Shown: positions 1 through 64,000 of the stretch, one piece after another
Position numbering within the stretch: position 1 is the first letter of the stretch
How the letters are laid out: each line of letters opens with the position of its first letter
Assembly (NCBI RefSeq): GCF_015689175.1
Contig: NZ_CP065047.1
Coordinates: 434,001 to 498,000 of the forward strand
Length of the DNA: 64,000 nt
Direction of reading: 5' to 3'
Origin: Mycobacterium kubicae
GTDB lineage: Bacteria; Actinomycetota; Actinomycetes; Mycobacteriales; Mycobacteriaceae
Made by a program: the position numbers and the translations under genes
The notes under the pieces: generated by a model
The model's database searches: none
What the model was told of the DNA's origin: nothing
The model's input: only the letters and a program-made list of their open reading frames with translations

Positions 1-525
1 TGACTTGACACCGGTAATGGGATAGAGCTGCTCAGGGGTGAACAAACCTTGAGCAAGGGCGTTCGGGAACAGTGGTGCAACGTATCGCGTGAACATCGCG
101 TCGATATAGGCCTGGCCGGGAATGGGCGTCCCGGTGCCGCCGAAAACGAGCGCGGTCAGCGGGTTGACCGAGGACGGCGGCGGCGAAGCCGGTGTCGGTA
201 ATCCGGCTATCGCTTGCTGCACCAGTGCCGCTGCGCTGGTGGCTTCGGCGTTGGCGTAGGCGTTGGCCGCGGCGATCAACCGCTGCTGAAAATCGTTGTA
301 GAAGGCCGAGATCTGGGCGTTGACGGCTTGGTATTCCTGGCCGAAGGCGCCGAACAACTTGGCGATGGCGGCCGAGACCTCATCCGCGGCCGCAGGCAAC
401 AGACCGGTCGTCGGGCTAGCCGCCGCGGCAGCGGCCTCGCTGATTGCCGAGCCGATGCCCGCCAGATCCGTGGCCGCGGTTGCCAGCATCAACGGCTCCG
501 CGGTTAAGTAACTCAACGCCCTCAT
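1..525 (-). CDS. PE family protein with PE-PPE hydrolase domain (C-terminus outside window)
   Basis: The frame is open from the window edge to position 525 (175 codons, stop not reached). The N-terminus has the PE pattern: SYLTAEPLMLATAATDLAGI, an Ala-rich helical hairpin, then EYQAVNAQISAFYNDF, where the YxxxD/E-type ESX export signal lies. After residue ~130 comes a stretch (GGTGTPIPGQAYIDAMFTRY, then LFTPEQLYPITG) typical of the start of a PE-PPE domain, a serine-hydrolase-like fold of secreted mycobacterial proteins. An ATG at 525-523 is almost fused to an AGGAGG box. A TTG at 516-514 gives the usual PE N-terminus (M-SYL) at better spacing, so it may be the true start. Position beside ptbB matches Rv0152c/Rv0151c. 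The substrate is unknown. Confidence 0.85.
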   Translation of the reverse strand, partial: MRALSYLTAEPLMLATAATDLAGIGSAISEAAAAAASPTTGLLPAAADEVSAAIAKLFGAFGQEYQAVNAQISAFYNDFQQRLIAAANAYANAEATSAAALVQQAIAGLPTPASPPPSSVNPLTALVFGGTGTPIPGQAYIDAMFTRYVAPLFPNALAQGLFTPEQLYPITGVKS

Positions 526-610
526 CCCTCCTGGCGAACGGTATCCGCTGAGCGTAAAGGGATCTCGCGAGCGTGTCTGGCCTTTGGGCCGACCACATAA
601 CTACGGCATA

Positions 611-1444
611 TCAGCCGAGCAGTTGGTTGCGGAGTCGCCGAACGTCCGCATCGTCGATACCGGCGTCGCGCAGATACCCGGTCAGCGACCCGAACGTCTC
701 GTCGATGGTCTGCCACGCAGCGGTCAGGTACTCGGGGCGCACACCCAGCACACCGTCGGACAGCCGGGCTTTGGTGAAGGTGATGACCTCTGGAGTCAAC
801 TCGACATCGGAGCGTTGCGAAATCATCTCCGAGATCCGGGTCCGCAACTGCGGCACCGAGTCGTTGCTGCGCAGATAGTCCGCGACGATGGCGTCCCGGT
901 CCACCCCCACCGCTTCCAGCACCGTCGCCACCACAAAGCCGGTGCGATCCTTACCCGCGAAGCAGTGGGTGAGTACCGGACGCCCGTCGGCCAGCAGCGT
1001 GAACACCCGATGCACGGCGCGCTGGGCTCCGTTGCGCGTCGGGAACTGCCGGTACTCGTCGGTCATGTAGCGGACGGCGGACTCTTCGATGGACGCCTCG
1101 GATTGGTCCGCCTCGCCATTGGCGCCGTCGGTGAGGAGCCGCTTGAACGCGGTTTCGTGCGGCGCCTCGTCGTCGGTGCCGGCTTGGTCGTCGGCGAGGT
1201 CGGGGAAGGGCAAGAGGTGAATGTCGACCCCGTCGGGCACCTGGCCGGGGCCGCGTCGGGCGACCTCGCGCGACGAGCGCAGGTCGGCCACGTCGGTGAT
1301 GCCCAGGTGGCGCAACGCCGCCCGGCCGTCCTCTTCCAGGCGGCTCAACTCACTGGACCGGAACAGCCGTCCGGGCCGAAACGCTCCGGTGCTTTCTGCG
1401 ACGTCGCGGAAGTTCCAGGCGCCCGGCAGGTCCCGGACCGTCAT
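611..1444 (-). CDS. ptbB: Secreted protein tyrosine/phosphoinositide phosphatase PtpB
   Basis: A 277-residue protein carrying the P-loop HCFAGKDRTG at about residues 158-167, the CX5R catalytic signature of PtpB-type phosphatases with the extra Lys and Asp of the triple-specificity group. The N-terminal WNFRDV motif and the length agree with M. tuberculosis Rv0153c (276 aa). In M. tuberculosis the enzyme is exported and dephosphorylates host phosphoinositides and phosphoproteins. Start chosen at the ATG at 1444, one base after the stop of fadE2, so the two are probably cotranscribed. A longer open frame upstream only overlaps fadE2 out of frame. Confidence 0.95.
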   Translation of the reverse strand: MTVRDLPGAWNFRDVAESTGAFRPGRLFRSSELSRLEEDGRAALRHLGITDVADLRSSREVARRGPGQVPDGVDIHLLPFPDLADDQAGTDDEAPHETAFKRLLTDGANGEADQSEASIEESAVRYMTDEYRQFPTRNGAQRAVHRVFTLLADGRPVLTHCFAGKDRTGFVVATVLEAVGVDRDAIVADYLRSNDSVPQLRTRISEMISQRSDVELTPEVITFTKARLSDGVLGVRPEYLTAAWQTIDETFGSLTGYLRDAGIDDADVRRLRNQLLG

Positions 1445-1445
1445 G

Positions 1446-2669
1446 TCAGGTGACCGCCGCGGCAAACGGGGACTTCTCCCGGCCCAGCTCGGCGCGGGCG
1501 ATGGTGCGCATGTGCACCTCGTCCGGCCCGTCGAAGATGCGCATGGCGCGGTGCCAGCCGTAGAGCCGGGCCAGCACGGTGTCGTCGCTGACCCCAGCGG
1601 CGCCATGCACCTGGATGGCGCGGTCGATGACGTCACACGCCACTTGCGGCGCCACCGCCTTGATCTGCGAGACCAGGACGTGCGCGGCTTTGTTGCCGTG
1701 CTGGTCGATGGTCCAGGCCGCCTTTTCACACAGCAGCCGGGCCTGGTCGATCTCGTTGCGCGACTTGGCAATTGCCTCTCGCACCACGCCTTGCTCGGCC
1801 AGTGGCCGACCGAATGCGACGCGCTTCTGGGTCCGGTCCACCATCAACGCCAACGCACGCTCGGCAGCCCCCAGAGCCCGCATGCAGTGGTGAATACGGC
1901 CCGGACCCAGCCGGGCTTGGGCGATCGCGAAGCCCGCGCCCTCTTCGCCGAGCAGATTCGTGGCCGGCACCCGCACGTTGTCGTAGATGATTTCGCAGTG
2001 GCCGTGCTGGTCCTGCCAGCCGAACACCGACGTCGAGCGGACCACCGTCACGCCGGGTGTGTCGATGGGCACCAGCACCATCGACTGCTGTTGATGGCTG
2101 GCCGCGTCCGGGTTGGTGCGGCCCATCACGATCAGAATCTTGCAGCGCGGGTCGGCCGCGCCGGAGGTCCACCATTTCCGGCCGTTGATCACGTAGTCGC
2201 CGCCGTCACGCTCGATCAGCGTCTCGATGTTGCGGGCATCGCTGCTGGCGACCGCCGGTTCGGTCATCGAAAACGCGCTTCGGATCTCACCGTTCAGCAG
2301 CGGCTCCAGCCACTGCTTGCGCTGCTCCTCGTTGGCGAACAGGTGCAGGGTCTCCATGTTGCCGGTGTCGGGAGCCGCGCAGTTCAGCACTTCCGGCCCG
2401 ATCTCCATGCTCCAGCCGCTCAGCTCGGCCAGCGGCGCGTAGTCCAGGTTGCTCAGACCCGACTCGGCGGGAAGGAAGAGGTTCCACAGGCCGGCCGCCT
2501 TCGCCTTGGTTTTCAGCTCCTCGATGATCGGCGGCACCGAGTGGTCGTTCGGGCCGGCTTCGTGGCGGAACTTTTCGTACTCGGCCTCGGCCGGGAAGAC
2601 GTATTCGACCATGAAGTCGGACAGTCGCTTGTGGTAGTCGCTGGCCTTGGCCGACATCGCGAAGTCCAT
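1446..2669 (-). CDS. fadE2: Acyl-CoA dehydrogenase FadE2
   Basis: About 407 residues with the flavin acyl-CoA dehydrogenase layout: N-terminal helical domain, middle domain with SMTEPAVASSDARN and VINGRKWWTSGA, and C-terminal helical domain with IQVHGAAGVSDDT and RIFDGPDEVHMRTIARAELG. The FDGPDEVH ending resembles the ACAD10/11-like subgroup. It is expected to oxidise an acyl-CoA alpha-beta bond using FAD; the chain specificity cannot be read from sequence. Three in-frame ATGs lie close together at 2681, 2669 and 2657; I chose the middle one, and 2657 gives the annotated H37Rv length as I recall it. Divergent from pntAa and directly upstream of ptbB, as for Rv0154c. Confidence 0.93.
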   Translation of the reverse strand: MDFAMSAKASDYHKRLSDFMVEYVFPAEAEYEKFRHEAGPNDHSVPPIIEELKTKAKAAGLWNLFLPAESGLSNLDYAPLAELSGWSMEIGPEVLNCAAPDTGNMETLHLFANEEQRKQWLEPLLNGEIRSAFSMTEPAVASSDARNIETLIERDGGDYVINGRKWWTSGAADPRCKILIVMGRTNPDAASHQQQSMVLVPIDTPGVTVVRSTSVFGWQDQHGHCEIIYDNVRVPATNLLGEEGAGFAIAQARLGPGRIHHCMRALGAAERALALMVDRTQKRVAFGRPLAEQGVVREAIAKSRNEIDQARLLCEKAAWTIDQHGNKAAHVLVSQIKAVAPQVACDVIDRAIQVHGAAGVSDDTVLARLYGWHRAMRIFDGPDEVHMRTIARAELGREKSPFAAAVT

Positions 2670-2833
2670 GTCCGCCACCATAGGACAACGCAAGGCAACG
2701 CCGAGTTCCAGGCCGCCGCCGAGTGCCCGACCGACTGCCAGCGCAAGGCGAAATTGGGGCCTCGGGAAGGCGCCCGTTAGGGTGGCTGGGGCAATTCGCC
2801 CGGCAGGACCTAAGGAAAGTAGATGTACGCGCC

Positions 2834-3934
2834 ATGACAGATCCGCAGACCCACGCCACCAGGGTCGGGGTGGTGGCCGAGTCAGGCCCCGACGAGCGGC
2901 GCGTTGCGCTGGTGCCCAAAGCGGTCGCATCGCTGGTGAACAGCGGCGTGGCGGTAGTGGTCGAGACCGGTGCGGGCATCAAGGCGCTGCTTCCGGACGA
3001 CCTCTACACCGCCGCCGGAGCCAGCATCGGCGACGCGTGGGACGCCGACGTCGTCGTCAAAGTCGCGCCTCCCACCGCCGAGGAGGTCGGACGGCTGCGC
3101 AGCGGGCAGACCCTGATCGGCTTCCTCGCGCCCCGCAACGCCGAGAACTCGATCGGTGCGCTGAAGCAAGCCGGCGTCCAGGCGTTCGCGCTGGAGGCGA
3201 TCCCGCGCATCTCGCGGGCGCAGGTGATGGACGCCCTGTCGTCGCAAGCCAACGTGGCCGGCTACAAAGCGGTGCTGCTGGCCGCCTCGGAGTCCACCCG
3301 GTTCTTCCCGATGTTGACGACGGCGGCGGGCACCGTGAAGCCGGCCACCGTGCTGGTGCTCGGCGTCGGCGTGGCCGGGCTGCAGGCGCTGGCGACGGCC
3401 AAGCGACTGGGCGCGCGCACCACCGGGTACGACGTGCGCCCGGAGGTGGCCGACCAGGTGCGTTCCGTCGGCGCGCAGTGGCTCGATATCGGCATCGACG
3501 CGGCCGGCGAGGGCGGTTACGCCCGTGAGCTCACCGAAGACGAACGCGCACAACAACAAAAGGCGCTCGAACAAGCGATCAGCGGGTTCGACGTGGTGAT
3601 CACCACCGCGCTGGTTCCGGGGCGGCCCGCGCCGCGGCTGGTCACCGCTGCGGCGGTCGAAGCGATGAAGCCCGGCAGCGTCGTGGTCGACCTGGCCGGT
3701 GAGACCGGTGGTAACTGCGAACTCACCGAGCCGGGACAGACGGTGGTCAAGCATGACGTCACGATCGCCTCACCGCTGAACCTGCCGGCGACCATGCCCG
3801 AGCACGCCAGCGAGCTCTACAGCAAGAACATCACCGCGCTGCTGGACCTGTTGATCACCGACGGCAAGCTGGCCCCCGATTTCGACGACGAAGTCATCGC
3901 GGCGTCCTGCGTTACTCGAGACCAGAAGGCTTAG
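2834..3934 (+). CDS. pntAa: NAD(P) transhydrogenase subunit alpha part 1 (domain I, NAD-binding)
   Basis: 366 residues, the same length as Rv0155. It carries the alanine dehydrogenase/PNT N-terminal motif (SGPDERRVALVPKAV) and a Rossmann site VLGVGVAGLQALATAKRLGA near residue 175, followed by GYDVRPEV. This is the peripheral NAD(H)-binding subunit of proton-translocating transhydrogenase, which passes hydride between NADH and NADP+ at the cytoplasmic face. Start at the ATG at 2834. It begins the three-gene pntAa-pntAb-pntB operon, the split-alpha form common in actinobacteria, with pntAb starting 3 nt after its stop codon. Confidence 0.96.
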   Translation: MTDPQTHATRVGVVAESGPDERRVALVPKAVASLVNSGVAVVVETGAGIKALLPDDLYTAAGASIGDAWDADVVVKVAPPTAEEVGRLRSGQTLIGFLAPRNAENSIGALKQAGVQAFALEAIPRISRAQVMDALSSQANVAGYKAVLLAASESTRFFPMLTTAAGTVKPATVLVLGVGVAGLQALATAKRLGARTTGYDVRPEVADQVRSVGAQWLDIGIDAAGEGGYARELTEDERAQQQKALEQAISGFDVVITTALVPGRPAPRLVTAAAVEAMKPGSVVVDLAGETGGNCELTEPGQTVVKHDVTIASPLNLPATMPEHASELYSKNITALLDLLITDGKLAPDFDDEVIAASCVTRDQKA

Positions 3935-3936
3935 AC

Positions 3937-4275
3937 ATGTACGACGACCTCCTGGCCAATCTGGCGATCCTGGTGCTGTCCGGTTTCGTCGGCTTCGCCG
4001 TGATCTCCAAGGTGCCCAACACCTTGCACACCCCGCTGATGTCGGGCACCAACGCCATCCACGGCATCGTCGTGCTGGGTGCGCTGGTGGTGTTCGGCTC
4101 GGTTGAGCACCCTTCGATTGCCGTGCAGATCATTCTGTTCGTCGCGACGGTGTTCGGCACGCTGAACGTCATCGGCGGGTTCATCGTCACCGACCGGATG
4201 CTGGGCATGTTCAAGGGCAAGAAGAAGCCACCGGCCGTTGCAGCCGAGAAGGCGGAAGGGCCGGCGGCCAAATGA
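3937..4275 (+). CDS. pntAb: NAD(P) transhydrogenase subunit alpha part 2 (membrane)
   Basis: A 112-residue hydrophobic protein with three predicted membrane helices: LAILVLSGFVGFAVI, then GIVVLGALVVFG, then IILFVATVFGTLNVIGGF. It has a conserved TPLMSGTNAIHGIV loop and a short Lys/Ala-rich cytoplasmic tail. It forms part of the proton channel (domain II) with PntB. The next start codon overlaps its stop (ATGA), indicating translational coupling. Corresponds to Rv0156 (110 aa). Confidence 0.95.
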   Translation: MYDDLLANLAILVLSGFVGFAVISKVPNTLHTPLMSGTNAIHGIVVLGALVVFGSVEHPSIAVQIILFVATVFGTLNVIGGFIVTDRMLGMFKGKKKPPAVAAEKAEGPAAK

Positions 4276-5696
4276 ACTACCTCGTCATCGGTCTGTACAT
4301 CGTCTCCTTCTCGCTGTTCATCTACGGCCTGATGGGCCTGACCGGCCCCAAGACCGCCGTGCGCGGCAACTTGATCGCCGCGGTGGGCATGGCTCTGGCC
4401 GTGGCGGCCACACTGATCGCGATCAGACACACCAGCCAGTGGCCGCTGATCATCGCCGGTCTGGTGGTCGGTGTGGTGCTGGGCGTTCCGCCGGCGCGGC
4501 TGACGAAGATGACCGCCATGCCGCAGCTGGTGGCCTTCTTCAACGGCGTCGGCGGCGGCACGGTCGCCCTGATCGCGCTGTCGGAATTCATGGAGACCAG
4601 CGGCTTTTCGGCCTTCCAGCACGGTGAGTCACCGACGGTGCACATCGTGGTGGCGTCGTTGTTCGCCGCGATCATCGGTTCGATCTCGTTCTGGGGTTCG
4701 ATCATCGCCTTCGGCAAGCTGCAGGAGATCATCTCCGGAGCGCCGATCGGGTTCGGCAAGGCGCAGCAGCCGATCAACCTGCTGCTGCTGGCGGCGGCGG
4801 TGGGCGCCGCGGTTGTCATCGGTCTGCACGCGCACCCGGGCACCGGCGGGGTGTCGCTGTGGTGGATGGTCGGATTGCTGGCCGCCGCCGGTGTGCTGGG
4901 GCTGATGGTGGTGCTGCCGATCGGCGGCGCCGACATGCCGGTGGTCATCTCGCTGCTGAACGCCATGACGGGGCTTTCCGCTGCGGCCGCGGGCCTGGCG
5001 TTGAACAACACCGCCATGATCGTCGCCGGCATGATCGTCGGGGCCTCCGGTTCGATCCTGACCAACCTCATGGCCAAAGCGATGAACCGCTCCATCCCTG
5101 CGATCGTCGCGGGCGGTTTCGGCGGCGGCGGTGTGGCGCCCAGCGGCGACGGCGGCGGCGACAAGACCGTCAAATCCACCTCGGCCGCCGACGCGGCGAT
5201 CCAGATGGCATATGCCAACCAGGTGATCGTCGTTCCCGGCTACGGCCTAGCCGTCGCGCAGGCCCAGCACGCCGTCAAGGACATGGCCGCACTGCTGGAG
5301 AACAAGGGCGTGACGGTGAAGTACGCGATTCACCCGGTCGCGGGCCGGATGCCCGGGCACATGAACGTGCTGCTGGCCGAGGCCGAGGTCGACTACGACG
5401 CGATGAAAGACATGGACGACATCAACGACGAGTTCGCCCGCACCGACGTCGCCATCGTCATCGGCGCCAACGACGTCACCAACCCGGCGGCCCGCAACGA
5501 TGCGTCCAGCCCGATCTACGGCATGCCGATCCTGAATGTGGACAAGGCGAAATCGGTGATCGTGCTCAAGCGGTCAATGAACTCCGGATTCGCCGGCATC
5601 GACAACCCGCTCTTCTACGGCGAGGGCACAACCATGCTGTTCGGTGATGCGAAGAAATCGGTGACCCAGGTCGCCGAAGAACTGAAAGCGCTCTGA
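4272..5696 (+). CDS. pntB: NAD(P) transhydrogenase subunit beta
   Basis: 474 residues, as in Rv0157. Residues 1 to about 270 form roughly nine membrane helices (domain II). After a Gly-rich linker comes NADP(H)-binding domain III with VPGYGLAVAQAQ, HPVAGRMPGHMNVLLAEA and IGANDVTNPAA, the expected dinucleotide and hinge motifs. With PntAa and PntAb it couples proton entry to NADPH formation. Start overlaps the pntAb stop by 4 nt. It ends one base before the stop of a convergent mini-gene. Confidence 0.96.
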   Translation: MNYLVIGLYIVSFSLFIYGLMGLTGPKTAVRGNLIAAVGMALAVAATLIAIRHTSQWPLIIAGLVVGVVLGVPPARLTKMTAMPQLVAFFNGVGGGTVALIALSEFMETSGFSAFQHGESPTVHIVVASLFAAIIGSISFWGSIIAFGKLQEIISGAPIGFGKAQQPINLLLLAAAVGAAVVIGLHAHPGTGGVSLWWMVGLLAAAGVLGLMVVLPIGGADMPVVISLLNAMTGLSAAAAGLALNNTAMIVAGMIVGASGSILTNLMAKAMNRSIPAIVAGGFGGGGVAPSGDGGGDKTVKSTSAADAAIQMAYANQVIVVPGYGLAVAQAQHAVKDMAALLENKGVTVKYAIHPVAGRMPGHMNVLLAEAEVDYDAMKDMDDINDEFARTDVAIVIGANDVTNPAARNDASSPIYGMPILNVDKAKSVIVLKRSMNSGFAGIDNPLFYGEGTTMLFGDAKKSVTQVAEELKAL

Positions 5697-5697
5697 T

Positions 5698-5823
5698 TTA
5701 GACCGGGGGGTAGGCCGGGGGCGGGTAACCGTTACCGCTCTCCACGCCGCGCAGGCCCCAGGTGAGGTAGCCGAAGAAGAACTCGATCTCGTCGCTCGCG
5801 TCGTAGTCCGGACTCGGGTCCAT
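5698..5823 (-). CDS. Small conserved protein, Rv0157A-like
   Basis: A 41-residue product ending in FFFGYLTWGLRGVESGNG then a Pro/Tyr-rich tail (YPPPAYPPV). I recall a similar small annotated gene, Rv0157A, at the same place in M. tuberculosis, but cannot verify it here. The acidic N-terminus (DPSPDYDASDEIE) and aromatic middle suggest a real, conserved micro-protein rather than a shadow. The ATG at 5823 is chosen because the homologous part begins there; a GTG one codon upstream is an alternative. It is convergent with pntB, their stop codons being 1 nt apart. No function is known. Confidence 0.6.
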   Translation of the reverse strand: MDPSPDYDASDEIEFFFGYLTWGLRGVESGNGYPPPAYPPV

Positions 5824-5923
5824 CACTCCCACCCCTCTGCTCGCGACTTGGTCTGTCATCCGGAGTCTAGTCCCATCCGCGTCGGTGCAACAGGCGGCCG
5901 GTGTCACGCCTAAACTGTCCAAC

Positions 5924-5940
5924 CAGTTGATTGATAACTG
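5924..5940. promoter_or_regulatory. Candidate TetR operator upstream of the Rv0158-like regulator
   Basis: The 17-bp sequence CAGTTGATTGATAACTG has arms CAGTT/AACTG around GATTGAT and ends 19 nt before the TetR start. TetR genes are commonly autoregulated through such dyads. This is inferred from position and symmetry only. Confidence 0.3.
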
Positions 5941-5959
5941 AGCGAGATAGTGAGTATCG

Positions 5960-6583
5960 ATGGCGTCCGAAACTGGCTTGTCGCGTCGTGAAGAGTTGCT
6001 GGCTGTCGCCACCAAGCTGTTCGCTGCGCGCGGCTATCACGGCACCCGCATGGACGACGTGGCCGATGTCATCGGGCTGAACAAGGCGACCGTCTACCAC
6101 TACTACGCCAGCAAGTCGCTGATCTTGTTCGACATCTACCGCCAGGCCGCCGAGGGCACGTTGGCCGCCGTGCACGACGACCCGTCCTGGACCGCACGCG
6201 AAGCGCTGTACCAATACACCGTCCGGCTGCTCACCGGGATCGCCGGCAATCCGGAGCGGGCCGCGGTGTACTTCCAGGAACAGCCGTACATCACCGAATG
6301 GTTCACCGCCGAGCAGGTGGCCGAGGTGCGGGAGAAGGAAGCGCTGGTCTACGAGCACGTCCACGGCCTGATCGACCGCGGTATCGCCAGTGGTGAGTTC
6401 TACGAGTGTGACTCGCATGTGCTGGCGTTGGGCTACATCGGGATGACGCTGGGCAGCTACCGCTGGCTGCGGCCCAGTGGCCGGCGCTCCGCCAAGGAGA
6501 TCGCCGCCGAGTTCAGCACCGCACTGCTGCGCGGGTTGATCCGCGACGAGTCGATCCGCACCACCTCGCCGCTGGGACCGTGA
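5960..6583 (+). CDS. TetR family transcriptional regulator (Rv0158-like)
   Basis: 207 residues. The N-terminal TetR helix-turn-helix is clear (RREELLAVATKLFAARGYHG, MDDVADVIGLNKATVYHYYA, SKSLIL), followed by an all-helical ligand domain. Position directly after pntB and before a PE gene matches Rv0158. The ligand is unknown. The stop is immediately followed by the convergent stop of the PE gene. A 17-bp dyad lies just upstream of the start. Confidence 0.92.
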   Translation: MASETGLSRREELLAVATKLFAARGYHGTRMDDVADVIGLNKATVYHYYASKSLILFDIYRQAAEGTLAAVHDDPSWTAREALYQYTVRLLTGIAGNPERAAVYFQEQPYITEWFTAEQVAEVREKEALVYEHVHGLIDRGIASGEFYECDSHVLALGYIGMTLGSYRWLRPSGRRSAKEIAAEFSTALLRGLIRDESIRTTSPLGP

Positions 6584-8062
6584 TCAGTAGTGGATCGACG
6601 GAATGATGTGGAACGCATTGCCCAACGCTCCGCTCAGTAGCGACAACGCCGTCACCGGCGGCTGGCTCAGGGCCGGGCCGAGGTAGAGGTTGAGTCCCGG
6701 GTTCAGCGACGGAACCCACGGGTAGGCGTCCGGGAAGTATTCGGGACCCCACAGCCCGGCCTGCACCCCGATCTCCACCGCCGCACCATACGGCGCCTGC
6801 CAGGCGCTCTGGGCCAAGTAGTAGGCGACGTTGATCGGGTTGGGAATGTTGATCAGCCCGGCCGGGGTGGGCAGGTCTGCGTAGCCATAGTCCGAGTAGC
6901 CGAGGTCGACCATCACGCGCAGCGGCGGCTGGAGCAGGTCGGCAATCACCGGTCCGGCGTACGGGATGTCCCGGATGGGCTGCAGCAGCGGCAGATTCTG
7001 GGTCAAGTACATGTAGTAGTTGGTGTTGCCGGGGTTCAGCGTGGGCAACTGCACCGCGTCGGTGGACAGCAAAGTCGGATAGTGGCTGTGGACGTAGAAG
7101 TAACCCATGAGCGCGTTGACGTCCGCCAGGATGTTGGTCGGGTATTGCGGGGCGTGGGCGACGCCGTCGTACTGCGCGGTGAAGATAGAGGTCGGGAAGG
7201 GGTTGTTGGCCGGAGTCGCGCCGTTGAACGACACGTCCAGGAACGGGATGTAGAAGCCGGGGAAGCGCGCCAGCAGGCCTCCGTTAGGGTTGTTCCCTGC
7301 GGCAGCCATGATGAACGACACGTCCGGGTAGGGCGGGCCTGCCGCCATCAACGCGACAATCTCGTTGTGGATGATCGAGGCGCTTTGCGAGTAGCCGAAA
7401 GCGACGACCGAGTTCCCATTGAGGATCTGAGCGCGGATAGCACTGTCCAACGCCTTGACGCCCTGGGCGACCGACTGGTTGTAGGTCAGGTTGCCCAGGT
7501 TCGGAGTGACCGGCCAGAACTGCTCGGGCGTGGGCAGGCCGATCGGGCTGGCCCCGGGGAACAGCGGCTGAATGTAATTGGCGTTGATGTCCGCGATGTA
7601 CTGGGCGACGGGCAGTGGATTGTTGGTGCCGCCCATGATCAAGGCGACTTGGTTCGCCAGTAGCGCGGAGGGGCTGGCAGCGAGTGTGCTGACCGTTCCG
7701 CCGGTGGCGGCGGCCCCCGGCCCCAGCAGCGATTGAAAGGTGGTGTTGATCTCGCTGGACGCGTTCGCAAGCGCCGAGGTGGCCGCCGCCTCGGCTTGCA
7801 CATACGCGTTTCCGGCCGCGGCCAAAGCTGCAGTGAATTGACTGTGGAACGCGCTCGCCTGCGGGACGACCGCCTGATATTCCTCGCCGTAGGTATTGAA
7901 CAAGCCCGCAATCGCCGCCGACACTTCGTCCTCTGCCGCAGCAAGGAGACCTGTCGTTCGGTTTGCCGCAGCGGCGTTCGCCTCGTTGATCGCGGTGGCG
8001 ATCCCGTCCACGTTGACAGCCGCTGACGCAAGCACGTCGGGAGCAGTGACTAAGTACGACAT
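6584..8062 (-). CDS. PE family protein with PE-PPE serine-hydrolase domain (PE3/PE4-like)
   Basis: 492 residues. Residues 1-95 are a PE domain (SYLVTAPDVLASAAVNVDGI, then EYQAVVPQASAFHSQF). From about residue 150 a PE-PPE domain follows, starting GGTNNPLPVAQYIADINANY. It contains VVAFGYSQSASIIHNEI, the GxSxS nucleophile elbow of this alpha/beta-hydrolase family. Secretion is expected through a type VII (ESX) system using the PE hairpin and the YxxxE-type signal. Start at the ATG at 8062 with an AAGGA box 8 nt upstream; the much longer open frame reaching 8770 is read-through of the neighbouring hydrolase strand. H37Rv has two tandem PE genes here (Rv0159c, Rv0160c), whereas only one is present. 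Confidence 0.92.
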   Translation of the reverse strand: MSYLVTAPDVLASAAVNVDGIATAINEANAAAANRTTGLLAAAEDEVSAAIAGLFNTYGEEYQAVVPQASAFHSQFTAALAAAGNAYVQAEAAATSALANASSEINTTFQSLLGPGAAATGGTVSTLAASPSALLANQVALIMGGTNNPLPVAQYIADINANYIQPLFPGASPIGLPTPEQFWPVTPNLGNLTYNQSVAQGVKALDSAIRAQILNGNSVVAFGYSQSASIIHNEIVALMAAGPPYPDVSFIMAAAGNNPNGGLLARFPGFYIPFLDVSFNGATPANNPFPTSIFTAQYDGVAHAPQYPTNILADVNALMGYFYVHSHYPTLLSTDAVQLPTLNPGNTNYYMYLTQNLPLLQPIRDIPYAGPVIADLLQPPLRVMVDLGYSDYGYADLPTPAGLINIPNPINVAYYLAQSAWQAPYGAAVEIGVQAGLWGPEYFPDAYPWVPSLNPGLNLYLGPALSQPPVTALSLLSGALGNAFHIIPSIHY

Positions 8063-8199
8063 CTCCCCGTCCTTCCCTGCGACCGGTCCCCATTTCCGAT
8101 CGCCACGAACTAGCCGCAACCGCGGGTAGTAGGTAGTAACAGAGGTTAGAACCGTCGCGTCGCAAAGTCCGGCGTTTTGACCAAAACCTTTGCTCTGGA

Positions 8200-9093
8200 C
8201 TACTGCGCCGGCTCGAGGTGCTTGTTCAGGAAGCTGAGTTGGTCGGCGATGACGCGCTCGAAGGCGTCGTCCACATAGATGGCGAAGTGGCCCTCGGGAT
8301 ACACCTTGACCTCGCCGCGGGGGGCCTTCGCCGCGTAGCGCAGGGTGGGACCAGGCGGCGCTACCGAGTCGGTCGCGCAAACGCAGAACAGGATCGGGCA
8401 GGACACCTCTGCGGCGCTGCGCCCCGGTCGGTAGGTGGCAATCTTGAGGCCGATGCGAGCGGCGACCTCGTTGGATAGTTCCACCCCTTCGGGTACCAGC
8501 CGCAGATAGCCCGAGTACGCATCGGGTGCGGTCATCAACGCCAGCTCCCCGGGCCTGCCCGCGGTGCGAATCATCAACGGTGGCTTGCCAGTTGCGGACC
8601 GGGCCAGGTCGCGCGCCGCCTGCACCGTCACGCGGGCCGCAACCACCGGGTTGACCGCACGTAGCGAGGCGATGCCATCGGTGAACGGACACTGGGCGAC
8701 CACTGCGGCGATGCCCGGCACGCGCGCCGCGGTGGCGATCACGTGCCCGCCGCCGAACGAGGTGCCCCACAGGGCGATTCGGTCATGGTCAATCCCGGGC
8801 AGGGTGCGGGCGTAGGTGACCGCCGCCGCCCAGTCGTCCAACTGCATCCCGATGTCGATCAACTGCCGCGGCTGGCCCGCGCTGTCGCCGAAGTTGCGGT
8901 AGTCGAACACCAGGCAGGCGTAGCCGGCCGCGCTGAAACGCTCGGCGTAAGCGTCGAGCCGCATGGTCCGCACCGCGCCCAGCCCGTGCGCCATGACGAT
9001 CAGCGGCGCGTCGCCCTCACTCGCGGGCCGGTAGAGCCAGGCGCTGATGCGGTCGGCACCGGAGGTGAACTCGACATCTTTCCGCTGCGCCAT
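8200..9093 (-). CDS. Alpha/beta hydrolase
   Basis: 297 residues. Oxyanion motif APLIVMAHGLGAVRTMRLDA, nucleophile elbow LWGTSFGGGHVIA (GxSxG), an acid in CATDSVAPPG and the catalytic His in VYPEGHFAIY complete a triad. The fold resembles acetyl-xylan esterase/dienelactone-hydrolase-like cytosolic hydrolases of actinobacteria. The substrate cannot be assigned. It stands in an accessory block absent from the corresponding H37Rv interval. Start at the ATG at 9093. Confidence 0.85.
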   Translation of the reverse strand: MAQRKDVEFTSGADRISAWLYRPASEGDAPLIVMAHGLGAVRTMRLDAYAERFSAAGYACLVFDYRNFGDSAGQPRQLIDIGMQLDDWAAAVTYARTLPGIDHDRIALWGTSFGGGHVIATAARVPGIAAVVAQCPFTDGIASLRAVNPVVAARVTVQAARDLARSATGKPPLMIRTAGRPGELALMTAPDAYSGYLRLVPEGVELSNEVAARIGLKIATYRPGRSAAEVSCPILFCVCATDSVAPPGPTLRYAAKAPRGEVKVYPEGHFAIYVDDAFERVIADQLSFLNKHLEPAQ

Positions 9094-9139
9094 GGTCGCT
9101 CCCTTACTCGAGGCACTTGTCGAAGGTTAGCGATCGGGA

Positions 9140-9916
9140 TCAATACCCGCTAAGCAGTGCGCGCAGCTGACGCAGCGCTTCGGGACCCGCTTGGCTGTGC
9201 CAGCGCGACGGATCGGCGGGGCGTCGACCCCACAGAAAGAGCGCCCGCACGGCCGGGTCGCACTCGATGGTGGCCTGTCCTTCCGGCGCGACCAGATCAA
9301 TGGTGGTGGCCTCGGCAGTCGCGGTGACCAGAACGTCGTCGGTGCCAGGGCAGCGCAAACGTCCGCCAACCTGCTGGCCGGTCGCCAAGTGCAGCGCTTT
9401 GATCCCGCGGGCCATCAATGGCTTGCCCACGTCGCGCACGGTGTGTGTGGTCATCCACGGCTGGCTCAGTGCGTGCACCGATGCACTGTCGTCACCGGTC
9501 ATGTCCCATCGGTGCAGCACCAACTCTTCGCGCATGTGCTCGACGAAAAACCCGGGCGTGACTGTGCGGCCGGTCCATTCGATCTCTTCGTCCGGCGGCA
9601 GTTCACTCGCCGCTTCGGTGGTGTCAACCAGCCGCTCGCAGCGTTCGATGAACGCACTCCACAAGTCCACGTCGGTCATCGCTCGGTACGGTGCCTCCCG
9701 CTCCTCGAAACTGCGGGTCGGCACGGGGTGCTGGTCGATATGCGCTTGCAACACCCGGGCGAACTCCTCGGCGTTACCCGTGTTGTGGATCAGCACATCG
9801 CGCACGGTCCAGCCCTCGCACCAAGTCCCGGCATCCGGTCTGCGAGCTTGCACGGCATGAGCGAAGGCGTCCCACTCGGGGAAGGCCGCGTGAACTCGGG
9901 AAGAAACCGTCACCAT
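9140..9916 (-). CDS. Maleylpyruvate isomerase-family (DinB-like) mycothiol-dependent protein
   Basis: 258 residues with the actinobacterial maleylpyruvate isomerase-family layout. The N-terminal DinB-like four-helix bundle has WTVRDVLIHNTGNAEEFARV and EELVLHRWDMTGDD, which supply the metal-binding histidines, followed by a C-terminal MDMPI domain ending RALFLWGRRPADPSRW. Members use mycothiol and a divalent metal; many are uncharacterised, so real isomerase activity is not implied. It is divergent from the DapB-like reductase gene at 10056, sharing a 139-bp intergenic region. Confidence 0.82.
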   Translation of the reverse strand: MVTVSSRVHAAFPEWDAFAHAVQARRPDAGTWCEGWTVRDVLIHNTGNAEEFARVLQAHIDQHPVPTRSFEEREAPYRAMTDVDLWSAFIERCERLVDTTEAASELPPDEEIEWTGRTVTPGFFVEHMREELVLHRWDMTGDDSASVHALSQPWMTTHTVRDVGKPLMARGIKALHLATGQQVGGRLRCPGTDDVLVTATAEATTIDLVAPEGQATIECDPAVRALFLWGRRPADPSRWHSQAGPEALRQLRALLSGY

Positions 9917-9996
9917 CGCTTCCTCCTATAGCGGTGTCTATCTCATTGAGAGCAAGAGAATGCTCCGAAAATCCTGCTCCTGCAGCGACCGCCGCA

Positions 9997-10005
9997 CAAA
10001 TAATG
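9997..10005. promoter_or_regulatory. 9-bp CAAATAATG element upstream of DapB-like gene
   Basis: The AT-rich word CAAATAATG lies 50 nt before the start of the DapB-like gene at 10056. The same word lies 30 nt before its paralogue at 58085. It may be a shared regulatory site, or chance. Confidence 0.2.
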
Positions 10006-10055
10006 GACTACTGTCTAGAAAAGTTGCAGCGTTGCATCTCGGATGGGAGACCCTC

Positions 10056-11156
10056 ATGGCGATTCGCGTCGCCCACGTCGGCACCGGAAACGTCGGCCGG
10101 TTGGCGCTGGCCGAACTGATCACCAACCCGCAATACGATTTGACCGGGGTGTGTGTATCCAATCCCGAGAAGGTGGGCCGCGACGCCGGGCAACTGTGCG
10201 GCGTTGGTCTCGATGCTCCCGTCGAAACGGGCATCACGGCGGTCAACGATCTGGATGCTGTGTTGGCGACCAAGCCCGACTGCGTGGTCTATTGCGCCAT
10301 GGGAGACACGCGGCTGCCCGAAGCGATGGCCGATGCGATGCGGATCTTGGCCGCCGGGATCAACGTCGTCGGGTCCTCACCGGGACTGCTGCAGTACCCG
10401 TGGGGCGTCATGCCCGACAAATACATCGCCCGCGTCGAAGACGCTGCGCAGCAAGGGAATTCGAGCATCCTCATTACCGGCGTCGACCCGGGCTTCATCA
10501 ACGACCTGATACCGTTCGCGCTCGCCGGGACCTGCCAGCGCATCGAGCAAGTGCGGTGCATGGAGATCGCCGACTACGCGACCTATGACGGCGCGGAGGT
10601 CATGCACTACATGGGCTTCGGCAGGTCCCTGGACGAAAAGCCGATGCTGTTGCAGCCCGGCGTGCTCAGCATCGCGTGGGGGACGGCGATCCGGCAGCTG
10701 GCGGCCGGACTCGGCATCGAGGTCGACGACATCACCGAGTCTGTGCAACGCGAGCCTGCGCCCGAAGACTTCGACATCGCGGTGGGACGGGTACCCAAGG
10801 GCACGCTGGCCGCCTTGCAATTCGAGATCCGCGGCATGGTGAACGGCCACCCGGCGATCGTGATCGAGCACATCACCCGGCTGCGTCCAGACCTGCGGCC
10901 CGACTGGCCGCAACCCGCCGCGGGCAGTGGCTCCTACCGCGTCGAGATCACCGGTGAGCCGTCCTACGCGGTCGACATCGTGCCCACCAGCCGCAAGGGC
11001 GACCACAACCACGCCGCGATCGTCGGCGCCGCGGGCCGCATCGTGAACTCGATACCCGCAGTCGTCGCCGCGCCCCCCGGCATCCGCACCACCGTGGACC
11101 TGCCGCTGGTCACCGGACAAGGGCTGTACACGCCGAACAACTTGGTAACCACCTGA
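10056..11156 (+). CDS. Dihydrodipicolinate reductase-like NAD(P)-dependent dehydrogenase
   Basis: 366 residues. The N-terminal Rossmann motif VAHVGTGNVGRLALAELI resembles DapB, but the rest (GVDPGFINDLIPFALAG, TRLRPDLRPDW) follows a mycobacterial DapB-like family often found with SDR and acyl-CoA genes rather than lysine synthesis. It is therefore probably not the housekeeping DapB. A paralogue with the same architecture lies at 58085-59227. The ATG at 10056 puts the Rossmann fold at the N-terminus; the open frame extends upstream without support. It is followed 20 nt later by an SDR gene, so a two-gene operon is likely. Confidence 0.85.
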   Translation: MAIRVAHVGTGNVGRLALAELITNPQYDLTGVCVSNPEKVGRDAGQLCGVGLDAPVETGITAVNDLDAVLATKPDCVVYCAMGDTRLPEAMADAMRILAAGINVVGSSPGLLQYPWGVMPDKYIARVEDAAQQGNSSILITGVDPGFINDLIPFALAGTCQRIEQVRCMEIADYATYDGAEVMHYMGFGRSLDEKPMLLQPGVLSIAWGTAIRQLAAGLGIEVDDITESVQREPAPEDFDIAVGRVPKGTLAALQFEIRGMVNGHPAIVIEHITRLRPDLRPDWPQPAAGSGSYRVEITGEPSYAVDIVPTSRKGDHNHAAIVGAAGRIVNSIPAVVAAPPGIRTTVDLPLVTGQGLYTPNNLVTT

Positions 11157-11176
11157 ATCGAAAGGAGCCCGGCTAC

Positions 11177-11917
11177 ATGGGACGGGTAGACGGCAAAGTT
11201 GCGCTGATCAGTGGCGGAGCCCGCGGCATGGGCGCCGAGCACGCCCGCCTACTGGTGGCCGAGGGCGCCAAGGTGGTGATCGGCGACATCCTCGACGACG
11301 AGGGCAAGGCGCTGGCCGCAGAACTGGGCGACGCCGCCCGCTACGTCCATCTCGACGTGACGCAACTCGACCAGTGGGAGGCCGCCGTCGCGACGGCGAC
11401 CGGCGAGTTCGGCAAGCTCAACGTGCTGGTCAACAACGCCGGCATCGTCGCGTTGGGGCCGCTGCGCAGCTTCAAGATGGACAAGTGGCAGAAGGTCATC
11501 GACGTCAACTTGACCGGGACGTTCCTGGGCATGCGGGTGGCCGTGGACCCGATGACCGAAGCCGGCGGCGGCTCGATCATCAACGTGTCGTCGATCGAGG
11601 GCTTGCGCGGCGCCCCGGGCGTGCACCCCTACGTCGCGTCGAAGTGGGCGGTGCGCGGCATCACCAAGTCGGCGGCCTTGGAGTTGGCGCCATTGAACAT
11701 CCGGGTCAATTCGCTGCACCCGGGCTTCATCCGCACCCCGATGACCGAACACCTGCCCGAAGACCTGGTCACCATCCCACTGGGCCGCCCGGCCGACTCA
11801 CGGGAGGTGTCCACCTTCGTCGTGTTCCTGGCCAGTGACGACGCGTCGTACGCGACCGGCAGTGAGTTCATCATGGACGGCGGACTGGTGACCGCCGTGC
11901 CGTCAAAGCAGATGTAG
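11177..11917 (+). CDS. Short-chain dehydrogenase/reductase (FabG3/hydroxysteroid dehydrogenase-like)
   Basis: 246 residues of a classical SDR: nucleotide loop SGGARGMGAEHA (TGxxxGxG variant), NNAG motif, Ser in NVSSIEGLRG and active-site YVASK. Conserved C-terminal NSLHPGFIRTPMTE and GSEFIMDGG also fit. It resembles the mycobacterial FabG3/Rv2002 group, which acts on hydroxysteroids and 3-oxoacyl substrates with NAD(H). A strong GAAAGGAG ribosome site lies 11 nt before the ATG. It follows the DapB-like gene and precedes the FAD oxidase by 19 nt, all on the same strand. Confidence 0.9.
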   Translation: MGRVDGKVALISGGARGMGAEHARLLVAEGAKVVIGDILDDEGKALAAELGDAARYVHLDVTQLDQWEAAVATATGEFGKLNVLVNNAGIVALGPLRSFKMDKWQKVIDVNLTGTFLGMRVAVDPMTEAGGGSIINVSSIEGLRGAPGVHPYVASKWAVRGITKSAALELAPLNIRVNSLHPGFIRTPMTEHLPEDLVTIPLGRPADSREVSTFVVFLASDDASYATGSEFIMDGGLVTAVPSKQM

Positions 11918-11936
11918 CGGTGCTATAACCGCGAGC

Positions 11937-13265
11937 ATGCTGCGGAGTCTGACGGGCGCGGTCGGGGCCAATCACGTCATCACCGACCCCGACGTGCTGG
12001 CCGGGCGCAGCGTCGACCACACCGGCCGGTATCGCGGCCGCGCCAGTGCTTTGGTCCGGCCCGGTTCGGCCGATGAAGTCGCCGAAGTGCTGCGGGTGTG
12101 CCGCGACGCCGGCGCGCACGTCACCGTGCAGGGTGGGCGGACCTCGCTGGTCGCCGGCACCGTCCCCGAACACGACGACATCCTGCTGTCCACCGAGCGA
12201 TTGAGCGCGGTCGGCGACGTCGACACCGTCGAGCGGCGCGTCCAGGTTGGCGCCGGCGCCACATTGGCGACCGTGCAACGGGCCGCCGCCGACGCCGGTC
12301 TGGTGTTCGGGGTCGACTTGGCGGCCCGGGACACCGCAACCGTCGGCGGCATGGCGTCGACGAACGCCGGCGGTCTGCGCACGGTCCGCTACGGAAACAT
12401 GGGCGAGCAAGTCATCGGCCTCGACGTCGCGCTGCCCGACGGGTCGGTGCTGCGCCGGCACAGCCGGGTGCGGCGGGACAACACCGGCTACGACATGACG
12501 GCGCTGTTCGTGGGGGCCGAGGGCACCCTGGGCGTGATCACCGAGGTGGACCTGCGCCTGCACCCCACCCCGTCGCACCGGGTGACCGCCGTGTGCGGAT
12601 TCGCCGATCTCGAGGCGCTGGTGGCGGCCGGGCAGACATTTCGGGACGTCGACGGCATCGCCGCGCTGGAATTGATCGACGGCCGTGCGGCAGAACTCAC
12701 CGGCGAGCGGCCCGTGTCGGGAGCCTGGCTGCTGCTGGTGGAACTGGCCGCCGATCAAGACCAGACCGACAGACTGGCCGACCTGCTCGACGGCGTGCAA
12801 CTCTGCGGTGAGCCCGCGGTTGGTGTGGATGTTGCCGCCCAACAACGGCTTTGGCGCACGCGCGAATCGCTGGCCGAGGTGCTCGGGGTGTACGGGCCGC
12901 CGCTGAAGTTCGACGTCTCGCTGCCGCTGCCGTCGATCGGCCGATTCGCCGACGCTGCGGCCGCCTTGGTGCATGAGCATGTCGACGACGCACTGCCGGT
13001 GTTGTTCGGCCACATCGGTGAAGGCAACCTGCACCTCAACGTGCTGCGTGTCCCGCCCGAGCGCGAGGCTGCGCTGTACGCGCCGATGATGGACCTGGTG
13101 GCCGACTGCGCGGGCAACGTCAGCTCCGAGCACGGCGTCGGCACCCGCAAGCGGCCGTACCTGGCGATGTCGCGCGAACCGGCCGATATCGCGGCGATGC
13201 GCACGCTCAAGGCGGCGTTGGACCCGACGGGTTACCTCAACGCCGCGGTGTTGTTTCCGGCCTAG
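11937..13265 (+). CDS. FAD-binding oxidoreductase, GlcD/D-lactate dehydrogenase type (Rv0161-like)
   Basis: 442 residues, close to Rv0161 (449 aa as I recall). N-terminal PCMH FAD domain: ALVRPGSADEVAEVLRV, VTVQGGRTSLVAGTV, VGGMASTNAGG and GTLGVITEVDLRL. C-terminal FAD-oxidase C domain: FGHIGEGNLHLNV and SSEHGVGTRKRPYL, which supplies catalytic and flavin contacts. Probably oxidises a 2-hydroxy acid. Its stop codon overlaps the stop of the convergent TetR gene (shared CTAG). Confidence 0.9.
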   Translation: MLRSLTGAVGANHVITDPDVLAGRSVDHTGRYRGRASALVRPGSADEVAEVLRVCRDAGAHVTVQGGRTSLVAGTVPEHDDILLSTERLSAVGDVDTVERRVQVGAGATLATVQRAAADAGLVFGVDLAARDTATVGGMASTNAGGLRTVRYGNMGEQVIGLDVALPDGSVLRRHSRVRRDNTGYDMTALFVGAEGTLGVITEVDLRLHPTPSHRVTAVCGFADLEALVAAGQTFRDVDGIAALELIDGRAAELTGERPVSGAWLLLVELAADQDQTDRLADLLDGVQLCGEPAVGVDVAAQQRLWRTRESLAEVLGVYGPPLKFDVSLPLPSIGRFADAAAALVHEHVDDALPVLFGHIGEGNLHLNVLRVPPEREAALYAPMMDLVADCAGNVSSEHGVGTRKRPYLAMSREPADIAAMRTLKAALDPTGYLNAAVLFPA

Positions 13266-13813
13266 CCGCCGTTGCCTTTGATGCCGACGGCGTGGCGCAA
13301 CTGAGCCAGGAACTGATCGGCGTCGTCGCTGCGAACCACGTAATGCGAGATGGCGATTCGGATCACCGTGGCCGCTTTGACCGCCGCGTTGGGTCCGGGC
13401 AGGAGCCGTTGCAGCCCCTCGCGCATCTCCGGGATGGCGCCGGACATCTGCGCGAGGACGTGCTCGGGCTCGATGTCGACCATGCGCACTCCCGAGTACG
13501 AGTACTGGTATTCGACGATGAAGCGCAGCGCGGCATCCAGACGCTCGACGCCCTTCAACCCCGAAGTCGCCTTGGCCAGGCCGCGTTCGAACACCTGCCG
13601 TTCGTAGCCGGCGAAGGCCGACAGCAACTCTTCTTTCGACGCGAACCAGCGGTAGAGGGTGGGACGGGAGACACCGGCTTGAGTGGCGACTTCGGACAGG
13701 CTGAGTTTGGTCTTGCCGCTGCGGGCCAGCACCTCGGCGGTGGCCGCCAGGATGCGCTGACGAGTCGAGGTGTCCGCATCGTTGATGTCTGCCGCCTGGG
13801 CCGCCTGGCTCAT
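13262..13813 (-). CDS. TetR family transcriptional regulator
   Basis: 183 residues from the ATG at 13813. HTH region: RQRILAATAEVLARSGKTKL, LSEVATQAGVSRPTLYRWFA, SKEELL. The C-terminal helical domain is of a common mycobacterial TetR type. The frame is open further upstream, but the HTH homology begins soon after this Met. It heads the insertion relative to H37Rv, next to thioesterase and SMP-30 genes on the same strand and an acyl-CoA gene cluster on the other, so control of local lipid catabolism is a reasonable inference. A degenerate form of a local 30-bp motif sits just upstream. Confidence 0.88.
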   Translation of the reverse strand: MSQAAQAADINDADTSTRQRILAATAEVLARSGKTKLSLSEVATQAGVSRPTLYRWFASKEELLSAFAGYERQVFERGLAKATSGLKGVERLDAALRFIVEYQYSYSGVRMVDIEPEHVLAQMSGAIPEMREGLQRLLPGPNAAVKAATVIRIAISHYVVRSDDADQFLAQLRHAVGIKGNGG

Positions 13814-13821
13814 GAGAGAAA

Positions 13822-13848
13822 CCTTACGAAATTTCGCGCGTGTGTCAC
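13822..13848. promoter_or_regulatory. Degenerate copy of the local 30-bp motif upstream of tetR
   Basis: CCTTACGAAA, then nine bases, then TGTGTCAC. It resembles the CCTTTACAAA-N10-AGTGTCACGC element at 15488, 16298 and 34752 but is one base shorter and has mismatches. It lies 9 nt before the TetR start codon. Part of it overlaps the stop codon of the upstream thioesterase, so the match may be fortuitous. Confidence 0.25.
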
Positions 13849-14657
13849 TGGGGCCGCCGGCGTACGAGCACTGACTGCTGGATCGCACCGACCGCGCCCT
13901 GCTCGTCGAACAGGGTGCCGACCGTGGTGCCGATGCCGTCGGGTCCGTAATTGGTTTCCGCGCGAATGCCGATCCAATCCCCGGCGGGGACCCGAAACAC
14001 GTGCACGGCCAGATCGGTGTTGAGGAACGTCCACTTGGTGATGTCGAGTCTGCTGCCGATGCCGTTGGCGCAGTCGGCCACCGCGAACAGGCGCTCGAGC
14101 GGGGTCATCGTCTCGCCGTAGACCAAGTCGACCGTGGGCTTGATCCATGATTCGCCCGGCCCCGCGCTCAAGGGCTCGGTGAGCCAGCGCCAGTCCAGGC
14201 TGTGCACGTAGTTGCGGTCGAAGTCCTTCTCCAAGTTGCGGCTGCGCGCCTCGGCCCGCGGGCGCGGAAGCGCTGCTGCGGCGTGTACCAGTGACGCGGT
14301 GTCCAAGTGCTGCAAGCGCCAGCCGCTGGCACGAGCGACGGGCCGGGGCCGGCCGTCGGGGCCAGGGCCCAGCATTTCGGCGCTGACCAATTCGATCTGT
14401 GTGCCCCGGCGTTCCAGTTGTGGACGCACCCAGAGGTCACCTTCGGCCGGGACCGGTCCCAGCAGGTCGACCACGACCCGGCTCAGCCGGGTGTCGTCAC
14501 GCGGGTTGCACCGCTGCAGGGCCCGAACCAACAGTGCCGACACCGGTGCGGCGTGCTGGATCGCGGCCGTCCACGTGCTGCGCACCAGATCCGTCGCGCG
14601 GAACTTCTCACCGCGCGCGTCGGCGTCGTCGAGAAGCTCGTAGTAGGCGTCGGTCAT
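13845..14657 (-). CDS. Acyl-CoA thioesterase family protein (double hotdog)
   Basis: 270 residues with TesB-like features: LVRSTWTAAIQHAAPVSALL, a mid-protein linker (ARASGWRLQHLDT), and a C-terminal half with NTDLAVHVFRVPAGDWIGIR and TTVGTLFDEQGAVGAIQQSV, the usual hotdog ending. Expected to hydrolyse acyl-CoA esters; chain preference unknown. The next gene, SMP-30-like, lies 7 nt upstream on the same strand, so both are probably cotranscribed from the promoter near 15.5 kb. The stop is 31 nt before the TetR start. Confidence 0.82.
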   Translation of the reverse strand: MTDAYYELLDDADARGEKFRATDLVRSTWTAAIQHAAPVSALLVRALQRCNPRDDTRLSRVVVDLLGPVPAEGDLWVRPQLERRGTQIELVSAEMLGPGPDGRPRPVARASGWRLQHLDTASLVHAAAALPRPRAEARSRNLEKDFDRNYVHSLDWRWLTEPLSAGPGESWIKPTVDLVYGETMTPLERLFAVADCANGIGSRLDITKWTFLNTDLAVHVFRVPAGDWIGIRAETNYGPDGIGTTVGTLFDEQGAVGAIQQSVLVRRRPQ

Positions 14658-14664
14658 GGTCGGC

Positions 14665-15486
14665 TCAGGGCAGGCCGGCGCCGGGGATGTCGACGACCAC
14701 CGCGTCCAGGCGGGACAGCCGGGTACCGACGAGGCGTTTGGGGTAGGCCTCGGTGCTGGACAGCAAGAACAGGGTGCGGCGCTGCTGACCGCCCAGGGCG
14801 CAGGCGGTGGCGATCCGATCGCCCATGTCGATGCGGTCGGTGACGGTGCCGCCGACGGTGATGCGCTGGAACTGATGGGCCAGCGTCATCGAGGTCCACA
14901 CCCCTCCGTCGGTGTCGAGCGCGATGCCGTCGGGCGGTCCGTCCAGGCCGTCGGCGAAGACGCGGCGGTCATGCAGCCCGCCATCGCGGCCGATGGTGAA
15001 CGCGGTCAGCCGCCTGGCCATGGACTCCGCGACGATCAACGTTTGACCGTCCGGCGTGATGACCATGCCGTTGGGAAAGTCGAGGTCGTCGGCGACGACG
15101 GTCGCGCTGTTGTTCAGGTCGAGGCGGATGAGGACGCCGCCGGTGAAGGCCGGCGAGCCGATGTAGGCGCGCCCGGCGCGGTCGACCACCATGTCACCGA
15201 GGCTGGCCGGAGCCAATGCAGAAAGGTCGGTGATCGGGACGACGGTGTCGCCGTCGTAACGCAGGATCTGCTGGGTTTCGGTCGAAGCGATCAGCAGTGA
15301 CCCGTCGGGCCGGAAGCCAAGTCCGCCCGGGCAGTGGCCCGGCAGCGGCAACGTGGTCAGCGACCCTCGCATGTCCGCGGTGTGGACGGCTTCGCCGAGC
15401 ATGTCGGAGAACCACAGCAGCCCTTCGAACCAGCGCGGGCTTTCACCGAAGCAGAAGCCGTCCGACAACGGTGTGGGATCCAGCAT
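14665..15486 (-). CDS. SMP-30/gluconolactonase-like hydrolase
   Basis: 273 residues of a six-bladed beta-propeller. The metal-site residues of the SMP-30/gluconolactonase family are visible: Glu in FCFGESPRW, Asn in DFPNGMVITPDG, Asp in DGPPDGIALDTDGG. Family members are calcium-dependent lactonases. The ATG at 15486 is chosen because homology begins with LSDGFCFGESPRW; longer upstream reading is unsupported. A 30-bp conserved element begins 2 nt before this start, so an operator overlapping the leader, or a slightly downstream start, is possible. Confidence 0.88.
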   Translation of the reverse strand: MLDPTPLSDGFCFGESPRWFEGLLWFSDMLGEAVHTADMRGSLTTLPLPGHCPGGLGFRPDGSLLIASTETQQILRYDGDTVVPITDLSALAPASLGDMVVDRAGRAYIGSPAFTGGVLIRLDLNNSATVVADDLDFPNGMVITPDGQTLIVAESMARRLTAFTIGRDGGLHDRRVFADGLDGPPDGIALDTDGGVWTSMTLAHQFQRITVGGTVTDRIDMGDRIATACALGGQQRRTLFLLSSTEAYPKRLVGTRLSRLDAVVVDIPGAGLP

Positions 15487-15487
15487 G

Positions 15488-15517
15488 CCTTTACAAATCA
15501 CCGCAAAAGTGTCACGC
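15488..15517 (+). promoter_or_regulatory. Conserved 30-bp element, copy 1 (CCTTTACAAA-N10-AGTGTCACGC)
   Basis: First of three copies with identical spacing (others at 16298 and 34752). The middle reads TCACCGCAAA. It lies directly upstream of the minus-strand SMP-30 gene, so it is reversed relative to that gene. Read on the gene strand it begins GCGTGACACTTTTG and ends TTTGTAAAGG. It may be an operator or part of a promoter. Confidence 0.55.
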
Positions 15518-15846
15518 ACCCATGGCGGTGCTGTCAACGCGGAGCCTGTCCTGCTGCTTGCGTCGTGCATTGGAAACGTCAGCCCTTTGGCTGGTGCGGG
15601 GGAGGGTTCGTTCGCGCGGGTGGCCTGGCATGTTTCTGAAACGACTGCACGCCAAAGACAAAAGTTTCTGCTGTCCCCTAGTTGGCTCTGCATGACCACA
15701 CGTCTAGCGGTGGCTAGATTCTCAAGCGACCCCCCACCAAGCGCTTCCAGCCAGGTCAGGGTGTCTCGCTTCCAATGAATGCACGCCTCGGTTCTAGCAC
15801 CGGGGCCCATGGTGGTAGCGGCCTCTGATCCTCGGCGATACGGGTG
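15518..15846. other. Intergenic region without recognisable gene
   Basis: Apart from the 30-bp element at its left edge I see no coding frame with family resemblance, no strong hairpin and no RNA gene. Short open frames here are out-of-phase readings. Confidence 0.5.
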
Positions 15847-16116
15847 TTACTCGCGAATCGGCCACGCTTCGAGGAAGGCCTTGACGGCGCGCTCAACGGC
15901 CAGCCCATGCTCGTTCGGGGTGTAGTCAGAACCCAAGCTTTTGATCACCGCAGTGGCGAGCAGGTGCTCAACGGCCTCTCGCTGCTGGGTGGTTGGTTCC
16001 TGTGCGTCGCGAAGCTGAGCCAGGAGAGCAGAATCGCGACGGGCTAGCTCATCGATAATTACCGTGCGGTGCTCTGGTGCGATTGCGTCGAGAACCGTAC
16101 TCACTGATGTCTCCAT
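15847..16116 (-). CDS. Conserved hypothetical small protein
   Basis: 89 residues, mainly helical and soluble (VLDAIAPEHRTVIIDELARR, REAVEHLLATAVIKSLGSDY, AVERAVKAFLEAW). Composition and codon use look coding, and similar short proteins occur in actinobacteria as far as I recall. No domain, membrane segment or metal motif is evident. It stands alone on the minus strand between the SMP-30 and thioesterase genes, with a start ATG at 16116. Function unknown. Confidence 0.6.
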   Translation of the reverse strand: METSVSTVLDAIAPEHRTVIIDELARRDSALLAQLRDAQEPTTQQREAVEHLLATAVIKSLGSDYTPNEHGLAVERAVKAFLEAWPIRE

Positions 16117-16297
16117 CCCTCACGGCCTCATGCCCAAGCGGTGACGACTTGGCCGTCAGTGTTAAGGACGACTGTTGCGTCTTTACCGTAATACAGCCAC
16201 GCGCCACGGCCTTGGTCGTCAGTTTCGAACGTATCTGCCTACCCATCAGGCGACTGGATCACGTCGACACCAACTACCGGGCCCACCGTCCGTCGCG

Positions 16298-16327
16298 CCT
16301 TTACAAAACATGGCTAGAGTGTCACGC
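16298..16327 (+). promoter_or_regulatory. Conserved 30-bp element, copy 2
   Basis: CCTTTACAAA, then ACATGGCTAG, then AGTGTCACGC. It ends 18 nt before the GTG start of the thioesterase gene at 16346, so it overlaps the expected promoter or leader of the thioesterase-LLM-acyl-CoA dehydrogenase operon. Same spacing as the copies at 15488 and 34752. Confidence 0.55.
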
Positions 16328-16345
16328 TGAGCCATGAGCTGAGAG

Positions 16346-17236
16346 GTGAGCACATTGACCACAGATTCGGAACAGGCGCAGTGGTCGGTCGACGGCCTGC
16401 TCGAACTCTTCGAGGTACAAGCCGACGGAACCGACCGGTACACCGCCGAGACGGGTATCGCCGGACAGGATGAGCGGCAGGTCGTGGAAGGCACCCAACT
16501 CGTTGCGCAAGCCATAACCGCTGTGGCGCAGCGCTTTCCGGGCAAGTCGGTGCGTTCGGTGCAGGCGGTGTTCGTCCGGGCGGTCATGGTGGGTCCGCCG
16601 GTGGAACTGGTCGTCGATGTGGTGCATGAAGGCCGGTCGACGGCCACAGCGATCGTGGCCGTGCAACAAAACGGTCGGCGCTGCGTAAGCGTGACGGTGC
16701 TGACCGATGTGCCGACCGAGGACGTCATTCGCCACCACCTGCCGCGCCCCAATGTTGCCCCGCCCGCCAACGCGAATATCTCCGAGATGCCCATGGCCGG
16801 GCGGGAGTTGCGGCTTGTCGACGTGGTCGACGTCAACAGCCCCGACGAGGTAGGCTCGCCGGAGCTCTACGCCTGGCTGCATTACGACCCGATTCCCACC
16901 CGCGACGACTTGGCCAAGGCGCTGGTCGCCTACTTCACCGGACATCTGGGCATCTCGACCACCATGCGGCCGCACGAGGGCATCGGCACCGCCCAAGCGC
17001 ACTTGACCGTCTCGACGGCGCCCATGTCGATCTCGGTCGCCTTTCACGAGCCGGTGCGGTGGGACGGCTGGCTGCTCTACAGCCACGAGAGCACCCAAGT
17101 CGGGGCGGGCATGTCCTACGTGCGCGGCACCGTCCACACCGAGCAAGGTGAGTTGATCGCGTCCTTCGCGCAGGAAGCGCTGATCCGTCCGCTGCGCACC
17201 ACCGACTCGGCGATCGACTCCCGCGCGCGGTTCTGA
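16346..17236 (+). CDS. Acyl-CoA thioesterase, TesB-like
   Basis: 296 residues with a double-hotdog layout. The first half starts WSVDGLLELFEVQADGTDRY. The second half contains SPELYAWLHYDPIPTRDDLA, FHEPVRWDGWLLYSHESTQV and GELIASFAQEALIRP, the standard TesB C-terminal signature (in E. coli TesB the Asp/Gln/Thr triad lies in these regions). Hydrolyses acyl-CoA. Start GTG at 16346; a TTG at 16355, 8 nt after a GAGAGG box, is an alternative. First gene of a tight three-gene operon. Confidence 0.87.
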   Translation: MSTLTTDSEQAQWSVDGLLELFEVQADGTDRYTAETGIAGQDERQVVEGTQLVAQAITAVAQRFPGKSVRSVQAVFVRAVMVGPPVELVVDVVHEGRSTATAIVAVQQNGRRCVSVTVLTDVPTEDVIRHHLPRPNVAPPANANISEMPMAGRELRLVDVVDVNSPDEVGSPELYAWLHYDPIPTRDDLAKALVAYFTGHLGISTTMRPHEGIGTAQAHLTVSTAPMSISVAFHEPVRWDGWLLYSHESTQVGAGMSYVRGTVHTEQGELIASFAQEALIRPLRTTDSAIDSRARF

Positions 17237-17242
17237 ATTCCC

Positions 17243-18163
17243 ATGCGCTTCACCATCACCCACCCGATGCACAGCCATCCCTATAACCCGGAGTTGGTGA
17301 GTGGAGCGGGCATCGCCGCGGTCGCCGCGGCGGCCGAAGAGGCGGGCTTTCACGGATTCGGGTTCACCGATCACCCCGCGCCCTCACAGCGGTGGCTGCA
17401 AGCCGGGGGACACGACGCGTTGGACCCGTTCGTGGCGTTGGGTTTCGCGGCGGCCCGTACCACGAAGCTGCGGTTGATTCCGAACATCGTGGTGCTGCCG
17501 TACCGAAACCCGTTCGTAGTCGCCAAGTCTGGCGCGACTCTGGACCTGTTGTCGGGTGGGCGTTTCACGCTTGCGGTCGGAGTCGGTTACCTCAAGCGAG
17601 AATTCGCCGCCCTGGGCGTGAACTTCGACGAGCGCGCCGAGCTGTTCGAGGAAGCGCTGGCGGTGATTCGCTCGGTGTGGACTTCCGACGACTTGTCCTT
17701 CGAGGGTAAGCATTTCACGGCGCGCGGCATCACCGCCCATCCCCGGCCGGCCTCGCAGCCGCATCCGCCGATCTGGATCGGCGGCAATACCGCAGCGGCG
17801 CGCCAGCGCGTCGCCGAATACGGGGATGGTTGGTGCCCTTTTCCGGCACCGGCGGGTCTGGCCCGCACCGCGGGCACTGCGGTCATCGACTCGATGGACC
17901 GGCTGGCCCAGGGCATCGACGACTTGCGGCGGCGCTGTGATGCCGTCGGCAAGGATTGGTCGGCCGTCGACGTGACGTTCACCAACTTCGAGGGTGGCAG
18001 CCCGGCCAGCGAGGGCTTCAACGCCGACGCCTTCCTCGGCGGCCTGGAAAAGCTTGCTGCACTGGGTGTTTCCTGGGTGCAGGTGGGATTGCCCGGCGAC
18101 AGTCTGGCGCATGCGGTGGAAACTATCGACCGCTTCGGTACCACGGTCATCGATGTGATCTAG
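17243..18163 (+). CDS. LLM class F420-dependent oxidoreductase
   Basis: 306 residues of a luciferase-like TIM barrel: AEEAGFHGFGFTDHPAPSQR, TTKLRLIPNIVVLPYRNPFV, LDLLSGGRFTLAVGVGYLKR, HPPIWIGGNTAAARQRVAEY and GDGWCPF. This matches TIGR03619-type mycobacterial proteins that use coenzyme F420 (or FMN). The substrate is unknown. Starts 6 nt after the thioesterase stop, and its TAG is followed directly by the ATG of the acyl-CoA dehydrogenase, so it is cotranscribed with both. Confidence 0.9.
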   Translation: MRFTITHPMHSHPYNPELVSGAGIAAVAAAAEEAGFHGFGFTDHPAPSQRWLQAGGHDALDPFVALGFAAARTTKLRLIPNIVVLPYRNPFVVAKSGATLDLLSGGRFTLAVGVGYLKREFAALGVNFDERAELFEEALAVIRSVWTSDDLSFEGKHFTARGITAHPRPASQPHPPIWIGGNTAAARQRVAEYGDGWCPFPAPAGLARTAGTAVIDSMDRLAQGIDDLRRRCDAVGKDWSAVDVTFTNFEGGSPASEGFNADAFLGGLEKLAALGVSWVQVGLPGDSLAHAVETIDRFGTTVIDVI

Positions 18164-19327
18164 ATGGACTTCGCCCGGGTCACCCTCTCCGCTGAGGACG
18201 AGGCGTTTCTTGCCGAGATGCGTGCCTTCGTCACCGAGCACGTCACCGACGAGGTGCGGCGGCGGGACAGGGAGTTCGGGGAAAACTTCGACGAGCAGGT
18301 GCATTTGGCGTTGGGCGAGGCGGGACATTTGGCCTCGGATTGGCGGCTGGAGTCAGAAGGCGGGTTCAGCGCGCTGCGTCGGCGCATCTTCAACCTCGAG
18401 ATCGCTCGGGCGCATACCCCCTGGTATCACTGGGGCACAACGTTGGTCGTCGCGCGCCTGGTGCAACAGTTCGCCACTCCGGAACTGTGCGAGGCGGTGT
18501 TGCCGGGGGTGCTGTCCGGGCACATCCGGTTGTGTCTGGGCTACACCGAGCCCGACGGCGGCTCCGACGTCGCCACCTGCAAGACCAAAGCGGTGCGTGA
18601 CGGTGACGGCTGGATCATCAACGGCTCGAAGATGTTCACGTCCAACGCGCAGAACGCTAAGTATGTTTTCCTGCTCACCAACACCGATCCGCAAGGGCCA
18701 AAGCACAAGAACCTGACCATGTTTCTGGTCCCGCTGGACTCCCCGGGCATCGAGATTCAAGGAATCCGGACGCTGGACGGCGACCGCACCAACATCGTCT
18801 ACTACAGCGAGGTACGGGTCGACGACCGCTACCGCATCGGCGAAGTGAACGGCGGCTGGACCGTCATGCGGGCGGCGCTGGACGCCGAGCACGGCTTGAC
18901 CGATCCGGAAGACCATGGGCTGCAAGATGTTGCGGCGATGGCCGGCCATGGCATGCTGATGGCCGAGGCGGTGGACACGGTGGCCGCGCTGGTGGCCGAC
19001 AGCGACGACGAGTCGGTGCGGCATCGACTGGGACGAGGCTTCGCTCGGATGGAGGCCGCGCTGTCGACCCCGGGCATGTTCGGGCGCGTGGCGATCGGTC
19101 AGACGATGCGCGACATCTCACCGGATCTGATGGATGTCCTAGGGTCGGTGTCGGCGTTGCCCACCGATGCCGCGGGAGCCGTCGGCGGCGGTGCGGTGGA
19201 AGCACTGTTTCGGTTGTCATTGCCGATGGGAATTTACGGCGGGACACTCGAGGTCTTCCGCAACATGATCGCCCAACACTATCTCGGGCTGGGCCGGCCC
19301 AGCTACGGCAGCTCGGCGAAGAGCTGA
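18164..19327 (+). CDS. Acyl-CoA dehydrogenase
   Basis: 387 residues. N-terminal helical domain, LGYTEPDGGSDVATCKTKAV and GDGWIINGSKMFTSNAQNAK in the flavin/middle domain, and C-terminal PMGIYGGTLEVFRNMIAQHY, the typical substrate/flavin-contact ending of FadE enzymes. FAD-dependent oxidation of an acyl-CoA; specificity unknown. The ATG directly abuts the stop of the LLM gene. The 3' end overlaps the convergent DUF427 gene by 25 nt. Confidence 0.9.
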   Translation: MDFARVTLSAEDEAFLAEMRAFVTEHVTDEVRRRDREFGENFDEQVHLALGEAGHLASDWRLESEGGFSALRRRIFNLEIARAHTPWYHWGTTLVVARLVQQFATPELCEAVLPGVLSGHIRLCLGYTEPDGGSDVATCKTKAVRDGDGWIINGSKMFTSNAQNAKYVFLLTNTDPQGPKHKNLTMFLVPLDSPGIEIQGIRTLDGDRTNIVYYSEVRVDDRYRIGEVNGGWTVMRAALDAEHGLTDPEDHGLQDVAAMAGHGMLMAEAVDTVAALVADSDDESVRHRLGRGFARMEAALSTPGMFGRVAIGQTMRDISPDLMDVLGSVSALPTDAAGAVGGGAVEALFRLSLPMGIYGGTLEVFRNMIAQHYLGLGRPSYGSSAKS

Positions 19328-19962
19328 ACGCGTCTGGCGTCGAAACTCAGAAACCCCTTGATCGCAACGCTTTCCGGCAGCGGGTCGTCATAACTCCAGG
19401 CGATGTCCTCGGTATCGACGGTGGACCAGTATGTCGCGATGCCCTTGTAGTTGCAGTAGCTGGACGTCTCAGATCTGCGCAGCAGATCGGTGCGCACGTG
19501 CTTGGGGTCGACGTAAAGCACTGGTGCTAGCGCGGTTTCGAACACGATAACCGTGTCATCGGTGTCTACGAGGTCGGTATCGCCAACGGACACCCGCAGC
19601 CGTCGCGTGGTCGGACGGCAGTCCACCCGGTGGTACGGGTTGGGCGGGTAGTGGACGAGTTCGCGGCCTTCTTCCAGCCAGGTGTCGACGGCGTCCCATG
19701 GGACATGCACGAAGCCGGGGGCTTTCGGCTCCGGCTCGGTGGGCAGGCCGCTGATGGTGTCGGCGGGGAAGGCGTAGCTGAGGGGGTGGTTGCGCCGGTG
19801 CACCAGAAGCGCCTGCTCGGTGTCGATCACGCAGCGGCCGTCGCGAAACGCTTGGACGCGGCGCGGGTGCGGCTCGATGTAGACGACGTCGGTGGGTATC
19901 GGGGGAGTGAACCAACCGGCGGGATTGGCGCTGAGCGGTCCGCGTCCTGCTACCAGACTCAC
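19303..19962 (-). CDS. DUF427 domain protein
   Basis: 219 residues containing two DUF427-type modules: VVYIEPHPRRVQAFRDGRCV near the N-terminus, and TVIVFETALAPVLYVDPKHV with CNYKGIATYWSTV near the C-terminus. The fold is a small beta-barrel of unknown biochemical role. GTG start at 19962 is selected because AAGGAG lies 10 nt upstream; the frame is open to 20091 but that extension would cross into the inverted repeat of the adjacent IS. Convergent with the acyl-CoA dehydrogenase gene. The IS starts about 80 nt upstream of its start and could affect its promoter. Confidence 0.85.
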   Translation of the reverse strand: MSLVAGRGPLSANPAGWFTPPIPTDVVYIEPHPRRVQAFRDGRCVIDTEQALLVHRRNHPLSYAFPADTISGLPTEPEPKAPGFVHVPWDAVDTWLEEGRELVHYPPNPYHRVDCRPTTRRLRVSVGDTDLVDTDDTVIVFETALAPVLYVDPKHVRTDLLRRSETSSYCNYKGIATYWSTVDTEDIAWSYDDPLPESVAIKGFLSFDARRVQLFAELP

Positions 19963-20042
19963 AATCCACAGCTCCTTCTGCAGGCGGCGACGGTTCCAAG
20001 TCTCGCAGGACGGAGCTAGGCGCGGTACCGCAGTTTTGTCGG

Positions 20043-21361
20043 CCTGTTGCCTCACGTCAAGATGCGCGCGAGGGGGGATTCGTTGCCTCACGTAAACGTG
20101 CGCGCTTATTGATTGGGGGTTGGGCGCCGGGCGCAGCTTTGCTGGTGGTCAGGGTGAACAGCTGGGCGGTCAGGGCTTGTACCTGGCGTTGGGTGGCGGC
20201 GGGATTGATCAGCGAGTAGGTCCGGGTCAGCGCCACGATGCGTTGCACGGTCGTGGTGGGGTGATCGATTGTTCGGTGAAAAGGGGTGGTGGCTCTGTCG
20301 TGTTTTTTGGATACCTTGGCGCCTTTGCGGACTTTGGAGATCAGTTTCTGCTGTGGGTAGAAGTAGTTGGTCAGCCTGGAGTGCAACTGCCAGATCTCGT
20401 TGAGTAGCAACAGTTCTGCTGCGGTGTCGTAGCGGTGGTAGCCGACCACGGTGCGCACCACCGCCCAGTTCTTTTGCTCGACGTGACAGCCGTCGTTTTT
20501 GTTGCCCGGCCGCGCCCGGGTGAAGGTGATCTGGCGGCCTTGGCACCATCCCAGCAGGTGGTCGTTGATGAATTCTGATCCGTTGTCGGAGTCCACCCCC
20601 AGGATCGGGAACGGCATTTTGTGGGTGATGTCATTGAGCGCTGCCAGTACGCATTTGGCGGTCTTGTCGGGCACTGAGCGGTTCTCGGTCCAGCCTGTGG
20701 CGATGTCGGTGACGGTCAAGGTGAATGCATGGCCTCCGCCGCGGTTGCCGCCGTCGTGCCAGACCAGGTCGATTTCGACGAACCCGGGTCGAGCGTCGTC
20801 CCAGTCGGCCCAGGTGCGCACTGGGATCTGGCTTTTGAGCAGCGATCCCGGCTTGGTACCACAGCGTCCCCGCTGGTATTTGGCTCGCTGATCGGCCAGA
20901 CGGCGATCGATGGTGGCCGCCGACATCGACACCAGCAGTTCGGCGGTGCCCTCGTCGAGGGTCAGCTCGCCGAAATGGCGCAGCACTGCCACCAGTTCAC
21001 TGAGCATCGGCGCGAGCCGTTTGCCGGCCGGCATCCCCAGCACCCTCCAACAGACCGTCAAAGCCGCGATGACCTCAGGCCCGTACTTCACCGGACGCGG
21101 ACTGCGCGGGGCAACGATCCTGGGCCGCAGGGCGGCTGCGAGCGCCTTGCGCGCGTGGTTTCGGTGCCACCCCGTATTGGCGGACAACTCGTCAAGAATC
21201 CGACTCTTAGCGCCCTTGCTCGCCAGCTGGTAGCGGGTCGCGGCCGCTTCGGTGATTGCTCTGCGCTGCGCCAACGTCAACCTCATCCACTGGGCCTACG
21301 CGCGCATTTTCCATGAGGCAACGAACCACCCTTTCGCGCGCATTTCTGACGAGTCAACGCG
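20043..21361 (-). mobile_element. Insertion sequence with DDE transposase and double subterminal repeats
   Basis: About 1.32 kb around one transposase gene. Both ends carry two related copies of a GTTGCCTCA...TGCGCGC unit spaced exactly 36 bp: GTTG at 20046 and 20082 on the left, and CAAC at 21355 and 21319 on the right. Together they form imperfect inverted ends of about 60 bp. A GTCGG pentamer flanks both sides (20038-20042 and 21362-21366) and may be a target duplication, but 5 bp is weak evidence and the exact ends may shift by a few bases. Family not assigned. Confidence 0.75.
20057..21286 (-). CDS. IS transposase, rve-type DDE integrase core
   Basis: 409 residues. N-terminal helix-turn-helix region ([37 protein letters not shown]), then the catalytic core. 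Asp lies in [13 protein letters not shown], Asp in [18 protein letters not shown] and Glu in [15 protein letters not shown], giving an intact D-D-E set. It appears full-length and is possibly active. Sequence style recalls actinobacterial integrase-core transposases with a long C-terminal basic tail, but I cannot name the IS family. The coding region runs almost from end to end of the element, its start and stop lying inside the repeated ends. Confidence 0.88.
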
Positions 21362-21401
21362 GTCGGAGGGTGCAACTAGAATCGAAAGTATATTCGATGA
21401 A

Positions 21402-22520
21402 GTGGCTACGGTAGGTCCGGAGACATTGGTGGCTGCGGTCGCATCGACATATCGGCAGGAATCGGTGTTGGTGGCACAGCGGATGGCGGCAATAGCAGGT
21501 TTGTTGCGGTATCGCTCGGACGCCACCGAGCGAGCCGCCGAGCGCGGCGACTATGCCAGGATCGGAGCCTTCGAGCACACCGCGGCCGAGGTGGCCGCGG
21601 TGATGAACCTGTCGCCGGTGGCGGCAAGCTATGTGGTGAGCGATGCCGAGGCGCTCGACACCCGGTTGCCCAAGATCCGCGCGTTACTGGCGCAAGGCCG
21701 TACCGACTGGCGCACAGTGCGATTGATCATCAGCAGGACCGATCTGCTGACCGATGAGAAGGTCATGGCGGCGGTCGATGAGTCGCTCGTTGCCCAGATC
21801 GCCTCCTGGCGCGGGTGGTCCAAGCGGCGCATCCTCAATGCGGTCGATGCCACGGTGCGCATGCTGGATCCAGATGCCGCCCAGGAACGCCGGGAGACTG
21901 CAGATCAAGACCGCCATATCGGGATCACCGCCGCGGATGACGGGATGGCCGAAGTGTATGGGCGGGTAGCCGCGGCGGCGGCCACGGCGTTTGATCGGCG
22001 ATTGTCGCAATTAGCCACCCTGGTGTGTGGTGCCGATCCCCGCACACTGGATCAGCGTCGCGCGGATGCGTTGGCAGCCTTGGCGGAAGGTCGCGCTTTG
22101 CCCTGTGCGTGTGGTCAATCGAATTGCCCGGCAAAGGCGAGCGACACGGCCGAGGCGGCCGGAGTACGGGTAGTGATCAATGTGGTGGCCACCGATGAGA
22201 CCCTGCTTGGCGACAGCGAACGACCCGGGTACCTCGAGGGTTACGGAATTATCGATGCAGAACAAGTACGTCAGTTGGCGGCCACGGCATCGCTGCATGC
22301 GGTGGATTCGTTGACCAGTGCGGCGGAAGCGTTGCGGTACCAGCCCTCGGCCGCCTTGGAACGCGCAGTCCGGTGCCGGGACCTGACGTGCCGGTTCCCC
22401 GGATGTGGCCGCCCTGCTGTCATCTGCGACCTCGACCATACGGTGCCGTTCAACCACCAAGACCCCACCGCGGGAGGGCGCACGGTATTCGAGAATCTGA
22501 AATGCCTGTGCCGGTTGCAT
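21402..22520 (+). pseudogene. 13E12-repeat family protein (DUF222 + HNH), 5' part, split by prophage
   Basis: REP13E12-type protein: [20 protein letters not shown] near the start, a helical DUF222 body, and the beginning of an HNH module ([20 protein letters not shown], then LKCLCRLHH). It is interrupted at the final HH codons by the phage attL; the rest lies at 33090-33546. The frame stays open into the prophage to 22706, giving an artificial C-terminus. The start is uncertain: no ATG fits the homologous N-terminus, GTG 21402 is the first good candidate, and the reading frame also continues back through the IS end. The nuclease module is lost unless the prophage excises. Confidence 0.8.
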
Positions 22521-22545
22521 CACCTGATATCCGTAGTACATTTTA
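22511..22545 (+). other. attL of the phiRv1-like element
   Basis: Host 13E12 sequence ends at the shared core CATCA (22518-22522). Phage sequence follows with the arm CGTAGTACATTT (22532-22543), an 11/12 inverted match to the arm at attR. The integrase start codon is 27 nt beyond the core. Core limits are inferred from the only short identity that restores the host frame. Confidence 0.7.
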
Positions 22546-22548
22546 AGG

Positions 22549-23979
22549 ATGCGCCAAGCTACCGCCATCTACACCCGTATCAGCCTGGACCGTTCCGGCC
22601 AACGCCACGGCGTGACCAGGCAACTCGAGGACTGCACCGCACTGGCCGAACGCCTCGGCTGGAACGTGGTGGCCCGCTTCGACGACAACGACCTATCCGC
22701 CTATAACGGCAAGACGCGGCCGCAGTTCGAGGCGCTGCTGGATGCGATGAAGCGCGGCGAGATCGACTCGCTGATCTGTTGGCACCCCGACCGCCTCTAC
22801 CGGCGTCTTGCTGACCTGGTGCGGTTGCTGGACGTGGCCGCCGGGGTGGAGATTCGCACCGTCAACGGCGGCGACATGGACCTCTCCAACGCCACCGGGC
22901 GCATGCTGGCCACCATCATCGGCAGCGTGTCGACGCAGGAGTCCGAGCACAAGGGTGAGCGGCAGCGGGCCGCGGCCAAGCAGTTAGCCGCGAGCGGCGC
23001 ACCGAAGTGGCGGCGCGCCTTCGGCTACATCGGTGACACCTACCAACCCGATCCTGCGGTGGCGCCGCTGGTGCGTGAGGCGTACGCGGCGGTCCTTGCC
23101 GGGGCCTCTCTCGGCGACGTGTGCCGGATGTGGAACGACGCGGGCGCGCTGACGCAGCGCTGGGTGAAGCCCAAGAACGCCGACGGCCAAACGATCCGCG
23201 ACGCGCAGCCCGTAGTGGAACGGCGCAAGTGGACGCAGCCGCAGGTCTCGAACTTTCTGCGCAAGCCCCGCAATGCCGGTTTGCGGGACCACAACGGTGT
23301 CGTCGTCGGCAAAGGCACGTGGCCAGCGCTGGTGGACGAGGACACGTGGCGCGCCGTCCAAGGCGTGCTGGAAGCGCCCGGACGGGCACCGGGCCGCAAG
23401 ACGGTGCGCCGCCACCTGTTAACCGGCGTGCTGCAATGCGGCAAGGACGGTTGCGGCGGCTACCTGTCCGGGATGCAGACCCTCGACAAACGAATCACCT
23501 ACGCGTGCAAGACGTGCCGCGGGGTGTCGGTGCGCGCTGAGCACGTTGAGCCGCTGGTCTACGGCGTCGTAGCGGGGCGGTTGGCGCAGCCGGACGCGGT
23601 GGACCTGTTGAAAGCCGAACTGCACGACACCACCGAAGCGGAGCGGCTACGCGGTGAGCGGGCGACGCTGCTGGCGCGCCTGGACGACATCGCCATCGAA
23701 CGGGCCGACGGCCTGATCGACGGCAAGGGTTACCGCGCCATGACCGATCGCATTAACGAGCAGTTGGCCGGCATCGAGCGCCGCCAGCACGATCAGGAAC
23801 GGTTGCGCGTATTCGACGGATTGCCGCTCGGGACACCAGAAGTCGCCGAGCGGGTCCGGGCGCTGTCCGCGGACCGCCTGCGCGCGGTCATCGACGTGTT
23901 GGTGGAGTTCGAAGTTGCCCCAGTTGGCAAGGGCGGCAAGGTGTTCAATCCCGAGAGAGTGAAGGTGAACTGGAAATGA
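22549..23979 (+). CDS. Large serine recombinase (phage integrase)
   Basis: 476 residues. Resolvase-type N-terminal domain with catalytic Ser12 in [12 protein letters not shown], then [20 protein letters not shown] and the arginine-rich active-site segments. A recombinase domain covers residues ~170-290 ([29 protein letters not shown]). A zinc ribbon CGKDGC...CKTC follows at ~300-330, then a coiled-coil insertion and C-terminal tail. It catalyses directional attP x attB recombination; its length is close to phiRv1 Int (469 aa). ATG 22549 lies 27 nt from the attL core, typical of these elements. Its stop overlaps the next start (ATGA). Confidence 0.95.
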
Positions 23980-24332
23980 GCGACGATGACGTACACCTTA
24001 TCGAGGTTCATTGCGACGGCGCGCCGGGTGCGCCCCACACACGGCTGTACGTGGCGCGGATGGTGCGAACACTTCGCATGGACGACGCGCGCGGGTGGGC
24101 TGTTGCACGCGACGGCGGTCGTGGACACGGAGCCGACCAGAGCGGCCAAGGACGTGACCGGATTGATTTGAGGTGCGGTAATGGCGGTTGCCGCCTCAGC
24201 GCCCAGGTCGTCTTCGACGAAACCCGCGAGACCCGCGCGCACGCCCGCATGGTGGAGGCGCTCGATGCCTGGGCGGCTACAGGTCAGACGGAACTTCCTC
24301 TACATGCGATAGCTGGTATCGTTTCCCGTTAG
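23976..24332 (+). CDS. Phage hypothetical protein, coupled to the integrase
   Basis: 118 residues starting with ATGA overlap at the integrase stop, so translation is coupled. Features: acidic N-terminus, IDLRCGNGGCRLSAQV with a Cys-x4-Cys pair, and a helical C-terminus (RAHARMVEALDAWAATGQTE). The two cysteines could be half of a metal site. It might act with the integrase, but no excisionase-type HTH is visible. Function unknown. Confidence 0.6.
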   Translation: MSDDDVHLIEVHCDGAPGAPHTRLYVARMVRTLRMDDARGWAVARDGGRGHGADQSGQGRDRIDLRCGNGGCRLSAQVVFDETRETRAHARMVEALDAWAATGQTELPLHAIAGIVSR

Positions 24333-24395
24333 CGCGGGTAACGCCGCCGGTCGGAAGCAATTGCCGATCAGCCGCTGACGCGTTGAAATCCCTCT

Positions 24396-24441
24396 CATCG
24401 GAGGGGCCACTTCTTGTGCCCCTTGGGAGTTCCCTCCGATG
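24396..24441 (+). promoter_or_regulatory. Inverted repeat enclosing the start codon of the next gene
   Basis: CATCGGAGGG (24396-24405) and CCCTCCGATG (24432-24441) are perfect 10-bp inverted repeats, and the last three bases are the ATG of the gene at 24439. A second stem GGGGCCAC/GTGCCCC (24403-24410 with 24416-24422) shares bases with the first. In RNA the long stem would hide the start codon, so translation could be conditional. Inferred from sequence only. Confidence 0.45.
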
Positions 24442-24684
24442 CCTGTGCCCACTTCGCCGCAATCGCGGTCCGCTCGCGCCAGGTTGGCGCAGTCTGCCCA
24501 CGCCACTGGGCGAGATTCGGCCGAGACGACTGAGGCGCGGCGCGACTTCGCCGCAGCTCGCCTCGATGACTACATACGCGACACCCTTGCGAAGGCGCCG
24601 CCGCTCACAGATGCCCAGCGGACGAAACTTGCCCAGTTGCTGAAGCCAGCCCGCACCGCCGCGTTGGGTGGTGCGCAGGCGTGA
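24439..24684 (+). CDS. Small phage protein
   Basis: 81 residues: an Ala/Arg-rich N-terminus then RLDDYIRDTLAKAPPLTDAQ and RTKLAQLLKPAR. The second half matches a short motif I recall in many actinobacterial integrated elements near the integrase, where it is of unknown role. Strong terminator-like hairpin begins 11 nt after the stop. The start codon lies in an inverted repeat, so expression may be regulated. Confidence 0.65.
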   Translation: MPVPTSPQSRSARARLAQSAHATGRDSAETTEARRDFAAARLDDYIRDTLAKAPPLTDAQRTKLAQLLKPARTAALGGAQA

Positions 24685-24694
24685 ATGAACGAAA

Positions 24695-24726
24695 AAGCCT
24701 CCCAGAACGGGCATTCGGGGAGGCTT
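24695..24726 (+). terminator. Hairpin terminator after the small phage gene
   Basis: AAGCCTCCC (24695-24703) and GGGAGGCTT (24718-24726) form a 9-bp stem with a 14-nt loop. An A-run precedes it and no clear T-run follows, common for actinobacterial terminators. It separates the integrase unit from the primase unit. Confidence 0.7.
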
Positions 24727-24805
24727 CATCACAACAACTGCACACTGAGCGTACCGCCGGGACGCTGTTAGGCCGCAGCGCCGGAACAGCGCAGCGAGGT
24801 CGGCA

Positions 24806-26881
24806 ATGAGTGCGGCGCTGATAGCGATTGCAGAGGCGTTGCGCAGCAACGGAAAACACGTCGTTGAGCGCGGTGATCAGCTTGCCGCGCAGTGCCCTGC
24901 TCACGACGACAGCAACCCGTCGCTGTCGATCAAGCAACGCCGTGACGGCACAGGTGTGGTGGTGTACTGCCACGCCGGTTGCGACCACCGGGACATTTTG
25001 GGCGCCATCGGGCTGACGGACCGCGACCTTTTCGACGAGCCGCGTATCCGTGCGGCGTACAACCCAAGCCGCACCTACACCTACACCGATGGACGGAAGG
25101 TGCACCGAAAGCCCGGCAAGAAATTCGCGCAATCCGGTAACACCAGCGGCCGCGCGTTATACGGCGTGGACAACATCGGTGCGCACGGCACCGTGTACGC
25201 CGTCGAGGGCGAGAAGGACGTCGAGGCCGCAAGGGCGGTAGGTGCAGTCGCGGTGTGCGGCGCAATGGGCGCCGGTAAAGCCCACAAGTTCGACTGGACG
25301 CCACTGCGCGACCATCCGGTCGTGATCGTCGCCGACCGCGACGAGCCCGGCCGCCGGCATGCCTACCAGGTAGCCGAGCAACTTCAAGGCATCGCCGCAT
25401 CGGTGCGCATCGTGGAAGCCAGGGCTGGCAAGGATTTGGCGGACCACATCGCCGCCGGGTTGGGATTAGACGACCTCGTGGCAGTCGAAGAGGCCCGCAA
25501 TGGTTTGCCGGTCGGCGACAGCGGGCAAGCGCACGGCATCCGGGACGCCGAGCAGGCCAAACATTCCGGGCAGGTGCGCATGGCGTACCTGTTGGCCGCG
25601 GCCTACGAGAACAAGCTGCTACACGTCCACGGCATCGGCTGGCATCAGTGGGACGGGCGACGGTGGGCAGCCGACGACACCGGGGCCGCCCACCGCGCCG
25701 TTCTCGATGTGCTGCGGCGAGCCTTGGCAGAGTCGCTGGGCGATAGGGAGTTGCGGGCGGACGTGCGCAAGTGCGAATCCGCTGCCGGGCTTGCAGGTGT
25801 GCTGGAGATCGCCGCTGCGCTAACGGTTTTCGCGGCCACCGTGCGCGACTTGGACGCCGACCCATATCTGCTGAACACCGCCAACGGCACACTTGATCTA
25901 CGCACGCAGGAGCTTCGGCCGCACAACCCGGCCGACCGCATCACAAAGGTGTGCCGCGGCGCGTACCACCCCGAGGCGGCACAACCAGCAGTGTGGGAGG
26001 CGTTCCTGGCGCGGGTGCTACCCGATGGGGCTGTACGCGGATTCGTGCAGCGCCTGGCCGGGCTTGCGCTGCTGGGCGAGGTGCGTGAACACATCCTGCC
26101 CATCTTCACCGGCACCGGCCGCAACGGGAAAGGCACCCTGTACAAGGCGCTGTTGTACGCGCTGGACGATTACGGTCACGTGGCTGAACCGGATCTGTTC
26201 ATGCACCGCGAAGGGGCGCATCCCACCGGCCAGATGGACCTTTTGGGGCGGCGCCTGATAGTGGTGTCGGAGTCTGACCGCGACCGCCGACTGGCCGAGG
26301 CCACCATGAAGCGGCTGACCGGGGGCGACCCCGTCACCGCCCGCCACATGCGCCGCAACTTCGTCACCTTTACCCCGTCGCACCTGCCGATCCTGGTCAC
26401 CAACCACCTGCCGAAGGTGTCCGGTGACGACCCGGCCGTCTGGGCGCGTATCCGCGTGGTGCCGTTCGCCGTCTGCATCCCCAGCCACGACCAGGACACC
26501 GAACTGGACACAAAGCTGCACTGCGAAGCTGACGGCATTCTGTCCTGGGCTGTCGCGGGCCTTGCCGACTACCTTGCCTGGGGCCTTGACGAACCCGAAC
26601 AGGTGCGCACGGCAACCGACGACTACCAGTCCGAGAGCGATGCGGCGCGCCGCTTCATAGCGGAAGAGTGCGTGACGACGAGTCCGGCGCTCAAGGCAAC
26701 CACCGCGCAGCTTCACGAGGCCTTCGAGCGGTGGCGGGTGCGTGATGGCGCCGAGGCGATGTCGCAGCGGGCGTTCGGTTCAGCGCTAGACCGCCTTGGC
26801 TACCAGGCCGGGCGTCCTACCAACGGCAAACGATGGCGCACCGGAATTGCGGTGAAGGTGAGCGACGATGAAGGCGAATAG
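24806..26881 (+). CDS. Phage primase-helicase, D5/P4 type
   Basis: 691 residues. N-terminal zinc-binding region (QCPAHDDSNPSLSIK, VVVYCHAGCDHRDIL), Toprim domain (YAVEGEKDVEAARAVGAVAV, VVIVADRDEPGRRHAYQVA) and a D5_N/helicase part. The latter has Walker A FTGTGRNGKGTLYKAL near residue 435, RRLIVVSESDRDRR, and LPILVTNHLPKVSGDDPAVW with the SF3 arginine in WARIRVVPF. It would prime and unwind replication from an element origin, plausibly the inverted repeat directly downstream. Similar in role to Rv1582c of phiRv1. ATG at 24806 selected; no Shine-Dalgarno is obvious beyond GAGGTCGGCA. Confidence 0.93.
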   Translation: MSAALIAIAEALRSNGKHVVERGDQLAAQCPAHDDSNPSLSIKQRRDGTGVVVYCHAGCDHRDILGAIGLTDRDLFDEPRIRAAYNPSRTYTYTDGRKVHRKPGKKFAQSGNTSGRALYGVDNIGAHGTVYAVEGEKDVEAARAVGAVAVCGAMGAGKAHKFDWTPLRDHPVVIVADRDEPGRRHAYQVAEQLQGIAASVRIVEARAGKDLADHIAAGLGLDDLVAVEEARNGLPVGDSGQAHGIRDAEQAKHSGQVRMAYLLAAAYENKLLHVHGIGWHQWDGRRWAADDTGAAHRAVLDVLRRALAESLGDRELRADVRKCESAAGLAGVLEIAAALTVFAATVRDLDADPYLLNTANGTLDLRTQELRPHNPADRITKVCRGAYHPEAAQPAVWEAFLARVLPDGAVRGFVQRLAGLALLGEVREHILPIFTGTGRNGKGTLYKALLYALDDYGHVAEPDLFMHREGAHPTGQMDLLGRRLIVVSESDRDRRLAEATMKRLTGGDPVTARHMRRNFVTFTPSHLPILVTNHLPKVSGDDPAVWARIRVVPFAVCIPSHDQDTELDTKLHCEADGILSWAVAGLADYLAWGLDEPEQVRTATDDYQSESDAARRFIAEECVTTSPALKATTAQLHEAFERWRVRDGAEAMSQRAFGSALDRLGYQAGRPTNGKRWRTGIAVKVSDDEGE

Positions 26882-26959
26882 CACGCAAAGTACGCAATTG
26901 GGGGTTCACCAGTACGCGCGCGCCTATGTCGTCATACAGAAATTGCGTGCTTTGCGTAC
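26881..26959. repeat. Long inverted repeat after the primase gene (candidate replication origin)
   Basis: GCACGCAAAGTACGCAATT (26881-26899) and AATTGCGTGCTTTGCGTAC (26941-26959) are inverted copies with 17 of 19 matches. They are separated by 41 bp containing an alternating GCGCGCGC tract. Each arm itself contains two ACGCA-like units, as in iterons. Location directly behind a primase-helicase suggests an origin; a terminator is the alternative. Confidence 0.5.
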
Positions 26960-27010
26960 TGCCGCAGGTCAAAGGCCCGAGGGCGGCCAGCGCAGCGGCG
27001 AGCGTGTGCG

Positions 27011-27343
27011 GTGAGCATGCCCGGTGGCCGCTGGGTCAGCACGCAGGACTGGGCTCGCATCGTTGCCGTTGCGGGCTTGGCCGCGGGAGCGGAGCCCCGC
27101 GAGGTGGCCGCCGCCCTGGAGGGCCGTACTGGCCGTGGTGCGGCGCAGGCGGCGCGGGCGGCGCGCGCGGCAGCCATTCGTGCTTGCCGCGGCTGCGACC
27201 CGTCAGGGTGGCGTCTGGGCGCGGATGGAGTGCCGTTGGACCCGGCCGTGCGCTGCGGCCACAACGCCGCCGACCCGCCCGTCGCGCGCGATCCCAGCGA
27301 GCCGCTACACGAGCACCCCAATGCCGGTGCGGCATGCGGTTGA
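27011..27343 (+). CDS. Phage hypothetical protein
   Basis: 110 residues, Ala/Arg-rich, opening with WVSTQDWARIVAVAGLAAGA and containing IRACRGCDPSGWRLGADGVP, a Cys-x2-Cys pair followed by a second Cys/His segment (VRCGHNAADPP). A small zinc-finger-like protein is possible. GTG start at 27011; an ATG two codons later also fits. Its stop lies 10 nt inside the next gene, suggesting coupling. No family recognised. Confidence 0.55.
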   Translation: MSMPGGRWVSTQDWARIVAVAGLAAGAEPREVAAALEGRTGRGAAQAARAARAAAIRACRGCDPSGWRLGADGVPLDPAVRCGHNAADPPVARDPSEPLHEHPNAGAACG

Positions 27344-27534
27344 CCGTCCACGGCGGCGACTACGCGGTTGCGGTGGTGCCCAAGCTCCGCACACGCCGCG
27401 TGAGCATCCGCGCGGGGCCGGTGATCCTGACGGTGTCACCGGCCGAAGCGTTCGCATTGGCCGATGCACTAGTCGAGGCAGCCGAAACACTCCGCAGCAC
27501 AACCGTTCACGGCACAACACAGGAGGGAAAATGA
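27334..27534 (+). CDS. Small phage protein
   Basis: 66 residues from the ATG at 27334: MRLTVHGGDYAVAVVPKLRT, then IRAGPVILTVSPAEAFALAD and ALVEAAETLRS. A beta-rich start and one helix; resembles short regulatory or DNA-binding accessory proteins of actinophages only in size. Overlaps the previous gene by 10 nt and the next start by 4 nt (ATGA), so it belongs to the same operon. The longer open frame starting at 26926 is not supported, since it covers the inverted repeat. Confidence 0.55.
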   Translation: MRLTVHGGDYAVAVVPKLRTRRVSIRAGPVILTVSPAEAFALADALVEAAETLRSTTVHGTTQEGK

Positions 27535-28313
27535 GCGAGGTAAGTAGCGGCGAACCGGCCGACGATGACGAGGCTGTGGTGGCGCGGGTGGCTGCCCGGA
27601 TGCGGAACCGGCCGCGGAAGCCCGTCAACCCGGTCACCGACGCCGACCCCGCCGATGTGCGGCGGCAGGTGCGCGCCGATGCCACGGCTGCCATGGCCCT
27701 GTGGTTTGGGCTGGCTGGCCTTGATGTGGGCTTCGCGGCAGCTGTGGACCATGCCAGCACGCCGTGCGAGTGCTGCCCGGACGATGTTGGCCTGGCGTCA
27801 ATGCCGTACGAAGTGTTCCGCGCCGCGGATGTGCGTTTGGTCGGTGACGCCCGCCGGGTGCTGGACGATGCCGTCATTCGCGGCGCCGCTGTGGTGCTGC
27901 CGACGTGCTGTGCCCGTGACCGCCCGCAGGTCGAGTTGCTAGTGTGGCGCATCATCAACCGGCTGCGCGACCTGCTGACCGACCACCAGCGCGAAGACCT
28001 GCGGGTGCGGTGCACAGGCGGCGATGACGACTTTGAGTTACGTTGTCTGCGTGCGGGTTACGTGCTAGCAATTGCACAGATCACCGACGCTGACGACATG
28101 GCATCGGCTGCCCATGACCTGACCGTGCGCGAGTGCCGCGAACAGCCGTTCGGCGGTCTGACGCCCCGCGGCGTCTGGTGCGTGGCCGCTCCTGCGGTAG
28201 CGCGCATGGCCTCCGACCTTGCACCCGATGCCCTAGTGGCGTTGTTGCAGGCGGAGTTGGTGCGCCTCGATTCGCTGATGGTTTACCCCGATGCCGATGT
28301 GGGTGCGCGGTGA
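27531..28313 (+). CDS. Phage hypothetical protein, cysteine-containing
   Basis: 260 residues, mostly helical. Distinctive cysteine clusters: STPCECCPDDVGLASMPYEV at about residue 70 and LPTCCARDRPQVELLVWRI at about residue 125, possibly forming a metal site. C-terminal segments AQITDADDMASAAHDLTVRE and ALVALLQAELVRLDSLM are helical. No relation to a known family recognised. GGAGGG lies just upstream of the ATG. Start and end both overlap neighbours by 4 nt, showing tight coupling with the small protein before it and the HTH protein after it. Confidence 0.6.
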   Translation: MSEVSSGEPADDDEAVVARVAARMRNRPRKPVNPVTDADPADVRRQVRADATAAMALWFGLAGLDVGFAAAVDHASTPCECCPDDVGLASMPYEVFRAADVRLVGDARRVLDDAVIRGAAVVLPTCCARDRPQVELLVWRIINRLRDLLTDHQREDLRVRCTGGDDDFELRCLRAGYVLAIAQITDADDMASAAHDLTVRECREQPFGGLTPRGVWCVAAPAVARMASDLAPDALVALLQAELVRLDSLMVYPDADVGAR

Positions 28314-28768
28314 TTCAGCGGCTGGCCGGTGTGTACCTCGATGCCTATGACGGCGCGTTTGTTGTGGAAGCGCTGGACCGCTTGGCGCAGTTGACGGCTG
28401 GGCCGACCCCGGCGCGCCTGGAGTCGGTGACGGCGAAGCTGCGCCGCGCTGTGCGCCACTCGGCCGAACCGCCAGCACAACCACCAGTGCCCGATTCGGT
28501 TGCTGAGCAGCAGCATTCGGCGCAACCGCCAGAAACAACCGCCAGTGTGCGTGCACTGCAACGTGATTCGGTGCACGCTGGTCCGCATGTCACCGGCACC
28601 ATGGGCACCGGCCAGGCCGCACGCCTCCTCGGCATCTCAGCCAACGGGGTCCGCGACCTTGCCCGCCGCGGCCGCCTACCGGCCAGCCGCACCGGCACCC
28701 GCTGGCAGTTCGACGCCGCAGCCGTCACCGCTTTTAGCCAGCGGAGGGCCGCGGCGCAGGGCAGGTGA
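28310..28768 (+). CDS. Excisionase-like HTH protein
   Basis: 152 residues from GTG 28310 (GTGA overlap with the preceding stop). N-terminal helical part (LAGVYLDAYDGAFVVEALDR), a Pro/Gln-rich linker, then a MerR/excisionase-type winged HTH at residues ~100-145: MGTGQAARLLGISANGVRDL, ARRGRLPASRTGTRWQFD, AAAVTAF. The HTH_17 fold is used by recombination directionality factors and repressors. phiRv1 needs such a factor (Rv1584c) for excision; the assignment here is by fold and context. The extra N-terminal half is unusual for a plain excisionase. Confidence 0.7.
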   Translation: MIQRLAGVYLDAYDGAFVVEALDRLAQLTAGPTPARLESVTAKLRRAVRHSAEPPAQPPVPDSVAEQQHSAQPPETTASVRALQRDSVHAGPHVTGTMGTGQAARLLGISANGVRDLARRGRLPASRTGTRWQFDAAAVTAFSQRRAAAQGR

Positions 28769-29346
28769 GCGTTGTGCCTAACCTGCGCACCATCCGCGGC
28801 GTGGAGTTGATGCGGGTCGGAACGTGGCAGACCGCAAGCCACCCCGATGGCTGGACGGTGACGGCCGACGATCTGGCCGCCGTCGTCGCCGCGCACGCCG
28901 CGGGTGTGCTGCCGCGGGCTCGGCTCAAAATCGGGCACAGCGACCCCCGTTTCGACGGCGGTCCCGCACTTGGCCGCGTCGATAACCTGCGCCTGGCCGA
29001 TGCCGGTGCGACGTTGGTCGGCGACTTTGTGGACGTGCCAGCCGCCATCGCCGCGCTGCTGCCGCACAGCTATCCCTCGCGGTCGGTGGAGGCGTTGGTG
29101 GATTACACCGCACCCGATGGCACTGTGTGGCCGCTGGTGCTGACCGCGGTGGCGCTACTCGGTGCCACCGCGCCGGGTATCGAGACGCTGGCCGACATCA
29201 CCGACTTGTACGGCGTCGCAGCAGCATCAGCGCGCCGCCTAGTGCTGGCCGCACCACCGCGCGGCGAGGCGACCAGCCAGCGTGCCCGCGCTGTCGCGGT
29301 GGCACGTGCCCGACGCACCCGCAGCACCCGAACCCTGGCCGTCTAA
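28765..29346 (+). CDS. Phage head maturation protease (Mu gpI-like)
   Basis: 193 residues starting with a 4-nt overlap with the HTH gene. The stretch LPRARLKIGHSDPRFDGGPA, GRVDNLRLADAGATLVGDFV, DVPAAIAALLPHSYPSRSVE and LTAVALLGATAPGIETLADI follows the Mu gpI-type prohead protease pattern, in which a His and the PxRSxE segment are conserved. Expected to process scaffold or capsid during assembly. It precedes decoration and capsid genes, the usual head-gene order. Arg-rich C-terminal tail. Confidence 0.75.
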   Translation: MSVVPNLRTIRGVELMRVGTWQTASHPDGWTVTADDLAAVVAAHAAGVLPRARLKIGHSDPRFDGGPALGRVDNLRLADAGATLVGDFVDVPAAIAALLPHSYPSRSVEALVDYTAPDGTVWPLVLTAVALLGATAPGIETLADITDLYGVAAASARRLVLAAPPRGEATSQRARAVAVARARRTRSTRTLAV

Positions 29347-29363
29347 CCCGGAAGGACACCCGC

Positions 29364-29744
29364 ATGTCGACTACCCGCATCAACCCCTACTCGTATGCCC
29401 CCGGCGCGAACATCACCGGCGAAGCCACCGCCACCATCAGCGCCCGCAAGTTCGTCAAGATCAGCGGCAACCGCACCGCCGCAGGCAACCTCGCGGTAGC
29501 GCCAGCCGCAGCAGGGGACCGCGCGTTCGGAGTGGCCGCCCACGACGCCGCGACCGGTCAGTTGGTGCACGTGGCCCGCGGCGGCGTCGTCAAAGTCCTT
29601 GCCTCCGGGGCCATCGCCGCCGGTGCCGCCGTCCAGGTCGGCGCAGGGGGTGCAGCCTCAACCGCCGCGGCGGGCGTCGTGGTCGGGTTCGCCGTCACCG
29701 GGGCCGCCGACGGCGCCGTCGCCGAAGTGGCGTTCTACGCCTAA
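29364..29744 (+). CDS. Capsid decoration/stabilising protein (DUF2190-like)
   Basis: 126 residues of small, Ala/Gly-rich beta-structure: ISARKFVKISGNRTAAGNLA, AFGVAAHDAATGQLVHVARG, GAAVQVGAGGAASTAAAGVV. This is the pattern of DUF2190/head-decoration proteins placed between protease and major capsid genes. ATG at 29364 with GGAAGGA 7 nt upstream. A frame open further upstream overlaps the protease and is ignored. Confidence 0.75.
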   Translation: MSTTRINPYSYAPGANITGEATATISARKFVKISGNRTAAGNLAVAPAAAGDRAFGVAAHDAATGQLVHVARGGVVKVLASGAIAAGAAVQVGAGGAASTAAAGVVVGFAVTGAADGAVAEVAFYA

Positions 29745-29764
29745 CCGAAAGGAACCGAACCGCC

Positions 29765-30649
29765 ATGACTTCACCGCTCATCCCCACCCTGTCCGGGCAG
29801 CAGTTGACCGTCGATGCCGCGCTCAAGCATCCGTCAATCATCCAGACCCGCATCGCCAAGCTGGCCGACAAGCAACTGCTGCTCGGCAAGTTCTTCCGCC
29901 AATTGGGAACGCAGGTGCAGGGCGGCGCGCTGCTCTACAGCACCATCACCGCCGCCGACTACTACGCCGCAGGTGGCATGGAGAAGCGCACACCGGGCGC
30001 GGAGTACGCCGTCATCGAAGGCGTGGCACCCGAGCCGCGGCTAGCACCCGTGGAGGACTGGGGCGCCAAGGCCATCCTGCCTGCCGAGGCGATCTTGCGG
30101 AATGACGCAAACCTGTTGGACAACACTGTAACTCAGCTCTCGAATACCCTTGCTCGTAAGTTGGATACCCGTGCGGTGGCCGCCCTCCAGGCCGCCAGCA
30201 TCGGCAGCCTGGCACCCGCGGCCGGATGGGATGACCTGGTCATGGTGGGGCCGCTGGATGCCATCACCCCATCGGCAGACCGGCCAAGTGCCCACTGGGC
30301 CGAGGCGCAAGAGATGGCCGATTTGGAAGAGCTTGGTGTGCAACACGATTTGCTCATTGTGCACCCAGAGCAGGCCAAGCAGCTACGCGTCGCCTACGCC
30401 GAGAACCTGGACGCCGCACTGGAATCCGCGGGCTTCACCAACGGCATGTTCGCCAACCCCCGCATCCCCATCGGGCAAGCTTTCGTCCTCGAACAGGGCG
30501 CAGTGGGCACGGTCGGCTTCGAACTGCCGCTCACCGTGGACATCTGGGAAGAGAAGGGCACCCGGTCGTGGGTGCTGCAGGTCTACGCCGTGCCCGCCAT
30601 GGCCGTCGACCGGCCCTACGCCGCCAAGAAAATCACCGGCCTCAGCTAG
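29765..30649 (+). CDS. Major capsid protein
   Basis: 294 residues, a common size for HK97-type capsids. Features: LTVDAALKHPSIIQTRIAKL at the N-arm, VIEGVAPEPRLAPVEDWGAK, LLDNTVTQLSNTLARKLDTR and a C-terminal strand-rich part ending VYAVPAMAVDRPYAAKKITG. Follows the decoration gene by 20 nt with GAAAGGA upstream of the ATG at 29765. phiRv1 Rv1576c is annotated as a capsid protein in the equivalent place. Confidence 0.82.
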   Translation: MTSPLIPTLSGQQLTVDAALKHPSIIQTRIAKLADKQLLLGKFFRQLGTQVQGGALLYSTITAADYYAAGGMEKRTPGAEYAVIEGVAPEPRLAPVEDWGAKAILPAEAILRNDANLLDNTVTQLSNTLARKLDTRAVAALQAASIGSLAPAAGWDDLVMVGPLDAITPSADRPSAHWAEAQEMADLEELGVQHDLLIVHPEQAKQLRVAYAENLDAALESAGFTNGMFANPRIPIGQAFVLEQGAVGTVGFELPLTVDIWEEKGTRSWVLQVYAVPAMAVDRPYAAKKITGLS

Positions 30650-30670
30650 CCCAGAAGGGAAACGCACACC

Positions 30671-31144
30671 ATGGCACTCACGCTTGACGACACCCAGACC
30701 GCGGCGCTACTCGACGCACTGGGCCTACCAGCCGACACCGACGACGCCAACCTGGTGGTGGACACCGCCAAGGACCTCGCCACCCAGGTCCAGGGCCTCG
30801 ACACCGCCAAGGCCAGCGCCGTCGTCGCCGCAGCCGCACGGCACGGCATGGAGGTCATCGACAAGCCCACCGCCGACGCACTGCGCCGCGACGCCCAAGA
30901 AGGCAGACGGGTCATCGCCGCGGCAGCCAAGGCCAAAGTCGAGGCCGCCGTTGACCACGCCATCGACACCGGCCGCATCATGGCCAGCAGCAAGAAACAC
31001 TGGATCACCCTGTGCGAAAACGACGAAACGATGCTGCCGCACCTGGCCTCCATCGCACCCGGCACCGCCGTCCCACTCAGCGAAGTCGGGCACAGCGCCG
31101 ACGCAACGCCCGACCCCAACCCATCCGGCCAGTGGTTCTACTGA
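30671..31144 (+). CDS. Phage scaffold-like protein
   Basis: 157 residues, acidic and helical: LDDTQTAALLDALGLPADTD, ATQVQGLDTAKASAVVAAAA, AVDHAIDTGRIMASSKKHWI, then TLCENDETMLPHLASIAPGT. The last part resembles the scaffold portion fused to Mu gpI-type proteases (IDTGRI...W...), here as a separate gene behind the capsid. Scaffold function is an inference. GAAGGGAA lies 7 nt upstream of the ATG. A strong hairpin 57 nt downstream ends the head operon. Confidence 0.6.
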   Translation: MALTLDDTQTAALLDALGLPADTDDANLVVDTAKDLATQVQGLDTAKASAVVAAAARHGMEVIDKPTADALRRDAQEGRRVIAAAAKAKVEAAVDHAIDTGRIMASSKKHWITLCENDETMLPHLASIAPGTAVPLSEVGHSADATPDPNPSGQWFY

Positions 31145-31200
31145 CCACCTAGACCGCGCTGCCGGGTGGGTGCAACAGCCCGCACACACCCCGGCGCGGC

Positions 31201-31253
31201 GTGGGCAGGCGCCCCGGTTCCGACTCGTCCTTGGCTGCCGGGGCGCCGCCCAC
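31201..31253 (+). terminator. Strong hairpin at the end of the head-gene operon
   Basis: GTGGGC-A-GGCGCCCCGG (31201-31217) pairs with CCGGGGCGCC-GCCCAC (31238-31253): a 16-bp GC stem with one bulged A and a 20-nt loop. No T-run follows. It lies between the head operon and the nuclease gene. Confidence 0.7.
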
Positions 31254-31528
31254 GACCCCCGAGACGGCGGCCCAGGCCCGCGGTGGGCGCCCAGACAGCC
31301 AGCAGCCAGCGGGCCGCGGCCAGCCCTCGGCTCGGCGGCACACCGATGCCACCCACCCCCGAAAATCTTCGGCTCCCCCCTCGGGGTGGCTCCCACGGGG
31401 TAGCCATGGATTTTTTGCGCGGCTCGAAAAAGATCGGGCTCGAAGCGCAACGAGTGCCGTCTGATGGCGGATGTAGCGTTTGGGCTGTGATGTGACGAAT
31501 CCCCGATTCGGGGGCGAAGTGGAGCACC
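31254..31528. promoter_or_regulatory. Leader of the nuclease gene with palindrome
   Basis: Non-coding stretch between the head operon and the nuclease. It holds an AT-rich imperfect hairpin near 31411-31437 (GATTTTTT with AAAAAGATC) and a 13-bp palindrome CCCCGATTCGGGG at 31501-31513, ending 15 nt before the GTG start. The palindrome could bind a regulator. No gene is supported in this stretch. Confidence 0.4.
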
Positions 31529-33029
31529 GTGACTGTCCCGAGAAACCGATTTGACGAGACCTGGCATCGGCTACGCGATTGGACAGGTGGCCAATCCAAG
31601 TCCGAGATGCTGGCGTGGCAGGTGATTGGGGCTGAGGGCTACACCCGTATTGACCCGGCACATACACACGGAGGCCCTGACGGTGGTGGGGACGCCATGT
31701 GTGAGCGGGATGGCGAGACGTGGGTGATGGCGGCCTATTTCCCGTTAGGTCAGAAGACGCCGGCCACGATCAAGAAGAAGCTGTTGCAAGACATGAAGGG
31801 CGCGAAAGCCAAGGGCGGGGTGGGCATCGCGTTCGTCACCAATCAGGAGATCACCCTGGCGGAGCGCGAGCAATGGGAGCAATTGGACCCTGACCTCAAG
31901 GTCCACCTGTTCCATCTGTTGAAGGTCACCCAAATCCTCAACGAACCTCAGTACGCCCGGACCCGCGAGGAGTTTCTCGATATCGTCGCCGGCCCCCCGC
32001 CGATGCTAATCAAGGCGTCCATACTTGGGCCTGCTCATGCATTCACTGATGACAGGGTTGTACTCGAAACCTTCGTGAAGATGTATGAGCAGCGGATTCG
32101 AAAACGGTCCGATAAGGGGCATGCGCGCGTTCGCGCCGAACGCGAAGCGAAGGAACGCGCCGAACGCGAAAGACGAGAGCGCGCGGCCGCGGCCGCGGCG
32201 CGCGAGGCGGCGGAGGAGGCGCAGCAGGAAAGGCTGCGGGAACTCGGGCCAAAGAGGCCGTGGGATCTAGCTGGTACCCCCATCCCACGGATGACCGACA
32301 TGCTCGGTCAACGTCCGTATTACAACCTTGGTCAGGTTCAAGGCCGTGACTCTCTGATGGACGACGCCAAACGGGAGGAACTGCTGTACAAGACGCTGGG
32401 GATCAATCCGCCGACGCCGCCACAGCCGCTGGACGAGGCGCAGATCACGGAAAGGGTAGCCGCATACCGGGCAGGCCTAGAAGCGCGCTGGCCCGCGTGC
32501 CGGGACTACCTCGCTGGTGTCGCGTGGCCGGGCCTGCGGTTTCGGATCAAGAACGAGGCAAGAAGTTTCCTCAACGATGTACAGGTCATCCTGACCTTCC
32601 ACGGGGCACGGGGTGTCAACTTCGAGGATCTCGAAGGCTTTCGAATTCGACAAGGTTCCGGACCCGAGTTGGCAGCGTCCGGTGGACCCGCTGTTCTATA
32701 CCGCACTGCCGGCTATGCCCCGGCTGGCCCCGCCGTCGGACTACCCAATCGAATGGCGGCACAACGACGACGGGGACCTCGAAGTGACGGTCACGTTGCC
32801 GCAGCTAAGGCCGCATCCAGAGTGGCGAAGTGACGAGTACGGAGACGACATAGTGGTTGTTGTGGACCCCGGTCTCGAGGCCGACGAGATAGCAGTCACA
32901 TACACGGCCACCGCCCATAGCTACGGCGACGTGTTTGAAGGCGAGCAAATTGCTCTGCCCGTCGAGAAGGAACCCATGCTTGACGTGCTGCGTCGGGTGA
33001 TTGCCGCGACCAGGGATGATGACTCCTGA
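31529..33029 (+). pseudogene. Mrr-like PD-(D/E)XK nuclease with coiled coil, one frameshift (phage defence cargo candidate)
   Basis: Restoring one frameshift gives about 499 residues. The N-terminal domain (SEMLAWQVIGAEGYTRI, HGGPDGGGDAMCERDGETWV, AAYFPLGQKTPATIKKKL) fits a restriction-endonuclease-like core: Glu, GPDGGxD, then an aromatic/Lys segment, as in Mrr-type enzymes. Residues ~185-235 form a charged coiled coil (RAEREAKERAERERRERAAA). The C-terminal part continues in another frame from 32641 (FEFDKVPDPSWQRPVDPLFY, then EWRHNDDGDLEVTVTLPQL) to 33029. One extra T in the TTT at 32639-32641 explains the shift. Uncorrected, the first frame ends at 32833. Placement as the last gene before attR, with its own leader, fits prophage-borne defence or exclusion genes. 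Confidence 0.7.
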
Positions 33030-33061
33030 TAGTGAGGTGGGCGGCGCCGCGTTTGTATGCG

Positions 33062-33100
33062 TGAAATGTACTTCGCGCCGCTAGTGCCATCATCGGCTCA
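33062..33100 (+). other. attR of the phiRv1-like element
   Basis: Phage arm AAATGTACTTCG (33064-33075), 12 more phage bases, then core CATCA (33088-33092) and the resumed 13E12 coding sequence (CGGCTCAAGACC). The arm is the inverted partner of the arm at 22532-22543. Confidence 0.7.
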
Positions 33101-33546
33101 AGACCTTCGGTGGCTGGCGCGACGAGCAGCTGATCGATGGCACCGTGGTGTGGACCTCTCCGACCGGGCGCACCTACCGCACCGTCCCGGCGGGCACCGA
33201 CCTCTTTCCGCAGTTGCGCTCGCCGGCTTGCGCGGCACCAGCACCGGTCACGCGCAGCCGAGCCCAACGGCGCAGCACCCGCATCGCCGCCGCGCGCAGG
33301 CATAACCGCGAGCAGCGGCCACTCAATGAGGAGCGCCGCTATCTGGAACAGGCCCGTCAAGAAGAGATCGCTGCTCGCCGATTCCGGAATCACATGCGCG
33401 ACATGCTCTTTGCCTTCAAAGGCGGCCCGAGCACCAGTCCATTCTGTACCTGGGTCAACGATCCCCGCGAACCCGAGGAACTGCCACCCGACTGGCGGCC
33501 CGCCGAACCCGCACCAGACCCCCCACCCGACGAACCTCCTTTCTAG
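33090..33546 (+). pseudogene. 13E12-repeat family protein, 3' part
   Basis: Continuation of the gene broken at 22520. Joined across the CATCA core it reads [20 protein letters not shown], restoring the HNH motif, then [20 protein letters not shown], an Arg-rich helical stretch and a Pro-rich tail ending [10 protein letters not shown]. There is no stop or frame change in the joined reading. The fragment has no start of its own; a GTG at 33145 could only make a 133-residue C-terminal piece. Confidence 0.85.
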
Positions 33547-33568
33547 GGCGGCTGATTAGGGTGCCAAC

Positions 33569-34738
33569 ATGCCGGGACCGTTAGAGGGCGTGAAAGTCGT
33601 CGAACTGGGCGTGTGGGTGGCCGGGCCGGCCGCGGCGGCCATCATGGCGGACTGGGGTGCCGACGTCATCAAGATCGAACCGCCGACCGGTGACCCGGGG
33701 CGGCTGTTCGGCCGGATGCTGGGCTGTGACCTCAGCGTCAACCCGCCATTCGAGATGGACAACCGGTCCAAGCGCAGCATCGTGCTCGACCTGACCACCG
33801 ACCCGGGGCGCGACACCGCACGCCAATTGCTGTCCGATGCGGATGTTTTCGTGACGAACGTGCGTCCTGGCGCGCTGAGCCGGCTAGGCCTGGATTACGA
33901 ATCGGTGGCCGGCCACAATCCGCGGCTGGTCTACGGCCTCGTCACCGGCTACGGCGAAACAGGTCCCGACGCCGACCGCGCCGCCTACGACGTCGCGGCG
34001 TTCTGGTCACGCGCCGGTGTGGCTCATCTACTCACCCGACCCGGTGACACCCCTCCGTTCCAGCGCGGCGGCATGGGCGACCACTCGGCCGGCATGAGCC
34101 TCGCCGCGGCGGTGTGCGCGGCGCTGCTGGCCCGCGCGCGCACCGGCACCGGCCAACTGGTCACCACCTCGCTCTACCGCCAAGGCGCTTACACGGTCAG
34201 TTTCGACCTCAACACCTATCTGCTCACCGGCCAGCCCATCGCCGTCGGCCAACGGGAGACGATGGGCAATCCGTGCATGAACAACTACGCCGCGGGCGAC
34301 GGGCGCCGCTTCTGGATCGTCGGACTGGAAGTCGACCGACACTGGCCGGCCCTGTGTCGCGCCGTCGGCCGACCGGATTGGCTGACCGACACCCGATACG
34401 CCGACGCCCGTTCCCGAGCGCACAATGCCGCGGGTTTGATCGCCGCATTGGACGAAATCTTCGCCACCAAACCGCTCGACGAGTGGGCCGAGATCTTCGC
34501 CGCCGAACCCGACTTCTTCTGGTCACCGATCAACTCACTCGAAGACGTCGTCGCCGACGAACAATTCCACGCCGCGGGCGGCATCGTCGACGTGCCGGAT
34601 GGGCAGGCCAGCGTCCCGATGGTCGCCTCACCTGCGGATTTTCACGGTACGCCGTGGGCGCCACGCAGCACAGCACCCGAACTCGGTCAGCACACCGACG
34701 AGATCCTGGCCGAGTTGGCCGCGCGCCGAAAGCTTTGA
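33569..34738 (+). CDS. CaiB/BaiF (class III) CoA-transferase
   Basis: 389 residues. N-terminal GVKVVELGVWVAGPAAAAIM then ADWGADVIKIEPPTGDPGR, DNRSKRSIVLDL, and the GGMGDHSAGM segment whose Asp is the catalytic residue of class III CoA-transferases. Moves CoA between organic acids or acyl groups; substrate unknown. ATG at 33569 follows the 13E12 fragment by 22 nt, so it is outside the prophage. A copy of the 30-bp element lies 13 nt after its stop. Confidence 0.92.
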   Translation: MPGPLEGVKVVELGVWVAGPAAAAIMADWGADVIKIEPPTGDPGRLFGRMLGCDLSVNPPFEMDNRSKRSIVLDLTTDPGRDTARQLLSDADVFVTNVRPGALSRLGLDYESVAGHNPRLVYGLVTGYGETGPDADRAAYDVAAFWSRAGVAHLLTRPGDTPPFQRGGMGDHSAGMSLAAAVCAALLARARTGTGQLVTTSLYRQGAYTVSFDLNTYLLTGQPIAVGQRETMGNPCMNNYAAGDGRRFWIVGLEVDRHWPALCRAVGRPDWLTDTRYADARSRAHNAAGLIAALDEIFATKPLDEWAEIFAAEPDFFWSPINSLEDVVADEQFHAAGGIVDVPDGQASVPMVASPADFHGTPWAPRSTAPELGQHTDEILAELAARRKL

Positions 34739-34751
34739 ACCACCCGACGGA

Positions 34752-34781
34752 CCTTTACAAAACCGGACAAAAGTGTCACGC
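34752..34781 (+). promoter_or_regulatory. Conserved 30-bp element, copy 3
   Basis: CCTTTACAAA, then ACCGGACAAA, then AGTGTCACGC; same spacing as at 15488 and 16298, though about 19 kb away and on the far side of the prophage. It lies about 107 nt upstream of the hypothetical gene at 34889. Here a small dyad GACAAAAGTGTC is also visible. Confidence 0.55.
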
Positions 34782-34888
34782 TAGCCGGTGAGCCGCGTCA
34801 CTCCCCTCCCGTCGCGGCGACGGCCCATAAGCGAGCGCGACAGCCACATCTGAGCGCACCGGTCCGGGTGTGGCAGAGGAACGGATTG

Positions 34889-35413
34889 ATGGTCACTTCG
34901 GTAAGCAGCCCGACGAGTGCTGCACGCCCACCGCACACCGAAAGCGAATGCCTGAGGTATCGGCTCGACGTGGTAGCCCACAGTGCCGTCGACGTCGTGC
35001 AATCGGCCGGAGGGTGGCTCTACGACCGGGCCATGGCGGGTTGGGAAGTCACTGTCTTGCTGCCGCGTGGCTGCGATGAGAAACCGCTGCGCATCCTGGG
35101 GGTACACCCCGCGGAGCTGGAGTCGCGACTGGGCCAGCCGAGTCACAGCCTGGCCGTCAGCGTGGAGGCGTTCACCGCGCACGACTGCGTGCGCGAACAG
35201 GTCCGAGAAGCCTTGGCTGACCGGTTGACCGAGGTTGCGCTGTGGGGACAGGGGTGGCCGCTCGGCCTTGATCGCGGGATGACCGAGGCGCAGCACATCC
35301 TCAGCGCCGCCGCGGTGGCGTTCAAGGCACAGGCCCTCAATGCGGCCGGAATCGACACCGCCACAGTCGCTCCCACCGAGACGCTGCTCACCGACTCAAA
35401 TTGGTCGGGCTAG
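34889..35413 (+). CDS. Conserved hypothetical protein
   Basis: 174 residues from the ATG at 34889 (a GTG at 34868 is possible). Contains YRLDVVAHSAVDVVQSAGGW, LYDRAMAGWEVTVLLPRGCD, KPLRILGVHPAELESRL and a helical C-terminus. No membrane segment or signal peptide. I cannot assign a family, though similar mycobacterial proteins of unknown function exist as far as I recall. Preceded by the 30-bp element, so it may share regulation with the acyl-CoA genes around 15-19 kb. Last gene of the insertion before adhE1, to which it is convergent. Confidence 0.65.
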   Translation: MVTSVSSPTSAARPPHTESECLRYRLDVVAHSAVDVVQSAGGWLYDRAMAGWEVTVLLPRGCDEKPLRILGVHPAELESRLGQPSHSLAVSVEAFTAHDCVREQVREALADRLTEVALWGQGWPLGLDRGMTEAQHILSAAAVAFKAQALNAAGIDTATVAPTETLLTDSNWSG

Positions 35414-35431
35414 GACACTGCCCGGCGACCT

Positions 35432-36538
35432 TCAGAACGTGATCAGCTGGCGCACCGCCGTGCCGTCGGCCAGGTGATCCATCGCCTCGTTGATCTCGTC
35501 CAGCCGGATTGTCGAGGACACCAACGCCTCCACCGGCAACCGGCCCGACTGCCACAGCTCGACGAATCGGGGAATGTCGCGGCTGGGCACCGCCGACCCC
35601 AGATAGCTGCCGATCAGCGAACGTCCTTCGGCCACAAACCCCAACGGCGACACGTTGATTCGCGCGCTGGGCGGCGGCAGTCCCACGGTGATGGTCCGTC
35701 CGCCCGGCGCGGTCAGCGCAATCGAGGTCTCCAGCGCCGCCGGATGCCCGACGGCTTCGATCACGACCGCGGCCTTGAGCCCGGCATCGGCCGCCTGTTG
35801 CGGCGTGTACGTCTCGTGGGCACCCAGCAATTGCGCGGCCGAGAGCTTCTCCGGCAACTGATCGACGCCGACCACCCGCACGTCGGAGTAGGTCAGCGCG
35901 GTCAGCACCGCCGCCATGCCGACCCCACCGAGCCCGACGACAGCCACCGTCTGACCCGGCCGAGGATCACCCACGTTGAGCACCGCGCCGCCGCCAGTCA
36001 GCACCGCACAACCCAGCAGAGCGGCAACGCGGGGCGGCACGTCGTCGGGCACCGGAACCACACTGGCCCGATTCACCACGGCGTGCGTCGCGAAACCGGA
36101 GACGCCCAGATGGTGGAAGACGGGATGACCGCCGCGGTCCAGTCGGATCCCGCCACCCAGCAGCGTCCCTGCGGTGTTGGCCGCGCTGCCCGGTTCACAC
36201 GGCGTCAGGCCCTCGGTCGCGCAGGCCACGCAATGGCCGCACCGCGGCAGGAACACCAGCACCACGCGCTGACCGAGCGCCACGTCGTCGACATCCGGAC
36301 CGACCGCCTCGATGATCCCCGCGGCCTCGTGCCCGAGCAGCATCGGTGTCGGCCGCACCCGATTGCCGTTGACCACCGACAGGTCGGAGTGACACACCCC
36401 GGCCGCTTCGATGCGGACCAGGACCTCGTCGCGCTGCGGCCCGTCCAAGTCGAGCTCCCCGACGCTGATCGGCTTCGACTCCGCGTACGGCCGAGGCGAC
36501 CCGATTCGGTCCAGCACCGCGCCCCGAATGTGAATCAT
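35432..36538 (-). CDS. adhE1: Zinc-type alcohol dehydrogenase AdhE1
   Basis: 368 residues. Catalytic zinc ligands in AAGVCHSDLSVV and LLGHEAAG, four structural-zinc cysteines in RCGHCVACATEGLTPC, and a Rossmann site VAVVGLGGVGMAAVLTAL followed by VVGVDQLPEKL. NAD-dependent medium-chain dehydrogenase of the class III-like group; substrate untested. Rv0162c (383 aa) is the likely orthologue. The ATG at 36538 is chosen; a TTG at 36550 adds four residues. Divergent from the Rv0163-like gene with only 14 bp between starts, so their promoters must overlap coding sequence. Confidence 0.93.
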   Translation of the reverse strand: MIHIRGAVLDRIGSPRPYAESKPISVGELDLDGPQRDEVLVRIEAAGVCHSDLSVVNGNRVRPTPMLLGHEAAGIIEAVGPDVDDVALGQRVVLVFLPRCGHCVACATEGLTPCEPGSAANTAGTLLGGGIRLDRGGHPVFHHLGVSGFATHAVVNRASVVPVPDDVPPRVAALLGCAVLTGGGAVLNVGDPRPGQTVAVVGLGGVGMAAVLTALTYSDVRVVGVDQLPEKLSAAQLLGAHETYTPQQAADAGLKAAVVIEAVGHPAALETSIALTAPGGRTITVGLPPPSARINVSPLGFVAEGRSLIGSYLGSAVPSRDIPRFVELWQSGRLPVEALVSSTIRLDEINEAMDHLADGTAVRQLITF

Positions 36539-36552
36539 GTTGGAATACAACC

Positions 36553-37029
36553 ATGGCTGAGGTTTCTGAAGTCCCGTCGGTGCCGTCCGCGCCGGACAAG
36601 CTGACCAGCGAGGACTTCCCGGTGCTGTGGCCGGTGCTGACCCGCTGGGCCGACAACGACATGTTCGGCCACCTCAACAACGCCGTCTACTACCAGCTGT
36701 TCGACACCGCGATCAACGCTTGGATCAACATCAGCACCGGCGTCGACCCGCTGACGATCCCGGCGCTGGGCATCGTCGCCGAATCGGGCTGCCGCTACTT
36801 CTCCGAGCTGCGCTTCCCGGAAAGCCTCGAGGTGGGGCTCGCGGTCACCCGGCTGGGCCGCAGCAGCGTCACCTATCGGCTCGGCGTCTTCCAGACCGGC
36901 GCGCAGGGCGCCCGACCGATCACCGCGCTCGGACACTGGGTGCACGTCTACGTCGATCGGACCACCCGCAAAGCCGTCCCCATCCCTACGGAGATCCGTG
37001 AGCTGCTTTCCACGGCCTGCGTGAAATAA
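36553..37029 (+). CDS. Hotdog thioesterase (Rv0163-like)
   Basis: 158 residues of a 4-hydroxybenzoyl-CoA thioesterase-like hotdog: TRWADNDMFGHLNNAVYYQL (the usual Asp/His/Asn-containing active-site segment), then CRYFSELRFPESLEVGLAVT, GRSSVTYRLGVF and GHWVHVYVDR. Expected to hydrolyse an acyl-CoA. Orthologous position to Rv0163. Followed 33 nt later by the TB18.5 gene, on the same strand. Confidence 0.9.
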   Translation: MAEVSEVPSVPSAPDKLTSEDFPVLWPVLTRWADNDMFGHLNNAVYYQLFDTAINAWINISTGVDPLTIPALGIVAESGCRYFSELRFPESLEVGLAVTRLGRSSVTYRLGVFQTGAQGARPITALGHWVHVYVDRTTRKAVPIPTEIRELLSTACVK

Positions 37030-37062
37030 GGCCCGCCGCAGCGCATTCAGTATGCTGCGGCC

Positions 37063-37503
37063 ATGGCAGTTATGAGTAAGACCGTCGAGGTCGATGCGGA
37101 CGCCGCGTCGATCATGGCCATCGTCGCCGACATCGAGCGCTACCCCGAATGGAACGAGGGAGTCAAAGGCGCCTGGGTGCTCGCCCGCTACGACGACGGC
37201 CGTCCCAGCCAGGTCCGGCTCGATACCTCTATTAACGGCCTCGAAGGCATCTATATCCACGCCGTGTACTACCCGGGCGAAAACCAGATTCAGACCGTGA
37301 TGCAGCAAGGCGACCTGTTCGCCAAGCAGGAGCAATTGTTCAGCGTGGTGGCGACCGGCGCCAGCAGCCTGCTGACCGTGGACATCGACGTCGAGCCGAG
37401 CATGCCCGTGCCGGCGCCCATGGTGAAGATGATGCTCAACAACGTGCTCGATGCGCTGGCCGAGAACGTCAAGAAGCGCGCCGAGCAGATGAGCCCTAAC
37501 TGA
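37063..37503 (+). CDS. TB18.5: SRPBCC-fold protein TB18.5 (Rv0164-like)
   Basis: 146 residues of a START/Bet v1-type lipid-binding fold: SKTVEVDADAASIMAIVADI, ERYPEWNEGVKGAWVL and a C-terminal helix VLDALAENVKKRAEQMS. Such proteins bind hydrophobic ligands (polyketide cyclase/dehydrase family). H37Rv TB18.5 is a known T-cell antigen at the same place. The 3' end overlaps the convergent mce1R gene by 8 nt. Confidence 0.88.
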   Translation: MAVMSKTVEVDADAASIMAIVADIERYPEWNEGVKGAWVLARYDDGRPSQVRLDTSINGLEGIYIHAVYYPGENQIQTVMQQGDLFAKQEQLFSVVATGASSLLTVDIDVEPSMPVPAPMVKMMLNNVLDALAENVKKRAEQMSPN

Positions 37504-38185
37504 AGATTCCCGTCTTGTCCAAGGCTTCGGTCAACCGGCGGGCCGCGTCGGTGAACTGCCAGACGGTGTGCTCGATCACCGCGGTTGAGTCGCGGCGTCG
37601 CAGCGCGTCGATCAAGCTCCGGTGGTTGTCGACGGCGGCCACGCCCCAACCGGGGTCGGCGGCATACATCTGCGCCGGCATGTAACGCGCGGCATTGAAG
37701 AGGAACCACGCCAGTTTGATCCGGCCACTGGCCTGATTGAACACCCGATGAAACGCGAACTCGAGGGAGGCGATGGTCTCGGCATCGCCGGTCGCCACGG
37801 CCGCCGCCAACCCATCGTTGATCCGTTCGAGTTCGCCGATCTCCCGTTCCGAGATGCGTGCGGTGGCCGCTGCAGCCAATTCCCGCGCGATGGTGGCCTG
37901 CAACCAGAAGATGTCTTCGATGTCTTGGCGAGTCAGCGGTAGCACGACGTGACCACGATGCGGTTCCAGCTGCACCATGCCCTCACCGCGCAGCTTCAGG
38001 AGCGCCTCCCGCACCGGGGTGATACTCACCCCGAGTTGGGCCGCGGTCTCGTCGAGTCGGATGAACGTGCCCGGCCGCAATGTCCCGGACATGATGGCCG
38101 CGCGCAGGTGCCCGGCGACTTCGTCAGACAGTTGTGCGCGGCGTAACGGCCGGCTGCGCTGCTTCGCCGACAGTGGTGCGTTCAC
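37496..38185 (-). CDS. mce1R: GntR/FadR-type regulator of the mce1 operon
   Basis: 229 residues. N-terminal winged HTH of the FadR subfamily (LSDEVAGHLRAAIMSGTLRP, GVSITPVREALLKLRGEGMV) and a C-terminal FCD domain, with histidines and acidic residues spaced as for a metal/ligand site (EFAFHRVFNQASGR, AVDNHRSLIDALRRRDS). In M. tuberculosis Mce1R (Rv0165c) represses fadD5-mce1 and responds to lipids. Divergent from fadD5 across a 171-bp region. Confidence 0.92.
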   Translation of the reverse strand: MNAPLSAKQRSRPLRRAQLSDEVAGHLRAAIMSGTLRPGTFIRLDETAAQLGVSITPVREALLKLRGEGMVQLEPHRGHVVLPLTRQDIEDIFWLQATIARELAAAATARISEREIGELERINDGLAAAVATGDAETIASLEFAFHRVFNQASGRIKLAWFLFNAARYMPAQMYAADPGWGVAAVDNHRSLIDALRRRDSTAVIEHTVWQFTDAARRLTEALDKTGIFS

Positions 38186-38356
38186 GGGTCCTGCCAGGAC
38201 TTTCTGGTCTCGTCGGGCATTGTTACGGGTCTGGACTGAGGTGATAACGAAGTCTTGTCACAGGGCCACCCAGGCCGTTAATGTGACCCGGGCAACACCA
38301 TGTTTTATCAAATATCAATCTGGCGCAAGCGGTGCGCAAGTGAAGGGAATGCATAG
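38186..38356. promoter_or_regulatory. mce1R-fadD5 divergent promoter region
   Basis: 171 bp between divergent starts. An AT-rich block TTATCAAATATCAA at about 38305-38318, standing out in GC-rich DNA, contains two TGATA-like words on the complementary strand and could be the Mce1R operator or a -10 area. GAAGGG at 38343-38348 lies 8 nt before the TTG start of fadD5. Operator identity is inferred. Confidence 0.45.
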
Positions 38357-39988
38357 TTGACCGCGCAACTGGCCAGTCAGCCCATTCACTCCGGGCATGC
38401 TCCCGAGCAGCCTTATCTTGCCCGGCGGCAGAACTGGGTGAACCAGCTGGAGCGCCACGCGATGATGCAGCCGCACACGCCGGCCATTCGGTTTCTGGGG
38501 AACACCGAAACGTGGGCCGACCTGCGGCGCCGGGTCGCGGCGTTGGCCGGCGCCTTAAGCCGCCGAGGGGTCGGCTTCGGCGACCGGGTCATGATCCTGA
38601 TGCTCAACCGCCCCGAGTTCGTCGAGGCGGTGCTGGCGGCCAACATGCTCGGGGCCATCGCGGTCCCGCTGAACTTCCGGTTGACGCCCACCGAGATCGC
38701 GTTTCTGGTCGAGGACAGCGCGGCCCGGGTCATGGTCACCGAAAGCGTGCTGGCTCCGGTGGCCATCGGGGTGCGCGGCATACAGCCGCTGCTGCAGACG
38801 GTGGTGGTGGCCGGTGGATCGACCGACGACAGCGCGCTCGGCTACGAAGACCTGATCGACGAGCCCGGCGACGAACCGGAGCCGGTCGACATCCCCAACG
38901 ACGCACCCGCGTTGATCATGTACACCTCGGGCACCACCGGCCGGCCCAAGGGCGCGGTGCTCACCCACACCAACATCACCGGCCAGACCATGACCGGGCT
39001 CTACACCAACGGCGCCAACATCAACAGCGACGTCGGTTTCATCGGAGTGCCGCTGTTCCACATCGCCGGGATCGGCAACATGTTCACCGGCATGCTGCTC
39101 GGCCTGCCCACGGTCATCTATCCGCTGGGTGCGTTCGACCCGGCCCAACTGCTCGACGTCCTCGAGGCCGAGAAGGTCACCGGCATCTTTCTGGTTCCGG
39201 CCCAATGGCAGGCGGTGTGCGCCGAGCAGCAAGCGCGGCCCCGCGACTTGAAGCTGCGGGTGATGTCGTGGGGTGCGGCCCCGGCGCCGGACACGCTGCT
39301 GCGGCAGATGGCCGAGATCTTTCCCGGCACTCAGATCCTGGCGGCGTTCGGCCAGACCGAGATGTCGCCGGTCACCTGCATGCTGCTGGGCGAGGATGCG
39401 ATCCGGAAGTTGGGCTCGGTCGGCAAAGTGATTCCGACGGTCGCAGCACGAGTGGTCGACGACAACATGAACGACGTACCCGTCGGCGAGGTCGGCGAGA
39501 TCGTCTACCGGGCACCGACGTTGATGAGCGGTTATTGGAACAACCCGGAGGCCACCGCCGAGGCGTTCGCGGGCGGATGGTTTCATTCCGGAGACCTCGT
39601 TCGGATGGACGACGAGGGCTACGTCTGGGTGGTGGACCGCAAGAAGGACATGATCATCTCCGGTGGAGAGAACATTTACTGCGCTGAAGTCGAGAACGTT
39701 CTGGCCGGGCATCCCCGCATCGTGGAGGTCGCCGTGATCGGCCGGGCGGACCCGAAATGGGGCGAGGTGCCCATCGCCGTGGCGGCTGTAACGCAGGGGC
39801 ACCTACGGATCGAAGAGTTGGATGAGTACCTGACCGAGAGGCTTGCTCGCTACAAGCATCCCAAGGCGCTCGAGGTCGTGGACGCGCTGCCGCGCAACCC
39901 CGCCGGGAAGGTGCTCAAAACTGAGCTGCGGGTACGATACGGCGCCCCTCGAGAGGGCGAAATTCACTCTGCCGCAAAGGATTCATAG
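38357..39988 (+). CDS. fadD5: Fatty acyl-CoA ligase FadD5
   Basis: 543 residues. AMP-binding core IMYTSGTTGRPKGAVLTHTN, GFIGVPLFHIAGIGNM, FGQTEMSPVTCMLLGE, and the C-terminal YVWVVDRKKDMIISGGENIY with PRNPAGKVLKTEL containing the catalytic Lys. Activates fatty acids to acyl-CoA through acyl-AMP. FadD5 is the first gene of the mce1 operon in M. tuberculosis and is linked to recycling fatty or mycolic acids. TTG start at 38357 fits the MTAQLAS N-terminus and the GAAGGG box. Confidence 0.95.
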   Translation: MTAQLASQPIHSGHAPEQPYLARRQNWVNQLERHAMMQPHTPAIRFLGNTETWADLRRRVAALAGALSRRGVGFGDRVMILMLNRPEFVEAVLAANMLGAIAVPLNFRLTPTEIAFLVEDSAARVMVTESVLAPVAIGVRGIQPLLQTVVVAGGSTDDSALGYEDLIDEPGDEPEPVDIPNDAPALIMYTSGTTGRPKGAVLTHTNITGQTMTGLYTNGANINSDVGFIGVPLFHIAGIGNMFTGMLLGLPTVIYPLGAFDPAQLLDVLEAEKVTGIFLVPAQWQAVCAEQQARPRDLKLRVMSWGAAPAPDTLLRQMAEIFPGTQILAAFGQTEMSPVTCMLLGEDAIRKLGSVGKVIPTVAARVVDDNMNDVPVGEVGEIVYRAPTLMSGYWNNPEATAEAFAGGWFHSGDLVRMDDEGYVWVVDRKKDMIISGGENIYCAEVENVLAGHPRIVEVAVIGRADPKWGEVPIAVAAVTQGHLRIEELDEYLTERLARYKHPKALEVVDALPRNPAGKVLKTELRVRYGAPREGEIHSAAKDS

Positions 39989-40215
39989 CGAGGGAAGGGA
40001 CGCTCACCGGATCTGTTACGTTTGCCAGCTGTTGACGAAGGGTTAATTGTGCGACTTCAGTTCCCACCTGAACGGCCATCGGGTACATTCCTGTGGTCTG
40101 CGTTACTACCTGCGGGTAATGAGCCGTGGGTCACACGCATGGGGTCGGGGCAAGGAGGACGGGTGCGACACCAACCGCGATGCCTCGGTTGGGGAACTGG
40201 TTTGAGGGGGCAGCG
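39989..40215 (+). promoter_or_regulatory. fadD5-yrbE1A intergenic region
   Basis: 227 bp without a credible gene. In M. tuberculosis an internal mce1 promoter has been described in the equivalent gap, so a secondary start of transcription is likely. GAGGGGG lies about 6 nt before the GTG of yrbE1A. I cannot place -10/-35 boxes with confidence. Confidence 0.4.
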
Positions 40216-41019
40216 GTGACGACGTCCACGCGTCCGAGTTTGATCGGTTACGCGCGCGATCAACTGCAGACGCCACTCACCCTCATCGGCGGGTTCTTCC
40301 GGATGTGTGTGCTGACCGGACGAGCCATGTTCCGCCGCCCGTTCCAGTGGCGCGAATTCATCGGTCAGTGCTGGTTCATCATGCGGGTCGCGATCCTGCC
40401 GACCATCATGGTTTCGATCCCGCTGACCGTGCTGTTGATCTTCACCCTCAACGTGCTGCTGGCGCAGTTCGGTGCGGCCGACCTGTCTGGCGCCGGTGCC
40501 GCGATCGGCGCGGTGACCCAGCTGGGCCCGCTGACCACGGTGCTGGTGGTGGCCGGGGCCGGGTCCACGGCTATCTGCGCCGACCTGGGCGCGCGCACCA
40601 TCCGCGAGGAGATCGACGCGATGGAGGTGCTCGGCATCGACCCCATCCAACGGCTGGTGCTACCCCGCGTCTACGCCGCGACGATCGTCGCGACCTTGCT
40701 CAACGCGTTGGTGATCACCGTCGGCCTGGTGGGGGGCTACCTGTTCGGCGTTTATCTGCAGAACGTCTCCGGTGGTGCTTACCTGGCGACGCTGACCACC
40801 ATCACGGGCCTGCCCGAGGTGATCATCGCGACGGTCAAAGCGGCGACCTTCGGGCTGATCGCCGGGCTGGTCGGCTGCTACCGCGGACTGACCGTGCGGG
40901 GCGGTTCCAAGGGACTGGGCACCGCGGTCAACGAGACAGTGGTGTTGTGCGTGGTTGCGCTGTATGCGGTCAACGTCATCTTGACCACCATCGGCGTGCG
41001 CTTCGGAACAGGACGCTGA
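40216..41019 (+). CDS. yrbE1A: MlaE-type permease YrbE1A
   Basis: 267 residues, near Rv0167 (265). Five to six membrane segments (ILPTIMVSIPLTVLLIFTLN; VLVVAGAGSTAICADLGART; ALVITVGLVGGYLFGVYL; ETVVLCVVALYAVNVILTTI) and the MlaE/YrbE hallmark GARTIREEIDAMEVLGIDPI, which contacts the ATPase MceG (encoded elsewhere). With YrbE1B it forms the inner-membrane permease of the Mce1 fatty-acid importer. GTG start at 40216; the upstream extension to 40126 is unsupported. Confidence 0.95.
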   Translation: MTTSTRPSLIGYARDQLQTPLTLIGGFFRMCVLTGRAMFRRPFQWREFIGQCWFIMRVAILPTIMVSIPLTVLLIFTLNVLLAQFGAADLSGAGAAIGAVTQLGPLTTVLVVAGAGSTAICADLGARTIREEIDAMEVLGIDPIQRLVLPRVYAATIVATLLNALVITVGLVGGYLFGVYLQNVSGGAYLATLTTITGLPEVIIATVKAATFGLIAGLVGCYRGLTVRGGSKGLGTAVNETVVLCVVALYAVNVILTTIGVRFGTGR

Positions 41020-41020
41020 C

Positions 41021-41890
41021 ATGTCGACAGCCACCGTCCTTCGCTCCCGCTTCCCGCGGGCGACGGCGAACATCAGTCGCTACGCCGGCGCCGTCACCCG
41101 GGGAGTCGACGAAGCCGGCCACCTCGCGTGGTTCACCGTCACCTCCTTGGGGCAGATCCCGCACGCCATCACCAACTACCGCAAAGAGACGCTGCGGCTG
41201 ATCGCCCAGATCGGCATGGGCACCGGTGCGATGGCCGTCGTGGGCGGCACCGCCGCAATCGTCGGCTTCGTGACCCTGTCGGGCAGTTCACTGGTCGCCA
41301 TTCAGGGTTTCGCCTCGCTGGGCAACATCGGTGTCGAGGCATTCACCGGGTTCTTCTCCGCACTGATCAACGTGCGCATCGCCGGGCCGGTGGTCACCGG
41401 CATTGCCTTGGCGGCGACGGTGGGAGCCGGCGCCACCGCCGAACTCGGCTCCATGCGTATCGCTGAAGAGATCGACGCCCTGGAAGTGATGGGCATCAAG
41501 TCGGTCTCGTACTTGGCATCCACCCGGATCATCGCCGGGTTGGTGGTGATCATCCCGCTGTACGCGCTGGCGATGATCATGTCTTTCCTATCGCCGCAGA
41601 TTGTCACGACCGCGTTGTACGGACAGTCGCACGGCACCTACGAGCACTACTTCCGGACGTTCCTGCGCCCGGACGACGTGTTCTGGTCGTTCCTGGAAGC
41701 GATCATCATCGCGGGGATCGTCATGATCACCCACTGCTACTACGGGTACAACGCCGGCGGCGGGCCGGTCGGCGTGGGCGAGGCCGTCGGTCGGTCGATG
41801 CGACTGTCGCTCGTCTCGGTACAGGTAGTTGTCTTGTGTGCCGCCTTGGCCCTCTACGGGGTCAATCCCAACTTCGCACTGACGGTGTAG
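41021..41890 (+). CDS. yrbE1B: MlaE-type permease YrbE1B
   Basis: 289 residues, same length as Rv0168. MlaE signature GSMRIAEEIDALEVMGIKSV, with hydrophobic helices GTGAMAVVGGTAAIVGFVTL, IIAGLVVIIPLYALAMIMSF and VVLCAALALYGVNPNFAL. Partner permease of YrbE1A. Starts 1 nt after its stop. The next gene, mce1A, begins 5 nt after its stop. Confidence 0.95.
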   Translation: MSTATVLRSRFPRATANISRYAGAVTRGVDEAGHLAWFTVTSLGQIPHAITNYRKETLRLIAQIGMGTGAMAVVGGTAAIVGFVTLSGSSLVAIQGFASLGNIGVEAFTGFFSALINVRIAGPVVTGIALAATVGAGATAELGSMRIAEEIDALEVMGIKSVSYLASTRIIAGLVVIIPLYALAMIMSFLSPQIVTTALYGQSHGTYEHYFRTFLRPDDVFWSFLEAIIIAGIVMITHCYYGYNAGGGPVGVGEAVGRSMRLSLVSVQVVVLCAALALYGVNPNFALTV

Positions 41891-41895
41891 GTGCC

Positions 41896-43215
41896 ATGAC
41901 TGGACCGCTGCTCAAGCAAAACAAGATGCACAACCCGCCGTACAAGCTGGCGGGCCTGGGCCTGATCATCGTCTTCTTCGTGATCATGGCCCTGGTGTAC
42001 GGCCAGTTCCGGGGCGACTTCACGGCCAAAACGAAACTGACGATGGTGGCATCGCGAGCCGGCCTGGTCATGGACCCGGGGTCGAAGGTCACCTACAACG
42101 GGGTGGAGATCGGCCGGGTCGGTGACATCTCCGAGATCTCGCGCGACGGAAAGCCGGCCGCCAAGTTCACCTTGGAGGTCTACCCGAAGTACCTGAAGTT
42201 GATCCCGGCCAACGTGAACGCGGACATCAAGGCGACCACCGTCTTCGGCGGAAAGTACGTCTCGCTGACCACGCCCAGGGACGCCAACGGAAACATCACC
42301 GCCAAGGGCCGCCTGTCACCGCAGAGCGTGATCGACGCCCGAACGGTGACGACGGAGATCAACACGCTGTTCCAGACCATCACCTCCATCGCGGAGAAGG
42401 TGGACCCGGTCAAGCTGAATCTGACGCTCAGCGCGGCCGCGCAGTCGCTGTCCGGGTTGGGTGACAAGTTCGGCCAGTCGATCATCAACGCCAACCAGAT
42501 CCTCGACGACGTCAACCCGCAGATGCCGCAGGCGCGTCGCGACATCCAGCAACTGGCCGCGCTCGGCGACACCTACGCCAACGCCTCGCCGGACTTGTTC
42601 GACTTCCTCAGCAACGCGGTCATCACCTCGCGCACCATCAACCAACAGCAGAAGGACCTGGACGCGGCGTTGTTGTCGGCGGCCGGGTTCGGCAACACCG
42701 CCGCCGACGTCATCGGCCGAGCCGGTCCCTACCTGGCGCGCGGCGCCGCCGACCTGGTGCCCAGCGCTCAGCTGCTGGACACCTACAGCCCGGCGATCTT
42801 CTGCACGCTGCGCAACTACCACGACATCGAACCGAAGGCCGCGGCGTTCCTCGGCGGCAACGGCTACTCGCTGAACGCCGACACCAAGTTGCTGTCCGGA
42901 TTGGGTCTGCTGCTGAACCCCGTATCGCTGGTGGCAGCCCTGCTCACCCAGGTCGGTTCGCTGGCCGGACTGATCGGTGGGGCGCCCAACCCCTACGTCT
43001 ACCCGGACAACCTGCCGCGGGTGAACGCGCGCGGTGGCCCAGGTGGCGCACCCGGTTGCTGGCAGCACATCACCCACGATCTGTGGCCGGCGCCCGAGCT
43101 GGTGATGGACAGCGGCAACAGCATCGCGCCGTACAACCACCTAGACACCGGTTCGCCCTACGCGATCGAGTACGTGTGGGGCCGTCAGGTAGGGGATAAC
43201 ACGATCAACCCATGA
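41896..43215 (+). CDS. mce1A: Mce1A, MlaD-domain substrate-binding subunit
   Basis: 439 residues. N-terminal membrane anchor (LAGLGLIIVFFVIMALVYGQ), MlaD/MCE domain from ~40 to ~120 (RAGLVMDPGSKVTYNGVEIG, TTVFGGKYVSLT), then a long helical tunnel-forming part and a C-terminal region with NARGGPGGAPGCWQHITHD. Mce1A-F assemble as a heterohexamer that conducts fatty acids across the periplasm. The ATG at 41896 places the anchor at the N-terminus; upstream reading overlaps yrbE1B. Overlaps mce1B by 4 nt. Confidence 0.95.
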   Translation: MTGPLLKQNKMHNPPYKLAGLGLIIVFFVIMALVYGQFRGDFTAKTKLTMVASRAGLVMDPGSKVTYNGVEIGRVGDISEISRDGKPAAKFTLEVYPKYLKLIPANVNADIKATTVFGGKYVSLTTPRDANGNITAKGRLSPQSVIDARTVTTEINTLFQTITSIAEKVDPVKLNLTLSAAAQSLSGLGDKFGQSIINANQILDDVNPQMPQARRDIQQLAALGDTYANASPDLFDFLSNAVITSRTINQQQKDLDAALLSAAGFGNTAADVIGRAGPYLARGAADLVPSAQLLDTYSPAIFCTLRNYHDIEPKAAAFLGGNGYSLNADTKLLSGLGLLLNPVSLVAALLTQVGSLAGLIGGAPNPYVYPDNLPRVNARGGPGGAPGCWQHITHDLWPAPELVMDSGNSIAPYNHLDTGSPYAIEYVWGRQVGDNTINP

Positions 43216-44252
43216 AAATCACCGGCACCGTCGTCAAACTCGGCATTATTTCTATAGTGCTGCTGCTGTTCACCGTGATGATCATCGTGGTGTTCGGCCA
43301 GATGCGCTTCGACCGCACCAACACCTACACCGCGGAGTTCAGCAACGTCAGCGGCTTACGCCAGGGCCAGTTCGTGCGCGCCTCGGGCGTCGAGGTCGGC
43401 AAGGTCAGCGACGTCAAACTGGTCGCCGGTGGCAAGCGGGCCCAGGTGAAATTCAACGTCGACCGGGGCGTGCAGCTGTACCAATCGACCTCGGCGCAAA
43501 TCCGCTACCTCGACCTGATCGGCAACCGCTACCTGGAGCTCAAGCGCGGCGAGGGCGAAGGCGCGGACCGCGTGCTGCCGCCCGGCGGGTTCATCCCGGT
43601 GGCCCGCACCACCCCGGCGCTGGACCTCGACGCACTGATCGGTGGCTTCAAGCCGCTGTTCCGTGCGCTGGACCCGGACAAGGTCAACGCCATCACCTCG
43701 GCCATCATCACCGTGTTCCAAGGACAGGGCGGCACCATCAACAGCATCCTGGACCAGACGGCCCAGCTCACGTCGCAATTGGCCGAACGTGACCAAGCGA
43801 TCGGCGACGTGATCAAGAACCTGAACATCGTGCTGGACACCACCGTCCGCCACCGCAAAGAGTTCGACCAGACGGTCAACAACCTCGAGGTGCTGATCAC
43901 CGGGTTGAAGGACCACGCCGACCCACTGGCCGCCGGAACCGCCAACATCAGCAACGCCACGGGCACCATCGCGGACCTGCTGGCCGAGGACCGCGCCCTG
44001 CTGCACAAGGCGATCAACAACCTCGACACCATTCAGCAGCCGCTGCTCGACCAGCGTGACCAGCTCAACGACTTCATCCACAAGGTGCCGAACGCGTTGA
44101 ACATGATCGGTCGCGGCATCGGCTCCTACGGGGACTTCGTCAACTTCTATCAGTGCGACATCCTGCTGCGCATCAACGGTTTGCAGGCCGGTGGGCCCAT
44201 TCGAACGGTCCGGCTCTTCAACCAGCCGACGGGTAGGTGCACCCCACAATGA
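43212..44252 (+). CDS. mce1B: Mce1B
   Basis: 346 residues as in Rv0170. Anchor helix IISIVLLLFTVMIIVVFGQM, MCE domain (NVSGLRQGQFVRASGVEVGK, YLDLIGNRYLELKRG), and the helical DUF3407 region ending GSYGDFVNFYQCDILLRING. Subunit of the Mce1 hexamer. Start and stop overlap neighbours by 4 nt each (ATGA). Confidence 0.95.
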   Translation: MKITGTVVKLGIISIVLLLFTVMIIVVFGQMRFDRTNTYTAEFSNVSGLRQGQFVRASGVEVGKVSDVKLVAGGKRAQVKFNVDRGVQLYQSTSAQIRYLDLIGNRYLELKRGEGEGADRVLPPGGFIPVARTTPALDLDALIGGFKPLFRALDPDKVNAITSAIITVFQGQGGTINSILDQTAQLTSQLAERDQAIGDVIKNLNIVLDTTVRHRKEFDQTVNNLEVLITGLKDHADPLAAGTANISNATGTIADLLAEDRALLHKAINNLDTIQQPLLDQRDQLNDFIHKVPNALNMIGRGIGSYGDFVNFYQCDILLRINGLQAGGPIRTVRLFNQPTGRCTPQ

Positions 44253-45811
44253 GAACGCTCGAACCGCCCAACAGACTCCGCATCGGCCTCATGGGCATCG
44301 TGGTGACCCTGCTGGTCATCGGCGTGGGCCAGAGCTTCACCAGTGTGCCGATGCTGATGGCGCGGCCCAGTTACTACGGGCAGTTCACCGACACCGGGGG
44401 ACTGAACAAAGGCGACAAGGTCCGCATCGCCGGCGTGGACGTCGGCAAGGTCGAGGCGATGAAGATCGACGGCGACCACATCAGCGTCAAGTTCAACATC
44501 GGCACCTACTCCATCGGCACCGAGAGCCGGTTGAACATCCGCACCGACACCATCCTGGGTAAGAAGGTGCTCGAGATCGAGGCGCGGGGTAACCAGCCGC
44601 TTCGACCCAACGGCATTCTCCCCATCGGCCAGAGCACCACGCCCTACCAGATTTACGACGCGTTCTTCGACGTGACCAGGGCGGCATCGGGCTGGAACAT
44701 CGACACCGTCAAGCAGTCGCTGCACGTGCTGTCCCAGACCATCGACGAGACCTACCCGCACCTGAGTTCGGCGCTGGACGGCGTCGCCCGCTTCTCCGAC
44801 ACGATCGGCAAACGCGACGAAGAGGTCAAGCACCTGCTGGCCCAGGCCAACCAGGTGGCCAGCATCCTCGGTGACCGCAGCGAGCAGGTGGACCGGCTGC
44901 TGGTCAACGCGAACACGCTGCTGGCCGCGATCGACGAGCGCGGCCGGGCCATCGACGCCCTGCTGGGCAACGTGGCGGCCTTCTCCACCCAGGTCTCGGG
45001 GTTGATCAACGACAACCCCAACCTCAACCACGTCCTGGAACAGCTGCACCAGCTCAGCGACATCCTGGTCCAGCGCAAGGACGACCTGGCCAAAGGTCTG
45101 GTCGAAGTGGGATCGTTCCTGCCGTCCCTGAACGAGGCCATCGGGTCCGGCCCGTTCTTCAAGGTGGTCCTGCACAACCTGCTGCCGGGCCAGATCGTGC
45201 AACCGTTCGTCGACGCCGCGTTCCGCAAGCGCGGCCTGGACCCCGAAGATTTCTGGCGCAGCGCCGGGCTGCCGGCGTTCCGGTTCCCCGACCCCAACGG
45301 CACCCGGTTCCCCAACGGTGCGCCGCCGCCTGCGCCACGGGTGCTCGAGGGCACGCCCGATCACCCGCTGCCAGCGGTGCCACCGGGATCCCCGTGCTCC
45401 TACACGCCGCCGATCGACGGCCTGCCGCGCCCCGACAACCCATTGCCCTGTCAGGGTCTGAGCGTGGGGCCGTTCGGTGGCCCGGGCTTCCCGGCGCCGT
45501 TCGACGTGCTGAGCTCGCCGCCGAACCCCAACGGCCTGCCGCCCACACCGGGCATCCCGATCGCCGGCCGGCCCGGAGATCCCCCGCCGGACGTGCCGGG
45601 TACGCCGGTCCCGTTGCCGCCGAACGCACCGCCGGGTGCGCGCACCGAGCACCTGGGACCCGCCGGTCCGACGCCGCCGCCGTCGACCTTCGCCCCGGCG
45701 TTGCCGCCGGGCCCGGCGGCGCCGCCCGGACCAGGACCGAACTTGCCGGCTCCATTCATCAACCCCGGCGGAACCGGCGGTAGTGGCGCGGACGGAGGTA
45801 GCCAGAATTGA
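44249..45811 (+). CDS. mce1C: Mce1C
   Basis: 520 residues (Rv0171 is about 515). Anchor LMGIVVTLLVIGVGQSFTSV, MCE domain (DTGGLNKGDKVRIAGVDVGK, RTDTILGKKVLEIE), helical part with HNLLPGQIVQPFVDAAFRKR and a long Pro-rich C-terminal tail of about 150 residues, probably disordered or cell-wall spanning. The ATG at 44249 (MRTLEPPNRLRIG) overlaps the mce1B stop. An in-frame ATG at 44237 is less likely. Confidence 0.94.
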   Translation: MRTLEPPNRLRIGLMGIVVTLLVIGVGQSFTSVPMLMARPSYYGQFTDTGGLNKGDKVRIAGVDVGKVEAMKIDGDHISVKFNIGTYSIGTESRLNIRTDTILGKKVLEIEARGNQPLRPNGILPIGQSTTPYQIYDAFFDVTRAASGWNIDTVKQSLHVLSQTIDETYPHLSSALDGVARFSDTIGKRDEEVKHLLAQANQVASILGDRSEQVDRLLVNANTLLAAIDERGRAIDALLGNVAAFSTQVSGLINDNPNLNHVLEQLHQLSDILVQRKDDLAKGLVEVGSFLPSLNEAIGSGPFFKVVLHNLLPGQIVQPFVDAAFRKRGLDPEDFWRSAGLPAFRFPDPNGTRFPNGAPPPAPRVLEGTPDHPLPAVPPGSPCSYTPPIDGLPRPDNPLPCQGLSVGPFGGPGFPAPFDVLSSPPNPNGLPPTPGIPIAGRPGDPPPDVPGTPVPLPPNAPPGARTEHLGPAGPTPPPSTFAPALPPGPAAPPGPGPNLPAPFINPGGTGGSGADGGSQN

Positions 45812-47421
45812 GTACTGCCTTTGACATCCGCAACATCAAGCTGCCGCCGCTGTCACGGGCGACCGTGATCATCGGATCGCTGCTGGTGGTGCTGGCGTTG
45901 GTCGCGGCTTTCGTCGGCTGGAAGTTGTTCGAGAAGCTGACCACCAACACGGTGATCGCCTACTTCTCCGAAACCAACGCGCTGTACGCCGGTGACAAGG
46001 TTCAGATCATGGGCCTGCAGGTGGGCACGATCGACAAGATCGAGCCGGCCGGCGACCGGATGAAGGTGACCTTCCACTACGAGAACACCTACAAGGTCCC
46101 CGCGAACGCGTCTGCCGTCATCCTCAACCCCACCCTGGTGGCCTCGCGTGCCATCCAGCTCGAGCCGCCGTACAAGGGTGGCCCCAAACTGGGCAACAAC
46201 GCGGTGATCCCGATCGAGCGCACTCAGGTGCCGGTCGAGTGGGACGAGTTGCGCAACAGCGTCACCAACATCATCTCCAAGCTGGGTCCCACCCCGGAGC
46301 AGCCGACGGGTCCCTTCGGTGAGGCGATCGAGTCCTTCGCCAACGGACTGGCCGGCAAGGGCAAGCAGTTCAACACGACGCTGAACAACCTCTCGCAGGC
46401 GCTGACCGCGTTGAACGAGGGCCGGGGCGACTTCTTCGCGGTGGTGCGCAGTTTGGCGTTGTTCGTCAATGCGCTGCACCAGGACGACCGGCAGTTCGTC
46501 GCGCTCAACCAGAACCTGGCGTCGGTCACCACCCGGTTGACCCACTCGGACACCGACCTGTCCAACGCGCTGCAGCAGTTCGACTCGCTGCTGTCCACCG
46601 TGCGCCCGTTCCTGGAAAAGAACCGCGAGGTGCTGACCACCGACGTCAACAACCTGGCGACGGTAACGAACACCTTGCTGCAACCCGAACCGCTCAACGG
46701 CCTGGAAACCGCACTTCACGTGCTGCCGACGGCCGCGGCCAACATCAACCAGATCTATCACCCGTCTCACGGCTCGTTGGTGGCCATTCCATCGATCACC
46801 AACTTCGCCAACCCGATGCAGTTGATCTGTAGCTCGATTCAGGCGGGCAGCCGATTGGGGTATCAGGAATCGGCCGAGCTGTGTGCGCAGTACCTGGCGC
46901 CGATCCTGGACGCCATCAAGTTCAACTACCTGCCGTTCGGGCTGAACCTATTCAGCACCGCCGAGGTGTTGCCCAAGGAAGTCGCGTACTCCGAGCCGCG
47001 GCTGCAGCCACCCAACGGGTACAAGGACACCACCGTGCCCGGTATCTGGGTGCCCGACACCCCAACCTCGCACCGCAACACCCAACAGGGCTGGATCACC
47101 GCACCCGGCATGCAGGGTGTGCAGGTCGGGCCGATCACCGCCGGGTTGATGACGCCGGAGTCGTTAGCTGAGTTGATGGGCGGGCCGAACATCGAGCCGG
47201 TCCAGTCCAACCTGCAGACGCCGCCGGGTCCGCCCAACGCCTACGACGAGAACCCGGTGCTGCCCCCGATCGGCCTGAACGCTCCGGTGCCGATCCAGCC
47301 GCCGCCGCCAGGGCCGAACGTGGCCCCGGGCCCCGTCGCTCCCACGCCCGCGCCAGTGGTGGCGCCCCCGGCGCCCGCGCCGGTCGGTGTTCCACTACCC
47401 GCTGAGGTAGGAGGTCAGTGA
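45808..47421 (+). CDS. mce1D: Mce1D
   Basis: 537 residues (Rv0172 about 530). Anchor VIIGSLLVVLALVAAFVGWK, MCE domain (ETNALYAGDKVQIMGLQVGT, TLVASRAIQLEPPYKGGPKL), helical segment, SSIQAGSRLGYQESAELCAQ, and a Pro-rich tail. Start TTG at 45808 within TTGA overlapping the mce1C stop. Subunit of the Mce1 complex. Confidence 0.94.
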   Translation: MSTAFDIRNIKLPPLSRATVIIGSLLVVLALVAAFVGWKLFEKLTTNTVIAYFSETNALYAGDKVQIMGLQVGTIDKIEPAGDRMKVTFHYENTYKVPANASAVILNPTLVASRAIQLEPPYKGGPKLGNNAVIPIERTQVPVEWDELRNSVTNIISKLGPTPEQPTGPFGEAIESFANGLAGKGKQFNTTLNNLSQALTALNEGRGDFFAVVRSLALFVNALHQDDRQFVALNQNLASVTTRLTHSDTDLSNALQQFDSLLSTVRPFLEKNREVLTTDVNNLATVTNTLLQPEPLNGLETALHVLPTAAANINQIYHPSHGSLVAIPSITNFANPMQLICSSIQAGSRLGYQESAELCAQYLAPILDAIKFNYLPFGLNLFSTAEVLPKEVAYSEPRLQPPNGYKDTTVPGIWVPDTPTSHRNTQQGWITAPGMQGVQVGPITAGLMTPESLAELMGGPNIEPVQSNLQTPPGPPNAYDENPVLPPIGLNAPVPIQPPPPGPNVAPGPVAPTPAPVVAPPAPAPVGVPLPAEVGGQ

Positions 47422-48578
47422 CCGTGATCGGCAAGCTTCGCCATCGCACCTGGCAGGGCATGGTGTTGTTGGCTGCCGCGTTGACGCTGAGCTCGTGCGG
47501 CTGGCGCGGCATCTCGCAGGTCGCCATTCCGGGTGCGCCGGGCAGCGGCTCGGGGTCCTACGTCGTCTACGCGCAGGTGCCCGACACCCTGGCCATCAAC
47601 GGCAACAGCAAGGTGATGGTCGCCGATGTGGAGGTCGGCTCGATCCGCAAGATCGAGCTGAAGAACTGGGTGGCCACGCTGACGCTGGGTCTGAACAACG
47701 GTGTCAAGCTGCCCAAGAACGCGCTGGCCAAGATCGGCCAGACCAGTTTGCTGGGTTCACAGCACGTGGAGCTGCTTTCGCCACCCAATCCGGCGCGGGA
47801 ACAGCTCAAGAACGGCGACGTCATCCCGTTGAAGAATTCCTCGGTCTATCCGACCACCGAGCAGACCCTGGCCAGCCTGGCCATGATCCTGCGCGGCGGC
47901 GGCATCCCGAACCTCGAGGTGCTGCAGAACGAGATCTTCAACATCCTTCATGGGCGCGGTGACCAGATCCGGGCATTCCTGGGCAAGCTGGACACCTTCA
48001 CCGACCAGCTCAACCAGCAGCGCGACGACATCACCCACGCCATCGATTCGACAAATCGGTTGCTGGCTTACGTGGGTGGCCGCTCGGACGTTCTCGAGCG
48101 GGTGCTGACCGACATCCCGCCGTTGATCAAGCACTTCGCCGAGACCAAGAATCTGCTGATCAACGCGATCGACTCGCTGGGAGCGGCCAGCAAGGTCACC
48201 GCTCAGTACCTCGGTGAAGCCCGCGGTCCGCTGCACACCGACCTCGAAGCGCTGCAGTGCCCGTTGCGGGAACTGGGTAAGGGCTCGCCGTTCCTGATTG
48301 GCGCCCTGAAGCTGATCCTCACCCAGCCGTTCGACATCGATACGGTGCCGAAACTGTTCCGCGGTGACTACATCAACATCTCCATCACGTTGGACGTCAC
48401 CTACAGTTCGGTCGACAACGCGTTCCTGACCGGAACCGGCTTGTCGGGCGCGCTGCGCGCACTCGAGCAGTCGTTCGGCCGCGACCCCGAAACGATGATC
48501 CCGGACGTGCGGTACACGCCCAACCCGAACGACGCACCCGGCGGTCCGCTGGTCGAAAGGGCGGATAGGCAATGCTGA
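47418..48578 (+). CDS. lprK: Mce1E lipoprotein LprK
   Basis: 386 residues (Rv0173: 390). Lipoprotein signal peptide TWQGMVLLAAALTLSSCGWR with lipobox LSSC, so the subunit is lipid-anchored rather than helix-anchored, as in all Mce E subunits. MCE domain: NSKVMVADVEVGSIRKIEL, GQTSLLGSQHVELLSP. GTG start at 47418, 4-nt overlap with mce1D; its 3' end overlaps mce1F by 7 nt. Confidence 0.95.
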   Translation: MTVIGKLRHRTWQGMVLLAAALTLSSCGWRGISQVAIPGAPGSGSGSYVVYAQVPDTLAINGNSKVMVADVEVGSIRKIELKNWVATLTLGLNNGVKLPKNALAKIGQTSLLGSQHVELLSPPNPAREQLKNGDVIPLKNSSVYPTTEQTLASLAMILRGGGIPNLEVLQNEIFNILHGRGDQIRAFLGKLDTFTDQLNQQRDDITHAIDSTNRLLAYVGGRSDVLERVLTDIPPLIKHFAETKNLLINAIDSLGAASKVTAQYLGEARGPLHTDLEALQCPLRELGKGSPFLIGALKLILTQPFDIDTVPKLFRGDYINISITLDVTYSSVDNAFLTGTGLSGALRALEQSFGRDPETMIPDVRYTPNPNDAPGGPLVERADRQC

Positions 48579-50122
48579 CTCAGTTCATCAAGCGCCAGCT
48601 GATCCTGTTCGGCGTGCTGACGGTCGTCGTGCTCAGCGTGCTGGGCGTGTTCTACCTGCAGGTCCCCACGCTGGTGGGCATCGGGCGCTACGACCTGAAG
48701 GCCGAATTGCCCGCATCCGGTGGTCTGTACCCGACGGCCAACGTCACCTACCGCGGCATCACGATCGGCAAGGTCACCTCCGTCGAGCCGACCGAGCGGG
48801 GCGCCGAGGCGGTGATGAGCATCGACAGCCGCTACAAGATCCCGATCGATGCGGTCGCCAATGTGCATTCGGTGTCCGCGGTCGGTGAGCAGTACCTGGA
48901 CCTGGTGTCCTCGGGCAATCCCGGCAAGTACTTCGCAGACGGCCAGACCATCACCAAGGGCACGGTGCCCGCCGAGATCGGGCCGGCGCTGGACACCGCG
49001 AACCGAGGGCTGGCGGTGCTGCCGAAGGAGAAGATCAGCACGCTGCTCGACGAGACCGCGCAGGCGGTCGGTGGGTTGGGGCCGGCGCTGCAACGTCTTG
49101 TCGACTCGACTCAGGCGATCGTCGGGGACTTCAACACCAACATCCGCGACGTCAACGACATCATCCAGCACTCCGGGCCGATCCTGAACAGCCAAGTCGA
49201 ATCCAGCGGTGCGATCGAGCGCTGGGCGCGCAACCTCAACCGGCTGGCCGCGCAGACCGCTGAACGCGACCAGAACCTGCGCAGCATCCTGCGCCAAGCC
49301 GCGCCGACGGCTGACCAGGTCAACGAGGTGTTCAGCGACGTGCGGGAGTCGCTGCCGCAGACGCTGGCGAACCTGGAGGTGGTCTTCGACCTGCTCAAGC
49401 GCTACCATGCCGGTTTCGAGCAGTTGCTGGTGTTCCTGCCGCAGGGCGCGTCCATCGCGGAGACGGTCGCCGCGCCGTTCCCGAACCAGGCCGCGCTGGA
49501 CCTGGCGCTGTCCATCAACCAGCCGCCGCCGTGTCTGACCGGCTTCATCCCGGCCTCGGAGTGGCGCTCCCCGGCCGACACCAACATGGCGCCGCTGCCC
49601 AACGGGACCTACTGCAAGATCCCGATGGACACCCCGGCCAACAGCGTGCGCGGCTCGCGCAACATTCCGTGTGTCGACGTCGCCGGCAAGCGCGCCGCCA
49701 CACCCCGGGAATGCCGCGACCCCAGGCCCTACGAACCGGCGGGCACCAACCCGTGGTTCGGTGACCCCAACCAGCTCTTGACGTGCCCGGCGCCTGCGGC
49801 GCGCTGTGACCAGCCGGTGAAACCCGGTCAGGTGATTCCGGCGCCGTCGATCAATACCGGCCTGAACCCCGCGCCAGCCGACCGAGTGCCGGGGACACCC
49901 CCGCCGACCAGTGACCCCTTGAGCCGGCCCGGATCGGGTACCGTTCAGTGCAACGGACAGCAGCCCAACCCGTGTGTTTACACTCCCGGCGGGCCTCCCA
50001 CGGCGGTCTATAGTCCTCAGAGCGGTGAGCTGGTAGGGCCCGACGGGGTGAAGTACTCCGTCGAAAACTCAACCAGAACAGGAGACGACGGATGGAAGGA
50101 GATGCTGGCGCCAGCCGGCTGA
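48572..50122 (+). CDS. mce1F: Mce1F
   Basis: 516 residues (Rv0174: 515). Anchor LFGVLTVVVLSVLGVFYLQV, MCE domain (GGLYPTANVTYRGITIGKVT, VHSVSAVGEQYLDLVSSGN), helical region and a Pro/Cys-containing C-terminus. It completes the six-subunit set. It overlaps the following mce-associated gene by 31 nt, unusually long for this operon. Confidence 0.95.
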   Translation: MLTQFIKRQLILFGVLTVVVLSVLGVFYLQVPTLVGIGRYDLKAELPASGGLYPTANVTYRGITIGKVTSVEPTERGAEAVMSIDSRYKIPIDAVANVHSVSAVGEQYLDLVSSGNPGKYFADGQTITKGTVPAEIGPALDTANRGLAVLPKEKISTLLDETAQAVGGLGPALQRLVDSTQAIVGDFNTNIRDVNDIIQHSGPILNSQVESSGAIERWARNLNRLAAQTAERDQNLRSILRQAAPTADQVNEVFSDVRESLPQTLANLEVVFDLLKRYHAGFEQLLVFLPQGASIAETVAAPFPNQAALDLALSINQPPPCLTGFIPASEWRSPADTNMAPLPNGTYCKIPMDTPANSVRGSRNIPCVDVAGKRAATPRECRDPRPYEPAGTNPWFGDPNQLLTCPAPAARCDQPVKPGQVIPAPSINTGLNPAPADRVPGTPPPTSDPLSRPGSGTVQCNGQQPNPCVYTPGGPPTAVYSPQSGELVGPDGVKYSVENSTRTGDDGWKEMLAPAG

Positions 50123-50799
50123 ACCCCACCGACGCGGACGATTCGTCTCGCACCACCACGACCACCCTGGAACAACCGGCATCCGAGGCCGAAACCCCGC
50201 AAGAAACCGAGGTCCTGGCGGCCGAGGAGTCCTCGGAGTCCGAGCCTGAGATCGCGGCGCCCGAAGACCCGCACACCGAGTCCGCGACCGCCGAGCGCGG
50301 CCCCTCGCGGCTGGGCCGTAAATGGTTCGCCGCCATCACTGTGCTGCTGTTGCTGATGGCCGGCGGCCTCGGGGCGGGCGCCTACTTCGCGCTGCGATAC
50401 AACCAGGAGCGCCAGGCCACCGCGCGCAATGAAGCCGCCGCGCTGAAGGCGGCCATGGATTGCGTCGCGGCCACCCAGGCTCCGGACACCAACGCGATGG
50501 TCGCCGCCGAACAGAAGATCGTCGAATGCGGCACCGACGCGTTCCGGTCCCAAGCCCTGCTCTACACCAGCATGGTGGTCCAGGCCTATCAAGCCGCCAA
50601 CGTCCACGTCCAGGTCTCCGACATGCGCGCCGCGGTCGAGCGCGACAACCCCGACGGATCGGTCGACGTGCTGGTGGCGCTGCGCGTCAAGGTGGCCAAC
50701 AACGAGTCGCAGAACGAGACCGGCTACCGGCTGCGAGTGCGGATGGCGCCCACCGAGGGCCAGTACAAGATCTCCAAACTCGACCAGGTGACGAAGTGA
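50092..50799 (+). CDS. Mce-associated membrane protein (Rv0175-like)
   Basis: 235 residues. Acidic, disordered N-terminus of about 80 residues, one membrane helix (WFAAITVLLLLMAGGLGAGA) and an extracytoplasmic domain of the Mas/VirB8-like (NTF2-like) fold with two cysteines (AMDCVAATQA, KIVECGTDAF) that may form a disulfide. Mce-associated proteins stabilise or accompany Mce transporters. The N-terminus is longer than in H37Rv (213 aa as I recall). ATG at 50092. Confidence 0.88.
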   Translation: MEGDAGASRLNPTDADDSSRTTTTTLEQPASEAETPQETEVLAAEESSESEPEIAAPEDPHTESATAERGPSRLGRKWFAAITVLLLLMAGGLGAGAYFALRYNQERQATARNEAAALKAAMDCVAATQAPDTNAMVAAEQKIVECGTDAFRSQALLYTSMVVQAYQAANVHVQVSDMRAAVERDNPDGSVDVLVALRVKVANNESQNETGYRLRVRMAPTEGQYKISKLDQVTK

Positions 50800-51785
50800 C
50801 GGTGGTGGTTGACCAGCCCCAGACTCAGCCCCAGCAGACGGCCGTTGTCTTAGCCTCACCGCAGCCAGCATTGGCGCCCTGGCACAAGCGCGCCGGGGCG
50901 TTCGCCGTCGACGTCGTGCTGGGCAGCGCCGTGGTGGCGACCATGGCGGTGGTCTCCTTCACCGTGGCGCCGCGCGGCGCCTGGTGGTGGGTGTGCATCG
51001 TCGTCATCGGGCTGCTCATCCTGCTGATGTCGGTCAACCGGGTGCTGTTGCCGACGATCCTCGGCTACAGCCTGGGCCGCGGCCTGTTCGGCATCACCGT
51101 CGTCAAGGACAGCGGCGAACCCAGCGACGCGTGGCGGTTGCTGCTGCGCGAACTCGCCCATCTGTTGGACACCGCCGCCGCGTTCGTGGGCTGGCTGTGG
51201 CCGCTGTGGGATTCGCGGAACCGGACCTTCGCGGACCTGTTGCTGCACACCGAATCTCGGGTTGATCCGCAGGAGCGGCCCGCCGACCTGCGGCGCTGGA
51301 CGGCGGTGGCGGCCTCGATCGCCGCCGCGGCATGCCTGGCAGGCGCCGCGGTGAGCTACGGGGTGGTGTACTCGTGCGACCGGGCGATCGACCAAACCCG
51401 TTCGGAGATCAATACGCAGGGTCCCAAGATGGTCGCGCAGATGCTGACCTATGACCCCAAGACGCTGCACGACGACTTCGCGCGGGCCCGGTCGCTGGCC
51501 ACCGACCGGTACCGCGGTCAGCTCGCCGCGCAGCAAGACGCCGTGGAAAAGGGCGGCCACCCGGTCGTCAACGAATATTGGCCGCGCAGCGGCGCCATCC
51601 AATCGGCCACCCCGGACCGCGCGACGATGCTGCTGTTCCTGCAGGGCCGCCGCGGGGTAGCGCCCGACGAACGCTACATCAGCGCCACGGTTCGAGTGAC
51701 GTTCGCCAAAGGCTCCGACGACCAGTGGCGCATCGACGATCTCAACGTCATCACCAAGCCCAGACCGCCGGGGGAGGGAAGATGA
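50796..51785 (+). CDS. RDD-domain Mce-associated membrane protein (Rv0176-like)
   Basis: 329 residues from GTG 50796 (GTGA overlap). RDD membrane domain in the first half: WHKRAGAFAVDVVLGSAVVA, VCIVVIGLLILLMSVNRVLL, GYSLGRGLFGITVVKDSGEP, with FADLLLHTE closing the domain. A further helix (AASIAAAACLAGAAVSYGVV) leads to a Mas-type extracytoplasmic domain. The fusion of RDD and Mas domains is as in Rv0176. Overlaps the next gene by 4 nt. Confidence 0.88.
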   Translation: MTVVVDQPQTQPQQTAVVLASPQPALAPWHKRAGAFAVDVVLGSAVVATMAVVSFTVAPRGAWWWVCIVVIGLLILLMSVNRVLLPTILGYSLGRGLFGITVVKDSGEPSDAWRLLLRELAHLLDTAAAFVGWLWPLWDSRNRTFADLLLHTESRVDPQERPADLRRWTAVAASIAAAACLAGAAVSYGVVYSCDRAIDQTRSEINTQGPKMVAQMLTYDPKTLHDDFARARSLATDRYRGQLAAQQDAVEKGGHPVVNEYWPRSGAIQSATPDRATMLLFLQGRRGVAPDERYISATVRVTFAKGSDDQWRIDDLNVITKPRPPGEGR

Positions 51786-52333
51786 GCCCCCGCCGCAAGT
51801 TCGCACCCGGTGAACAGACGCTGCTGGTCGAACAGCCGGTCCCGCCGCGCCGCTGGGCTCTGCCGCTCATCACCGCCGGTGCGGCGCTGGTGATGGCCGC
51901 GGCGATCACCGTCTCGACCCTGATGCTGATCGCACATCAGAACCGCGAGGTCGCGGCCAGCAGGAATCGCCAGGTGCTCGACTACGTCTCCTGGTTCATG
52001 ACCGGCTTCACCTCGATCGACCCCTTTCACGCCAACGACTATGTGGCGCGCGTACTGGCCCAAGCCACCGGCGATTTCGCGCGGCACTACCAAGAGCAGG
52101 AGAACGAAATCCTGCTGCAGGTCGCGCGGGCCGAACCGGCCACCGGCACCGTCTTGGAAACCGGAGTGGAGCGCTGGAATGACGACGGCAGCGTCAACGT
52201 ACTGGTCGCGACCCAGGTGACGTCGAAATCTCCGGACGAGAAACAGGTTTTCACCAACACCAATCGCTGGACGGCAACCGCTACCCAGGAAGGGAACCAG
52301 TGGAAGATCAGCAACCTGCTGCAGGTGATCTGA
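51782..52333 (+). CDS. Mce-associated protein (Rv0177-like)
   Basis: 183 residues: short cytoplasmic N-terminus, one membrane helix (LPLITAGAALVMAAAITVST) and an extracytoplasmic NTF2-like domain (SWFMTGFTSIDPFHANDYVA, VERWNDDGSVNVLVATQVTS, TATATQEGNQWKISNLLQV). Orthologous in place to Rv0177. ATG 51782 overlaps the previous stop by 4 nt; its end overlaps the next gene by 34 nt. Confidence 0.88.
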   Translation: MSPRRKFAPGEQTLLVEQPVPPRRWALPLITAGAALVMAAAITVSTLMLIAHQNREVAASRNRQVLDYVSWFMTGFTSIDPFHANDYVARVLAQATGDFARHYQEQENEILLQVARAEPATGTVLETGVERWNDDGSVNVLVATQVTSKSPDEKQVFTNTNRWTATATQEGNQWKISNLLQVI

Positions 52334-53031
52334 AACAGATCCCCGGCGACGACCAAACCGAGGCCGCTGCCGCCACGCAGACCGACGAGACCAAAAGCGA
52401 AGAAACCGCCGAGTCGACAGCAGCCGCCGAAACGGCGGAAGACGAAGCGGCACAAGCTGACTCGGACTCCGCCTCGGAAGTCGCCACCGAGAGCCCGAAG
52501 GTCGCCAAGCGCCGCAAGAAGCGCAACTGGGCGGCCGCGCTGGCCGCGCTGGCCGCCGTTGTGTTCGTGGGCTCGGCGGCATTCGCCGGCTGGGCGGTGC
52601 AGCCCTATCTGACCGATCGCGCGGTCGCGGCTACCAAGCTCAAAGTGGCGCGCACCGCGGCCGACGCCATCACCGCCCTGTGGACCTACACGCCGGAGAA
52701 CATGGACAACCTGGCCGACCGCGCGGCGGCTTACCTCAGCGGCGACTTCGGCGCCCAGTACCGCAAATTCGTCGACGCCATCGTCGCCCCCAACAAGCAG
52801 GCCAAGATCACCAACAGCACCGTTGTCACCGGCGTCGCCGTCGAAACCCTCGAGGACCCGAACGCGGTGGTGATGGTGTACACCAACACCACTTCGACCA
52901 GCCCGCTGACCAAGAACATTCCGTCGCTGAAGTACCTGTCCTACCGGTTGTTCATGAAACGCGACGACTCCCACTGGCTGGTGACCAGGATGACCACGAT
53001 CACCTCGCTCGACTTGACGCCGCACCTGTAG
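52300..53031 (+). CDS. Mce-associated protein (Rv0178-like)
   Basis: 243 residues from GTG 52300 (Rv0178: 244). Acidic Ala/Glu-rich N-terminus of about 65 residues, basic KRRKKR patch, membrane helix (ALAALAAVVFVGSAAFAGWA) and Mas-type domain (NMDNLADRAAAYLSGDFGAQ, VVMVYTNTTSTSPLTKNIPS, THW-like SHWLVTRMTT). Last gene of the canonical mce1 operon. Confidence 0.9.
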   Translation: MEDQQPAAGDLKQIPGDDQTEAAAATQTDETKSEETAESTAAAETAEDEAAQADSDSASEVATESPKVAKRRKKRNWAAALAALAAVVFVGSAAFAGWAVQPYLTDRAVAATKLKVARTAADAITALWTYTPENMDNLADRAAAYLSGDFGAQYRKFVDAIVAPNKQAKITNSTVVTGVAVETLEDPNAVVMVYTNTTSTSPLTKNIPSLKYLSYRLFMKRDDSHWLVTRMTTITSLDLTPHL

Positions 53032-53053
53032 CGCCCGGTCAGGCCCGGACCGC

Positions 53054-53755
53054 ATGGCCGTCGCATCCCCGATCACGGAGCGGTTGACCGTCACAGCGTT
53101 GCTGTTGCTGACCTTCTCCACGGGACTGGCCGACGCCATCAGTGTGCTCGTCCTCGGGCACGTCTTCGTGGCCAACATGACCGGCAACGTGATCTTCCTG
53201 GGCTTCTGGTTCGCCCCCAAGACCACCATCGACCTGACCGCCGCGGTGGTGGCCTTTCCCACCTTCGTCACCGGCACCATCCTCGGCGGCCGACTGGTCC
53301 GCCGTTACGCCGCGCACACCCGCCGCTGGCTCACCACCGCGTTGGGCACGGAGGTGGTGCTGTTGGTGGCGCTGTCGATCCTGGCCGGCGCCGGCGTCGT
53401 TCACTACCACGACAACACCAAGCTCTTCCTGATCGGTGGCATGGCCATCGCCTACGGCCTGCAGCACTCCACCGCACGACAATTCGGCATCCAAGAGCTC
53501 ACCACCACGGTGCTGACCTCGACCATCGTCGGTCTGGGCGTCGACAGCCGGTTGGCCGGAGGGACCGGCCAACGCGAGAAGCTGCGCTACAGCGTGGTTG
53601 CGACCATGTGCGGCGGGGCCGTCGTCGGTGCGACCCTCACCCGGGTCGCCGTGGCTCCGGTGCTGGCCCTTGCTGCGCTCGTGGTTGCAACCAGCATGCT
53701 GATCTTCCGGTTCGGCGCTGACGCGCCGAAAGATGCTGCCCCGCTTGATATTTGA
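53054..53755 (+). CDS. DUF1275 (YoaK-like) membrane protein
   Basis: 233 residues with about six membrane helices. Motifs of DUF1275: STGLADAISVLVLGHVFVAN, MTGNVIFLGFW, AYGLQHSTARQFGIQELTTT. Function unknown; members resemble small inner-membrane transporters. It starts 22 nt after the last mce-associated gene on the same strand and may be transcribed with it. I do not recall it between Rv0178 and lprO in H37Rv, so it is probably an insertion or lost there. Its stop lies 2 nt from the stop of lprO. Confidence 0.85.
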   Translation: MAVASPITERLTVTALLLLTFSTGLADAISVLVLGHVFVANMTGNVIFLGFWFAPKTTIDLTAAVVAFPTFVTGTILGGRLVRRYAAHTRRWLTTALGTEVVLLVALSILAGAGVVHYHDNTKLFLIGGMAIAYGLQHSTARQFGIQELTTTVLTSTIVGLGVDSRLAGGTGQREKLRYSVVATMCGGAVVGATLTRVAVAPVLALAALVVATSMLIFRFGADAPKDAAPLDI

Positions 53756-53757
53756 GG

Positions 53758-54851
53758 TCAGTTGAAAGCGAGCCAGCTGGGCAGGCCGCGTTCGTGTGAG
53801 TCGCACAGCACCTGCCGGGTATCACACGAGCCCTTGGGTGAGCCGGCGCCGGCCCACATGCCGCCGGTGTCGCGCCGCAACACGATCGCCGAGGACCCGC
53901 CGCCGTCGAGCAGCACCGCCGTGTCGCTGCCCAGCCCCCGGAACAGATCCTGGATGTTGTCGGGGGTGTAGCTGCCGCCTTCGAAGATGTACATCTCGTC
54001 GCGCTGCTTGACGTAGGCCAGCGCGGTGCGCGCCGCGCTGGGGCCGCCGTCGTGCAGCTGGCCGGTGTTGCCCGGTGAGAGCAGCCCGATCCCGGACACG
54101 GCGACGAACTTCGCGTCCTTGTTGAGCAGGTCTTGGATCACCGGGTGGCGACGTCGTAGTCCTCCCGGCCCTTGGGCCGCAATACATAGGGCGCACCGCC
54201 GGCCGGCAGGATCATCGTGGTCAGCGAGCTCCAACTCTCACCCCCGCCGGACAAACCCTGCTTGCCCGCGTAGGCGACGGTGCCGGTGACCGCCTGGTTG
54301 GCGCGGCCCTGGCCGTGGGTGTTGTCGACGAAGGCGCCCAGCGGTGAGCTGCAGCCCGTGCTGCGCCAGGTACCGCCCTTCTGCCCGCGCACGTCGAAGA
54401 AGTTGGCGTTGATCGCGATGGTGGGTTGTCCCATGCGCTGCCAGGCCTGCAATGGCTGGTAGGTCTCGGATGCCTGCATCAGGCCCTCGCCGGTGCGGGC
54501 GCCCGGGTTGTTCTCGCAGCGGGCCTGATCACCGGTGTGGGTGTCGACCAGCAGGTGTGGCTGCAGCCGTTGCGAGGCGTTCTTGATGATCATCAGGTGC
54601 CCGCCGTTGTCCATCTCATACCAGCTGCCGCCGCCGTTGAGCAGCGGTGTGGGATGGCCGGGGCCGAAGTTGTAGACCAGGTAGGAGCCCTTGGTGGTGG
54701 CGATGGCCTGTTCGAGCATTTCGCGGCCATCGGCCGCCCGCGCCACGGGCTGTCCGATGGTGGCCGCAACGGTCACACAGGTGGCGAGCACCGCCCAACC
54801 AGCCGTCAGCCGGCGCGCCACATTGGCGACGCTGGCAGATGGTGACAGCAC
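53758..54851 (-). pseudogene. lprO: LprO-like protein, phosphodiester glycosidase (NAGPA) domain, frameshifted
   Basis: Reading from ATG 54851: signal segment (AGWAVLATCVTVAATIGQPV), then SYLVYNFGPGHPTPLLNGGG, PTIAINANFFDVRGQKGG and YVLRPKGREDYDVATR, stopping at 54138. The rest of the NAGPA-type domain continues in another frame from about 54145: LLNKDAKFVAVSGIGLLSPG, DTAVLLDGGGSSAIVLRRD, HERGLPSWLAFN. Adding one C to the CCC run (GGG at 54143-54145 on the + strand) joins both halves as VATPVIQDLL, as in Rv0179c (369 aa). A lesion or an assembly error. The putative lipobox (LATC) is atypical. Confidence 0.82.
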
Positions 54852-54953
54852 GATGACCTTTCCTGGGAATGGTGGCGACTATCCCAGAATCAGTCACACA
54901 AGTAACACTGTCAACTTTAGTAACAGGGTTGTGACGGTATTGCTGCGCGGGAA

Positions 54954-56393
54954 CTACGTTTGCTTGCTTGAGGTTTCGGGCACAGCGTCGGGGCTGGCCT
55001 CGGCGGCGGGTTCGGGCTCGGGATCAGCGGCGCTCCGCCGGGCGGCTTCCTTGGCTTTCGCCGCTTGGTGTTGGGCCTGATGCTCTTGGGCGATGGCCAG
55101 CTCCACCGCTCCGGGGATGCGGTGAAAACCTTTGCGGTCGTAGAGGTTGGTGATGATGCCGCCCAGCAGCACCCCGATGACCAGCCCGATCGCGGTGAGC
55201 GTCACCGCCTGCGACAGACCGGCATCGGCGTGGCCGTTGAGATAGAGCAGCGACCGCACACCCAGGAAGACCTGGTGCATCGGTTCGAATTCGGCCAGCC
55301 AGCGGAAGAATGGCGGCACCGCCTCCAGCGGCACGGTGGCACCCGCCGACGGCAAGCCCAGGATCACGAAGACCAGCATGCTGACCAGCAGGCCCATTGA
55401 GCCCAGCACCGACAGCAGTGAACTCGACGTGATGCCCACGGCGCTGATCGCAAAGACGCCGAACAGCCACAGTTGCCAGCCCAGCGGAATGGGCATGCCC
55501 AGCCCGTGCGCGATAGCCATGTAGACCGCTGAGGTCAGCAACGCCAGCAACACCATCAGCCCCCACTTGACCAACAGCGTGCGGAACCGCGAGATGTTCA
55601 CCTGTTCGGCGAACCGATAGACCGGGCCGTACTCGGCCGGAACGTAGCCCAGCATAGAGTCGACCAGGGTGCTCACCACGATGCTTCCGGTGAACCCGGC
55701 CAACAGCAGCAACAGCGCGTAGTAGAACGCCGAGAGCCCGTTACCGGTGCCGTTGGGCAGCGGGTTGTAGACGACGGACTTGACGTCGATGGGGCTCAAG
55801 AGCCCGAGCACCGCGGCGCCGGCCAGCGGTGCGCCGTCGGTCTGCGCGGCGACACTGGCCGAAAGTTGTTCGCCCGCTTTGTTGTTGACGACGGTGATGG
55901 CCTGGGTCAGGGTCTGGCCGGCGATGCTGGAGCCCAGCGTGCCGGCCCGCGGGTTGGTCGAGATGGTGATCGTCGGCCGGTCGGCGCGGTCACTGGTCAC
56001 CGCGCTCGCGCCGAACTCCCGCATCTTGGACGAGAAGGTCGGTGGAATCAGTACCGAGCCGTAGACCTGGGCGCGGTCCAACAGCTTCTTGGCCTCGTCG
56101 TTGGACACCACGCGGACATCGAACTTGTTCTTGTCCAACCCGGCGACCAGGCCGTCGACGATCTGCTTGCCCGCAGGCCCGGCGTCCTGGTTGACCACGG
56201 CGATGGGGAAGTGCCGCAGATTGGTGGTGGGGTTGAGGATGCCCCCGAGATACAGCGCGGACAGCGCCGACATCAGGGCCAGGGTGATCACGATCGGTGC
56301 CACCCAGAACCGCACCGTGCGAAGCGCTTTTGTACTTCTATTGGGTTTGGGCGCCGCGTGCAGGGGTTGTCTTTTAGGCTGCTTCTTCGACAT
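54954..56393 (-). CDS. YhgE/Pip-like ABC-2 type membrane protein (Rv0180c-like)
   Basis: 479 residues. N-terminal basic tail, one helix (FWVAPIVITLALMSALSALY), a large extracytoplasmic domain starting FPIAVVNQDAGPAGKQIVDG, then five or six helices (YYALLLLLAGFTGSIVVSTL, WGLMVLLALLTSAVYMAIAH, LGSMGLLVSMLVFVILGLPS, AIGLVIGVLLGGIITNLYDR) and a charged Ala-rich C-terminal tail. The topology is that of YhgE/ABC-2 transporter-like proteins; no ATPase is adjacent. Corresponds to Rv0180c (452 aa). ATG at 56393. Confidence 0.87.
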   Translation of the reverse strand: MSKKQPKRQPLHAAPKPNRSTKALRTVRFWVAPIVITLALMSALSALYLGGILNPTTNLRHFPIAVVNQDAGPAGKQIVDGLVAGLDKNKFDVRVVSNDEAKKLLDRAQVYGSVLIPPTFSSKMREFGASAVTSDRADRPTITISTNPRAGTLGSSIAGQTLTQAITVVNNKAGEQLSASVAAQTDGAPLAGAAVLGLLSPIDVKSVVYNPLPNGTGNGLSAFYYALLLLLAGFTGSIVVSTLVDSMLGYVPAEYGPVYRFAEQVNISRFRTLLVKWGLMVLLALLTSAVYMAIAHGLGMPIPLGWQLWLFGVFAISAVGITSSSLLSVLGSMGLLVSMLVFVILGLPSAGATVPLEAVPPFFRWLAEFEPMHQVFLGVRSLLYLNGHADAGLSQAVTLTAIGLVIGVLLGGIITNLYDRKGFHRIPGAVELAIAQEHQAQHQAAKAKEAARRSAADPEPEPAAEASPDAVPETSSKQT

Positions 56394-56429
56394 GCGGGCT
56401 CCTGTCTGTCGAGCCCACTCTAATGTCGA

Positions 56430-57155
56430 TCAGCCGCCCAATTTCTGATGCATCTCCCACACCAGCACTTCGGCGGATTCCCTGGCTGTCAGCCGCGGCG
56501 CGTCGGCGTCGGCGAATCGCACCGCGTCGCCGGTGCCCAGTTCGCCGACTCCGTCCAGCGTGACCCGGCCGCGGGGCACGAATAAGTGCAGGTAGGGGGC
56601 GGTGGGCAGGTCGACGACCGCGCCGGGCGCCAGTCGGGCGGCGTGCAGGGCGGCGCCCCGGTTGTGCAAGAAGATTGCGGCATCGTGGCCGGGGATGCCG
56701 GAAGCGATAGTGGTCAGGCCGCCGGCCAAAACTGTGTCGGGAATCTCGTGCTGCTGGTAGCCGGGGTCCAGGCCGCTTGTGTCGGGGATCACCCACATCT
56801 GCACGAAATGTACGGGCTCGGAGGCGGAGTCGTTCATCTCCGAATGCAGGATGCCGCTGCCCGCCGACATCCGTTGCGCCAGGCCGGGATAGATGACGCC
56901 GCGGTTGCCGGTCGAATCCTGGTGTCGCAACGCCCCTTGCAGCACCCAGGTGAGGATCTCCATGTCGCGGTGCGGGTGGGTGTCGAAACCGCCACCGGGT
57001 TCAACGATGTCGTCGTTGTTGACCAGCAGCACGCCGTGGTGGGTGTTCTGCGGGTCGTAGTGGTCGCCGAACGAGAACGAATGCCTGGACCGCAGCCAGG
57101 ATGTCGTGGTGACGGCGCGGTCCGCAGACCGGTGAATCTGCGCGGCGGCAGGCAT
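56430..57155 (-). CDS. Pirin family protein (Rv0181c-like)
   Basis: 241 residues, bicupin. N-terminal signature RHSFSFGDHYDPQNTHHGVL, then GGGFDTHPHRDMEILTWVLQ and MSAGSGILHSEMND with the His/His/His/Glu metal ligands of pirin. C-terminal cupin: VDLPTAPYLHLFVPRGRV. Some pirins are quercetinases; role here unknown. Its start lies 4 nt from the stop of the upstream IclR gene on the same strand, so cotranscription is likely. Confidence 0.92.
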   Translation of the reverse strand: MPAAAQIHRSADRAVTTTSWLRSRHSFSFGDHYDPQNTHHGVLLVNNDDIVEPGGGFDTHPHRDMEILTWVLQGALRHQDSTGNRGVIYPGLAQRMSAGSGILHSEMNDSASEPVHFVQMWVIPDTSGLDPGYQQHEIPDTVLAGGLTTIASGIPGHDAAIFLHNRGAALHAARLAPGAVVDLPTAPYLHLFVPRGRVTLDGVGELGTGDAVRFADADAPRLTARESAEVLVWEMHQKLGG

Positions 57156-57159
57156 GGGT

Positions 57160-58023
57160 TCAGGGTAGTGGCGCGAGCAGTCCCTGGGCGTGGCGCAGTA
57201 CCGCGTCGAGTTCGGCCAACGTCACCTCGACCGACCCGCCCAGGTGGATCTCGATCTGGTATTCCGGCTGCCCGTCTGACCCAAATATCGGCAGTACGAC
57301 GAATTCGGTTGAGGCCAGCGAGGTTTCGAGCACATCGGTGACCGACTCCAAGGTGACCATGGTCATCAGGTTGGTGAGCTGGCGACTCACCTGCGCGGTC
57401 GGCTTGATGGACGCGAGCACATCGGTCAGCCGATGGTGCAGCGATCGGTGGGTGTCGTCGAATCGCCAAGCGCCGTAGCCGCGGGCGCGGATATCGGCGA
57501 GGACTCGCTGGTGTTGCTCTATCTCGGCGCGGCCCAGGCGCGGGGTGACCCGGCGCAACCACTCCTGTACCGATGCGTCGTCACGCCATGCCATCGCGAC
57601 CAATCCGAACGGCGGTCCGATCGGAAAGCGCTGTCCGACGGCGTGTTCGCCGTCGGTGCCATGACCGACCGCGTCGACGGTGGTCAGCTGCCGGGTGCCG
57701 ATCTTGGACATCGAGCAACCCCCGCCGAGTGACTCGTGCAGGTAACTCAACGCCGCGCGGCCTCGATCCAGCAGGGGGAACTGCCTGCGCAGGCCATGCA
57801 CCACGGCGAACAAGCCGCTGCCCAGCGCATAACGGCGGTCGTCGCGGCGCGCCACCCAGCCGCCGCGTTCGAGTTCGGCGAGTACCAGGGCACACGTCGA
57901 GGTGCTGATCCGACAGATCCGGGCCAGCTCGGCGGACGTCCGTCCGTCCGGTGCAGCTGCCAACGCGGTCAGCACATCCATCACCCGACCGGTCGGCGGG
58001 GACTTGGCGGTTGACGCCGCCAC
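57160..58023 (-). CDS. IclR-type transcriptional regulator
   Basis: 287 residues. N-terminal winged HTH (GRVMDVLTALAAAPDGRTSA, LARICRISTSTCALVLAELE, RGGWVARRDDRRYALG) and a C-terminal GAF-like ligand domain typical of IclR. Divergent from the DapB-like reductase gene at 58085, with a 61-bp gap holding an AT-rich palindrome. IclR proteins usually control the adjacent catabolic gene, here the reductase. Not present between pirin and sigG in H37Rv as I recall it. Confidence 0.85.
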   Translation of the reverse strand: MAASTAKSPPTGRVMDVLTALAAAPDGRTSAELARICRISTSTCALVLAELERGGWVARRDDRRYALGSGLFAVVHGLRRQFPLLDRGRAALSYLHESLGGGCSMSKIGTRQLTTVDAVGHGTDGEHAVGQRFPIGPPFGLVAMAWRDDASVQEWLRRVTPRLGRAEIEQHQRVLADIRARGYGAWRFDDTHRSLHHRLTDVLASIKPTAQVSRQLTNLMTMVTLESVTDVLETSLASTEFVVLPIFGSDGQPEYQIEIHLGGSVEVTLAELDAVLRHAQGLLAPLP

Positions 58024-58045
58024 GGCCGCCTCCTTACCATCCGTC

Positions 58046-58078
58046 CAAATAATGAATAACGCGATCCTATTATTAGGA
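58046..58078. promoter_or_regulatory. AT-rich palindrome in the IclR-reductase intergenic region
   Basis: AATAAT (58048-58053) and ATTATT (58069-58074), 15 bp apart, within an extended imperfect dyad CCAAATAATG...TATTATTAGG. It fills most of the 61-bp divergent region and is a candidate IclR-type operator. Includes the word CAAATAATG also found upstream of the paralogous reductase gene near 10 kb. Confidence 0.4.
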
Positions 58079-58084
58079 GATCAC

Positions 58085-59227
58085 ATGATCAAGGTGGGAG
58101 TGTGGGGACCCGGATCCATGGGCCTGATCGCGCTGCGCGGCGTCATCGACCATCCGCAGCTCGAGCTGGTCGACCTGGTGGTGCACAGCGACGCCAAGGC
58201 GGGCCGGGACGCCGGCGAACTGTGTGGCGTTGCGCCGGTGGGTGTGGTCGCCACCCAGGATCCCGCGACGCTGCTGGGCGGTGAGGCCGATGTGGTGGTC
58301 TACGCCGCGGCGGCCAACCTGCGGCCGCTGGAAGCCGTCGAAGACATGGTGTCGATCCTCAAGGCGGGCAAGAACGTGGTGTCGTGTTCGGTGGTGCCGC
58401 TGGTGTACCCCGACGCCGTCGACTCGGCCTTCGCCGAGCCGCTGCAGCAGGCTGCCGCGGCAGGCGGCGTCTCCTTCTTCACCACCGGCATCGACTCGGG
58501 GTTCGCCAACGACGTGCTGCCGCTGGTGTTGACCGGGGTGTCCCGGGTCATCGAATCGGTGCGGGTGACCGAGATGTTCAACTACGCCACCTACCCCGAC
58601 CCGGCGGCCGTCTACGAGATCCTCGGTTTCGGCAAGCCGCCGGAGTTCACCGCCTTCGCGGCCACGCCCGGGGTGTTCACCTTCGGGTGGGGCCCGGTGC
58701 TGCACCAGCTCGCCGCGGGACTGGGCGTCAAGCTCGACCACATCGACGAAAGCAACGAACGGCTGCCCGCACCCGAATCCTTCGACACCCCCACCGGCCA
58801 CATCGCGCAGGGCACGATCGCTGCGATGCGGTCCACGCTGACCGGCTATGTCGGTGACCAGGCGACATTGGTGGTCGACCACGTGACCCGCATGCGCGAC
58901 GACCTCGCGCCGGACTGGCCGCAACCGCACATCTCCATAGCGCCCAAGGACCTGGGCTACGGGCTCGCGTCCGGCCGCGGCTGCTACCGCGTGGAAATCG
59001 AAGGGTCGCCGAGCATGCGCTGCGAGTTCGAAATGGCCGAGGACCGCGATCACGATCTGGGCGCTCGCATCGCGGGCGCATCGCGGATGGTGAACGCGAT
59101 CCCGGCCGTGTACGCGGCCCGCCCCGGGCTGCTGTCGGCGCTAGACCTGCCCCTGATCACCGGCGCGGGACTGATGCGTCCGGTCCCGGGCCCGGCGCCG
59201 GACAGTCGACTGTTTCAGCTGGGATAG
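58085..59227 (+). CDS. Dihydrodipicolinate reductase-like dehydrogenase (paralogue)
   Basis: 380 residues. Rossmann motif VGVWGPGSMGLIALRGVI (GxGxxG variant GPGSMG), then GRDAGELCGVAPVGV, TTGIDSGFANDVLPLVLTGV and GWGPVLHQLAAGLGVKLDHI, parallel to the protein at 10056 throughout. NAD(P)-dependent oxidoreductase of unknown substrate; not the lysine-pathway enzyme. ATG at 58085, with AGGAGATC upstream, is preferred over the long upstream extension, which overlaps the IclR gene. Its end overlaps the convergent hydrolase gene by 13 nt. Confidence 0.86.
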   Translation: MIKVGVWGPGSMGLIALRGVIDHPQLELVDLVVHSDAKAGRDAGELCGVAPVGVVATQDPATLLGGEADVVVYAAAANLRPLEAVEDMVSILKAGKNVVSCSVVPLVYPDAVDSAFAEPLQQAAAAGGVSFFTTGIDSGFANDVLPLVLTGVSRVIESVRVTEMFNYATYPDPAAVYEILGFGKPPEFTAFAATPGVFTFGWGPVLHQLAAGLGVKLDHIDESNERLPAPESFDTPTGHIAQGTIAAMRSTLTGYVGDQATLVVDHVTRMRDDLAPDWPQPHISIAPKDLGYGLASGRGCYRVEIEGSPSMRCEFEMAEDRDHDLGARIAGASRMVNAIPAVYAARPGLLSALDLPLITGAGLMRPVPGPAPDSRLFQLG

Positions 59228-60609
59228 GTGGCCGCTGCCAGCGCCAGGATCTCGGCACGATCAGCGGCCAGGATGAACCCGGCTGCGACCGCGGCATCGA
59301 GGGCCGTGGTGAACTCGGTCATGAATTGGTCGGCGCCGCCGGGGTAGCGCTGGTGCAGCGTGGCTTGGTCGAAGGGCTCGCCGGAACCGAAGATCGCCGA
59401 CATCACGCCGTCGGTACCGCCCACTCCGGACGTCCGCGCGATGGGGACGTCCACCCACGGCGTGCGGATGCCGCCCCGAGCCAGGCCGTAATCGTCCAAA
59501 ACGGGCTGCGGCGAACCGCTGTCGCGGACCTCGATGCGCGGGCCGCTCGGCGCGGCAGCGCCGTCGCCCACCCAGGTGGTCAGCGCGACCAAGCCGGCCT
59601 GCAGCACGTAGTGGTGTTGTGGCGCGAAGTTGATGTAGTGGCTGAGTTGCTGACCCATCAACATGTTGGTCGGCGCGTAGCCGGCGAGAATGTCGTCCAG
59701 CGGCGCGCTACCGGTGTCGATCGGCGCGACCTGGATGGTGTAGTTGTCGGCGTGCGCCGAGCCGGCGATCTCCCACACCCGCAGCCGGTCGTGCTCGGGC
59801 TGCCGGGCGAAGTAATAGCCGTGCCGTACCCCGCCGAACAGGTCCGTCTCGGTGATGACCGTCAGGACGGGCACCCGCAGGTCGGGCCGGAACTGGACCA
59901 CGTCGGGCATGTCGGTGTCCGCTTCGTCGAATATCGAGCTGCCGTTGAGTGGCGCCGCCGAGCCGAACCGCGAATGCACCAAGAAGCCGTCGAACGTCGC
60001 GGCAACCGGATCGACGGCGTTGACGTACGTGGTGAGGAACATGGCCGATTGCGACTCACCCACGGCGACAACGTGTTCCGCGCTCCATCCCGCGATGCCC
60101 GGTCCGGCGGCGAGTTGGCCGATTTGAGAGAAGATGTCGTAGCTGAAGGCGTCACCCGGGTGACTCAGACGCGCATAACGCGCCGGGTCCTGGCTCTTCA
60201 ACGACATGTCGGCGCCCAGCAGGCTCGCGCCGCCTTCGACGCCGACCCGCTGCGCCGACACCGCGACGTACCCGTAACCGGCGCGCACGATCTCGCGATG
60301 AGCCATCATCCACACCGCAGGCGCATCGATGCCGCCGCTGACATTGAGCCATTCGACCAGCACAGTGCCGTTGAACTGCGCCGGGTCGCTGGGCCGGAGC
60401 ACCACCATGCGAGTGGTGTATTCAGCTGTGTCGCAGGCGGTTACGTCCCAGCGGCCGTCGGCACCGAGCGTCCCCAGCGGCGCGAAGGACGAGGCGGTGC
60501 CGGAAACGAAGAACTCCTCGGCGACATAGCCCAGCGTGCCGATGTCGTAGGCGCCCACCAGCAGTGCGGGTTTGCCGGGGATGGCTACGACACTCGGTGA
60601 CTCGGCCAT
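59215..60609 (-). CDS. Large alpha/beta-hydrolase domain protein
   Basis: 464 residues. Contains VLVEWLNVSGGIDAPAVWMM, the nucleophile elbow HVVAVGESQSAMFLTTYVNA (GxSxS type), an acid around VLTVITETDLFG and His in EIAGSAHADNYTI. This is the alpha/beta-hydrolase architecture of a family common in mycobacteria and alphaproteobacteria (Abhydrolase_10-like). Cytosolic; substrate unknown. It starts 3 nt downstream of the sigG stop codon on the same strand, so it may be cotranscribed with sigG. Confidence 0.82.
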   Translation of the reverse strand: MAESPSVVAIPGKPALLVGAYDIGTLGYVAEEFFVSGTASSFAPLGTLGADGRWDVTACDTAEYTTRMVVLRPSDPAQFNGTVLVEWLNVSGGIDAPAVWMMAHREIVRAGYGYVAVSAQRVGVEGGASLLGADMSLKSQDPARYARLSHPGDAFSYDIFSQIGQLAAGPGIAGWSAEHVVAVGESQSAMFLTTYVNAVDPVAATFDGFLVHSRFGSAAPLNGSSIFDEADTDMPDVVQFRPDLRVPVLTVITETDLFGGVRHGYYFARQPEHDRLRVWEIAGSAHADNYTIQVAPIDTGSAPLDDILAGYAPTNMLMGQQLSHYINFAPQHHYVLQAGLVALTTWVGDGAAAPSGPRIEVRDSGSPQPVLDDYGLARGGIRTPWVDVPIARTSGVGGTDGVMSAIFGSGEPFDQATLHQRYPGGADQFMTEFTTALDAAVAAGFILAADRAEILALAAATYPS

Positions 60610-60612
60610 CGA

Positions 60613-62504
<1,892 letters not shown>

Positions 62505-62538
62505 TCCCGATGTCGTGAGGCTCCCGTAGTTTGTCGCT

Positions 62539-63288
62539 ATGACCGACGACAAGATGTTGGCGCGCATCGCGGCCCTGCTGCGGCAGGCCGAGGGCACCGA
62601 CAATCCCCACGAGGCGGACGCATTCATGACCGCCGCGCAGCGCTTGGCGACGGCCGCGTCCATCGACCTGGCGGTGGCGCGTTCGCACTCCGCCAACCGC
62701 TCACCGGCCCAGGCCCCGACCCAACGCACCATCACCATCGGCAACGCCGGCACCCGGGGGCTGCGCACCTACGTGCAGCTGTTCGTGCTCATCGGGGCGG
62801 CCAACGACGTGCGCTGCGATGTGGCGTCGAATTCGACCTTCGTCTACGCCTACGGGTTCGCCGAAGACATCGACGCCACGCACGCCCTGTACGCCAGCCT
62901 GGTGGTCCAGATGGTCCGGGCCTCCGACGCCTACCTCGCCTCCGGCGCGCACCGGCCCACCCCGACGATCACCGCCCGGCTCAACTTCCAGTTGGCGTTC
63001 GGCGCCCGCGTCGGCCAGCGGCTGGCCGAGGCCCGCGAACAGACCCGCCAAGAGGTCACCAAGGACCGGGTCCGCGCGCCGGGCACCGCAATTGCGCTGC
63101 GCGACAAGGATCTCGAGCTGCGCGACTACTACCGCGAGGCCTCCAAGGCGCGGGGCACCTGGCAGGCCAATAGGGCCTCGGCCGGATATTCGTCGGCCGC
63201 GCGGCGCGCCGGTGACCGCGCCGGCAAACGGGCGCGCCTGGGTGCCAGCCCGGAACTGCCCGGCGCGCGGAGCGCACTGCGCCGGTGA
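62539..63288 (+). CDS. DUF2786 protein (Rv0184-like)
   Basis: 249 residues, the same length as Rv0184. N-terminal DUF2786 motif MLARIAALLRQAEGTDNPHE, ADAFMTAAQRLATAASIDLA, then a mixed domain and a basic C-terminus (SSAARRAGDRAGKRARLGAS). Function unknown. Its stop overlaps the next start (GTGA), so it is coupled with the metalloprotease-like gene. Confidence 0.9.
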   Translation: MTDDKMLARIAALLRQAEGTDNPHEADAFMTAAQRLATAASIDLAVARSHSANRSPAQAPTQRTITIGNAGTRGLRTYVQLFVLIGAANDVRCDVASNSTFVYAYGFAEDIDATHALYASLVVQMVRASDAYLASGAHRPTPTITARLNFQLAFGARVGQRLAEAREQTRQEVTKDRVRAPGTAIALRDKDLELRDYYREASKARGTWQANRASAGYSSAARRAGDRAGKRARLGASPELPGARSALRR

Positions 63289-63806
63289 CACCGGCGGATT
63301 CGCAGGGCCGGCCCGCCAGAGACGCCCAGCGCGCCAAGGTCTACGCCGCCGAGGAGTTCGTGCGGACGCTGTTCGACCGGGCCGCCGAGCACGGGTCGCC
63401 GATGATCGAATTCTTCGGGACCCAGTTGACGCTGCCGCCCGAAGGCCGGTTCGGTTCGGTGCCCTCGGTGCAGCGCTACGTCGACGACGTGCTGGCGTTG
63501 CCGGCGGTCCGCTCCCACTGGCCCTCGGCAGGGCCACTGCGAGTGCGGGCGCGCAAAGCCGCCACCGCCGCGCACTACGAAAACCGCGACGGCGCAGGCA
63601 CTATCGCCGTTCCAGACCGGAACACTGCCGACTGGGCGATGCGCGAACTGGTGGTGTTGCACGAGATCGCCCACCACCTGTGCCAGACGCCGCCCCCGCA
63701 CGGTCCGCAGTTCGTGACGACCATGTGCACGCTGGCCGAGGCGGTGATGGGCCCCGAACTCGGCCACGTGTTGCGGGTCGTGTACGCAAAAGAGGGTGTG
63801 CGGTGA
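63285..63806 (+). CDS. Putative zinc metallohydrolase (Rv0185-like)
   Basis: 173 residues. Contains the metal-binding motif VVLHEIAHHLCQ (HExxH) near residue 127 with a downstream candidate third ligand, HGPQFVTTMCTLAEAVMG, as in TIGR04338-type actinobacterial proteins. Substrate unknown. GTG start at 63285 overlaps the DUF2786 stop; the two are conserved neighbours in mycobacteria. Confidence 0.87.
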   Translation: MTPADSQGRPARDAQRAKVYAAEEFVRTLFDRAAEHGSPMIEFFGTQLTLPPEGRFGSVPSVQRYVDDVLALPAVRSHWPSAGPLRVRARKAATAAHYENRDGAGTIAVPDRNTADWAMRELVVLHEIAHHLCQTPPPHGPQFVTTMCTLAEAVMGPELGHVLRVVYAKEGVR

Positions 63807-64000
63807 GGGGTTAGCGGGATCAGACGCCGACGTCCGGGCTCGCGAGATCGAAGCACAGCTGACCGACGACGAACGCTTCTCGCTTCTGGTCGGCGTCATG
63901 GGCGCCGGCGACATGTGGCCGCTGCGCGACGAGCGCATTCCCGACGGTGTTCCGATGAGCGCCGGCTACGTGCCCGGGGTGCCGCGGCTGGGCGTCCCGG
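63796..64000 (+). CDS. bglS: Glycoside hydrolase family 3 beta-glucosidase BglS, N-terminus (continues outside window)
   Basis: Open frame to the window end: ADVRAREIEAQLTDDERFSL, LVGVMGAGDMWPLRDERIPD, then GVPMSAGYVPGVPRLGVP, the usual N-terminal opening of family 3 glycosidases (x-GxPRLGxP). Place matches Rv0186. The only start I can find that fits is GTG 63796, which overlaps the previous gene by 11 nt; the catalytic domain lies outside the window. Confidence 0.8.
   Translation, partial: MCGEGLAGSDADVRAREIEAQLTDDERFSLLVGVMGAGDMWPLRDERIPDGVPMSAGYVPGVPRLGVP

Follow-up and report, generated by a model that had tools for sequence, protein, structure and literature searches.

The window analysed here comprises 64,000 nucleotides of the Mycobacterium kubicae genome (contig NZ_CP065047.1, positions 434,001 to 498,000). 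Within it, a 13E12 (DUF222-HNH) gene is interrupted by an element of 10.57 kb, which raises the question of what kind of element this is and how it came to lie in this gene. The 13E12 genes are described as a repeated and poorly understood mycobacterial family, the tuberculosis repeats of which are treated in PMC13061034. Within the HNH motif, the interruption hits the first of the two His codons of HH. The 5' part of the interrupted gene, which is of the B-type (21252..22519, + strand; PF02720, E 7.9e-68), ends with the residues NLKCLCRL-H and can be read to 22520, and its open reading frame runs past the crossover into element DNA, to 22706. The 3' part (33088..33546, + strand) resumes from 33088 in the identical phase, is open up to a stop ending at 33546, and encodes a protein segment 89% identical to the corresponding right part of an orthologue in a related genome (locus L226 of G010). 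A tRNA was rejected as the integration target, since the window contains no tRNA.

A preliminary description of this DNA had claimed that the element cuts the HNH motif itself and that the host gene can be restored in frame. Both claims were borne out by homologues, to which each 13E12 half was matched separately and never as a joined protein. Homologue loci were found for the left half in 29 cases, 28 of which contained both halves; all 28 crossed the join in one frame, without any frame change, and 26 did so at offset 0. The other two, L241 and L249, have altered HH residues, and their gap at the join equals the number of unaligned residues. The 29th left-half locus (L252) is interrupted by a different element. 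The syntenic site in G010 is empty: the orthologue there is uninterrupted and aligns without a gap across the join, the two 13E12 parts of the window mapping to its adjacent positions 1499 and 1500. DNA identity between G010 and the window is 83% for the left part, 85% for the right part, and 85% for the downstream CoA-transferase. Since the 28 homologues are continuous, the syntenic site is empty, and the same codon is hit in two more paralogues, the in-phase splitting of the 13E12 gene is confirmed as real and not a product of chance. The host gene is disrupted while occupied; judged from the phase, excision would restore an unbroken reading.

The run common to both arms is CATCA (22518-22522 and 33088-33092), as had been described, and a comparison of 25 related insertions narrowed the crossover to the dinucleotide CA. 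These 25 insertions represent 23 distinct elements, as the three copies in the window genome were all counted, and elements with one arm missing (L063, L071, L108, L110, and L141) were left out of the arm comparisons. CA comprised the sole bases common to both arms in 25/25 insertions; this sharing is partly imposed, since the elements chosen were those that aligned as far as the His residue in each arm, and the informative part of the comparison is that the bases flanking CA differ between the arms. Strand exchange most likely occurs at this CA, which belongs to the codon for the first HH histidine, at 22518..22519 in attL and 33088..33089 in attR (both + strand). The codons cut belong to the catalytic motif of the nuclease. 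Dyad symmetry at the site averaged 8.5 of 20, compared with 5.6 (sd 2.1) over all positions (28/29 genes); within the same gene, a median of 13% of positions score as high. The attB window is well conserved; the proposal that conservation within the 13E12 gene peaks at this site was not upheld, as 22 of 481 windows in the gene were equally high.

All annotated genes of the element lie on the + strand. A large serine integrase of 476 aa (22549..23979; PF00239 and PF07508; phrog_95 integrase, E 1.9e-87) is located at the element edge and begins 30 bp from the crossover. An 81-aa small protein (24439..24684; phrog_24177, unknown function, E 1.9e-8) is, by its size and place, a candidate recombination directionality factor; that of phiRv1 is described as small and close to int (PMC5311408). 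Further downstream are a primase-helicase with D5_N and Toprim domains (691 aa, 24806..26881; PF08706, E 3e-34; phrog_6088, E 2.6e-136), an excisionase- or regulator-like ORF with a C-terminal HTH_17 (28133..28768; PF12728, E 1.3e-9), a head maturation protease (28765..29346; phrog_3894, E 3e-57, without a Pfam match), a major capsid protein (matched part 29768..30649 of ORF 29282-30649; phrog_1650, E 1.7e-51; PF25209, E 3.3e-14), and a protein with a weak match to Mu-like prophage I protein (30671..31144; PF10123, 25.4 bits vs a cut-off of 25.2). The reading frames of the integrase, primase, protease, and capsid genes are all open. The HTH protein also had weak matches to phrog_66, phrog_1840, and phrog_57, the last being a weak small-terminase match (E 2.6e-6). 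No tail or TerL family was found in the PHROGs scan of 10 element ORFs, and no match to terminase PF03354 or portal PF04860 was found in the window genome (G000), each having been sought with one Pfam profile that diverged versions may escape. A 434-aa cargo protein (31529..32833) is related to 117 proteins at E ≤ 1e-5, own copies included. The window's own cargo protein had no Pfam match, and one relative (P0206) matched the Mrr_cat restriction endonuclease (PF04471, E 1.4e-5). No defence genes were detected among seven proteins with PADLOC, with a single CARF-like match at E 0.041.

The most striking fact about the element, absent from the preliminary description, is that the genome carries three copies of it, each inside a different diverged 13E12 paralogue. 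A stretch of 10,577 bp (22518..33094, + strand) is identical in all three copies, with zero mismatches between the window and either of the other two (L012 and L013). The copy junctions lie at 456.5, 2270.3, and 3182.2 kb of contig C1, and the same codon of the same 13E12 subfamily was hit in 3/3 copies; three of the four B-type 13E12 genes are filled in this way and one, at C1:1124660, is uninterrupted. For every copy, the right half best matches the gene group to which the left half belongs, and the homologue loci returned for the other two target genes were contiguous in 22/22 tested. At E ≤ 0.001, no integrase match was found in the window genome beyond the three identical copies. The three-copy structure is known from one assembly. 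For an identical cargo protein, a contig with a length of exactly 10,577 bases, source not given, is listed, which fits a collapsed repeat in another assembly.

The association with 13E12 genes extends well beyond this genome. One serine-integrase clade nearly always adjoins 13E12, as found in 33 of the 34 judged rows of its 39 rows in the extended tree. In the first tree all 32 clade rows adjoined 13E12; the statement that all clade integrases sit in 13E12 was dropped after nine rows were added, leaving L177 as the exception and five rows unjudged. L177 is a viral contig in which 13E12 is absent from the 1.5 kb upstream. In the unjudged L174 and L178, int is directly preceded by a 13E12-like tail (E 0.006 and 8e-4, respectively), and the assignment of clade row L084 comes from a weak match (34%, E 1.5e-4). 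Thirty clade rows were labelled at the HH codon (tolerance −6 to +20 residues), in both orientations, and both arms confirm 22 of them. Considering all labels on the tree, there were 17 changes vs a shuffled mean of 38.2, and as low a number occurred in 0/200 shuffles. The genome sample of 297 was drawn from a larger group, and 215 loci were labelled, including our own three copies and some duplicate records; 41 were at a contig edge, and such rows were kept if they had a 13E12 match and dropped if they had none, which favours the association. For the first tree, the 147 unique integrases that had been judged and measured at least 430 aa were reduced to 92 rows, namely rows adjoining 13E12, genus-search rows without 13E12, and nine outside rows, while 55 outside rows without 13E12 were left out. 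The integrases of L078, L091, and L092, which are shorter than 430 aa, were also left out, as was L119 (25% match), and the labels of L053, L062, L107, and L282 were corrected by hand.

Related elements of the clade often encode capsids. A local profile of the element's own capsid matched only its own element, L064, and L095 (L078, outside that set, was found by tblastn), so Pfam capsid profiles were used. With these, a capsid gene was found inside 14 of 20 clade elements and no match in the other six, from 18 genomes hand-picked among those carrying clade elements; terminase (TerL) was found in two elements and portal in one. Arm-to-arm lengths were about 6-16 kb, the ends having been sought within 20-kb regions in which longer elements would be invisible.

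The phiRv1 element of M. tuberculosis is small, with capsid and primase genes. It is described as lying inside a REP13E12 repeat with the serine recombinase Rv1586c (PMC9317374), and has been called PICI-like (PMC10654092). Our element resembles phiRv1 in having a serine recombinase at its edge and a 13E12-family gene as its target. The earlier suggestion of the same target choice holds for the gene family and probably not for the site: the element here cuts a B-type gene at its HH codon, whereas the phiRv1 site presumably lies near the C-terminus of the other subfamily, A-type REP13E12 (..PPPHLDHGQPRTNT..). The three identical copies are a further difference. None of the 80 loci returned was an M. 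tuberculosis record. Abad et al. 2023 (PMC10654092) describe candidate PICIs of Mycobacterium that similarly combine an integrase and a major capsid gene within a single region, the integrase being of the serine type in some; the main text of that paper nowhere mentions 13E12, and no gene-family tropism was seen in it. Among helper-embedded PICIs, the integrases of one satellite clade are described as repeatedly targeting a class of genes while new sites evolve (PMC10111431), as here, but they target prophage late genes, whereas here serine integrases target a bacterial multigene family. Diverse large serine recombinases are reported to converge on one gene cluster (PMC10083194); here, by contrast, specificity for one codon motif in a multicopy family gives a site-specific enzyme several sites per genome. 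The use of REP13E12 by phiRv1 is thus already known, and the wide 13E12 tropism, the HH site, and the three copies are new as far as the open literature was searched.

The serine integrase, D5-type primase, head protease, and capsid, with no terminase, portal, or tail match in what was scanned, agree with the earlier view of an integrated, phiRv1-like element; a small size and an integrase plus major capsid gene without a complete packaging and tail set are PICI-like features. We consider with high confidence that the clade elements are phiRv1-like, capsid-carrying satellites that dock in a multicopy gene family. The unmatched PF04860 and PF03354 could also reflect a full prophage that decayed, losing its terminase, portal, and tail genes and keeping its capsid gene as a relic. 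This is improbable, as capsids occur in 14/20 related elements, which span about 6-16 kb when both arms are known, the four main reading frames are open, and the three identical copies argue for recent activity. Those same copies, and the existence of multi-targeting serine recombinases (PMC10083194), might instead suggest a transposon-like element whose recombinase moves within the genome at relaxed sites, with 13E12 merely a frequent target. We regard this as quite improbable: the copies occupy the same codon of the same subfamily and not the many unrelated sites of serine transposons, the 25 related insertions have that codon in common, the genome has no other integrase match, and capsid and protease genes are present. 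It is very improbable that a single real copy was placed three times by mis-assembly, since, although long identical repeats mislead assemblers and one assembly only is available, both flanks of each copy are matching halves of its own diverged paralogue, an arrangement that spurious placement would not produce at three exact codons, and the listed contig mentioned above has precisely the length of the repeat.

The element is thus very probably a phage satellite of the phiRv1 kind, small and capsid-carrying, that used its own large serine integrase to integrate. This enzyme would recognise DNA encoding CR-x-HH-(R/L)LK where the HNH motif of B-type 13E12 genes ends, and strand exchange at CA in the first His codon would leave the gene in two pieces. 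A ring form may be packaged with the tail and terminase of a helper phage, and the extra copies may have arisen when the element recently reintegrated, or infected repeatedly, at 13E12 sites that were vacant. As the target is a multigene family, a single genome offers several docking sites, and the three copies show that a site-specific integrase does not keep an element from reaching several copies where its target is a gene family. If 13E12 genes are standing docking sites of a genus-wide satellite lineage, their copy number, gene conversion, and phiRv1-like spread become one testable question. We tentatively speculate that satellites and 13E12 might form a long-lived docking system, in which catalytic codons of a multicopy nuclease, unable to drift freely, serve as a lasting attachment array like intein or intron homing sites, site-specific serine integrases gain transposon-like copy growth within a genome, and docking also disarms an HNH nuclease that may act against mobile DNA.

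The preliminary description had read long-lived coevolution into this locus. The 13E12 association is old, since a clade of diverged integrases has it in common; reciprocal change goes beyond the evidence, which shows persistent tropism and target switching. Diverged integrases with sites in one protein motif offer a natural experiment on the evolution of attachment-site specificity and orientation. Insertions ending at the A-type C-terminal site, seen as left halves only with right ends not found, occur in M. asiaticum and M. bohemicum and are nested inside the HH clade. Other integrase clades use 13E12 separately.

The M. kubicae genome comprises 6.02 Mb in three contigs, and the window covers C1:434001-498000. 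A 13E12 (DUF222-HNH) gene of the B-type subfamily is interrupted there by an element from 22518 to about 33092. The 5' half of this gene, which matches PF02720 (E = 7.9e-68), reads up to ...KCLCRL-H, and the 3' half resumes in phase with it. The two halves were compared with homologues separately. Of the 29 loci matched by the left half, 28 have both halves and read through the join in one frame without interruption, and another element interrupts the remaining locus. The best homologue, in genome G010, is a syntenic empty site where the left part (83% DNA identity) and the right part (85%) map to adjacent bases, with 85% identity also in the downstream CoA-transferase gene. The preliminary description held that the host gene can be restored in frame and named a gap or frame change at the join, or different boundaries of an empty site, as contrary evidence; the homologues and the empty site instead agree with it. 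Directly before the 5' half lies an rve-type transposase gene (20057-21286, minus strand) without a match in the G010 locus L226, and the region upstream of the interrupted gene may be disturbed as well by this adjoining gene.

The proposed crossover dinucleotide CA, at bases 1 and 2 of the first His codon, was common to both arms in all 25 insertions (23 distinct elements) whose arms were both readable to the His residue, although this is partly imposed because only arms whose alignments reached that residue were selected. No other position was common to all 25, and the informative part of the comparison is the neighbouring bases, which the arms do not share. The third base of the left-arm His codon varied (CAT, CAC, CAA, CAG), as expected if the DNA beyond CA derives from the element. 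As judged by eye, a motif close to RAGTAC(A/G)(T/C)T recurs in most element-side arms, on the left and on the right, making an inverted repeat like those of attP sites; the motif differs in the L063/L065 group of insertions. Dyad symmetry on the target side was moderate (mean of 8.5 of 20 positions vs 5.6, sd 2.1, 28 genes), and the same score was attained by a median of 13% of positions within the same gene. Conservation of the 42-nt target window was 0.817 vs an average of 0.728, with 22 of 481 windows equally conserved.

Relatives of the integrase (E <= 1e-20) were found in 97 of the 297 genomes sampled from the genus, including that of M. kubicae. Labels were given to the surroundings of 215 loci, found in the genus search, in named GTDB genomes or on viral contigs, and a quick tree was built from 92 integrases. 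One clade (SH-aLRT 99) contained 32 rows, all adjoining 13E12: by label, 23 lie at the HH codon with the integrase beside the left half, six at the HH codon in reverse orientation, two (M. asiaticum and M. bohemicum) at the C-terminal site of A-type genes and one where the A-type match is weak. The reverse orientation requires at least five changes on this tree. Adding nine rows earlier left out enlarged the clade to 39 rows, of which 33 of the 34 judged adjoin 13E12 (five unjudged), and both arms confirmed 22 of its 30 HH labels. The sole judged exception, L177, has no 13E12 in its 1.5 kb upstream; this viral contig is perhaps not integrated DNA. Members also occurred in a metagenome bin of Frankiales (L113) and in one of Actinomycetes (L098).

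On the 92-integrase tree, 50 rows did not adjoin 13E12, and ten rows outside the clade did. Their sites lie near A-type residues 249, 305, 370 and 395; L278 is again at the HH codon, and L282 lies 20 codons beyond it. The 13E12 family has thus been chosen more than once. Coevolution, as suggested in the preliminary description, was not borne out by the evidence here in the sense of reciprocal adaptation. Four 13E12 left halves ending 3-5 codons before HH (G022:C1:3028938, G195:C1:4321813, G195:C1:4217314 and G235:C6:644682) are directly followed by distant serine integrases (31-38% identity), and these loci appear from their sequences to be further use of the HH-proximal region by other integrases. 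Outside Mycobacterium, locus L116 (Skermania sp.) has a related integrase preceded by sequence resembling 13E12 (47% over 36 residues, E = 4e-7).

In the element in the window, the gene for a large serine integrase (476 aa) begins 30 bp from the crossover. Further genes encode a D5-type primase-helicase, an HTH protein (at 28133), a head protease, a capsid protein and a 434-aa cargo protein (31529-32833), which has distant kin among Mrr nucleases. The cargo protein has homologues, one of which matches the Mrr_cat profile, and it is possibly a nuclease or defence gene borne by a satellite. Searches of the whole M. kubicae genome gave no match to the portal profile PF04860 or the terminase profile PF03354. 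We compared 20 clade elements from 18 genomes, counting L063 and, by similarity, L078. A capsid gene (PF05065 or PF25209) lies between the element ends in 14 of them (M. kubicae G000, G261, G073, G274, G130, G042, G029, G084, G035, G154, G072, G183, G077 and G057), and neither profile was found in the other six (G016, G104, two in G097 and two in G108). Capsid-family matches were also obtained with PHROGs or Pfam in four scanned elements (L055, L062, L072 and L076), and L062 additionally has a tape-measure-like protein. Besides its capsid, the G042 element (L059, on G042:C16) encodes a portal and a large terminase (TerL); this 16-kb element is reversed at the HH codon and has a fuller packaging set than the others. 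The G097:C3 element has TerL without a capsid match. Judged by gene content, the make-up of the clade elements is that of putative capsid-carrying satellites, which Abad et al. (PMC10654092) term candidate PICIs, phiRv1 and phiRv2 included.

Beyond the observed site, phase, shared CA, copies, tropism and gene content, we infer the following steps from established serine integrase biology. Exchange between attP and attB would occur at CA, and excision would involve a directionality factor, for which the 81-aa protein at 24439 and the HTH protein are candidates. The ring would then be replicated using the element's primase and packaged through helper functions.

The integrase is present three times in the M. 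kubicae genome, every copy 100% identical, and when the window copy is compared with either of the other two, the identical stretch spans 10,577 bp. The crossovers lie near C1:456.5, 2270.3 and 3182.2 kb, at the same codon and each in a different 13E12 paralogue. These paralogues are diverged enough to tell the halves apart, and at each copy the right half is closest to the gene group that its left half belongs to. For the other two target genes, 22 of the returned homologue loci were tested, and all are contiguous. The genome has 13 DUF222 matches, four B-type (NLKC.CR.HH..KTF) and nine A-type (REP13E12-like). Three of the B-type genes are occupied, the unoccupied one being at C1:1124660 (CRTHHLVKTFWGW), and the element is absent from all nine A-type genes (L014-L022). 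Eight A-type genes look nearly alike over their last 200 residues, and the ninth, L022, has a frame change ahead of the HNH motif. Zero differences over 10,577 bp imply that the copies are recent or held alike by gene conversion. The likeliest explanation is that rings recently reintegrated, or that several satellites entered together, at vacant 13E12 sites. In the protein search, the cargo protein also had an identical match on a contig whose length is exactly 10,577 bases (P0121 lies on such a contig), only a hint of the outcome expected from copies collapsed in another assembly. P0036, P0130 and P0121 are on other contigs, with frame-shifted versions of the element's integrase and cargo protein among them, and these contigs are probably other assemblies of the same species.

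Among the open-access papers searched, none joined 13E12, integrase, prophage and mycobacteria, and none joined DUF222 and serine integrase. Within the scope of these searches, the new findings are the HH-codon site with its CA core, the three identical copies in one genome, and a clade-wide, convergent tropism for 13E12 that includes flips of orientation and switches of target. REP13E12 has already been described as a target for integration by phiRv1 and by phages (PMC9317374, PMC2323391).
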